Assembly (NCBI GenBank): GCA_019115725.1
Contig: DXCY01000121.1
Location: forward strand, 1-40,988
DNA from: Candidatus Luteimonas excrementigallinarum
GTDB lineage: Bacteria > Pseudomonadota > Gammaproteobacteria > Xanthomonadales > Xanthomonadaceae
Reading direction: 5' to 3'
DNA: 40,988 bases
Numbering within the stretch: the first letter of the stretch is position 1; each line of letters opens with the position of its first letter. The notes below the pieces were generated by a model that had not been told where the DNA came from, ran no database searches, and worked only from the letters and a program-made list of their open reading frames with translations. A program made the position numbers and the translations under genes. Positions 1-40,988 of the stretch are shown here, piece by piece.

Positions 1-2345
1 GAACGGGTGCGCCCCAGCTCCTCCCAGCGCAGCGGCATCGCCACCGGCGCGCCCTTGCGCGCCCGCAGCACCCAGCTGGCAACACTGGTGGCCCCGCGGC
101 CGTTGCGCAGCCAGTCGATGAAGATCCGGTCGCGCCGTGCCTGTTTGGAGGCGGTGGCCACGTAGCGCATCGGCGACTGGGCGACCATCGCCTTGGCGAA
201 GGCTTCGCAGAAGTGCTTGGCGGTGTCCCAGTCGGGTCCCGGCCTGATCGGCACGCACACGTGCACGCCCTTGCCGCCGGACAGCCGCGGCCAGCTTTCC
301 AGCCCCACTTCCGCCAGCCGGTCGCGCACATCGCGCGCGGCGCGGATCACCTCGCTCCAGGGCACGCCTTCGGCAGGGTCCAGATCGAACACCAGCCAGT
401 CGGGCTTCTCCGGTGCCTTGCGCTTTGCTCCCCACGGGTGGAATTCGATCGCGTTCATCTGCACCAGCGACAGCACGCCCTGGATGTCCCGCACGTAGAG
501 GTATTCGTCCTGGCCTTCGCGCTCGCGCAGGACAACCGGATGCACGCCCGCACCGAGGCTGTCGGCGTGGTGCTTCTGGAAAAAGCATTCCGCACCGATG
601 CCGCCCGGGCAGCGCAGCAGCGACAGCGGCCGCTCCACCAGTTCCGGCAGCAGCCAGTCGGCCACGGCCTGGTAGTAATCGGCCACGTCCTGCTTGGTGA
701 CGCCCTCGCCGGGGAAGACCTCGCGGTCGGGGCTGGTGAGGCGGGTGGATGCCATGCGGTTCTCCTTGTCCGGACCCTTGCGACGACGGGATACCGGGGG
801 TTGTGATGGGCGCGGGGCATGCAGGTCATCGCGCGGGCGCACGAAGCTGGCCTGGCGGATCAACCCTTCCTTGCCGCGGCCGCGGGTATGCACATCCACC
901 ATCAGCTGTGGCTGCACCCAGCGCACGGTGCGCTGCGGGAACGGCACGTGATCGGGCAGATCGACCACCGGGCCGTCCGCATGCAGGGCCTGCAGCCGGC
1001 GATGGAGGGCGCGCAGCGAGTCGTCGCTGAACCCGCTGCCCACCCGGCCGACGTACTCCAGCCCTGCTTCGGCCACCTGGGCCAGCAGCAGGGAACCGAA
1101 GCCGTGGCGGCTGTTCTTCGGCGGGGTGTAGCCCACCACCACGAACGACTCATCGGCCACGTGCTTGAGCTTGAGCCAGGCGCGCCCGCGACCGCCGCGA
1201 TAGGGTGCATCGACACGCTTGCAGACGATGCCTTCCAGGCCGGACCCGGCGCTGGCTTCGAAGGCGGCAGCTGCATCCCCCTCCACGTGCTCGCTGAATG
1301 CCAACGCCGGCGCCGCGGCGGCTTCAATCAGCTGGCCCAGCAGGGTGCGCCGCTGCAACAGCCCGACGCCGCGCAGATCCACGCCGTCCAGATACAGCAG
1401 ATCGAAGGCGACGTAGCGCAGCGCGCCGGTTTCACCGCGTTCGAGCAGTGCCTGCAGCAGGCCGAAATCGCTGCGCCCGTGCGCGTCGGTGGCAATCAGC
1501 TCACCGTCGATCACGGCCGATTCCACCGGCAGGTCGTCCAGCGCCCGCACCAGCTGCGGCAGGCGGTCTGACCAGGGCAGCTGGTTGCGCGAGCACAACT
1601 CCACATCGGCCTCGCGATAGGCGAGCAGCCGGTAGCCGTCCCACTTCACCTCGTACAGCCAGCCGGCGCCCGTCGGCGGCCGGGTCTGCAGGGTGGCGAG
1701 CTGGGGTTCGATGCCGCGCGGCATGCGCCTGGCGACAACGCCGCCGGCATCCAGCGCCAGTCCGCGCCAGTCCAGCCGGCCCTTACGCGCCCTGCCGTGC
1801 GCCCGCGGACGCACCGGCGGACGCACCGGCATGTCCAGCAGCGCATCAGCGTCGGCATCCCGGGCATGCGTATCGCTGCGCTTGATCAGCAGCCATTGCG
1901 GCTGGCGCGCCTGGCGCCCGGTGCGCACCAGGGTAAAGCGGCCCTGCAGGCGGTCGCCATCGAGCACGAAATCCAGCTTGCCAGCGGCGATGGCCTGCAG
2001 CGGATCCTGTTCACACGCCCAGGTACCGCGGTCGAAGATTTCCACCCTGCCCGCGCCGTACTGGCCCTTGGGAATCTCGCCTTCGAAGTCCGCGTAATCC
2101 AGCGGATGGTCTTCCACCTCCACCGCCAGCCGCTTTTCCCCAACCCGCAGAGACGGCCCCTTCGGCACCGCCCAGCTCTTGAGCGCACCGTCGGCCTCCA
2201 GGCGGAAGTCGAAATGCCGGGTGCTGGCGTGATGCAGCTGCACGACGAAGATCGGCGCGCCCCTTCCGCGGCGCGTCCGGCGTTCTCCGGAGGGCTCCGG
2301 CGTGGCATCGAAGCTGCGCTTGCGGGCATAGTCGCGCAGGCTCAC
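1..2345 (-). CDS. ligD: ATP-dependent DNA ligase LigD (PE-LIG-POL order), 3' end truncated by window edge
   Basis: Minus-strand frame is open from GTG at 2345 to the left edge; no ORF of this frame is listed because it has no stop in the window. N-terminal phosphoesterase VVQLHHASTRHFDFRLEADGALKSWAVPKGPSL, ligase nucleotidyl motif EVKWDGYR, C-terminal primase/polymerase MASTRLTSPDREVFPGEGVTKQDVADYY. Ku ends 4 nt upstream. Confidence 0.95.
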   Translation of the reverse strand, partial: MSLRDYARKRSFDATPEPSGERRTRRGRGAPIFVVQLHHASTRHFDFRLEADGALKSWAVPKGPSLRVGEKRLAVEVEDHPLDYADFEGEIPKGQYGAGRVEIFDRGTWACEQDPLQAIAAGKLDFVLDGDRLQGRFTLVRTGRQARQPQWLLIKRSDTHARDADADALLDMPVRPPVRPRAHGRARKGRLDWRGLALDAGGVVARRMPRGIEPQLATLQTRPPTGAGWLYEVKWDGYRLLAYREADVELCSRNQLPWSDRLPQLVRALDDLPVESAVIDGELIATDAHGRSDFGLLQALLERGETGALRYVAFDLLYLDGVDLRGVGLLQRRTLLGQLIEAAAAPALAFSEHVEGDAAAAFEASAGSGLEGIVCKRVDAPYRGGRGRAWLKLKHVADESFVVVGYTPPKNSRHGFGSLLLAQVAEAGLEYVGRVGSGFSDDSLRALHRRLQALHADGPVVDLPDHVPFPQRTVRWVQPQLMVDVHTRGRGKEGLIRQASFVRPRDDLHAPRPSQPPVSRRRKGPDKENRMASTRLTSPDREVFPGEGVTKQDVADYYQAVADWLLPELVERPLSLLRCPGGIGAECFFQKHHADSLGAGVHPVVLREREGQDEYLYVRDIQGVLSLVQMNAIEFHPWGAKRKAPEKPDWLVFDLDPAEGVPWSEVIRAARDVRDRLAEVGLESWPRLSGGKGVHVCVPIRPGPDWDTAKHFCEAFAKAMVAQSPMRYVATASKQARRDRIFIDWLRNGRGATSVASWVLRARKGAPVAMPLRWEELGRTR

Positions 2346-2348
2346 GGC

Positions 2349-3293
2349 TTACCCCGCCTTGCGCGCGGCGGCCTTTTTCGTGGCTTTCTTCTTGCCGCTG
2401 GCCGCTTTCTTCGCCGCCTTCTTTGCGGGCTTGCGTGCGGTCTTCTTCACGACTTTCTTCGTCGCCCCACCGCCGCCTTTGCCGCCTTTGCCGCCTTTCT
2501 TCTCCAGGCTGCGCTTGAGCAGCTCGGCGAAGTCGATCACGTTGGTGGCGGCGCCTTCCGCCGGTCGCTCCTGCCCGTCGTCATCGTCGTGCACCACCTT
2601 CTTCGAGCGCACGCGCTCCTCGATCACCTCCTGCAGGCGCAGGCGGAAATCATCCTTGAACGCATCCGGGTCCCACTCGCCGGTCATCGAGGCGATCAGC
2701 TGCTCGGCCATCTCGACCTCGCGCGTGGTGATCTTCCACTTCTTCGACTCGCCCTCGGGCAGCCTGTATTCCTCCGGGTCCACCAGCTCCTGGGCGAAGC
2801 GCAGCACCATCATCACCAGCGCATCGCCGCGCGGCAGCACCGCGGCCAGGTACTCGCGGGTGCGGATCACCACCCGGCCGATCCCGGCCTTGCCGGTGCG
2901 CGCCAGCACATCGCGCAGCAGCACGTAGCCCTTCTCCGCCTTGGCCGCGGGCTCGAGCACATAGGGCTTGTCGAAGTATTCCGGCCCGATCGAACCGGCA
3001 TCGACGAAGGTGTCGATATCGATCGTCTCCCTGCGGTCGGGCGCGGCCGCGGCGATATCCTCCTCCTCGATCACCACATAGGCGCCCTTGTCGTATTCGA
3101 ACGCCTTGACGATCTCCTTCCACGGCACTTCCTCGCCGGTCTCCTCGTTCACCCGCTCGTAGCGCACGCGGGCGTGGTTGCGGCTGTCGAGCATGCGGAA
3201 CTGCAGATCCACCCGCCGCTCCCCCGCCATCAGCCGCACGGGAATATTGAGCAGTCCAAACGACAGCGTGCCAGTCCAGATCGGCCGGGCCAT
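2349..3293 (-). CDS. ku: Non-homologous end joining protein Ku with Lys/Ala-rich C-terminal tail
   Basis: MARPIWTGTLSFGLLNIPVRL N-terminus typical of bacterial Ku; adjacent to ligD; tail KKVVKKTARKPAKKAAKKAASGKKKATKKAAARKAG. Confidence 0.97.
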   Translation of the reverse strand: MARPIWTGTLSFGLLNIPVRLMAGERRVDLQFRMLDSRNHARVRYERVNEETGEEVPWKEIVKAFEYDKGAYVVIEEEDIAAAAPDRRETIDIDTFVDAGSIGPEYFDKPYVLEPAAKAEKGYVLLRDVLARTGKAGIGRVVIRTREYLAAVLPRGDALVMMVLRFAQELVDPEEYRLPEGESKKWKITTREVEMAEQLIASMTGEWDPDAFKDDFRLRLQEVIEERVRSKKVVHDDDDGQERPAEGAATNVIDFAELLKRSLEKKGGKGGKGGGGATKKVVKKTARKPAKKAAKKAASGKKKATKKAAARKAG

Positions 3294-3350
3294 GGCGAAC
3301 TCCCTCGTCAGTCGGCGGAATGGCCCGGCACCGGCGCCGGGCGCTACGGG

Positions 3351-4553
<1,203 letters not shown>

Positions 4554-4557
4554 TCCG

Positions 4558-5175
4558 TCAGGAATCCTTCCCTTCGGCCAGGCTTCGCGACAGCTCCTCA
4601 TCCAGCGCCAGCGGCCTGCCCCAGCGCTGGTAGCTGTGCACAACGCCGCGCTTGAGGCGGGCAAACGCCTCGGTGCCCGGGCCGGCGCCCAGACTGGCGG
4701 CCAGCGCGTTCCAGCTGGCCTCCGGCCGCTGTTCACGCAGGTCCACCACCAGCCGGCAGGAGCGCCCGGTCACCCGGGCCAGCGCACAGGCGAAATACAC
4801 ATCGCCGGCCTCCCAGCCGGGCGTGCCGGTCAGCGCCGTTGCCGGCCCACGCGCCGCGCCCAGATAGCGCACCAGTTCATCGATAAAGGCCGCGCGGTGA
4901 CGGGCGGCATAGCGGCCGATATCCACCAGCCGTTCGTCCAGCCACGGGTCGCCGGTGGCGGAGGCATCTTCGGCTTCTTCGGCGTCATCCGTCTCCTGCC
5001 CCTCATCGGCGTCGGTGTCGGCCGCGACGTCGGCGTTTTCCGGCGGCGGCTGGTCGGGCTCGACCTGCTGCTCGGGCGGCGGAGCTTCTGACTCCTGGGC
5101 ATGCGCAACAGCCATCAGCGCGAAGGCCAGACACAGGACGGCCAGCAGGCCGGGGCGGGAATGGTTGTCCATCAT
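4558..5175 (-). CDS. Secreted hypothetical protein with acidic/proline low-complexity N-terminal region
   Basis: Signal peptide (LLAVLCLAFALMAVAHAQ) followed by an E/D/P-rich linker and a folded-looking C-terminal half. Confidence 0.7.
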   Translation of the reverse strand: MMDNHSRPGLLAVLCLAFALMAVAHAQESEAPPPEQQVEPDQPPPENADVAADTDADEGQETDDAEEAEDASATGDPWLDERLVDIGRYAARHRAAFIDELVRYLGAARGPATALTGTPGWEAGDVYFACALARVTGRSCRLVVDLREQRPEASWNALAASLGAGPGTEAFARLKRGVVHSYQRWGRPLALDEELSRSLAEGKDS

Positions 5176-5202
5176 GTCTCCGTGATTCTGCGCGGCGCCA
5201 GG

Positions 5203-5643
5203 CTACAGGCCGGATGCCGCACCAGGCGCCAGGGTATCCGCCGGGCGCGCTCCGGGTAGCGGCTCGCCATCGGGGTCCCGCAGCTGCAGGTGGCCATCGG
5301 GCAGCAGCGCCCAGGTGCGGAAGCTGTCATCCATGCCTTCCAGCAGGATCAGCCCTTCCGCGGAATGCCAGCGACCGCCCTGCACGAAGCGCTCGCCATC
5401 TCCGGCGGTGAGATAGGTTTCGGCCATCCGCCAGCGCTGGCGATCACCGTCGCGGGCCAGCACCAGGGTGGTCTGGATGCCCGCGCAATCGGCGCAGGGC
5501 AGCGTGCCGCTCCAGTGCATGCGGCGGCCGTCCTCGATCTCCAGCGCCGGCAGCGGCTCCGGCTCGACACCGCAACCAGCCAGCGCCGCTGCAAGCGCGC
5601 CGGCCAGCGCAAGCCGTACCACTGCGGCATGGGGTGTATGCAT
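5203..5643 (-). CDS. Lipoprotein with NlpE N-terminal-like domain
   Basis: Lipobox LAAALAGC; WSGTLPCADCAGIQTTLVL resembles the NlpE CxxC region. Confidence 0.8.
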   Translation of the reverse strand: MHTPHAAVVRLALAGALAAALAGCGVEPEPLPALEIEDGRRMHWSGTLPCADCAGIQTTLVLARDGDRQRWRMAETYLTAGDGERFVQGGRWHSAEGLILLEGMDDSFRTWALLPDGHLQLRDPDGEPLPGARPADTLAPGAASGL

Positions 5644-5700
5644 GCGGCGATTGTGCCGCAACGAGGCAAATGGCGCGTGCAGCGCCACCGCCAATCCGGA

Positions 5701-6165
5701 TCAGCGCTCGGAAATGATGAACGAACCGAAGGCGACGCCCACATCCCAGCCGTCGCCGGTGCCGGCCAGGGCCAGGCTGACCGGCCCCTTGGTCACCACC
5801 CGCGCATTGGCCGAGCGCACCGCGCCGGCGTGAGCCTCGGCGGAGGCATAGCCACCGAGCGTCTCCCGGATGCTCTTGACCCCGGAAAACGTGCCGCTGC
5901 CGTTCTCGATGCGCGATTTGCCAAAGCTCAGCCCACCGCCGCGCGCCTCGATGGTGACCGGGATGCTCTGTCCGTTATTGCAGCTCACCGTGCCGCTGCC
6001 GCTGGCGGTCTTGTAGAACACCGACCAGCCGCTCATGTTGAAGCTCAAGCGGCAGTCCAGCTCGGCCTGTGCCCTGGCATTTCCGGCGGGAGCGGCCGCC
6101 AGCAGCGCCGCCACGCCAGCCGCGGCGAGCCACTGCAGCGCACGGCCTGCGACGGGCTGGCTCAT
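5701..6165 (-). CDS. Secreted conserved hypothetical protein
   Basis: N-terminal signal peptide; ATGA overlap with the upstream gene ending at 6162. Confidence 0.65.
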   Translation of the reverse strand: MSQPVAGRALQWLAAAGVAALLAAAPAGNARAQAELDCRLSFNMSGWSVFYKTASGSGTVSCNNGQSIPVTIEARGGGLSFGKSRIENGSGTFSGVKSIRETLGGYASAEAHAGAVRSANARVVTKGPVSLALAGTGDGWDVGVAFGSFIISER

Positions 6166-6587
6166 CGACGGTACCCCCGGTTGTCGCGGCGACCGCGATG
6201 GTCACGATCAAAGCGCGGGTCGTAGTAGCGCACGGTGCAGCGGCCCTTGCGGTCGCAGTTGCTGCGCTGGTTCACATGGCCGCGGGCCCGGGCGTGCGGC
6301 GGCGGACCCCGGAACTGTGACGGGTGGTAACCGGCGCGGTAGTTGCGCGGCACCTGGCGGTAGTAGCTGGGACGGCCGTGGCGGTCGCGCACCACGATCA
6401 GCCGGTCGTGATGGCCGTAGTTGCCATGGCGGTAATAGGGCGAGCCGCCACGCAGCACCACGTCTGCCACATCCACCAGCACCCGCACCAGATCATCGCT
6501 GGCGTGGGCCGTGGTAGGAGCCAGGGCGCCTGCGCCGAGACCGGCGGACAGGATCAGGGGAGCAAGCCAACGGAACGAAACGGACAT
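6162..6587 (-). CDS. Secreted Arg/Tyr/His-rich hypothetical protein
   Basis: Signal peptide MSVSFRWLAPLILSAGLGAGALAPTTAHA; start trimmed to M69 of ORF 6162..6791. Confidence 0.6.
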   Translation of the reverse strand: MSVSFRWLAPLILSAGLGAGALAPTTAHASDDLVRVLVDVADVVLRGGSPYYRHGNYGHHDRLIVVRDRHGRPSYYRQVPRNYRAGYHPSQFRGPPPHARARGHVNQRSNCDRKGRCTVRYYDPRFDRDHRGRRDNRGYRR

Positions 6588-6693
6588 CTGCGGACTCCTC
6601 GCATGACTCCCCGGCGGCGGCGGGGCGATGGATCCACCATGCCCCGCCCAAGGTGAACCGGCTTTTAACTTGCCCGCGCGGGCAGGCCGCGGT

Positions 6694-7440
6694 TCAGGCC
6701 GCTGCCAGTCCTGCTGCCGCGGCGATCTCATCCACCGCCGCAACCAGGTAGTCCGGCCCGGCCACTTCCCGCATGCGCCCGGCGTGCTCACCCAGGTCGG
6801 CTTCCATCTCGTGCTCCCAGGTCACGTGATAGGGCATGTGCACCGCCCACCCGCCCAGCTCCAGCACCGGGGCCACATCCGAGCGCAGCGAATTGCCGAT
6901 CATCAGGAACCGCTGCGCCGGCAGGTCGAACTCCTCCAGCACCTTGGCATAGGTCGGCGGATCCTTTTCGCTGACGATCTCGATCCGCGGGAACAGCGCC
7001 GCCAGGCCCGATTCGCGCACCTTCGCTTCCTGGTGGAACAGGTCGCCCTTGGTGATCAGCACCACCTCGTAGCGCGCGGCAATGGCTTCCACGGCCTCAC
7101 GGATGCCGGGCAGCAGTTCCACCGGGTGCTGCAGCATGTCCTTGGCCAGCCGCAGGATGCGGCCGATGTCAGCCGCGTCGATGCGGGCGCCGGTGATGTC
7201 GATGGCCGCTTCGATCATCGACAGCGACATACCTTTTACGCCGTAGCCGAACAGGGCGATGTTGCCCTTCTCCACCGCGTACAGGCGCTGGCGCGCGCGG
7301 CTGTCGTCCAGGTCCACGTAGCGACCGAGGATGTGCTCGAACTCGAGCTGGGCCTGGTCGAAGAAATCCTGGCTGCGCCAGAGGGTGTCATCGGCATCGA
7401 AGCCGACCAGGCCGATGCCCGGTTCGCGAAGTGCAGTCAT
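6694..7440 (-). CDS. HAD family hydrolase
   Basis: GLVGFDADDTLW motif I (DxDxT) and MIGNSLRSDVAPVLELGG motif IV. Confidence 0.9.
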   Translation of the reverse strand: MTALREPGIGLVGFDADDTLWRSQDFFDQAQLEFEHILGRYVDLDDSRARQRLYAVEKGNIALFGYGVKGMSLSMIEAAIDITGARIDAADIGRILRLAKDMLQHPVELLPGIREAVEAIAARYEVVLITKGDLFHQEAKVRESGLAALFPRIEIVSEKDPPTYAKVLEEFDLPAQRFLMIGNSLRSDVAPVLELGGWAVHMPYHVTWEHEMEADLGEHAGRMREVAGPDYLVAAVDEIAAAAGLAAA

Positions 7441-7461
7441 CCGTGCAGTTTACCGGGATGG

Positions 7462-7494
7462 AAAAAGGTGGGGCGACCCGGAGGCCGCCCCACC
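7462..7494 (-). terminator. Rho-independent terminator downstream of EF-hand gene
   Basis: Minus strand GGTGGGGCG-(10 nt)-CGCCCCACC followed by TTTTT (perfect 9-bp stem plus U-tract). Confidence 0.85.
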
Positions 7495-7523
7495 TGCATG
7501 AAGCCGGGGTTCAACAACCCGGA

Positions 7524-7856
7524 TCAGCCTTCCTGACCGTCCTGCGGCGGCGGGGCACCGGCGCCCTGGCTCGCGGCCCAGGCCTGGTACTCCTGCGGCG
7601 TGAGGGCGCCATCGCCGTCGGCGTCGGCCTGGTCGAAGACCGAGGCCAGCTGCGGCAGGCCCGCGGCTTCCGCACGGCTCAGGTTGCCGTCGCCATCGGT
7701 GTCCAGGTCATTCCAGGTCACCTGGCCCTGCGGCGCAGCCTGCGCGGTGGCCGCCGCCGGGTCCTGCCCTTCGGCGTCCTGGGCAAAGGCCATCGGCATG
7801 GCAAGGGCGAAACCGAGGGCGAGGAGGCCGGTCAGGGGCTTGCGTGCGTTGTTCAT
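7524..7856 (-). CDS. Secreted EF-hand domain protein
   Basis: Signal peptide; two EF-hand loops DLDTDGDGNLSRAE and DQADADGDGALTPQE; start trimmed to MNNARKPLTG. Confidence 0.85.
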   Translation of the reverse strand: MNNARKPLTGLLALGFALAMPMAFAQDAEGQDPAAATAQAAPQGQVTWNDLDTDGDGNLSRAEAAGLPQLASVFDQADADGDGALTPQEYQAWAASQGAGAPPPQDGQEG

Positions 7857-8185
7857 CAGTCTCTCCAGATAGAAATCAAAAAAGTGCGGAATCAACAGTG
7901 CGGACCTCGTCGTTCCGCACGGCCCAGAGACTGGCGGCAGCCGGGTGAACGGCACGGGTGCCGCCGCCCGCGCCTTCCACGCGGCGTTAACCAAAACCGG
8001 GCGCCCACCCGCTAGGGCCCGGCGTGACCGGATCGGCACCGGGCGCATCGGAGCGCGCCACTGCGCGGTTCCGGGTCAACGGCCATTCGAGGGGGAAGGC
8101 GCGGCTGCAACTGAATGCAACACAACCTTTACTTGCCGGTATCTTATGCGGATTACCGTTTTCCGCGTTCAGGACGAGAACCGAC

Positions 8186-9361
8186 ATGACCCGACACCTG
8201 CTTGCGGCCGCCTGCGCCGCTTTCCTGGCCAGCGCCTGCGGCGGCAACAACGCCCAGCCGCCGACCACCATCGAGGGTCCCGCCTCTGCCGCGGCCGAGC
8301 GCGCGGCGGCCAGCGATGAGCGGCCCTTCGCAGTGGAGGAGATCACCGGGTTCAACGAGCCTTGGGCCATGACCTTCCTACCCGATGGCCGCCTGCTGGT
8401 AACCGAGAAGCCGGGCGCCCTGCGTCTGTACGACCCGCAGCGTGACCTGAGCGGCGAGATCCGCGGAGTGCCGGCGGTGGTGTACGGCGGCCAGGGCGGG
8501 CTGGGCGATGTGGTGCTGCATCCGGATTTCGGCAGCAACCATCTGGTCTATCTCAGCTATGCCGAGCCCGGCGAAGCCGATACCGCCGGTGCCGCCGTGG
8601 CCCGCGCGCGGCTGGTGCTGGATGGCAGCGGCAATGGCGCGCTGGAGGACGTGGAAGTGGTGTGGCGGCAGGTGCCCAAGGTCAGCGGCCAGGGCCATTA
8701 CGCCCACCGCATCGCCTTCCACGACGGCATGCTGTGGATCAGTTCCGGCGACCGGCAGAAATTCGACCCGGCCCAGGACATGACCTCGAACATGGGCAAG
8801 ATCCTGCGCCTGCACGACGACGGTTCGACGCCCGATGACAACCCGTTCGTCGACCAGGGCGGCGTGGCCGCCGAAGTCTGGTCACTGGGCCACCGCAATC
8901 CGCTGGGCTTCGTGTTCGACGCCCAGGGCCGGCTGTGGAACCACGAAATGGGCCCCAAGGGCGGCGACGAACTGAACCTGGTGGAGCGCGGCGCGAACTA
9001 CGGCTACCCCACCGTTTCCAACGGCGACCACTACGACGGCCGCCCGATTCCCAACCACGACACCCGGCCCGAATTCCGCGCCCCGGTGATCACCTGGACC
9101 CCGGTGATTTCGCCATCCAGCTTCATCATCTACGACGGCGGCATGTTCCCGGCCTGGAAGGGCAGCGGCCTGATCGGCGGTCTGTCCTCGCAGTCGCTGG
9201 TGCGGATCGCGTTCGATGGCGGGACGGCCAGCGAGGCGGAGCGGTTCGACATGGGCACCCGGATCCGCGAGGTGGAACAGGGCCCCGACGGCGCCATCTG
9301 GCTGCTGGAAGACGGTGCCGACGGCCGTCTGTTCCGGCTGAGCCCGCCGGCGGGCACCTGA
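8186..9361 (+). CDS. PQQ-dependent aldose sugar dehydrogenase-like lipoprotein (soluble GDH/YliI family)
   Basis: Lipobox [66 protein letters not shown] motifs. Confidence 0.92.
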
Positions 9362-9434
9362 TGACTCCCGCCGCACACCTCCATGTGATCCGCGCACGCG
9401 CGGATTGGCGGCGCGTCCAGTAGGCTTGCGCGCG

Positions 9435-11531
9435 ATGGGACGGGCCGAAACGATCCTGCTGGTCGACGATACGCGCAGCGACGCTGCGCTGTATTCGGCT
9501 GTGCTGCGCCGCGCCTGCCACCCCCCGCGCGAGGTGGAACACGCCCCGTCACTGGGCGCCGCGCTGCGCATGCTGGAAAACGCGCGCTATGCGGCCGTGC
9601 TGCTGGATCTGGGCCTGCCCGACAGCGAGGACCTGCAGGGGCTTGAAGCAATCGTGGCGCGCTACCCGGAGCTGCCGGTGGTGGTGCTGACGGGGCGCGA
9701 CGGGGACCTGGGCGAGCGCGCCATTGCCGCCGGCGCCCAGGATTACCTGCGCAAGTCCGACGCCAAGCCGGGAATGCTGGACCGCGCACTGCGCCTGGCC
9801 CAGGCCCGCCAGGAGCTGGAAAACCGCGAGCGCCAGGCCCGGGAAGAGCTGTTGCAGTCGCGCCGCCAGCTGGCCGAGAGCGAGCGCCGCTACCGCGACA
9901 TCTTCGAATACAGCATGGGTCTGATCTGCACCCATTCGCTGGGCGGTGTGCTGCTGTCGGTGAACCCCGCGGCGGCACAGGTGTTCGCCGTGGAGCCGGA
10001 AGATCTGGTGGGACGCAGGCTGCACGGATTCGTCCCTGACGCAGCACACGCGCAGGTGGATGCCTATCTGCAGCGCATCCGCGAACAGGGCGCCGACCAG
10101 GGCCTGGTGCCGGTGATGGTCAACGGCGAACTCAGGATCTGGCGCTATCACAACCGCCTGCTGGACCGGGAGGGCGGACAGGTGGTGCTGGGCCTTGCCC
10201 ACGACGTCACCGAGCGCCAGCGCATCGCGCGCGAGCTGCGCGCCAAGACCGCCGAACTGGAAGCGGTCAACGACGCCGCACCGCTCGGCCTGCTGCGCAC
10301 CGACGCCCAGGGCCGCTGCACCTACGTCAACCGCGCCTGGCAGCGGCTGGCCGGGTTGAGCCAGGAACAGTCGCTGGGCGACGGCTGGATCAGATCGGTC
10401 CATCCCGAGGACCGCGAGCGGGTGGTCACCGAGTGGGAGCGCACCTGGCGCGCCGGCGACCGGTTTTCCGGGAAACAGCGCTTCATGCATATCGACGGGC
10501 GCACCGTGTGGTGTGAGGTGCACGCCTCGCCCATGCTCATTGATGGACGTATCACCGGCTATTTCGCCACCGCCCAGGACGTGACCGCCGAGCACCTGGC
10601 CGAAACGGCCCGCCGCCGCGGCGACCGCCGCCTGGCCACCCTGGCCGATGCGCTGCCGGTACTGCTGATGTTCGTGGACCGCGACATGCGGGTGGAATTC
10701 ATCAACTCCGGCTGGACCGGGGAACTGCATCGGCCGGAGGACCAGATCATCGGCCAGCCGCTGCTGGAGCTGGTCAGCGCGCCGGTAGCGGACCACTTCG
10801 CCGCCGGTCTGGAGAGCGCCTACGCCGGCATCGAGCACGGCGTGGACTTCGACGACCCGGGCGATACCGCCATCCGCACCTGGAACGCGGTTTTCATTCC
10901 GCAGAGCGACCAGGACGGCCACGTGGATGGCGTGCACGTGATGCTGCGTGACGTGACCCTGGAAAAGGCCCACCGCCAGGAGCTGGTGCGCCGGGCCGAA
11001 CAGGACCCGCTGACCGGCACCTTCAACCGCGCCGGCTTCGAGGCCCACGGCGGCCACGCCTGGAGGGAGGCGGCCCGCCAGGGACGCCCGCTGGGCGTGT
11101 TTTTCTTCGATCTGGACGGCTTCAAGGAAATCAACGACAGCCTGGGCCACGCCTCCGGTGACGGGCTGCTGCAGGAAGTGGCCGCGCGGGTGCGCGACAG
11201 CCTGCGCGCGGACGACATCATCGGGCGCCTGGGCGGCGACGAATTCGCGGTGATCGCCCGCCATGTGGGCGGGGCCGGCGCTGCCCAGGTGGTGGCGGAA
11301 AAGCTGATCGCCGCGGTCAGCGCCTCCACCCGGCAGGTGGCCGCCGGTGCCGATGACACCCTGCAGGCTTCCTGCAGCCTGGGTTACTGCGTGGCCGACG
11401 CGGCGGATGTATCGCTGGCGCAGGCGCTGCAGCGCGCGGACCAGGCGCAGTACGCGGCCAAGCGGGCCGGCAAGGGCCGCGCCGTGCAGTGGCAGGCACA
11501 CGGCCTGCCGCGCCTGCCCGACGACGCCTAG
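9435..11531 (+). CDS. Response regulator-PAS-PAS-PAS-GGDEF diguanylate cyclase
   Basis: REC N-terminus ILLVDDTRSD..VLLDLGLPD..VVVLTGRDG; several PAS regions; RLGGDEF with RADD (RxxD) five residues upstream; no EAL domain. Confidence 0.93.
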   Translation: MGRAETILLVDDTRSDAALYSAVLRRACHPPREVEHAPSLGAALRMLENARYAAVLLDLGLPDSEDLQGLEAIVARYPELPVVVLTGRDGDLGERAIAAGAQDYLRKSDAKPGMLDRALRLAQARQELENRERQAREELLQSRRQLAESERRYRDIFEYSMGLICTHSLGGVLLSVNPAAAQVFAVEPEDLVGRRLHGFVPDAAHAQVDAYLQRIREQGADQGLVPVMVNGELRIWRYHNRLLDREGGQVVLGLAHDVTERQRIARELRAKTAELEAVNDAAPLGLLRTDAQGRCTYVNRAWQRLAGLSQEQSLGDGWIRSVHPEDRERVVTEWERTWRAGDRFSGKQRFMHIDGRTVWCEVHASPMLIDGRITGYFATAQDVTAEHLAETARRRGDRRLATLADALPVLLMFVDRDMRVEFINSGWTGELHRPEDQIIGQPLLELVSAPVADHFAAGLESAYAGIEHGVDFDDPGDTAIRTWNAVFIPQSDQDGHVDGVHVMLRDVTLEKAHRQELVRRAEQDPLTGTFNRAGFEAHGGHAWREAARQGRPLGVFFFDLDGFKEINDSLGHASGDGLLQEVAARVRDSLRADDIIGRLGGDEFAVIARHVGGAGAAQVVAEKLIAAVSASTRQVAAGADDTLQASCSLGYCVADAADVSLAQALQRADQAQYAAKRAGKGRAVQWQAHGLPRLPDDA

Positions 11532-11564
11532 CCGGCCGGCCGCGGGCCTGCGCCCGCCGCCGGA

Positions 11565-12206
11565 TCAGTCCTCCCAGCCCCAGGGCGCCTCGGGCGCGGG
11601 CACCACCGTGGACAGGTCGAAATCCACCTGGAAGCCACGCTCGGTGCCCACCCGGTTGCCGGCATACACAAAGCGCCCGTCCGGATGGATCTCCATCAGC
11701 CAGACGCTGCGCTGGCCGCTGCCGGCGATCGCTTCGCGGGTCTGGTCATCGGCGGCGAACATCTGCGTATCGGCACTGCCGGCGTTGGGGGTGGAGCCGC
11801 CGTACAGGGTGACGGCATCGGGGCTGCCGTCGGCCTGGCGATGGTCGTGGCGCAGCTCGATCCCGCCCGCGCCACGGCTGAGGATCCAGGTGCGCGAGCG
11901 GTCATCATCGATCACCAGCGGGATCCGGACCCGGTCATCGCTGCAGTCGCGCACATGGATGACCACGTTGCGATCGCGGAAAGTGTCATCACCCTCCGGC
12001 GCCCGGATCAGCTGACCGGCATAGGCCTTGCCGCACAGTGCCTGCAGCCGTTCCCACCATTGATCCTGCGGACCCTGCGCCGTCCTGTCCGGCCCTGCCG
12101 GATCGGCAGCCACCGCAGCGGAGGCCGCCGCTGCCAGCGCCAGCAGCGCCGCTGCCCGACTCAATCCCTTCCGGCTCAGTCCCTTCCGCTTCAACACCCT
12201 GTGCAT
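11565..12206 (-). CDS. Secreted hypothetical protein
   Basis: Signal peptide with basic n-region RKGLSRKGLSR and AAALLALAAAASAAVAA core; no family recognised. Confidence 0.65.
   Translation of the reverse strand: MHRVLKRKGLSRKGLSRAAALLALAAAASAAVAADPAGPDRTAQGPQDQWWERLQALCGKAYAGQLIRAPEGDDTFRDRNVVIHVRDCSDDRVRIPLVIDDDRSRTWILSRGAGGIELRHDHRQADGSPDAVTLYGGSTPNAGSADTQMFAADDQTREAIAGSGQRSVWLMEIHPDGRFVYAGNRVGTERGFQVDFDLSTVVPAPEAPWGWED
12159..12188. repeat. Tandem 15-bp duplication inside signal-peptide coding region
   Basis: actcaatcccttccg / gctcagtcccttccg, 13 of 15 identical, encoding R-K-G-L-S x2. Confidence 0.8.
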
Positions 12207-12260
12207 CCTCGACTCCCCGATTGTGTGGCCCGGAAGTATCGCCCCATCCGGGCGCCGGGC

Positions 12261-12653
12261 TCAGGACAGGGCACGGACGATGTCCGGGATCGGTGCGTTG
12301 GTGAGGTTCTTGGGGATCTCGGCCAGCAGCCGTTCGCTGGCCTGGCCGTGCAGGCTGGGCCGGATCTGCCCAAGGGTCTGCGGGTCCGCGATGAGTACCG
12401 CATGCTCGAAGCCGTTCTTCAGCGCCAGCGCATTGAGGTGGTTGGCCAACTGCTTGGCAAACGTGGCCTCATCAATTTCCTCGCCGCGGGTCTCGGTCGG
12501 GATCGAACCGGCAGGACCATCATCGTCCAGGTTCTGCGGGCTGAGCGTGCCGATCTGCTCCAGCGCGTGGTCGAACACGCCGCCCACATTGCGCAGCAGC
12601 CGGGCGCCGCCGCCGTCGGCCACGATGACCAGGGTGTCCTTGGGAATCCTCAT
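12261..12653 (-). CDS. Host_attach (PF10116-like) family protein
   Basis: WIVVADGGxARLL-like start (LVIVADGGGARLLRN), FAKQLANHLNALALKNGFEHAVLIADPQTLGQIRPSLH, KNLTNAPIPDIVRAL. Confidence 0.8.
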   Translation of the reverse strand: MRIPKDTLVIVADGGGARLLRNVGGVFDHALEQIGTLSPQNLDDDGPAGSIPTETRGEEIDEATFAKQLANHLNALALKNGFEHAVLIADPQTLGQIRPSLHGQASERLLAEIPKNLTNAPIPDIVRALS

Positions 12654-12692
12654 ACGCGTGTCATCCTCCTCGGGGTCCGTGCTGGGGGCGGC

Positions 12693-13010
12693 CTACAGCC
12701 GTCCCAGCTCGTGTTCGATCTCATTGGCCGCGGGCCGTACCAGGCGGGCCACGACCGCGCCGTCGCGCAGCACCACCAGCGTGGGCCACAGCTTGACCTG
12801 GAACGACCGCCCCAGCGGCCGCCCGGGGCCGTCCTCGATCTTCAGATGTGCCAGCCCTTCACGGCTGGTCAGGGCCCGCTGCAGCGAGGGCTGGGCGGCT
12901 TGGCAGTGGCCACACCAGGGCGCGCCGAACTCCAGCACGGTGATCCCGTCCATGGCGTCGACGCTGGCGCGGCTCGGCTCTTCTGCGGCGTAATCGGATG
13001 TGTAGGCCAT
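12693..13010 (-). CDS. Thioredoxin family protein with CGHC active site
   Basis: VLEFGAPWCGHCQAAQPSLQRAL; C-terminal KLWPTLVVLRDG. Confidence 0.88.
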   Translation of the reverse strand: MAYTSDYAAEEPSRASVDAMDGITVLEFGAPWCGHCQAAQPSLQRALTSREGLAHLKIEDGPGRPLGRSFQVKLWPTLVVLRDGAVVARLVRPAANEIEHELGRL

Positions 13011-13070
13011 GGCCGCATCGTGCCAGCGGCCAGGTGAAGCCGCGGCATACGACCGGCCGGCAGCGGCCCG

Positions 13071-13523
13071 TCACTCGCCCTTGCGGACCTCGAGCAGTTC
13101 CACCTCGAACACCAGCGAGGCGTTCGGGGGAATCACCCCGCCCGCGCCGCGGCGGCCATAGGCCATCTCGGCCGGGATGCGCAGTTCGCGCTGGCCGCCC
13201 ACGCGCATGCCGGCCACGCCCTCGTCCCAGCCGCGGATCACCCGGCCCGCACCCAGCGGGAACACGAACGGCTCGCCCCGTTCCACCGAGCTGTCGAAAG
13301 CCTCGCCGCGGGCGTCCGCCTCGCGCTGGTCATAGACCCAGCCGCTGTAGTGCACCACCACCTCGTCGCCAGCCTCGGCCAGCTCGCCCTGCCCTTCGCG
13401 GATCTCGATCTGCTCCATCTGCGCCACGGTGCCGCCGGGCGGCGGGCCGGGATCGGAACAGCCGCTGGCAACCGCAGCGGCAAACAGGCTGGCAAGCAGG
13501 ATCCGGACAGGTGCGAAGGACAT
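13071..13523 (-). CDS. FKBP-type peptidyl-prolyl cis-trans isomerase, lipoprotein
   Basis: Lipobox AVASGC; VVVHYSGWVYD, GRVIRGWDEGVAGMRVGGQRELRIPAEMAYG, IPPNASLVFEVELLEV. Confidence 0.93.
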   Translation of the reverse strand: MSFAPVRILLASLFAAAVASGCSDPGPPPGGTVAQMEQIEIREGQGELAEAGDEVVVHYSGWVYDQREADARGEAFDSSVERGEPFVFPLGAGRVIRGWDEGVAGMRVGGQRELRIPAEMAYGRRGAGGVIPPNASLVFEVELLEVRKGE

Positions 13524-13552
13524 GGCGTTCTCCAGAACAGGGGCCCGGAAGA

Positions 13553-14740
13553 TTACACCGCCTGCCCCGCCGCATGGCCCGACGCCCACGCCCACTGGAA
13601 GTTGTAGCCACCCAGCCAGCCGGTCACATCCAGCACCTCGCCGACGAAATGCAGCCCCGGCACGCGCCTGGATTCCAGCGTGGACGAAGAGACTTCAGCC
13701 GTATCCACGCCGCCCAGGGTGACCTCGGCGGTGCGGTAGCCCTCGGTCCCGCTGGCCACCAGCGGCCAGGCCGAGAGCGTGGCCGCCATGTCGCGCAGTT
13801 CAGCCGGCGTATAGCGGCGCATGGGCTGGCTGCGAAGCCAGTGCTCGCACAGGCGCTGGGCAAAGCGCTTGGGCATGGCTTCGCCCAGCAGGGTCCTGAG
13901 TTCGGCATCCGGGCGCCTGGCCTGCCACTGCTGCAGCAGGTCAAGGGCATCGGTACCAGGCAGCAGGTCCAGCGCCAGGGCGTCGCCCGGCTGCCAGTAG
14001 GAGGAAATCTGCAGGATCGCGGGCCCGCTGACGCCGCGGTGGGTCAGCAGCATGGCGTTGCGGAAGGCCATGCCGTTGCAGCGCGCCTCCACCGGCAGCG
14101 CCACGCCGGCGAGTTCAGCCAGCCGCTCCTGATGGCGCCCGCTAAGGGTCAGCGGCACCAGCCCGGCGCGGGTCGGCAGCACCTGGTGGCCGAACTGGCC
14201 GGCCACCTCGTAACCGAACCCGCTGGCACCCATGCTCGGGATCGACAGCCCGCCGCTGGCCACCACCACCCGGTCGGCCACCGTGGTGCCCAGCCGGCTG
14301 CGGATGGCAAAGCGGCCGTCATCTTCAACATTGACCGCAGTGATCGCACTGCGGGTTTCAATGCGCACCCCGGCCCGGGTGCATTCATCCACCAGCATCT
14401 GCACGATCAGCTTGGAGGACTCGTCGCAGAACAGCTGGCCCAGCTCCTTTTCATGCCAGGCAATGCCGTGCCGCTCCACCATTTCCAGGAAGTGCCAGGG
14501 CGAATAGCGGGCCAGCGCCGATTTGCAGAAGTGCGGGTTGGCGGAGAGGAAGTTCTCCGGCCCGGTGCCGGTATTGGTGAAGTTGCAGCGCCCGCCGCCC
14601 GACATCAGGATTTTCTTGCCGACCCGGTTGGACCCTTCCAGCACCAGCACCCGCAGGCCCCGGCCGGCGGCCACCTGGGCACTCATCAACCCGGCGGCGC
14701 CGCCGCCGATCACCGCTACATCGAAGTGTTCCTTCTGCAT
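13553..14740 (-). CDS. HI0933/YhiN-family NAD(P)/FAD-dependent oxidoreductase (BaiN-like)
   Basis: VAVIGGGAAGLMSAQVAAGRGLRVLVLEGSNRVGKKILMSGGGRCNFTN; C-terminal GGYNFQWAWASGHAAGQ. Confidence 0.93.
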   Translation of the reverse strand: MQKEHFDVAVIGGGAAGLMSAQVAAGRGLRVLVLEGSNRVGKKILMSGGGRCNFTNTGTGPENFLSANPHFCKSALARYSPWHFLEMVERHGIAWHEKELGQLFCDESSKLIVQMLVDECTRAGVRIETRSAITAVNVEDDGRFAIRSRLGTTVADRVVVASGGLSIPSMGASGFGYEVAGQFGHQVLPTRAGLVPLTLSGRHQERLAELAGVALPVEARCNGMAFRNAMLLTHRGVSGPAILQISSYWQPGDALALDLLPGTDALDLLQQWQARRPDAELRTLLGEAMPKRFAQRLCEHWLRSQPMRRYTPAELRDMAATLSAWPLVASGTEGYRTAEVTLGGVDTAEVSSSTLESRRVPGLHFVGEVLDVTGWLGGYNFQWAWASGHAAGQAV

Positions 14741-14781
14741 CGGCGCATTCTATCGGGCTGGACGGTGTTCACCCGCGCGGC

Positions 14782-14805
14782 GTCGGGGGCGTAGCCCCGA
14801 CCTAC
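14782..14805 (-). repeat. REP palindrome 1 (GTAG + GTCGGGG-CTACGC-CCCCGAC)
   Basis: Minus-strand 7-bp stem with CTACGC loop and GTAG head; identical to 25052..25075. Confidence 0.85.
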
Positions 14806-14832
14806 GGGGCACAAACTCGTCCGAACCCGTAC

Positions 14833-14856
14833 GTAGGTCGGCCCTACGCGGCCGAC
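14833..14856 (+). repeat. REP palindrome 2, inverted partner of REP1 (GTAG + GTCGGCC-CTACGC-GGCCGAC)
   Basis: Same head and loop as REP1, stem changed in a compensated way; overlaps 3' end of the next gene. Confidence 0.85.
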
Positions 14857-16427
14857 GCCCGACGCACGCTCCCGTGACGCAGCATCTTTCCGGCACTCAC
14901 TACGCGCTCGCCGCCCTCGAACGCCGGAACGCCGTTCACCAGCACCAGATCGAAGCCTTCCGCCTGCGCGGTCGGATCCACGTAATCGGCGCGCGCCCGC
15001 ACCCGCGCGGGATCAAACAGCACCAGGTCCGCCACCACGCCCTCGCGCACCAGGCCACGGTCGGCCAGGCGCAGGATCGACGCCGGCAATCCGGTGCACT
15101 TGCGCACCGCCTCTTCCAGCGTCACCAGCCCATCGCGCACCGCGAACTCCTCGATCCACTTGGCGAACGTGCCCGCGCCGCGCGGATGGCTGCCGCCCGG
15201 CGAGCCGTCGCTGGCAATGGCCACGTACGGATCCAGCATCAGCCGGGCCTGCAGGGCCTCGTCCATCACGAAGTGGGCCGCGCTGCCGCCGCGCGGGCCA
15301 ATCTCCAGCAGCACATCGGGGAACGGCTGGCCGGCGGCCTCGGCCACCTGGGCCAGCGTCCGGCCCGCATGCGGGCCGCTGCCGAACAGCAGCGCCTCCG
15401 GCCCGCCGCGGCGGATCATGCGCGCCTCCAGCGCCGCGCGCAGCTCGTCGCGACGCGTGGCCAGCACCTGGTCGTAATCGGTGGGCGGCATGGCCCATTC
15501 GGGAAACAGGATGCCCACGCCGGTATAGCTGGCCGTGTAGGGATAGGCATCGGCCGTCAGCTCCACGCCCGCGCTGCGGTATGCCTGCAGCGTTTCCAGC
15601 AGGCGCTCCGCGCGCCCGGCGCCCTGCCCGTACACCACCTTGAGGTGCGAGATGTGGGTGCGGGCCGGGCGGCTGGCCTCGATGTGCTCGCGGATGGACT
15701 CCTCCACCCGGTCGTCGTCTTCCGAACGCATATGACTCATGGCCACCCCGCGGTGATGCGCCACCGCCTGGCCCAGCGCGGCGATTTCCGCTTGCTCGGC
15801 GTACATGCCGGGCACGTATTCCAGCCCGGTGGAGAGGCCGAACGAGCCCGCCGCCATGTCCTCTTCCAGCAGCGCGACCAGGCGCGCCAGTTCGGCGGCG
15901 GACGGTACCCGGGTGTCATCACCAATGCGTGCCTGGCGGCGCAGCGTGCCGTGCCCGGAACAGCTGGCCACGTTGATGTCAGGCCCGGCGGCTTCAACCG
16001 CCGCCATCCACTCCGGCAGCCGGCGCATGCCATCGTCACCGGCGCCCGGGCTGCCACCATCCTGGCCCAGCACCACGGTGGTCACGCCCATCGCCAGGAA
16101 CGGCTGGTAGGAGCGCTGCAGCGGATCGCCGTGGGTGTGCAGATCAATGAAACCCGGCGCCAGCACGCGGCCACCGCCCTCGATGATCCGCGCACCCCGG
16201 GCAGCGCGGCGGCTGATGCGCCCGACCTGCACGATGCGGCCTTCGGCCACCAGCACATCGGCATGCCTGGCCGGCGCACCGGTGCCGTCAATGACCATCA
16301 CATCGCGGACCTGCAACATCCCGGGGGCCGTCTGCTCGCCGCGTGCCCGCCTGGGCAGCGCCATCGTGGCCGCGCCCGCGGCCATCGCCGCCAGCAGTTC
16401 GCGCCTGGACCAACCCGCATTCGTCAT
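14844..16427 (-). CDS. N-acyl-D-amino-acid deacylase / amidohydrolase, probable Tat substrate
   Basis: SRRELLAAMAAGAATMAL twin-arginine leader; APGFIDLHTHGD metal motif; GSFGLSTGLEYVPG; strong SD GGGAGGTGA upstream of ATG. Confidence 0.9.
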   Translation of the reverse strand: MTNAGWSRRELLAAMAAGAATMALPRRARGEQTAPGMLQVRDVMVIDGTGAPARHADVLVAEGRIVQVGRISRRAARGARIIEGGGRVLAPGFIDLHTHGDPLQRSYQPFLAMGVTTVVLGQDGGSPGAGDDGMRRLPEWMAAVEAAGPDINVASCSGHGTLRRQARIGDDTRVPSAAELARLVALLEEDMAAGSFGLSTGLEYVPGMYAEQAEIAALGQAVAHHRGVAMSHMRSEDDDRVEESIREHIEASRPARTHISHLKVVYGQGAGRAERLLETLQAYRSAGVELTADAYPYTASYTGVGILFPEWAMPPTDYDQVLATRRDELRAALEARMIRRGGPEALLFGSGPHAGRTLAQVAEAAGQPFPDVLLEIGPRGGSAAHFVMDEALQARLMLDPYVAIASDGSPGGSHPRGAGTFAKWIEEFAVRDGLVTLEEAVRKCTGLPASILRLADRGLVREGVVADLVLFDPARVRARADYVDPTAQAEGFDLVLVNGVPAFEGGERVVSAGKMLRHGSVRRASAA

Positions 16428-16463
16428 GACGTCACCTCCCCGGTAAACCGCCCGCGAGTATGC

Positions 16464-17369
16464 CTACGCAGGGGTGGGTTTGCGCAGGCGCTGGAAGCCT
16501 TCCACCACCGCCAGCACCACCGCACCCACCAGGATGCCAACCACCGCGTTGCCCAGCATGCCGACCAGCGCCCCGCCCAGACCGCCCGGCGACATCTGAT
16601 TGATCAACGCCTGCAGCGCGCCGATGCCGTGCACGAAGATGCCCCCGCCCACCAGGAACATGGCTGCCGTACCCACCACGCCCAGGGTCTTCATCAACCA
16701 CGGCGCCGAGGCCACGATGGCCCGGCCCAGCCCCGCCAGCGCGCCGCCGCGGCGGCACAGCCACAGGCCGAAGTCATCCATCTTCACGATCCCGGCTACC
16801 AGCCCGTACACGCCCACCGTGATGCCCAGCGCAATCACCACCAGGGTCAGCGCCTGCTGCGAAAACGGCGCTGCCGAGACCACGCCCAGTGACAGCACGA
16901 TGATTTCGGCCGAGAGGATGAAATCGGTGCGGATGGCACCGCGGATCTTCTGCTTTTCCGCCGCCACCAGATCCACCGTGGGATCGGCGTTGTGCGCGGC
17001 GTGGGTGGCCTTGCGCTCGGCGGCCTGCTGCGGATGCAGGAACCGGTGGGCCAGCTTTTCCGCGCCCTCAAAGCACAGGAACGCGCCGCCCAGCATCATC
17101 AGCGGGGTAATCGCCCAGGGCAGCCACACGCTGATCGCCAGCGCCGCCGGCACCAGGATCGCCTTGTTGAGCAGCGAGCCCTTGGCCACAGCCCACACCA
17201 CCGGCAGCTCGCGGTCGGCGCGCACCCCGGTGACCTGCTGGGCGTTGAGGGCCAGATCATCGCCGAGCACGCCGGCGGTCTTCTTGGTCGCCGCCTTGGT
17301 CAGGATCGAGACGTCATCGAGGATCGAGGCAATATCGTCGAGCAGGGTGAGCAGGCTGGCACCGGCCAT
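16464..17369 (-). CDS. DUF808 family inner membrane protein (YedI-like)
   Basis: [49 protein letters not shown]-terminus characteristic of DUF808. Confidence 0.92.
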
Positions 17370-17482
17370 GGGAAGGCTTCCTGATGGAAGGCCGCGATTG
17401 TGCAGCACCCCATGTCAATGCCGACGCATGGTCAATGTCAGTGCGTGCGCGCCCGGGACGGGACGGGGCGTAAACTTGGGGA

Positions 17483-18247
17483 ATGAGCAACAGTGACTTC
17501 AGCGCCGATCTCAAGGCCAACCTCGAGTCGATCCACGCCCGCATCAATGCCGCCTGCCACCGCGCCGGCCGCAATCCTTCCGACATCCGCCTGCTCCCGG
17601 TCACCAAAACCGTGGACGAAGCACGCCTGCGTGCGGCCTATGCGCTGGGCATCCGCGAGATGGGCGAGAACAAGGTGCAGGAAGCGCAGGGCAAATGGGA
17701 AGCGATGGGCGATCTGGAGGACCTGCGCTGGGTGCTGATCGGCCATCTGCAGACCAACAAAGCCAAGCACGCGGCCCGCTTCGCCAGCGAGTTCCAGGGT
17801 CTGGACAGCGCCCGCCTGGCCGAGATCCTGGACCGGCGCCTGCAGCACGAGGGCCGGGCGATCGACGTGCTGGTGCAGGTGAACACCTCCGGCGAGGACA
17901 CCAAGTTCGGGCTGCCGCCTGAGCAGGTGGTGGATTTCGTGCGCACGCTGCCTGCCTATTCCTCGCTGCGGGTGCGCGGGCTGATGACGCTGGCGCTGTT
18001 TTCGAAGGATGAATCCCGCGTGCGCCCCTGCTTCGTGCGCCTGCGCGAGCTGCGCGACCGGCTGCGCCAGGAGGCGCCGGACGGGATCGTGATGGACGAG
18101 CTGTCGATGGGCATGTCGGGTGATTTCGAAATGGCCATCGAGGAAGGCGCCACCACGGTGCGCGTGGGTACCGCCATCTTCGGCGCCCGCCCCACCGCCG
18201 ACAGCGATTACTGGCCCGGCTTCGCCGGAAAGCAGGACGCCCCGTGA
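17483..18247 (+). CDS. YggS family PLP homeostasis protein (PLPBP)
   Basis: LLPVTKT lysine motif, GENKVQEAQ.KW, HFIG-like LIGHLQTNKAKHAA, LSMGMSGDFEMAIEEGATTVRVGTAIFG. Confidence 0.95.
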   Translation: MSNSDFSADLKANLESIHARINAACHRAGRNPSDIRLLPVTKTVDEARLRAAYALGIREMGENKVQEAQGKWEAMGDLEDLRWVLIGHLQTNKAKHAARFASEFQGLDSARLAEILDRRLQHEGRAIDVLVQVNTSGEDTKFGLPPEQVVDFVRTLPAYSSLRVRGLMTLALFSKDESRVRPCFVRLRELRDRLRQEAPDGIVMDELSMGMSGDFEMAIEEGATTVRVGTAIFGARPTADSDYWPGFAGKQDAP

Positions 18248-19119
18248 GCCAGTCCGCCTCCCCCTCTCCCACGCCGCCCCCCGCCGTGGGCGAGCGCATC
18301 GTGGATGTGGTTTCGGTGCAATCCCAGGTGGCCTACGGCAACGTGGGCAACAACATCGCCGTGCCGGTGCTGCAGGCGCTGGGCCTGCACGTGGCACCGG
18401 TGCCGACGGTGGTGTTCGGCAACACCCCGCACTACCCCACCATGCACGGCGGCCCGCTACCGCTGGACTGGTTCACCGGGCTGCTGGATGACCTGGAGGC
18501 CCGCCAGGCGGCAACCCGCGCCCGACGCGTGGTGATCGGCTACCTCGGCTCGCCGGAGCAGGGCATCGCGCTGGCGGCGTGGCTGCGGCGGATGCAGGCG
18601 GTCAATCCGGCGCTGCGGGTACAGATCGACCCGGTGATCGGCGATCACGACTACGGCGTCTATACCGATCCGGCCCTGCTGCCAGTGTGGCGCGACCACC
18701 TGCTGCCGCTGGCCGAGGGCCTGTGCCCCAACCATTTTGAACTCGGCAAGCTGGCCGGGCGCAGCCCGCGCACGCTGGACGACTGCATGGACGCCGCCAG
18801 CGCGCTGCTCAGCGACACCACCCGCTGGGTGGTGGTGACCAGCGCCGCGCCGGAGCTGTGCCCGCCCGGGCGCATCCAGGTGGCAATCGTGGGCGAAGGC
18901 GTGCGCGAGGTGCTCGAGCACCCCCTGGTACCGCATCCGGTCAAGGGCGTGGGCGACATGTTCGCCGCGCTGATCGCCGGCCGCCTGCACAAGGGCGCTG
19001 CCCTGGTCGATGCCGTGGACCGCACCTGCAACGATGTGGTCGAGGTGCTGCGCCATGTGCAGGCCCAGGGCTGGCAGGAACTCGCCTTGCCCCGCCACAT
19101 CGCCCGCCGCCTGGACTGA
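18244..19119 (+). CDS. pdxY: Pyridoxal kinase PdxY
   Basis: VVSVQSQVAYGNVGNNIAVPVLQALG, VNPALRVQIDPVIGDHDYGVY, PHPVKGVGDMFAALIAG; GTGA overlap with yggS. Confidence 0.9.
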   Translation: MSQSASPSPTPPPAVGERIVDVVSVQSQVAYGNVGNNIAVPVLQALGLHVAPVPTVVFGNTPHYPTMHGGPLPLDWFTGLLDDLEARQAATRARRVVIGYLGSPEQGIALAAWLRRMQAVNPALRVQIDPVIGDHDYGVYTDPALLPVWRDHLLPLAEGLCPNHFELGKLAGRSPRTLDDCMDAASALLSDTTRWVVVTSAAPELCPPGRIQVAIVGEGVREVLEHPLVPHPVKGVGDMFAALIAGRLHKGAALVDAVDRTCNDVVEVLRHVQAQGWQELALPRHIARRLD

Positions 19120-19135
19120 CCCCGCCCGCGCGGCC

Positions 19136-19149
19136 TTGATGCAGATCAT
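19136..19149 (+). promoter_or_regulatory. FNR/Anr/Dnr-type box TTGATGCAGATCAT
   Basis: 13 of 14 positions fit TTGAT-N4-ATCAA (N4 unconstrained); lies 57 bp upstream of the 19207 start. Confidence 0.7.
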
Positions 19150-19206
19150 GGCCTCACTACCGCCCCGCGGGCATGCTGGCCACATTCCGATCTTCTGGTA
19201 TTGCCC

Positions 19207-19452
19207 ATGACCGTCCAGCTGGACCTGCGCCATCTGCCGGCGCCCGAGCCCATGGAGCGCATCCTTGATGCCGTCGAAGCGCTCTGCCCCGGTGACTCCA
19301 TCGAAGCCCTGACCCCGTTCTGGCCCGCCCCGCTGCTGCCGCTCCTGGAGATGCAGGGCTGCGCCTGGCGCCGCGAACCCAGCCCGGCCGGGCATGCCCG
19401 GGTGGTCATCTTCCTGCGCGAAGACGCGGAGCGCTTCTCCGTCGCCGCATGA
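19207..19452 (+). CDS. DUF2249 domain protein
   Basis: LDLRHLPAPEPMERILDAVEALCPGDSIEALTPFWPAPLLPLLEMQG typical DUF2249 pattern. Confidence 0.85.
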   Translation: MTVQLDLRHLPAPEPMERILDAVEALCPGDSIEALTPFWPAPLLPLLEMQGCAWRREPSPAGHARVVIFLREDAERFSVAA

Positions 19453-20735
19453 GCGGCCTGGACTTCGCCAAGGCCCCACCGCCGCATCGCCCGCTGCGCT
19501 GGCTGCTGACGGCCTCCGTCTGGGGCATGGTGGCCGGCGCGTTCCTGTTGGCCCATGGCGAGACCACGCTGGCCAGCCGCTGGGCCCCGCACACCGTGGT
19601 GCTGGTGCACCTGTTCACCCTGGGCGTGCTGGGCAACGCCATGCTCGGCAGCCTGCTGCAGTTCCTGCCGGTGGCCGCCGCCACGCCGATGCCGCTGGCG
19701 CGCTCGACCTCCTGGCTGCACGCTGCGTTCAACCTGGGCCTGGCGGTGTTCGCCGTTTCCATGATCCACATGCACCGCACCGGCCTGGGCGTGGCCAGCG
19801 TGCTGCTGGCGGGGCCGATTCTTGCCTTTGCCGGCGCCGCGCTGCCCGGCCTGCTGAAGCGCGGCGGCCAGCAGGTACTGCGCTCAGGAATCGCCATGGC
19901 GGTGATCGCACTGGCTGTGACCGCGGTGGCCGGCGCCGTGCTGGTGGCCATCCTGCGCGGCGATGCGCCGCTGCCGCTGGAATCGATCACCGATGCCCAT
20001 GCCACCGTTGGCGTGCTGGGCGGCGTACTGGGATTGATGGCCGCCGTCGGCAGCGTCACCCTGCCGATGTTCCAGGGCACCCGGCACGTACCGGAGCGCT
20101 GGCTCGGCGGATGGGTGGCGTTTACCGTGATCTCGCTGGCGGTAGGCACAACGCTGCGTCTCTACTCCGGCCTGCAGCAGCCGCTGGTGGTGTCCGCCCT
20201 GCTGCCGGCGCTGCTGTTTGTCGGCATCTCGCTGTGGCTGCCGCTGCGGCCCCTGTACCGGCGCAACCCGACCCTGGTGTGGACCTGGCGCATGGGCACC
20301 CTGGCCGTCGGCGTGGCCTGCGTGATCACCCTGGCCGGCACCCTTTCTCCGCTCTCAACCCGCAGCGTCCTGCTGGCCGGCACCCTGGTGATCGCCATCG
20401 GCCTGCCGATGATGCTCACCGGCATGATGCTGGAAATCATCGGCTTCCTGGCCTGGATCGGCCTGCGCCGCGACTGCCCGCGCGGCATGCGCGTGCCCGG
20501 CGTCGGCACCCTGGTGCCAGACCGGGACAAGTGGATTGTGCTTGCGCTGCAGCTCATCGCCGCCGCCGCGCTCATCGGTGCCGCACTGACACCCACACTG
20601 CTGGCCCGCCCGGCCGGGGCGATGGTGCTGCTGGCGTGGGCGGCAGTACTGGCCACCCAGCTGCGCGGCATGGGCCGGGCGCGGAAGTTCCGGCGCGAGA
20701 ATTTTCCCGGTGAAAACGCGGCTCCCGGCGCCTGA
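19449..20735 (+). CDS. Polytopic membrane protein resembling heme-copper oxidase subunit I / NnrS-type fold
   Basis: Many TM segments; APHTVVLVHLFTLGVLGNAMLGSLLQFLPV resembles HLLTLG..MLGALYQLLPV; 4-nt overlap with the DUF2249 gene. Confidence 0.7.
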   Translation: MSGLDFAKAPPPHRPLRWLLTASVWGMVAGAFLLAHGETTLASRWAPHTVVLVHLFTLGVLGNAMLGSLLQFLPVAAATPMPLARSTSWLHAAFNLGLAVFAVSMIHMHRTGLGVASVLLAGPILAFAGAALPGLLKRGGQQVLRSGIAMAVIALAVTAVAGAVLVAILRGDAPLPLESITDAHATVGVLGGVLGLMAAVGSVTLPMFQGTRHVPERWLGGWVAFTVISLAVGTTLRLYSGLQQPLVVSALLPALLFVGISLWLPLRPLYRRNPTLVWTWRMGTLAVGVACVITLAGTLSPLSTRSVLLAGTLVIAIGLPMMLTGMMLEIIGFLAWIGLRRDCPRGMRVPGVGTLVPDRDKWIVLALQLIAAAALIGAALTPTLLARPAGAMVLLAWAAVLATQLRGMGRARKFRRENFPGENAAPGA

Positions 20736-20847
20736 CCAGGACGCCGTTCAGCAATCCGGCCAGGCCATCCCTGATGTCACTTCATGACCCCGCGCCCGCG
20801 ATCTGCCAGACTTCCCGCCTTTGCGATTCCCGGTAACGCCTGCGGCC

Positions 20848-21561
20848 ATGCGCCTGAACAAGTACATCAGCAACACCGGCGCGTGCTCGCGCCGCGAGGC
20901 CGACCGCCTCATCAGCGAGGGTCGGGTGACGGTCAACGGTCAGCGTGGGCGGGTGGGCTCGGAAGTGGGCGAAGGCGATGTCGTCGCGATCGACGGCCAG
21001 CCCCTGCAGACCCGGACTGCCGCGCCCGGCAAGCGCCGCCACGTCTATATCGCACTCAACAAGCCGGTCGGCATCACCTGCACCACCGAATCGTCGGTGA
21101 AGGGCAACATCGTCGACTTTGTCGGCCACCAGGAGCGCATCTTCCCGATCGGCCGGCTCGACAAGGATTCCGAGGGCCTGATCCTGCTCACCAGCAACGG
21201 CGACATCGTCAACGCCATCCTGCGCGCCGAGAACAAGCTGGAGAAGGAATACCTGGTGGGCGTGAACAACGCGGTCACCCAGGAAGCGCTGCGCGGCATG
21301 GCCCGAGGCGTGCCCGTGCACGGCCAGATGACCCTGCCGTGCCGGACCAGCCCGCTGGGCAAGTTCGGCTTCCGGATCGTTCTGGTCCAGGGCCTCAACC
21401 GTCAGGTCCGCCTGATGGCGGCCCACTTCAAACTGCGGGTCAAACAGCTGATCCGGGTGCGGATTGGACCGGTCAAACTGGCCCATCTCAAGACCGGCCA
21501 ATGGCGCAATCTCACCGAAGCCGAACTGCGTGCGCTGCTGCCGGGGCAAACGGAGTTCTGA
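20848..21561 (+). CDS. rluF: 23S rRNA pseudouridine synthase RluF
   Basis: S4 domain MRLNKYISNTGACSRREADRLISEGRVTVNG, GRLDKDSEGLILLTSNGDIVNAILRAENKLEKEYLV, VQGLNRQVRLM. Confidence 0.92.
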   Translation: MRLNKYISNTGACSRREADRLISEGRVTVNGQRGRVGSEVGEGDVVAIDGQPLQTRTAAPGKRRHVYIALNKPVGITCTTESSVKGNIVDFVGHQERIFPIGRLDKDSEGLILLTSNGDIVNAILRAENKLEKEYLVGVNNAVTQEALRGMARGVPVHGQMTLPCRTSPLGKFGFRIVLVQGLNRQVRLMAAHFKLRVKQLIRVRIGPVKLAHLKTGQWRNLTEAELRALLPGQTEF

Positions 21562-21580
21562 TGCGCGATGAATCCCGCCG

Positions 21581-22825
21581 TCAGGTTTCGCAGGCCGCAG
21601 CGGCAGTCGGCACCGATGCCGCCGTGCGCGCCGTCCTGCTGGCCCAGGCGTAGATCATCAGCCCGACCACGGCGGTGGCGGCACCGACATAGCCGGTCGA
21701 TGTCCAGCCGTAACCGGCGGTGATCGCCATGCCGCCCAGCCACGGCCCCAGCGCATTGGCCATGTTGAACGCCGCGTGGTGCGAGGCCGCGGCCAGGGTC
21801 TGCGCATCGCCCGCCACGTCCATCAGGTGCGACTGCAGGATCGGCCCCAGCGCACCCATCAGGCCGATGGCGACGGTTGCCAGCAGGATCGTGGGCAGGC
21901 TGCCCGCCATCATCGGAAACAGCAGCAGCGCCACCACCGCCCACGCCAGCACCACCCACACGCTGCGCAGCCCGTAGCGGTCGAACAGCCATCCGCCGGC
22001 GAAATTGCCGATCACCCCGCCCAGGCCGAACCCGGCCAGCCCCAGCGGAATCCACCCCGCCGACACCCCGGTCACGTCCAGCATGGTGGGCGCCAGGTAG
22101 CTGAAGACCGTGAACATACCGGCGAAACCGATCGCGCCGATACCCAGCGCCTGCCACACCGGCGTGCGGTTGAACGCGCGCAGCTCGGCCAGCGGATTCG
22201 CCTTCGGACCGTTGGCCTGCACCGGCAGCCATACCGCCAGCAGCACCGCGGTGACAACCGAAATCACCGCCACCGCAACGTAGATCCAGCGCCAGTCGAC
22301 CACCTGTGCCGCCCACGTCGCCAGCGGATTGCCGGCCAGGATCGCCAGGGTCAAACCCAGCATCACCAGGCTGACCGCGCGCCCGCGCTGATGCGGCGGG
22401 CTGATCGCCACCGCCGTCAGCGCCGCCACGCCGAAGTAGGCGCCGTGCGGCAAGCCGGCAATGAAGCGGAACAGCAGCAGGCTGCCATAGGTCGGCCCCA
22501 GCGCGCTGGCCAGGTTGCCCAGCGCGTAAAAGCCGATCAGCGACAGCAGCAGGGTCTTGCGCTTCCAACCCGCGCCCAGGATGGCCAGCAACGGCGCGCC
22601 GACCACCACGCCCAGCGCGTAGGCGCTGATCAGGTGCCCCACCTGCGGCTCGGTCACGCCCAGCGAGGCGACCATGTTGGGCATCAGCCCCATGCCGGCG
22701 AACTCGCCGGTACCGATGGCAAAGCCGCCCAGCGTCAGCGCGAACAGGATCAGACCGACTTGGCGTGGGCTCAGTGCGGGGGCAGCAGGGGGCAGAGTGA
22801 AATCGGCGGAGGGAGCTTTGGACAT
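21581..22825 (-). CDS. MFS transporter (AraJ-like)
   Basis: Twelve-TM pattern, GTGEFAGMGLMPNMVASLGVTEPQVGHLISAYALGVVVGAPLLAILGAGWKRKTLLL. Confidence 0.92.
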   Translation of the reverse strand: MSKAPSADFTLPPAAPALSPRQVGLILFALTLGGFAIGTGEFAGMGLMPNMVASLGVTEPQVGHLISAYALGVVVGAPLLAILGAGWKRKTLLLSLIGFYALGNLASALGPTYGSLLLFRFIAGLPHGAYFGVAALTAVAISPPHQRGRAVSLVMLGLTLAILAGNPLATWAAQVVDWRWIYVAVAVISVVTAVLLAVWLPVQANGPKANPLAELRAFNRTPVWQALGIGAIGFAGMFTVFSYLAPTMLDVTGVSAGWIPLGLAGFGLGGVIGNFAGGWLFDRYGLRSVWVVLAWAVVALLLFPMMAGSLPTILLATVAIGLMGALGPILQSHLMDVAGDAQTLAAASHHAAFNMANALGPWLGGMAITAGYGWTSTGYVGAATAVVGLMIYAWASRTARTAASVPTAAAACET

Positions 22826-22997
22826 CCCCTATTTTGCTGCATTGCAGCAGGGAGATTCCACCTGCGGGTGTGACGGTGCGTTGACAGGGCGCTTGCCTGC
22901 CGGCGGGAGTGGCAGGCTTCTTCCACGGCCCCCACCTCGAGCACCAGCGGCGGTCCAACAGCAGTTGCCACCACCATCCCACCCCGGCAACTGGATG

Positions 22998-23024
22998 AAA
23001 AAGGGCCCGCCAGATGGCGGGCCC
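22998..23024 (-). terminator. Rho-independent terminator of hslVU operon
   Basis: Minus strand GGGCCCGCC-ATCT-GGCGGGCCC-TTTTT, just past the hslU stop. Confidence 0.92.
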
Positions 23025-23047
23025 TGCGTTTCCACGGTGCGGCCGGC

Positions 23048-24436
23048 TCAGAGGATATACCGGCTCAAATCCGGATCCTCCACCAGCTCACCCAGGTGCT
23101 CATCCACATACGCACGGTCGATGGTCACGCTGCCGGTCTTGTCAGGCGCTTCATAGCTCAGCGTGTCGAGCAGCCGCTCAAGCACGGTGTGCAGGCGCCG
23201 CGCACCGATATTTTCCTGCCGCTCGTTCACCTGGGCGGCAATTTCGGCCAGGCGCTCGATGGCATCGGTGCCGAACTCCAGCTCCACCCCTTCGGTCTTC
23301 AGCAGCTCCACGTACTGGGTGGTGAGCGCTGCCTTGGGCTCGGTGAGGATGCGCACGAAGTCATCCTTGGTCAGGGCCGCCAGCTCGACGCGGATGGGGA
23401 AACGGCCCTGCAGCTCCGGCACCAGGTCGCTGGGCTTGGCCATGTGGAACGCGCCCGAGGCGATGAACAGGATGTGGTCGGTCTTGACCGGGCCGTACTT
23501 GGTGCTGACGGTGGAGCCTTCCACCAGCGGCAGCAGGTCGCGCTGCACGCCTTCGCGGCTCACATCGCCACCGGTCACTCCACCCTCGCTGCGCCGGGCA
23601 ACCTTGTCGATCTCGTCCAGGAACACGATGCCGTGCTGCTCGGCGGCCTCGATGGCGGCCTCGCGCACCTCATCCTCGTTGACCAGCTTGCCGGCCTCCT
23701 CCTCGATCAGCAGCGGGCGGGCGGCGCGGATGGTCATCTTGCGCTTCTGGGTCTTGCCGCCGCCGAGGTTGGAGAACATCTGCCGCAGCTGCTGGCCCAT
23801 TTCCTCCATGCCCGGCGGGGTCATGATGTCCACGCCGCCGCTCATGCTGAGATCCAGCTCGATCTCGCGATCATCCAGCTCGCCGGCGCGCAGGCGCTGG
23901 CGCAGCTTGCGGCGGGTGTCCGATTCCTGGCTGGAGGGCTCGGCGCCGATATCCACGGTGGCGCTCTGCTGCGGGCCGAAGCCGAAACCCGGGGCCGGGG
24001 TTTCACGGCGCGGCAGCAGGGCATCGAGAACGCGGTCTTCGGCGTTCTCCTCCGCCCGGGTGCGCATGCGCTGCTTGGCCTGCTGGCGAAACATCTTGAC
24101 CGAGGTATCGGCCAGGTCGCGGATGATCTGCTCCACGTCCTTGCCCACGTAGCCCACCTCGGTGAAGCGGGTAGCCTCGACCTTCACGAACGGGGCATTG
24201 GCCAGGGTGGCCAGGCGCCGTGCGATCTCGGTCTTGCCCACGCCGGTCGGGCCGATCATGAGGATGTTCTTGGGCATGACCTCGTTGCGCAGGTCTTCGG
24301 CCAGCTGCATGCGGCGCCAGCGGTTGCGCAGGGCAATGGCCACGGCGCGCTTGGCGTCGGCCTGGCCGATGATGTGGCGGTCCAGCTCCTGCACGATCTC
24401 GCGCGGAGTCATGGTGGATGAGGTGTTGTCAGCCAT
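23048..24436 (-). CDS. hslU: ATP-dependent protease ATPase subunit HslU
   Basis: [50 protein letters not shown]-terminal DLSRYIL. Confidence 0.98.
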
Positions 24437-24987
24437 CAGAGTTCCTCCACCACGACGTTGCCGTTGGTGTAGATGCACACATCGCCGGCGATCTTGATCG
24501 ATTCCACGGCAATGGTGCGGGGGTCCAGATCGGTATGGGCGGCCAGGGCGCGCGCCGCCGAGAGTGCGTACGGGCCACCGGAGCCGATGGCGACCACGCC
24601 GTCATCGGGCTCGATCACGTCGCCGGTGCCGCTGATGACCAGCGAGGTTTCCCTGTCGGCCACGGCCAGCAGGGCCTCGAGCTTTCCGAAGCGGCGTTCG
24701 GTGCGCCAGTCCTTGGCGAATTCCACCGCAGCACGCAGCAGCTGGCCGTGCTTTTCCAGCTTGGATTCGAACAGCTCGAACAGGGTGAAGGCGTCGGCGG
24801 CGGCGCCGGCAAAGCCGGCCAGCACCTGGCCGTTGCTGCCCAGGCGGCGCACCTTGCGCGCGTTGGCTTTCATCACGGTGTTGCCAAGGGTCACCTGGCC
24901 ATCGCCGGCGATGGCAACTTTGTCACCACGGCGCACCGACACGATGGTGGTGGCGTGGAAGACGTCGGGGTTCTGTCTGGGGTCCAT
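24436..24987 (-). CDS. hslV: ATP-dependent protease subunit HslV
   Basis: [50 protein letters not shown] junction with hslU. Confidence 0.98.
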
Positions 24988-24996
24988 GCGGCCTCC

Positions 24997-25021
24997 GGGG
25001 GTTGAACCCCCTGTTTGGGGG
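24997..25021 (-). promoter_or_regulatory. hslV leader: overlapping alternative hairpins C5-loop-G5-loop-C5 next to the SD
   Basis: Minus strand CCCCCAAACAGGGGGTTCAACCCCCGGAGGCCGCATG: central GGGGG can pair with either flanking CCCCC; SD GGAGG abuts the second arm. Confidence 0.6.
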
Positions 25022-25041
25022 CCGGGCCCGACCGATACAAG
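25013..25041 (-). promoter_or_regulatory. Sigma32-like promoter for hslVU
   Basis: Minus strand CTTGTAT (25041-25035) - 14 nt - CCCCAAAC (25020-25013), compared with CTTGAAA - 11-16 nt - CCCCATNT. Confidence 0.5.
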
Positions 25042-25051
25042 GGTGCGGGGC

Positions 25052-25075
25052 GTCGGGGGCGTAGCCCCGACCTAC
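25052..25075 (-). repeat. REP palindrome 3, identical to REP1
   Basis: cgtcgggggcgtagccccgacctacgg occurs at both 14781 and 25051. Confidence 0.85.
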
Positions 25076-25096
25076 GGTGCCGTGGACGGCGGCGCG

Positions 25097-25999
25097 TTAT
25101 TTTTCGGGTTTGCGACGGGCGCGGGGGTGGGCGGCGTCGTAGACGCGGGCCAGGTGGCCGAAATCCAGATGGGTGTAGATCTGCGTGGTGGCGATGTCGG
25201 CGTGCCCGAGCAATTCCTGCACGCCGCGCAGGTCTCCGGAGGATTCGAGTACATGGCTGGCGAATGAATGCCGCAGCAGATGCGGATGCACGCGCTTGAA
25301 CAGGCCCTGGCGCTGGGCCAGCACGCGCATGCGGGCCTGCACGGTGCGCGGGCTGATGAATCCACCGCCGCGGCCGGGGAATACGGGCGAATCCCGTCCG
25401 CCGCCGCTCTCCCCGCGCCATTCCTCCAGTGCACGACGCGCATGCGAGCCCACCGGCACGCTGCGCTGGCGATTACCCTTGCCGAGCACGGTGACCAGGC
25501 CATCGTCCAGCTGCAGGTCGCGCCAGCACAGCTGGCACAGTTCGCTTACGCGCAGGCCGGAGGAATAGAGCAGCTCCAGCATGGCGCGGTCGCGCAGCCC
25601 CAGCGGAACATCAGTGGGCACTTCAACCAGCGCCTTGGCCTCGTCCGGATCCAGCACCTGGGGCAGCTTGCGGCTGGCCTTGGGCGCGCGGATGCCGGCG
25701 GTGGGGTCGGTGCCGATGCGACCGTTGCGCAGCAGCCAGCGAAACCAGCCGCGGCAGGCCGACAGGCGCCGCTGCAGGCTGGCGGGCGACAGGCCGCGGC
25801 GATGCTCGGCGGCGATGAAGCCGCGGATAGCGGCGCCGTCCAGCGACTCGACCCCGGTGTCCTGCCCTGCGGCCCAGGTACACAGGGCGGTGAGGTCGCG
25901 ACGGTAGGCATCCAGCGTGTGTGCGGAGGCGCGGCGTTCGAACTGCAGGTGGTCCAGGAACGGCTGCACCGGCGCCAGCGGATCGGCGGGCGCAGTCAT
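25097..25999 (-). CDS. xerC: Tyrosine recombinase XerC
   Basis: LLYSSGLRVSELCQL, HPHLLRHSFASHVLESSGDLRGVQELLGHADIATTQIYTHLDFGHLARVYDAAHPRA; conserved dapF-DUF484-xerC order. Confidence 0.96.
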   Translation of the reverse strand: MTAPADPLAPVQPFLDHLQFERRASAHTLDAYRRDLTALCTWAAGQDTGVESLDGAAIRGFIAAEHRRGLSPASLQRRLSACRGWFRWLLRNGRIGTDPTAGIRAPKASRKLPQVLDPDEAKALVEVPTDVPLGLRDRAMLELLYSSGLRVSELCQLCWRDLQLDDGLVTVLGKGNRQRSVPVGSHARRALEEWRGESGGGRDSPVFPGRGGGFISPRTVQARMRVLAQRQGLFKRVHPHLLRHSFASHVLESSGDLRGVQELLGHADIATTQIYTHLDFGHLARVYDAAHPRARRKPEK

Positions 26000-26016
26000 C
26001 TCACTCCACCGTCTGG

Positions 26017-26691
26017 TCAGGCATCGAAGCGGTGCAGGGCCGCCACGAGGGCATCGCCCATCATGCGCAGGAACAGCGTGCCCATGCCGGGGTAGAAGCG
26101 GTTCGGGTCGTGACTGCCGATTGCCACCAGGCCGATACCTTCCAGCGGCAGCAGGGCGCTGGAATTGACCTCTTCCACCCGCGCCCCGTACAGCACGGCC
26201 TGCTTGTCCGGATGCAGGCGCCCGCACAGTGGCTCGCCCTCCTTCAGGCAATCGGTGAAGGGCTGCATCAGGCGGTCATCGCGGGAGATCACCTGCAGCC
26301 AGTCGGCGCTTTCCAGCCCGGGCAGCGGCTTGAACAGCACGATCTGCACCAGATCACCGGCGAAATCCTCCGCCAGCGACGCCGCCATGGCGCGGAGGGT
26401 GCCGGCGGCATTGGCCTGGCGCATCAGCGACAGGGTCAGCTGGTGGGTGCGCACGGCCAGCCGCTCGTTTTCCTGCGAGATTGCAAACAGGTCCTGCAGG
26501 CGCCGCGACAGCTCGCGGTTCTTGTCGCGCAGCACTTCCAGCTGGTAGCTGGCCAGCGAGGCCGCCGGGCCGTCATCGCGCGGCACGATCATGCTCAGCG
26601 CCAGGTCCGGGAACTGCTGCAGGAACTTCGGGTGCCGGCGCAGCCAGGCGGCCACTTCGTGGGCGCCGATCTTTTCGACGGTCTCGGTCAT
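26017..26691 (-). CDS. DUF484 family protein (YigA-like)
   Basis: [31 protein letters not shown] overlap with dapF. Confidence 0.93.
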
Positions 26692-27530
26692 GCGATCCAC
26701 TCTCCTTCAAAAACAAATGCAGCCGGTCCGGCCATCATGATGGGGTCGCCATCGCCGGGCCAGGCAATGTGCAGGGTACCGCCCGGAAGCTGCACCGCGA
26801 TGTTCCGCCCCACCCGTCCGCGCCGCATCAGCACCGCCGCGGCGGCGCAGGCACCGCTGCCGCAGGCCAGGGTTTCGCCCACCCCGCGCTCGTACACGCG
26901 AAGACGCACCGTGGCCGCATCCACCACTTCGGCAAAGCCCACGTTCACGGAATCGGGAAACCAGGCCGACCGCTGCAGCGCGGGCCCCAGCGTGGCCACC
27001 GGCGCGGTCTCCACATTGGCCACCTCGATCACCGCGTGCGGGTTGCCCAGCGATACTGCGCCGAACTCCACCGCGCCGAATTCCAGCGGATCGCCGTCCA
27101 GCCGGATGCGGAAGGGATCCTGCGGCGTATCGAAGCCGGACAGCGGGATGGCCACGGGATCGAACGCCGGAACGCCCATGGCGACCTGCAGCTGGCCGCC
27201 GACCAGCATGGTGACCTCATGCAGGCCCGCCGGGCTGTCCATCGAGAATGCAGGGCTCCGGGCGGCGCCATCACGCAGCAGCCAGGCCGCCACGCAGCGC
27301 GCACCGTTGCCGCACTGGCCGGCGGGGCTGCCATCGGCATTCCAGATGCGATAGGCGGCCACCGCGCCCGCCGAGCGCGCCGGTTCAATGGTCAGGATCT
27401 GGTCGCAGCCCACGCCGGTCTGCCGGTGGGCCAGCGCCCGGCACAGCGACGCGACGGGCGGTGCACGGCCATCGCGCAGGTCCAGCACCACGAAATCGTT
27501 GCCGGCACCGTGCATCTTGGTGAAGCGCAT
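26688..27530 (-). CDS. dapF: Diaminopimelate epimerase
   Basis: [57 protein letters not shown]. Confidence 0.97.
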
Positions 27531-27558
27531 CGGCGCCGTGCCGGAAAGGCCCTGGGCC

Positions 27559-27846
27559 TCAGTCGTCACCGGTCGGCACGGGCAGCGGCAGCGCCGGGTC
27601 GACCTCGTCAAGGTCATCCGTGTCGGCGGCGGCGTCCCCATCAGTAGCGTCCATGTCGCCGTCGTCTTCCGGATCGGCATTGTCAAGCGGCGTGGACGTT
27701 TCCTGCAGGTCGTCATCGTCCCAGTCGTCGATCATTTCATCGTCGTCGGGCGGAGGCGGCAGGAACAGATCGTGCTTGTTGCCGCAGCCGGCGAGCGCCA
27801 GGGCGGCCAGCAGCAGGAGGAGTGGGGACAGGCGGGGCATTTTCAT
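27559..27846 (-). CDS. LptM/YifL-like small lipoprotein with Asp-rich tail
   Basis: [18 protein letters not shown] lipobox and LptM-like start; located immediately upstream of dapF, as yifL is in E. coli. Confidence 0.8.
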
Positions 27847-27891
27847 GCCGGCAGTGTAGCGGCACGGGGCGCGGCGCGGAATCCGGCGTCT

Positions 27892-28299
27892 TCAGCGTGG
27901 CCCGGGGTCACCGGCAGGTCCGGAAGCGGGCGGTTCCGGCCGCAGCCACAGCCAGATGGCCACAATGGCCATCACCCCGGTTCCGACCATCGCCGCCCAC
28001 GGCCGGGGCGAGACCACGAACAGCACTCCCGCGCACAGCACCATGGTGCCGATGGCCAGCACCTTGGAGCGCCGGGTGACGGCGCCGTGCTGCTGCCAGT
28101 TCTGGATCATCGGGCCGAAGGTGCGGTGGGCCAGCAGCCAGCGGTGGAGCCGGGGCGATCCACGCATGGCTGCCCACGCGGCCACCAGGATGAACGGCAC
28201 GGTGGGCAGCCCGGGCAGCACCACGCCCAGCATGCCGAGGCCGAGCATGGCGTAGGCCAGCAGCAACCAGGCCCAGCGGAAGCGGACGGGCGCGTTCAC
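27892..28299 (-). CDS. DUF454 (YbaN) inner membrane protein
   Basis: GMLGVVLPGLPTVPFILVAAWAAMRGSPRLHRWLLAHRTFGPMIQNWQQHGAVTRRSK. Confidence 0.9.
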   Translation of the reverse strand: MNAPVRFRWAWLLLAYAMLGLGMLGVVLPGLPTVPFILVAAWAAMRGSPRLHRWLLAHRTFGPMIQNWQQHGAVTRRSKVLAIGTMVLCAGVLFVVSPRPWAAMVGTGVMAIVAIWLWLRPEPPASGPAGDPGPR

Positions 28300-28342
28300 A
28301 GACCGGATGATACCCGGGCCGAAGGATGGCTCCCGCAGCGCC

Positions 28343-28368
28343 GCCCGGGGGCGTAGCCCCGAGCGACG
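28343..28368 (-). repeat. REP-like palindrome 4 (variant: GCTCGGGG-CTACGC-CCCCGGGC)
   Basis: Same CTACGC loop and GGGG/CCCC core; head is CGTC instead of GTAG; 2 bp downstream of the S9 peptidase stop. Confidence 0.65.
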
Positions 28369-28370
28369 GT

Positions 28371-30560
28371 TCAGTCTGCGCCGAGCTGATCCAGCAGGAA
28401 CGCGTACATTTCCGACAGCTCCTCATAGCGACGGAAGCGGCCGGACTTGCCGCCGTGGCCCGCGTCCATGTTGGTGCGGAACACGATCGGGTATTCGCCG
28501 GTGTTCAACACCCGCAGACGGGCCACGTACTTGGCCGGCTCCCAGTACTGCACCTGCGAGTCCCACAGGCCGGTGCCGACGAACATCGCCGGGTAGGCCT
28601 TTTGCTCGAGGTTGTCGTAGGGCGAATAGCTGAGCATGTAACGGTAGGCTTCCGGCTCTTCCGGGTTGCCCCACTCGTCGTACTCGTTGGTGGTCAGCGG
28701 AATGCCGCGGTCGAGCATGGTGGTCACCACGTCAACGAACGGCACCTGCGACAGGATCACCCGGTACTTGTCCGGGGCCATGTTGGCCACCGCGCCCACC
28801 AGCAGCCCGCCGGCGCTGCCGCCGTAGGCCGCCACCCGGTCAGGGGCCGCGTAGCCCTTGGCCACCAGGTGGTCGGTGACATCGATGAAGTCGGTGAAGG
28901 TGTTGATCTTGTTGAACAGCTTGCCCTGGTCGTACCAGGTGCGGCCCATCTCCTGGCCGCCGCGGATGTGGGCGATGGCGTACACCACGCCGCGATCCAG
29001 CAGGCTCACCACCGGCAGGTTGAAGCCCGGGTCCATCGACATGCCGTAGCTGCCGTAGCCGTACTGCAGCAGCGGCGCGGTGCCGTCACGCTCGAAGCCG
29101 TTGCGGTACACCAGCGACACCGGCACCTTGGTGCCGTCGCGGGCGGTCGCCCACAGGCGCTCGGTGGTGTACTGCTCCGGGTCGTAGCCGATCACCGGCT
29201 GCTGCTTGAGCTCGCGGCGCTCGCCGGTCACCACGTTCATCTCGTAGGTGGTGGCCGGGGTGGTGAGCGAGGTGTAGCCGTAGCGCAGCCACTCGGTGTC
29301 CGGCTCGGAATTCATGCTCAGGCCCATCGAATAGGCCGGCTCGTCCGCCTTCACGTATTCCTCGGCGCCGTCGGCGCGGATCACCCGCACCCGCTCCAGG
29401 CCTTCCGAGCGCTCGCCGATCGCGGTGAAGCCGTCGAACAGCTCCACGTCCTCGATGAACACCGCTTCGCTGTGCGCCAGCCAGTCCTGCCACTCGCCGC
29501 GCGAGGTGGCGCTGCTGGGCGCGGTCATGACGCGGAAGTTCGGCGCGTCCCAGTTGGTGCGGATCACCCAGCGGCCGTCGTGGTGGTCGGCGTCGTATTC
29601 CACGTCGCGCTCGCGCTCGGCCAGCACGGTGAACTGGGCCGGGTCGGCGGCGGGGGCGCAGCGCATCTCGGAAGACACGGTGCTCTGCACGTAGATGCAG
29701 ATGTAGGCGTCGTCGCGGGTGCGGCCGATGCCCATGTAGAAGCTGTCGTCCTTCTCTTCGTAGACCAGCACGTCTTCGGAAGCGGGCGTACCCAGCACGT
29801 GCTTCTTCACCCTCACCGTGAGCAGGGTTTCGGGGTCATTTTCGACGTAGAACAGGGTGCGGTTGTCGTCAGCCCACACCAGCCCGGCGGACACGCCGCG
29901 GATCTCGTCCTCGAAGGTTTCGCCGGTCTCCAGGTCCTTGAAGCGGATCACGTACTGGCGGCGGCCCACGTCGTCCTCGGCCCAGGCCAGGATGCGGTTG
30001 TCGGGGCTGGTTTCGTAGTTGGCGACGGAGAAGAAATCCTTGCCCTCGGCCATGGTGTTCACATCCAGCAGCACCTGCTCGGCGGCAAAGTCGCCGGCGT
30101 CGTTGGTCTGCTGGATGGAGAGCGCGTCCACGCCTTCGGCGTCCGCGCGGCGCGCGTACACCGGGTAATCCTTGCCGGTCTCGAAGCGCGAGTAGTACCA
30201 GTACCCGCGCTCGCGGAACGGCACCGAGCTGTCGTCCTGGCGGATCCTGCCCACGATCTCCTCATACAGCTTGCCCTGCAGCGGCTTGCTGGAAGCCATG
30301 ACCGCATCGGCATAGGCGTTCTCGGCGTTGAGGTAGGCCAGCATGTCCGCGTCCTCGCGGGTGTCGTCGCGCAGCCAGTAGTACTCGTCATCACGCACCG
30401 CGCCGTGCGGCGAAGTCACCTGGTGCGCACGCAGCTCGGCCACCGGCGGCACGGCATCGACAGGCGTCGATGCGGTGGCCTGGTCGGCAGCATGATCGGA
30501 GGAAGGGGAGCAGGCGGTGGTCATCAGCAGGGCCAGGGCGAAGGTCAGGGGGAGCTTCAT
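28371..30560 (-). CDS. S9 family peptidase, oligopeptidase B-like lipoprotein
   Basis: Lipobox TTACS; AYGGSAGGLLVGAVANMAPDKYRVILSQVPFVDVVTTMLD; HGGKSGRFRRYEELSE. Confidence 0.93.
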   Translation of the reverse strand: MKLPLTFALALLMTTACSPSSDHAADQATASTPVDAVPPVAELRAHQVTSPHGAVRDDEYYWLRDDTREDADMLAYLNAENAYADAVMASSKPLQGKLYEEIVGRIRQDDSSVPFRERGYWYYSRFETGKDYPVYARRADAEGVDALSIQQTNDAGDFAAEQVLLDVNTMAEGKDFFSVANYETSPDNRILAWAEDDVGRRQYVIRFKDLETGETFEDEIRGVSAGLVWADDNRTLFYVENDPETLLTVRVKKHVLGTPASEDVLVYEEKDDSFYMGIGRTRDDAYICIYVQSTVSSEMRCAPAADPAQFTVLAERERDVEYDADHHDGRWVIRTNWDAPNFRVMTAPSSATSRGEWQDWLAHSEAVFIEDVELFDGFTAIGERSEGLERVRVIRADGAEEYVKADEPAYSMGLSMNSEPDTEWLRYGYTSLTTPATTYEMNVVTGERRELKQQPVIGYDPEQYTTERLWATARDGTKVPVSLVYRNGFERDGTAPLLQYGYGSYGMSMDPGFNLPVVSLLDRGVVYAIAHIRGGQEMGRTWYDQGKLFNKINTFTDFIDVTDHLVAKGYAAPDRVAAYGGSAGGLLVGAVANMAPDKYRVILSQVPFVDVVTTMLDRGIPLTTNEYDEWGNPEEPEAYRYMLSYSPYDNLEQKAYPAMFVGTGLWDSQVQYWEPAKYVARLRVLNTGEYPIVFRTNMDAGHGGKSGRFRRYEELSEMYAFLLDQLGAD

Positions 30561-30633
30561 GGATGGGGTCTATCCGTCAATTCACAACGTGCGTTGCGTG
30601 CGTTGGAGCGCGCCATGGGCGCGAAACCGCGTC

Positions 30634-30657
30634 GCGCCCGGCGTTGCCGCCGGGCGC
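30634..30657 (-). terminator. Perfect 10-bp hairpin between the two S9 peptidase genes (candidate terminator/attenuator, no U-tract)
   Basis: gcgcccggcg-ttgc-cgccgggcgc. Confidence 0.45.
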
Positions 30658-30673
30658 CCGGTACGGTTGCGGC

Positions 30674-32806
30674 TCAGTCGTTGCCCAGCTGCTGCCACAG
30701 GAAGGTGTAGAACAGCGCATCCATGTGCGCGGCCTGGCGGTTGTTGGCCGCGCCACCGTGGCCACCCTCGATGTTTTCGTAGTAGCGCACGTCCGCGCCC
30801 GCTTCGCTCATCAGCGCATGCATCTTGCGGGCGTGGCCCGGGTGCACGCGGTCATCGCGGGTGGAGGTGAGCAGGATGGTGGGCGGGTAGTCCTTCTTCG
30901 CCGGGTCGAACAGGTGGTACGGCGAGAAGGTCTGGATGTACTCCCACTCCTCGGCCACGTCCGGGTTGCCGTACTCGGCCATCCACGAGGCGCCGGCCAG
31001 CAGCTTGTGGTAGCGCTGCATGTCCAGCAGCGGCACCTGGATAACCACCGCGCCGAACAGCTCCGGGTACTGGGTGAGCATGTTGCCGGTGAGCAGGCCA
31101 CCGTTGCTGCCACCACGCACGCCCAGGTGCTCGGGCGAGGTGATGCCGCGGTCGATCATGTCCTGGGCCACCGCCGCGAAGTCCTCGTAGGCGCGGTGGC
31201 GGTGTTCCTTCAGCGCCGCCTGGTGCCAGCGCGGGCCGTACTCGCCGCCGCCGCGGATATTGGCCACCGCGTACACGCCGCCCTTCTCCAGCCAGGCCTT
31301 GCCCACGCCCGCGGTGTAGCCCGGGGTCAGCGAGATCTCGAAGCCACCGTAGCCGTAGAGCAGGGTCGGGTTGCTGCCGTCGTTGGCCATGTCCTTCGGA
31401 CGCACCAGGAAGTACGGCACGCGGGTGCCGTCCTTGGAAGTGGCGAAGTGCTGCTCGGCCACGTGGGTGGAAGCGTCGAAGAACTCCGGCATCGACTTCA
31501 GCACCTCCGGCGCACCGCCGGTGGCCAGGTCGGCCAGCATCAGGGTGCTCGGGGTCAGGTAATCGGTGACGGTCATCCACACCGCGTCGGACTCATTGCT
31601 GTCCACTGCGCTCACGGCCACGGTACCCAGCTCCGGCGCACCCTGGAACGGCGCACGGCTCCAGCCGTCCTCGCCCGGGGTCAGCACGGTGAGGCGGTTC
31701 TTGACGTCATCAAGCACGTTGATGACCACGTGGTTCTGCGTGATCGTCAGGCCGGCCAGCGAGGTGGTTTCGCTGGGCTCGAACAGCACTTCGAACTCGC
31801 GTCCGCCGGCCATGTAGCCGTCGAAATCCGAGACCAGCAGCGAACCGGCCGCGTAGGTCTTGCCACCCACCTCCCACGGCTCGCGCAGCTCGAAGCCGAT
31901 CCAGTCACGCACTGCGAACTTGTTGGCCGAGTTCGGGGCGTCGATCTTGGTCAGGCTGCCGTCGTCGCCGCGCAGGTACAGCTCGTCGTTGTAGAAGGCG
32001 ATGGTGCGGCTGACGAACTGACGCTCGTAGCCCGGGGTCAGGTCGCGGCGGGCGCTGATGTACATGTCATCGGCCTGGCCCTCGTACACCACCTCGGCCG
32101 AATCCATCGGCGTGCCGCGCTTCCACTCCTTCACGATCCGGGGGTAGCCGGAATCGGTCATGGTGCCGTCGCCGAAGTCGGTGTAGACGAACACGGTGTC
32201 GCGGTCGATCCAGGTCAGCCCGCCCTTGGCCTCGGGACGGAAGAAGCCTTCTTCCACCCACTGCTTGTTGGCCAGGTCGAACTCGCGGGTCACGTCGGCG
32301 TCGGCGCCGCCGCGCGACAGCGCGATCAGGCAGCGGTCGTACTCGGGGCGCAGGCAGTTGGCGCCGTGCCACACCCAGTTCTCGCCCTCGGCGGCGTTGA
32401 GCGCATCCAGGTCCAGCAGCACTTCCCACTGCGGCTGGTCCTTGCGGTATTCCTCCAGCGTGGTGCGGCGCCAGATGCCGCGCTCGTTGTTCCGGTCACG
32501 CCAGAAGTTGTAGTAGTACTCGCCCATCTTCGACACGCCGGGGATGCGGTCGTCGGAGTCGTAGATGGCCAGCAGCTCGGCCTCGAGCGCGCGGAAGGCG
32601 TCGGTATCGGCCAACTCGGCCTCGGCGGCGGCATTCTGCTCGCGCACCCAGGCCAGGGCATCCTCCCCGGTCACGTCTTCCAGCCACTGGTGGGGATCTG
32701 CTGCCACGTTGGTTTCTCCCTGGTTGGCCTCGCCCGCTCCGGCGGAGCAGCTGGCCAGCCCGACGGCAATCGCCGCGGCGAGGCAGAATCGTGAAATCGG
32801 GGACAT
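30674..32806 (-). CDS. S9A prolyl oligopeptidase lipoprotein
   Basis: Lipobox GLASCS; GVRGGSNGGLLTGNMLTQYPELFGAVV; DDRVHPGHARKMHALM; IEGGHGG. Confidence 0.94.
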   Translation of the reverse strand: MSPISRFCLAAAIAVGLASCSAGAGEANQGETNVAADPHQWLEDVTGEDALAWVREQNAAAEAELADTDAFRALEAELLAIYDSDDRIPGVSKMGEYYYNFWRDRNNERGIWRRTTLEEYRKDQPQWEVLLDLDALNAAEGENWVWHGANCLRPEYDRCLIALSRGGADADVTREFDLANKQWVEEGFFRPEAKGGLTWIDRDTVFVYTDFGDGTMTDSGYPRIVKEWKRGTPMDSAEVVYEGQADDMYISARRDLTPGYERQFVSRTIAFYNDELYLRGDDGSLTKIDAPNSANKFAVRDWIGFELREPWEVGGKTYAAGSLLVSDFDGYMAGGREFEVLFEPSETTSLAGLTITQNHVVINVLDDVKNRLTVLTPGEDGWSRAPFQGAPELGTVAVSAVDSNESDAVWMTVTDYLTPSTLMLADLATGGAPEVLKSMPEFFDASTHVAEQHFATSKDGTRVPYFLVRPKDMANDGSNPTLLYGYGGFEISLTPGYTAGVGKAWLEKGGVYAVANIRGGGEYGPRWHQAALKEHRHRAYEDFAAVAQDMIDRGITSPEHLGVRGGSNGGLLTGNMLTQYPELFGAVVIQVPLLDMQRYHKLLAGASWMAEYGNPDVAEEWEYIQTFSPYHLFDPAKKDYPPTILLTSTRDDRVHPGHARKMHALMSEAGADVRYYENIEGGHGGAANNRQAAHMDALFYTFLWQQLGND

Positions 32807-32885
32807 GCGGCCAACTCCGTTCTGGTATCAAACCCTGAACGCTAGCACAGCCCGCCGCGGGGCGGACCTGCCGGGAGTTGGGCCC

Positions 32886-33227
32886 TCAGGCCGCGGCCGG
32901 CGCGGCCACGCGGCGGCGCGAAGTGCCGGTCCGGGGAGCCATGCGCCGGCGCGCCTGGGCCGGCCGGGCCCGGCGCCGGGCAGGCACCTGGGCCGCAGCA
33001 GCCGGGACAGCCCGCAGCCGCTCGCGCAGGTCGGCCAGGCCCAGCGCCGCCAGCCCGGCCAGTGGCATGCCCAGCAGCCACAGCGGCATCCAGCCCAGCG
33101 GCCCCGCACCACGCGCCGCGGGCAGCGACGCCATGGCCACCACGCCCAGGAACACTGCGCCCACCAGCGCCTGACGCAGCAGGCGCTGGGAGGAGACTTC
33201 AGCGGAAGGATGGGTTGCGTGGGACAT
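32886..33227 (-). CDS. Small membrane protein with Arg/Ala-rich C-terminal tail
   Basis: Two hydrophobic segments then RRRARPAQARRRMAPRTGTSRRRVAAPAAA; start trimmed to MSHATHPS. Confidence 0.5.
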   Translation of the reverse strand: MSHATHPSAEVSSQRLLRQALVGAVFLGVVAMASLPAARGAGPLGWMPLWLLGMPLAGLAALGLADLRERLRAVPAAAAQVPARRRARPAQARRRMAPRTGTSRRRVAAPAAA

Positions 33228-33306
33228 GGCCGGCTCCGGGCAGTGGTCGAGGGCTACAGCCTCCCCCGCCCCGGTCGCACCGGCTGCGACCCCGCGCCGG
33301 GGCCGC

Positions 33307-34275
33307 TCAGCTTTCGTAATTCGACAGCGCCAGGGCCAGCAGGGCGCGGGCCTGTTCACGCAGCGACTGCGGCTCGGTGATGGTGGCGTCGGCGCCGTAG
33401 TGCAGCACGTCCATCAGCAGCTCGCGCGAGGAGCTGTAGGGCACCTTGAGCTCGTAGCTGCCATCGGCCAGCCAGCGGCCTTGCTGCTGCGAATGCCAGT
33501 GCTCGTCGGCCACCCAGCGCGCGGCCCGCGGATTGAACACGATGGTTGCCCAGTGGCGCGGCTCGCCGGAAAAAATGCCGTAGCCGCTGGCCAGGTGGCG
33601 GTCGAGCTCGTCCTCGTTGATATCTCGCGCGGCCTCGTCCAGCACCCGGGCCCGGGTGATCCGGTCCACGGAAAAGCTGCGCAGGCCCTCGCGGTCGTGG
33701 TCCCAGGCGTCCAGGTACCAGTTGCCGCGGTAGTGGGTAATGCGCTGCGGGGAGACCTTGCGCCGGGTTTTCTGATCAGTCGAGCGGGCCTGGTACTCAA
33801 ACGCCAGCTGGCGCCGCTCGAGCACCGCCGAGCTGACGAAGCGAAACGCCTGCTCGTCCATCCGCCGGCTGTGGTGCGGGATTACCCGGACCCGTTCGAC
33901 CGGCCACTCCTTGCCGGTGGAATGGGCGTTGAGCAGGTTCTCGATGCGCTGCTGCAGCGGCGCCAGCGCATTGGACAGCACGCCACCGGCGCTGCGCGCG
34001 AGCAGCTGCTGGGCGGCCAGCAGCGCGTGCAGCTCGCCCGAACTCAGCCACAGGCCGGGCAGTTCGAAGCGCTCACCCTCGTCGGCGTCATAGCGGAAGC
34101 CCGCCTCGCCATCGCCGGTGATCGGCGCCATCAGGGCATCGCGCAGAAAGGCGAGATCGCGATAGACGGTGGCCCGTGAACAGCCCAGGTCATCCTGCAG
34201 CCACGCCACCGTGACCGGATACCGGGCGTTCTTCAGGGTGCGGTGCAGGGAAAGGATGCGCTCGTATCTGTCCAT
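33307..34275 (-). CDS. WYL domain HTH transcriptional regulator (YafY/PafC-like)
   Basis: MDRYERILSLHRTLKNARYPVTVAWLQDDLGCSRATVYRDLAFLRD; RITHYRGNWYLDAWDHDREGLRSFSVDRI. Confidence 0.93.
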   Translation of the reverse strand: MDRYERILSLHRTLKNARYPVTVAWLQDDLGCSRATVYRDLAFLRDALMAPITGDGEAGFRYDADEGERFELPGLWLSSGELHALLAAQQLLARSAGGVLSNALAPLQQRIENLLNAHSTGKEWPVERVRVIPHHSRRMDEQAFRFVSSAVLERRQLAFEYQARSTDQKTRRKVSPQRITHYRGNWYLDAWDHDREGLRSFSVDRITRARVLDEAARDINEDELDRHLASGYGIFSGEPRHWATIVFNPRAARWVADEHWHSQQQGRWLADGSYELKVPYSSSRELLMDVLHYGADATITEPQSLREQARALLALALSNYES

Positions 34276-34410
34276 GGGCCGATTATGGGCAAATTCCCGG
34301 GCAAATTTCGTGACCGGGCGGCGGGCGGCGCGGCGCACCGCAGCCCGGGATGTCCCCGCCCCGTGCGGATTGACGTAAACCCGGGCAACCCATCACACGG
34401 AAGCCTGCCC

Positions 34411-34971
34411 ATGCGCCACCTGTTCACCGCCGCCGGCCTTGCCGGCCTGCTGCTGGCCACCACCGCCCTCGCCTCACCGCACGACGAGGTGACCCGCGCC
34501 GTGGGCAAGCTGGCCAGCGCCAGCAGCTACGTGATCCATATCGACGCCCCGCAGGCCGGGACTGGCGGCCGGATCGAGATGCAGTACGTAGCCCCCGACC
34601 GCTACCGGATGATGCTGCCGGGCGCCCCGGCGCAGACCATCATCGGCAATCAGGCCTATATGGAGATGGCCGGGCGGGTGATGCGCGTGCCGCTGCCAGC
34701 CGGCACCCTGGACCGGATGCGTGACCAGGCCCATATCCGCGAAACCCAGGAAAACGCCCGCATCGAGGCCGCCGGCAGCGACGTGATCGACGGCGCCCCG
34801 GCCCGCAAGTACCGCATCATCCACCCCGACCAGCCCGGCACCGAGGTGATGCTGTGGGTCAACGGCGAGGGCTGGCCGCTGCAGATGCAGGTGGACGGGG
34901 GCGAAGGCAGCGCGACGATGCGCTATTCGCGCTTCAACGACGCCTCGCTGGTGATCCAGCCGCCCAACTGA
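34411..34971 (+). CDS. LolA-like periplasmic protein
   Basis: Signal peptide; MQYVAPDRYRMMLPGAPAQTIIGNQAYMEMAGRVMRVPLP; EVMLWVNGEGWPLQMQV. Confidence 0.75.
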   Translation: MRHLFTAAGLAGLLLATTALASPHDEVTRAVGKLASASSYVIHIDAPQAGTGGRIEMQYVAPDRYRMMLPGAPAQTIIGNQAYMEMAGRVMRVPLPAGTLDRMRDQAHIRETQENARIEAAGSDVIDGAPARKYRIIHPDQPGTEVMLWVNGEGWPLQMQVDGGEGSATMRYSRFNDASLVIQPPN

Positions 34972-36353
34972 TCGGCCGCCTGCACGGCCTTGGCCACATC
35001 GCGTGCCTGACCGCGCAGGTCGGGCATGGCGATGGTTTCCCACAGGTCGCCGATGCGCAGCACGCCCAGCGTCCACAGGCCCGGCACCGACTGGCCATCA
35101 GCGCCCAGCACCGCGCCCACGCCGCTGGTGGCGGCGCCCATGTGGTGCGGCCCCGGCCGCATCAGCCCGCGCCGCTGCAGGTTGGCCAGCAGGCCGTCGC
35201 CGCCTTCGATCCGCTTGTCCATGCCCAGCGCGTTGACCAGCACGTCGGCTTCCAGGCGCTGTGTCCGGGCCTGTCCGCGCGGTCGCCAGACAATCTCCAG
35301 CGGCCGCCCGGCTTCCACCGCCACCAGGCGGCCGGCCAGGCACTGCAGGCGCCCGGCGTCGGTCGCGGCGCGCAGCCGGCCGGCGACTTCCGGTGCGATC
35401 CGGTGCCGGTGTACATCCCAGTACCGCACCAGATGACGCAGGAACAGGCGCTGCCCGGCGGCATCCAGGCTGGTCCACAGGGCCTGCACGTGCGGGCGCA
35501 GCGCATCCATCACGCCCTGCCACGGCCGCCCCTGTGCCGATTCAGCGGCAGCCAGCGCGCGCAATGTGCGCAGGCGGGCGCGCAGGTCCATGGCCAGCAC
35601 GGCCGGCACATCGATGGGCGCAACGGGCCCGGGCACGGCGTGTTCCAGCGGCAGCAGCCCGCTGCGCGAGATGGACACCACGCGCCCGCGATGGCCCCGC
35701 GCCTCCAGGCTCAGCACCACGTCCACCATGCTCAGCCCGGCGCCGAGGATGCACACGTTGGCGTCGGTGGGAATGGCAGCCACGGCGGGGTAGTCCCAGG
35801 CCTCCACGACCTCCCCGGCCTTCACAGTAGCTGCGCCGGCATCGGCCAGCGGCAGACGGGCGGGCCGGTTGCCCACCGCCAGTACCACTGCCCTGGCGCG
35901 CAGACGCGCGCCTGAGGCCAGCTCCACCGTGAAGCCCCCGCCCTCCACCGGCACCACGTCCACCGCCATATCCGTGAAGCGGCGCAGCCGGTCGCGCCCG
36001 GGGCGGCTGTCGAGCACCGACTGCAGGTAGCGCGCGTAAACCATGCGCGGCATGAAGCGCGTGGCGAGCTCGGCCGCCGCCACACTGGCGTAATCCGGCT
36101 GGCGGCGCAGGAAATCCACGAAATCCATCGGCGCTTCATCGAACGCGCTCATCCCGGCCGCGCGCACGTTGAGCAGGTGCTCGCCGCGGCGGGTGGAATA
36201 GGCCACACCTTCGGCCACGTCCGGCCGCGTTTCCACCAGCGCTACCCGGCCTCCGCCGGCCTTGGCATCCAGCAGCCGCGCCGCCACCAGGGTGCCGCCC
36301 GCGCCGCCACCGATGACGACGGCGTCAAACCACGATGATTCCGGACTGGCCAC
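34923..36353 (-). CDS. FAD/NAD(P)-binding protein (NAD_binding_9 type)
   Basis: GTG start; FDAVVIGGGAGGTLVAARLL; EHLLNVRAAGMSAFDEAPMDFVDFLRR; ANVCILGAGLSMVDVVLSLEARGHRG. Confidence 0.88.
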   Translation of the reverse strand: MASPESSWFDAVVIGGGAGGTLVAARLLDAKAGGGRVALVETRPDVAEGVAYSTRRGEHLLNVRAAGMSAFDEAPMDFVDFLRRQPDYASVAAAELATRFMPRMVYARYLQSVLDSRPGRDRLRRFTDMAVDVVPVEGGGFTVELASGARLRARAVVLAVGNRPARLPLADAGAATVKAGEVVEAWDYPAVAAIPTDANVCILGAGLSMVDVVLSLEARGHRGRVVSISRSGLLPLEHAVPGPVAPIDVPAVLAMDLRARLRTLRALAAAESAQGRPWQGVMDALRPHVQALWTSLDAAGQRLFLRHLVRYWDVHRHRIAPEVAGRLRAATDAGRLQCLAGRLVAVEAGRPLEIVWRPRGQARTQRLEADVLVNALGMDKRIEGGDGLLANLQRRGLMRPGPHHMGAATSGVGAVLGADGQSVPGLWTLGVLRIGDLWETIAMPDLRGQARDVAKAVQAADQLGGWITSEASLKRE

Positions 36354-36524
36354 GCAATCCCCTTCTGGAGGGCGGGAAAGGGGCGAAGTATCCCACCGGC
36401 CCGCGGCCCGGATCCACCGCCGCCACGCCCCTCCCGCATTGCACCAGGCACGGCTGCGGATATCCTTGGCCACTGTCTGCCGGCGCCCGCAAGGGCGGAA
36501 AGGCATGTTTCCGGATACGAATGA

Positions 36525-38354
36525 ATGGATCTGCCGCTCACTCTCCTGACCACAATCGCCGTGATGCTGGTGGCGGTATACCTGTTCATCACCGAAAAGC
36601 TGCGCGTGGACGTGGTGGCCCTGCTGGTGATGACCGCCCTGCTGGTTCTGGGCGTGCTCAGCGTGCCGGAGGCGCTGTCGGGCTTTTCCAACCAGGCCAC
36701 GGTGATGGTGGCCTGCATGTTCGTGCTCAGCGGCGCGCTCAAGGCCAATGGCGCCCTGGTGGCGATCGGCGAGCTGCTGTCACGCATCCGCTGGCGCTGG
36801 CTGTTCCTGCTGGTGATGCTGGGGCTGGTGGTCAGCGTGGCCGCTTTCATCAACAACACCGCCACGGTGGCGGTGTTCCTGCCGCTGGTGCTGGTGGCCA
36901 CGGCGGCCAACGGCTGGGCGCCGTCGAAGTTCCTGATCCCGCTGTCCTACATCTCGCAGACGGCGGGCGTGTGCACCCTGATCGGCACCTCCACCAACCT
37001 GCTGGTTGATTCGATGGCCCGTGACGCGGCGGGCGTGGGCTTCACCATTTTCGAGTTCGCGCCGCTGGGCATCATCTTCGTGGGGATCTGCTCGGTGTAC
37101 CTGCTGACCGTGGGCTGGTGGATCCTGCCCAACCGCGGCACTCCCAATCCGGGCGAAACCGAGCACGTGGGCCGTTTCATCGCCGAGCTGGTGGTGCCGG
37201 CCGACACCCCCGTCATCGGCACCTCGCCGCGCAAGGTGCTGCCCGACAGCGCCGACGACGTGGAGCTGCTGGAAGTGCTGCGCAACGGCGTGGCCCAGCG
37301 CGACCCGGACGTGACCATCCAGGCCGGCGACCGGCTGCTGCTGCGCGGGCTCTGGCCGCGGATCGAGGCCGCGCGCAAGGCGATGAAGTGCAAGTTCGAT
37401 CGCGTGCCCAAGGCGCCCGACCGCGCCCCGCCGCCTGTCACCGAAGGTGACGAGGGCGACAAGCCGAAGGAATCCGATGCCGTCCGCCGTGACGAGCGCC
37501 TGCACGTGGAGGCCATGGTGGCCCCCGGCTCGCACCTGATCGGACGCACCCTGCACGGCATGCGCTTTGCCCACACCTACCGCGCCCGGGTGCAGGGCAT
37601 CCACCGCCGCCAGCTGGCCATCCGCGTGCCACTGGACCGGGTGCCGCTGTCGGTGGGCGACGTGCTGATGCTCGACGCCCCGGTGGACGCCATTGATGCG
37701 CTGCGCGCCGACCCGGGCATGATCGTGCTGGGCGAGCGGGCCCAGGAGCGGGTGGCGCCCAAGCGCGCGATCGTGTCGGCGCTGATCATGTTCGCCGCCA
37801 TCGGCGTGGCCGCGCTGGGCTGGCTGCCGATCGTTGCTTCCGCCCTGGTGGGCTGTCTGGCGCTCGTGGCGCTGCGGCTGATGACCCCGGACGAGGCGTA
37901 TGAATCCATCGACTGGCAGGTGATCCTGCTGCTGGCCGGCATCATCCCGCTGGGCATCGCGCTGCAGAAGACCGGTGGCGCCAACATGGTGGCCGAACTG
38001 CTGCTCAACTTCCTCGGCCCCTATGGTCCGCTGGCCACGCTGGCCGCGATCTACCTGATGACCTCGGTCCTGACCGAGGTGATGAGCAATAACGCCTCGG
38101 CGGTGCTGGTCGTGCCCATTGCCCTGGCCACCGCTGAATCCATGGGCGTGGACGCCAAGCCGCTGCTGATCGCGGTCGCCTTTGCCGCGTCCACCAGCTT
38201 CGCCACGCCGATCAGCTACCAGACCAACACCATGGTCTATACCGCCGGCGGCTACCGCTTCAGCGACTTCGTGAAGGTGGGCATGCCGCTGAACGTGATC
38301 TTCTGGATCTCGGCGATCATCCTGATTCCGCGGTTCTTCCCGTTCTATCCCTGA
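36525..38354 (+). CDS. SLC13 family permease with two RCK_C (TrkA-C) regions
   Basis: FSNQATVMVACMFVLSGAL, FINNTATVAVFLPLV, LIGTSTNLLVDS, MSNNASAVLVVPIA; central VGRFIAELVVPADTPVIGTSPRK and LHVEAMVAPGSHLIGRTL. Confidence 0.92.
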   Translation: MDLPLTLLTTIAVMLVAVYLFITEKLRVDVVALLVMTALLVLGVLSVPEALSGFSNQATVMVACMFVLSGALKANGALVAIGELLSRIRWRWLFLLVMLGLVVSVAAFINNTATVAVFLPLVLVATAANGWAPSKFLIPLSYISQTAGVCTLIGTSTNLLVDSMARDAAGVGFTIFEFAPLGIIFVGICSVYLLTVGWWILPNRGTPNPGETEHVGRFIAELVVPADTPVIGTSPRKVLPDSADDVELLEVLRNGVAQRDPDVTIQAGDRLLLRGLWPRIEAARKAMKCKFDRVPKAPDRAPPPVTEGDEGDKPKESDAVRRDERLHVEAMVAPGSHLIGRTLHGMRFAHTYRARVQGIHRRQLAIRVPLDRVPLSVGDVLMLDAPVDAIDALRADPGMIVLGERAQERVAPKRAIVSALIMFAAIGVAALGWLPIVASALVGCLALVALRLMTPDEAYESIDWQVILLLAGIIPLGIALQKTGGANMVAELLLNFLGPYGPLATLAAIYLMTSVLTEVMSNNASAVLVVPIALATAESMGVDAKPLLIAVAFAASTSFATPISYQTNTMVYTAGGYRFSDFVKVGMPLNVIFWISAIILIPRFFPFYP

Positions 38355-38361
38355 GGCGCGG

Positions 38362-38601
38362 ATGAAACGGGCGCTGCGCGTTGTGAACCGCATCATCCGC
38401 CTGCTGATGGTGGTGGGCGGCAGCTGCGGCGTCCTGGCCTGCCTGTGGGCTCTGGTGGATCCGTCGATCATCACCGGGTCGGGCGGCATGCTGTCCGCGC
38501 ACGCGCCTTCGCCGCGCTGGCGGGCCGCCTTCGGACTGGTGTTCTCGATCGGAATGATCCTGTTCGGCAGCGGCGTGCTGCGCCATCGCGAGCTGCCGTG
38601 A
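38362..38601 (+). CDS. Small two-TM hypothetical protein
   Basis: 79 aa, two hydrophobic segments, 7 bp downstream of the permease. Confidence 0.6.
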   Translation: MKRALRVVNRIIRLLMVVGGSCGVLACLWALVDPSIITGSGGMLSAHAPSPRWRAAFGLVFSIGMILFGSGVLRHRELP

Positions 38602-38689
38602 CACCGCACTGACGGGCGCGATTTGGGGCTCCCGGCGGGGGTCGCGCATAATGGTCCGTTCGCACGTGATCAGCCAGGTCTTGCCCGCC

Positions 38690-39475
38690 ATGCGTCGTTC
38701 CTTCCTGCCCGTTTCCCTCGCCCTCGCGCTTGCCATGGGCACGCCCGCCTTCGCCCAGGATGCGCCCTACCCCGGCGCCGAGCCGCCTGTGTGGGCCGCC
38801 ACCGGCGAGCTGGGTTTCGCCATGACCCGCGGCAACCGCGATTCGGAAAACCTCAACACCCGCCTGCACCTGATGCAGGAGGATTCGCGCAGCAAGCACC
38901 AGCTGACCCTGTCGGCGCTGCGGGCCAAGACCGATGTGACCGTGGTGGACGCGGAAGGCAACTCGGAAACGGTGTACCAGACCAGTGCCAACCGCTACCA
39001 GATCGGCGGCAGCACCTCGATCAAGGTCGACCAGATCCACAACTGGTTCGGCGCCGCGCGTTACGAGCGCGACGACTACGCGACCAACGACTACCAGGGC
39101 ACGTTCTCGTTCGGCTACGGCCACCACTTCTTCAACGATGACAACACGTTCCTGCTGTTCGAAATCGGCCCCGGTTACCGGCGTGCGCGCGAGGCCAGCA
39201 CCCAGGAGGTCAACAGCGATTACATCGTGCGTGGACTGATGGATTTCGGCCGCAGCCTGACCAGCAACACCCGCCTGAGCAACACCCTGCTGGTGGAGGC
39301 GGGCAGCGACAACACCTTTGCCCAGAACGACCTGGGCCTGACGGTGGCCATGAACGATGCGCTGGCCCTGAAGGCGGGGCTGCAGTTCCGCCACAACAGC
39401 GATGTGGACGAGAGTGCCGGCATCAAGCGTACCGACACCCTGAGCACCATCAACCTAGTCTACACCTTCAAGTAA
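38690..39475 (+). CDS. DUF481 family outer membrane protein
   Basis: Signal peptide; WAATGELGFAMTRGNRDSENLNTRLHLMQEDSRSKHQLTLSALRA; ends in aromatic NLVYTFK. Confidence 0.9.
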   Translation: MRRSFLPVSLALALAMGTPAFAQDAPYPGAEPPVWAATGELGFAMTRGNRDSENLNTRLHLMQEDSRSKHQLTLSALRAKTDVTVVDAEGNSETVYQTSANRYQIGGSTSIKVDQIHNWFGAARYERDDYATNDYQGTFSFGYGHHFFNDDNTFLLFEIGPGYRRAREASTQEVNSDYIVRGLMDFGRSLTSNTRLSNTLLVEAGSDNTFAQNDLGLTVAMNDALALKAGLQFRHNSDVDESAGIKRTDTLSTINLVYTFK

Positions 39476-39497
39476 GCCGGCCGGCGCCGGCGCTTAC
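39472..39497. terminator. Bidirectional palindrome shared by convergent DUF481 and hemC genes
   Basis: GTAAGC-CGG-CCGGCGCCGG-C-GCTTAC; TAA stops of both genes lie in the outer arms. Confidence 0.6.
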
Positions 39498-40411
39498 TCC
39501 GCCGGCGGCAGCAGCTCGCCGGCGCCGCGCGCCAGCAGCATTTCCGCCACCTGGCGGCCCAGCGCGCCGGTGTCGTTTGCGGCGCCCTCCGCCTCGGCGC
39601 GTACCAGGCGACCGGTGGCGGCATCGCCCACCATGCCGGTCAGCGTCACGCGCTCCCCATCCAGCACCGCCATCGCCGCCACGGGCACGTGGCAACTGCC
39701 GTGCAGGGCGCGGTTCATGGCCCGCTCGGCCTCCACGCAGGTGCGCGTGTGAGCATCATCCAGGGCAGCGAACAGTGCTGTCAGCTCCGGGGCGTCATCG
39801 CGGCATTCAATCGCGATCGCACCCTGGGCGGGGGCGGGCAACCACTCCGGCGCATCCAGGCGGCTGCGGATGCGGGCATCCAGCGCCAGCCGCTGCAGGC
39901 CAGCGCAGGCAAGGATGATGGCGTCGAACTCACCGGCATCCAGCTTGGCCAGGCGGGTGTTGACGTTGCCACGCAGGTCGCCGAGCTGGATGTCGGGGCG
40001 CAGCGCGCGCACCTGGGCCTGGCGGCGCAGCGAGGAAGTACCCACCCGCGCGCCCTGGGGCAGATCAGCCAGCGATGCATGGTGCGTGCTGACGAAGGCA
40101 TCGGCATGATCGGCGCGGGCCAGGATCGCCGGCAGGGCAAAGCCCGGTTCCAGTTCCATCGGCACATCCTTGAGCGAATGCACCGCGCAATCGGCCTCGC
40201 CGCGCAGCATGGCCAGCTCCAGCTCCTTCAGAAACAGCCCCTTGCCGCCAATCGCGGCCAGCGAGCGGTCGAGGATTTCGTCGCCGCGGGTGGACATGGG
40301 TACCAGTTCCACTTCGATACCCGGATGCGCCTGGCGCAGACGGTCGGCGACGTATTCGCTCTGCCAGAGGGCAAGCGGGCTTTTGCGGGTAGCGATGCGG
40401 AGGGTTTTCAT
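39494..40411 (-). CDS. hemC: Hydroxymethylbilane synthase (porphobilinogen deaminase)
   Basis: [64 protein letters not shown]. Confidence 0.97.
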
Positions 40412-40477
40412 CCGCCTATTATCCCCGCCCCCACCATCCGCGGCCATGCCACCCCGCGGAAGCACGTCGCGCGCCTG

Positions 40478-40988
40478 CTACAGGCGCTGGAGGGTATCGC
40501 GGACGTGGGCAACGCAGCGGCGGCTGACTTCCAGCGGCTGGTCCACGTTGCGCAGCAGCACCACCGACTGGCCGTCGGGCTCGCGCCGCAGCTCCACCAC
40601 GGCGTCGCGGGCCACCAGGCAGTTGCGGTGGATGCGCAGGAAGCGCTCGCCGAACTCGGTTTCCAGCGAACGCAGCGATTCCTCGATCAGGTCCTCGCCA
40701 TTGGCATGGTGGACCACCACGTACTTCTCATCTGCCTGCAGGTAATGGACCTGGCCGATCGGAATCAGCCGCAGGCTGCCGCGCAGGCGGGCGCACAGGT
40801 GGGTGCGTTCCTGCGGCTGCTCCGGGCCGGCAGCGGCCTGTTCCCTGCCAAGAGTGTCCCGGCCCAGGGTGAAGGTACGGGCGCGCTCGATCGCCGCCTG
40901 CAGCCGTTCCAGGCGCACCGGTTTGACCAGGTAGTCCACCGCTGCCGCCTCGAAGGCCTTCAGCGCGTGGGCGTCGTAGGCGGTGCAG
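40478..40988 (-). CDS. LytTR response regulator (AlgR-like), 5' end outside window
   Basis: Receiver end CTAYDAHALKAFEAAAVDYLVKPVRLERL; LytTR VHYLQADEKYVVVHHANGEDLIEESLRSLETEFGERFLRIHRNCLVA; located upstream of hemC as algR is in pseudomonads. Confidence 0.92.
   Translation of the reverse strand, partial: CTAYDAHALKAFEAAAVDYLVKPVRLERLQAAIERARTFTLGRDTLGREQAAAGPEQPQERTHLCARLRGSLRLIPIGQVHYLQADEKYVVVHHANGEDLIEESLRSLETEFGERFLRIHRNCLVARDAVVELRREPDGQSVVLLRNVDQPLEVSRRCVAHVRDTLQRL

Follow-up and report, generated by a model that had tools for sequence, protein, structure and literature searches.

What do a small DUF2249 gene and the membrane gene that overlaps it do, and what turns this pair on? The question is raised by a locus in Candidatus Luteimonas excrementigallinarum, at which the two genes are preceded by a sequence resembling the binding sites of FNR-family regulators. 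The window (the whole 41-kb stretch of DNA that was analyzed) is contig C42 of a 2.57-Mb MAG, which consists of 305 contigs, is 89% complete, and has its relatives among the Lysobacteraceae.

The gene pair and its relatives

The DUF2249 gene occupies positions 19207 to 19452 of the plus strand and encodes a protein of 81 aa. The membrane gene (19449 to 20735, plus strand; 428 aa) starts with an ATG at 19449, giving the overlap of 4 nt that the original prediction had described; its product also carries the sequence singled out there, HLFTLGVLGNAMLG..LLQFLPV. The gene downstream of the pair in the window encodes a pseudouridine synthase. The order YggS-PdxY-DUF2249-membrane gene is also present in a same-genus genome and in two Luteimonas records.

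An earlier single-sequence query of genome contigs gave no relative; an alignment query recovered them, yielding 80 loci in a scan of named genomes, mainly from Pseudoxanthomonas, Lysobacter, Luteimonas, Stenotrophomonas, Rhodanobacter, Dyella, Thermomonas, and Arenimonas. The membrane protein is present in 38 of the 199 family genomes searched. A DUF2249 gene lies immediately upstream of the membrane gene, on the same strand, in 80 of 81 loci from Lysobacteraceae and Rhodanobacteraceae (window included), and overlapping frames, sharing 4, 20 or 1 nt, were seen in 61 of 73 loci. In a phylum-wide search, all of the stronger gammaproteobacterial matches from other families (L180-L187), among the matches listed, adjoin a DUF2249 gene; in the weaker ones (L188-L206), again among the matches listed, a DUF2249 gene is not directly adjoining. 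Next to two of these weaker matches, L203 and L205, a gene for a hemerythrin-DUF2249 fusion runs divergently (in L205, its DUF2249 part scores below the cut-off), and a third, L190, has a hemerythrin gene nearby. A hemerythrin gene is also found upstream of the pair in L181, L182, L184, L185, and L067. The two genes can be lost together as well: in a same-genus sibling (L209), a single deletion of about 1.26 kb has removed the pair after the PdxY gene, and the scar retains the start of the DUF2249 gene and the end of the membrane gene.

The upstream box and the predicted promoter

The 87-bp gap between the PdxY-like kinase gene and the DUF2249 gene contains the FNR/DNR-type box TTGATGCAGATCAT (19136 to 19149, plus strand), a predicted activator site that differs from TTGATN4ATCAA at a single position. 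Its center, at 19142.5, lies 64.5 bp upstream of the DUF2249 ATG (19207), in agreement with the nearly full FNR-family site about 64 bp before this start that had been proposed. It is the sole one-mismatch site of the 41-kb window. When up to two mismatches are allowed, 14 sites are found, compared with 2.8 expected from shuffles, and membership in this looser class by itself proves little.

To follow the box among relatives, genes were called at the 80 loci and the DNA upstream of DUF2249 was scanned for TTGAYN4RTCAA. Seventeen loci, in which the preceding gene is <40 bp from DUF2249, were set apart as operon-internal, and L069, whose upstream region is cut by a contig end, was left out of the count, leaving 62 loci in which DUF2249 is the first gene of a unit. 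Of these 62, 38 have a box that departs from the pattern at one position or none, and 7 others have a box with two mismatches; the loci are related, a few of them near-identical, and these counts are thus of non-independent events. According to shuffling, the number expected to match their own score, summed over the 38 box loci, is 0.27. When the upstream gene is divergent, the box is nearly universal (at most one mismatch in 18 of 19 loci, at most two in 19 of 19). Conservation upstream of orthologues, the check that had been suggested for this box, therefore came out in its favor, and the geometry is that of a class II site, as described below. The remaining 17 of the 62 loci have upstream space and no box at up to two mismatches. 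Most of these belong to longer clusters in which SirB2, NnrS or FNR genes come first, and read-through from the upstream genes is plausible there.

Additional conserved positions become visible when 39 upstream regions are anchored on the box closest to DUF2249. The GGC immediately behind the box in the window (19150 to 19152, plus strand) includes a near-invariant GC (offsets 15 and 16 from the box start; G in 38/39 and C in 38/39). Farther downstream, within an otherwise variable region, a T is present at offset 41 in 35 of the 39. In the window this T belongs to the hexamer CATGCT (19172 to 19177, plus strand), a putative -10 element that is a weak match to TATAAT. Taking the conserved T as the last base of a -10 element places the predicted start of transcription at 19184 (plus strand), 41.5 bp from the box center. 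In class II FNR promoters, the box is centered at -41.5 relative to the start site. Consequently, the spacing of box and conserved T would correspond to a class II FNR arrangement. A σ70 scan found no promoter, a result that is expected if the promoter depends on an activator.

A candidate regulator and its sites in the genome

The genome itself encodes an FNR-type protein, the gene for which lies between hemN and qNorB, a quinol NO reductase gene, on the minus strand of contig C9 (L155). Close to its N-terminus is CSTCAFSQAC, a candidate set of Fe-S cysteines, and its recognition helix, ETVSRVLRRF, is of the E-SR type. It scores 202.7 bits against the NCBIfam Fnr cut-off of 228, and is thus FNR-type while below the threshold of the model. 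As far as can be judged from its bases, the box fits FNR or DNR alike and does not separate the two.

In a search of the 2.57-Mb genome with TTGAYN4RTCAW, 16 matches were obtained in forward and 13 in reverse orientation, together marking 21 distinct places; a reversed control pattern gave 0 and 2. Given this rarity and the conservation among orthologues, a chance match was ruled out as an explanation of the box. By the gene calls made here, 12 of the 21 places are intergenic, among them those at qNorB, at hemN, at the pair in the window, and at the only other DUF2249 gene, together with those at the genes for OmpW, a TtrB-like protein, DUF2946, and a cytochrome c peroxidase.

Several FNR-type sites merit separate description. 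The second DUF2249 gene (L167, contig C112, 743-1036, minus strand) has its FNR box at 1092-1105, 55 nt upstream, and its product is of another type, with a DHDP motif and the C-terminal tail STCCGGCT. In a same-genus genome that is without the pair (L211), an FNR-type box, CTGACGCAGGTCAA, is kept directly after the PdxY gene; it now precedes an unrelated frame of ~83 aa, whose end, STCCGGCGG, resembles that tail. TTGATTGCAATCAA, a perfect FNR palindrome, is separated by 58 nt from the gene for a 51-aa peptide that has a single helix and fits no known family (L163, contig C55, 1889-2041, minus strand). The TtrB-like iron-sulfur protein (L172, contig C221, 1234-2022, minus strand) has an FNR box 53 nt upstream of its gene, which suggests another anaerobic respiration.

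The DUF2249 protein

The original assignment of this protein to DUF2249 is upheld by a score of 49.3 bits against PF10006, for which the Pfam gathering cut-off is 29.5; a weak match to Pfam TusA is also present. The AlphaFold model (pLDDT 89) has a TusA/SirA-like fold, and its best matches in Foldseek are the SirA-like structure 3hz7 and the YeeD part of YeeE-YeeD (best E 2.5e-3, probability 1.00). The catalytic cysteine of the TusA CPxP motif is not found: the window protein has APEP at this place, and a cysteine directly before PEP occurs in only about 2 of 73 members. Also lacking are the DHDP and RHxxIF motifs carried by the other DUF2249 protein of the genome (L167); TPxxPxPLL stands in their place.

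The membrane protein

Searches of Pfam and NCBIfam with the membrane protein found no family match, and a search of solved structures with its sequence returned nothing useful. An AlphaFold model built from an alignment of 61 homologues (pLDDT 95, pTM 0.93) has 12 transmembrane (TM) helices, and Foldseek matches it to CcoN of the cbb3 oxidase, to NO reductase (NOR), and to cytochrome oxidase subunit I with probabilities of ~1.00, TM-scores of ~0.5-0.68, and ~11% identity. The predicted model and the alignments reveal the features of the heme-copper-oxidase-homology (HCOH) type: the fold of the heme-copper oxidases (HCOs), three repeat units, and two conserved histidines.

These histidines, H54 in TM2 (codon 19608 to 19610, plus strand) and H184 in TM6 (codon 19998 to 20000, plus strand), are the only ones that are invariant among the 61 homologues, and they are also kept in distant homologues of 22-28% identity. 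Each is located 7 residues into its helix, at the same depth, on the predicted periplasmic side. Together with the predicted fold, they suggest that the protein binds heme, with H54 as a predicted ligand and H184 as the predicted second one. In a single profile comparison, the part of TM2 near H54 was aligned to the HVH helix of CcoN at an E of 0.011 and a low HHalign probability; this alignment is only suggestive.

Catalytic subunits of HCOs need six histidines, one in TM2, one in TM6, and a pair in each of TM7 and TM10. In the alignments and the model, the TM7 and TM10 ligands are absent from the membrane protein, which thus keeps two of the six. With only these left, the protein is not an oxidase or NO reductase: there is no CuB or high-spin heme site, and such activity was ruled out. 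Membership in NnrS was also ruled out, since there is no PF05940 match and no profile similarity. Of the earlier description as an oxidase/NnrS/NorB-like membrane protein, the HCO fold thus stands, while NnrS (by sequence) and NorB-like chemistry do not.

Genomic neighborhoods

In relatives, the neighbors of the pair include genes for NirK, qNorB, NnrS, SirB2, FNR, HemN, UbiT, NadA, and NadB, as well as U32-family genes, which we read as UbiU and UbiV and which, like UbiT, count as anaerobic ubiquinone genes; CcoN/CcoO and SCO1 also lie beside the pair in many loci. At loci of Rhodanobacter and Pseudoxanthomonas, a gene for a DGC-domain protein (cluster c17, L033-L067; for example L048:7582-7926, minus strand) is often found between the pair and UbiT. 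Among the 199 family genomes, qNor is present in 32 of 38 pair carriers versus 71 of 161 others (Fisher p 5e-6, uncorrected for phylogeny), and UbiT in 28 of 38 versus 18 of 161 (p 4e-14, likewise uncorrected). The pair is a marker of anaerobic respiration in Xanthomonadales, among them Rhodanobacter and Pseudoxanthomonas, bacteria of importance for the turnover of N2O and NO. The suggestion that it stands apart from any denitrification cluster applies to the window and its closest siblings, but not to most relatives, in which the pair lies inside denitrification or anaerobic-respiration clusters.

The genome of the window contains qNor and a separate NnrS; NirK and UbiT were not found in this 89% complete MAG. 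Judging by this gene content, the organism may reduce NO without full denitrification, or the two genes may be missing through incompleteness of the genome.

Function of the pair

Conservation and geometry of the box, the predicted fold, the two histidines, the near-obligate pairing, and the genomic company, all computed here, are best explained by an FNR-activated bicistronic operon that encodes an accessory or protective single-heme membrane unit of anaerobic nitrogen-oxide respiration; we give this reading a probability of about 0.6. FNR would activate the operon at low oxygen. The membrane protein would be a three-unit protein of the HCO fold that has lost the ligands of CuB and of the high-spin heme, and H54 and H184, near the predicted periplasmic face, would most likely hold a single heme b by bis-His ligation. 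Its partner in the cytoplasm, coupled to it through translation, would be the DUF2249 protein, which has a predicted TusA-like fold and no cysteine for sulfur transfer, and the two would presumably interact physically. The pair most likely serves NO tolerance, or the handling of heme or electrons, beside NO reductase; in its working it would resemble NnrS while lying outside the NnrS sequence family.

Other explanations account for parts of the same evidence. The presence of the pair beside qNorB, CcoN/CcoO, HemN, SCO1, and NirK in many loci would suit an assembly or maturation factor that inserts heme or metal into qNor, the cbb3 oxidase or another respiratory enzyme, and a membrane protein without a remaining catalytic site, joined to a small soluble partner, would make a reasonable chaperone. 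However, 6 of the 38 pair carriers have no qNor match, and qNor is present in 71 genomes that lack the pair. Since each occurs without the other, the pair is not needed for qNor in general (a required part of NO reductase was ruled out by the same 71 genomes), and we regard a role in maturation as unlikely. The DUF2249 model fits YeeD in the YeeE-YeeD complex nearly as well as it fits SirA, and a TusA-like gene next to a membrane gene is the architecture of that system. A transporter with a docking partner in the style of YeeE-YeeD (TsuA-TsuB), for nitrogen-oxide, iron or sulfur species, is nonetheless improbable: almost every member has another residue in place of the TusA cysteine, the fold of the membrane protein resembles that of HCOs rather than that of YeeE, and two invariant histidines at the depth of oxidase ligands suggest heme.

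A role of the membrane protein as a terminal oxidase or NO reductase in its own right might be supposed from its HCO fold and its co-occurrence with NO reductase genes, but this is hardly credible for a protein that has no TM7 histidine pair, no histidine ligand in TM10, and only H54 and H184 invariant. A more speculative proposal, which we hold to be rather doubtful, is that DUF2249 and the HCOH protein make up a distinct kind of membrane heme unit that responds to O2/NO, with a degenerate oxidase that would act as sensor, relay or channel. As a part of this same doubtful proposal, the TusA-like cytoplasmic partner would be joined in some lineages by hemerythrin or a hemerythrin-DUF2249 fusion. 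If true, such a unit would add another functional class to the oxidases and NO reductases of the HCO superfamily. The single-heme accessory or protective unit remains our preferred reading.

Comparison with known systems

The original prediction had considered this module under-described; it is less so than was thought, as DUF2249/COG4309 has been tied in print to norB and to the HCO superfamily, and the kind of system is already known. COG4309 (DUF2249) was placed with norB in NnrR and NsrR regulons by Rodionov et al. 2005, and is co-transcribed with norB in several proteobacteria (PMC1274295). DUF2249 genes are induced in denitrifying Haloferax/haloarchaea, in a report that cites Pei et al. 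2014 for an association of DUF2249 with the HCO superfamily (PMC11218638), and the DUF2249 proteins DrpA and DrpB function in Thermus nitrate respiration (PMC6282519).

Like the membrane protein, NnrS (PF05940) is polytopic and belongs to NO/denitrification regulons, and it often neighbors the pair; no sequence or profile similarity was detected between the two, and NnrS is encoded separately in the same genome. The window DUF2249 protein shares with DrpA and the canonical DUF2249 proteins of Thermus and Haloferax a domain above the cut-off and a nitrate/NO context, but has TPxxPxPLL instead of DHDP and RHxxIF. With TusA/SirA and YeeD it has in common the fold, the weak Pfam TusA match, and a gene beside a membrane gene, but not the CPxP cysteine. 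The membrane protein in turn has the fold of CcoN (cbb3) and NorB (Foldseek probability 1.00), whereas four of the six ligand positions are missing and identity is ~11%.

A further likeness is to the three-unit HCOH proteins, which were reportedly the subject of Pei et al. 2014 (Protein Sci 23:1220). The predicted class II FNR control, the UbiT association, the two-histidine limit, and the near-obligate pairing were worked out here and may overlap with that work, as may the link to hemerythrin and the hemerythrin-DUF2249 fusion and the joint loss of the pair. The HCOH proteins, as reported, and the membrane protein are alike in having 12 TM helices, the HCO fold, two conserved histidines, and a denitrification context.
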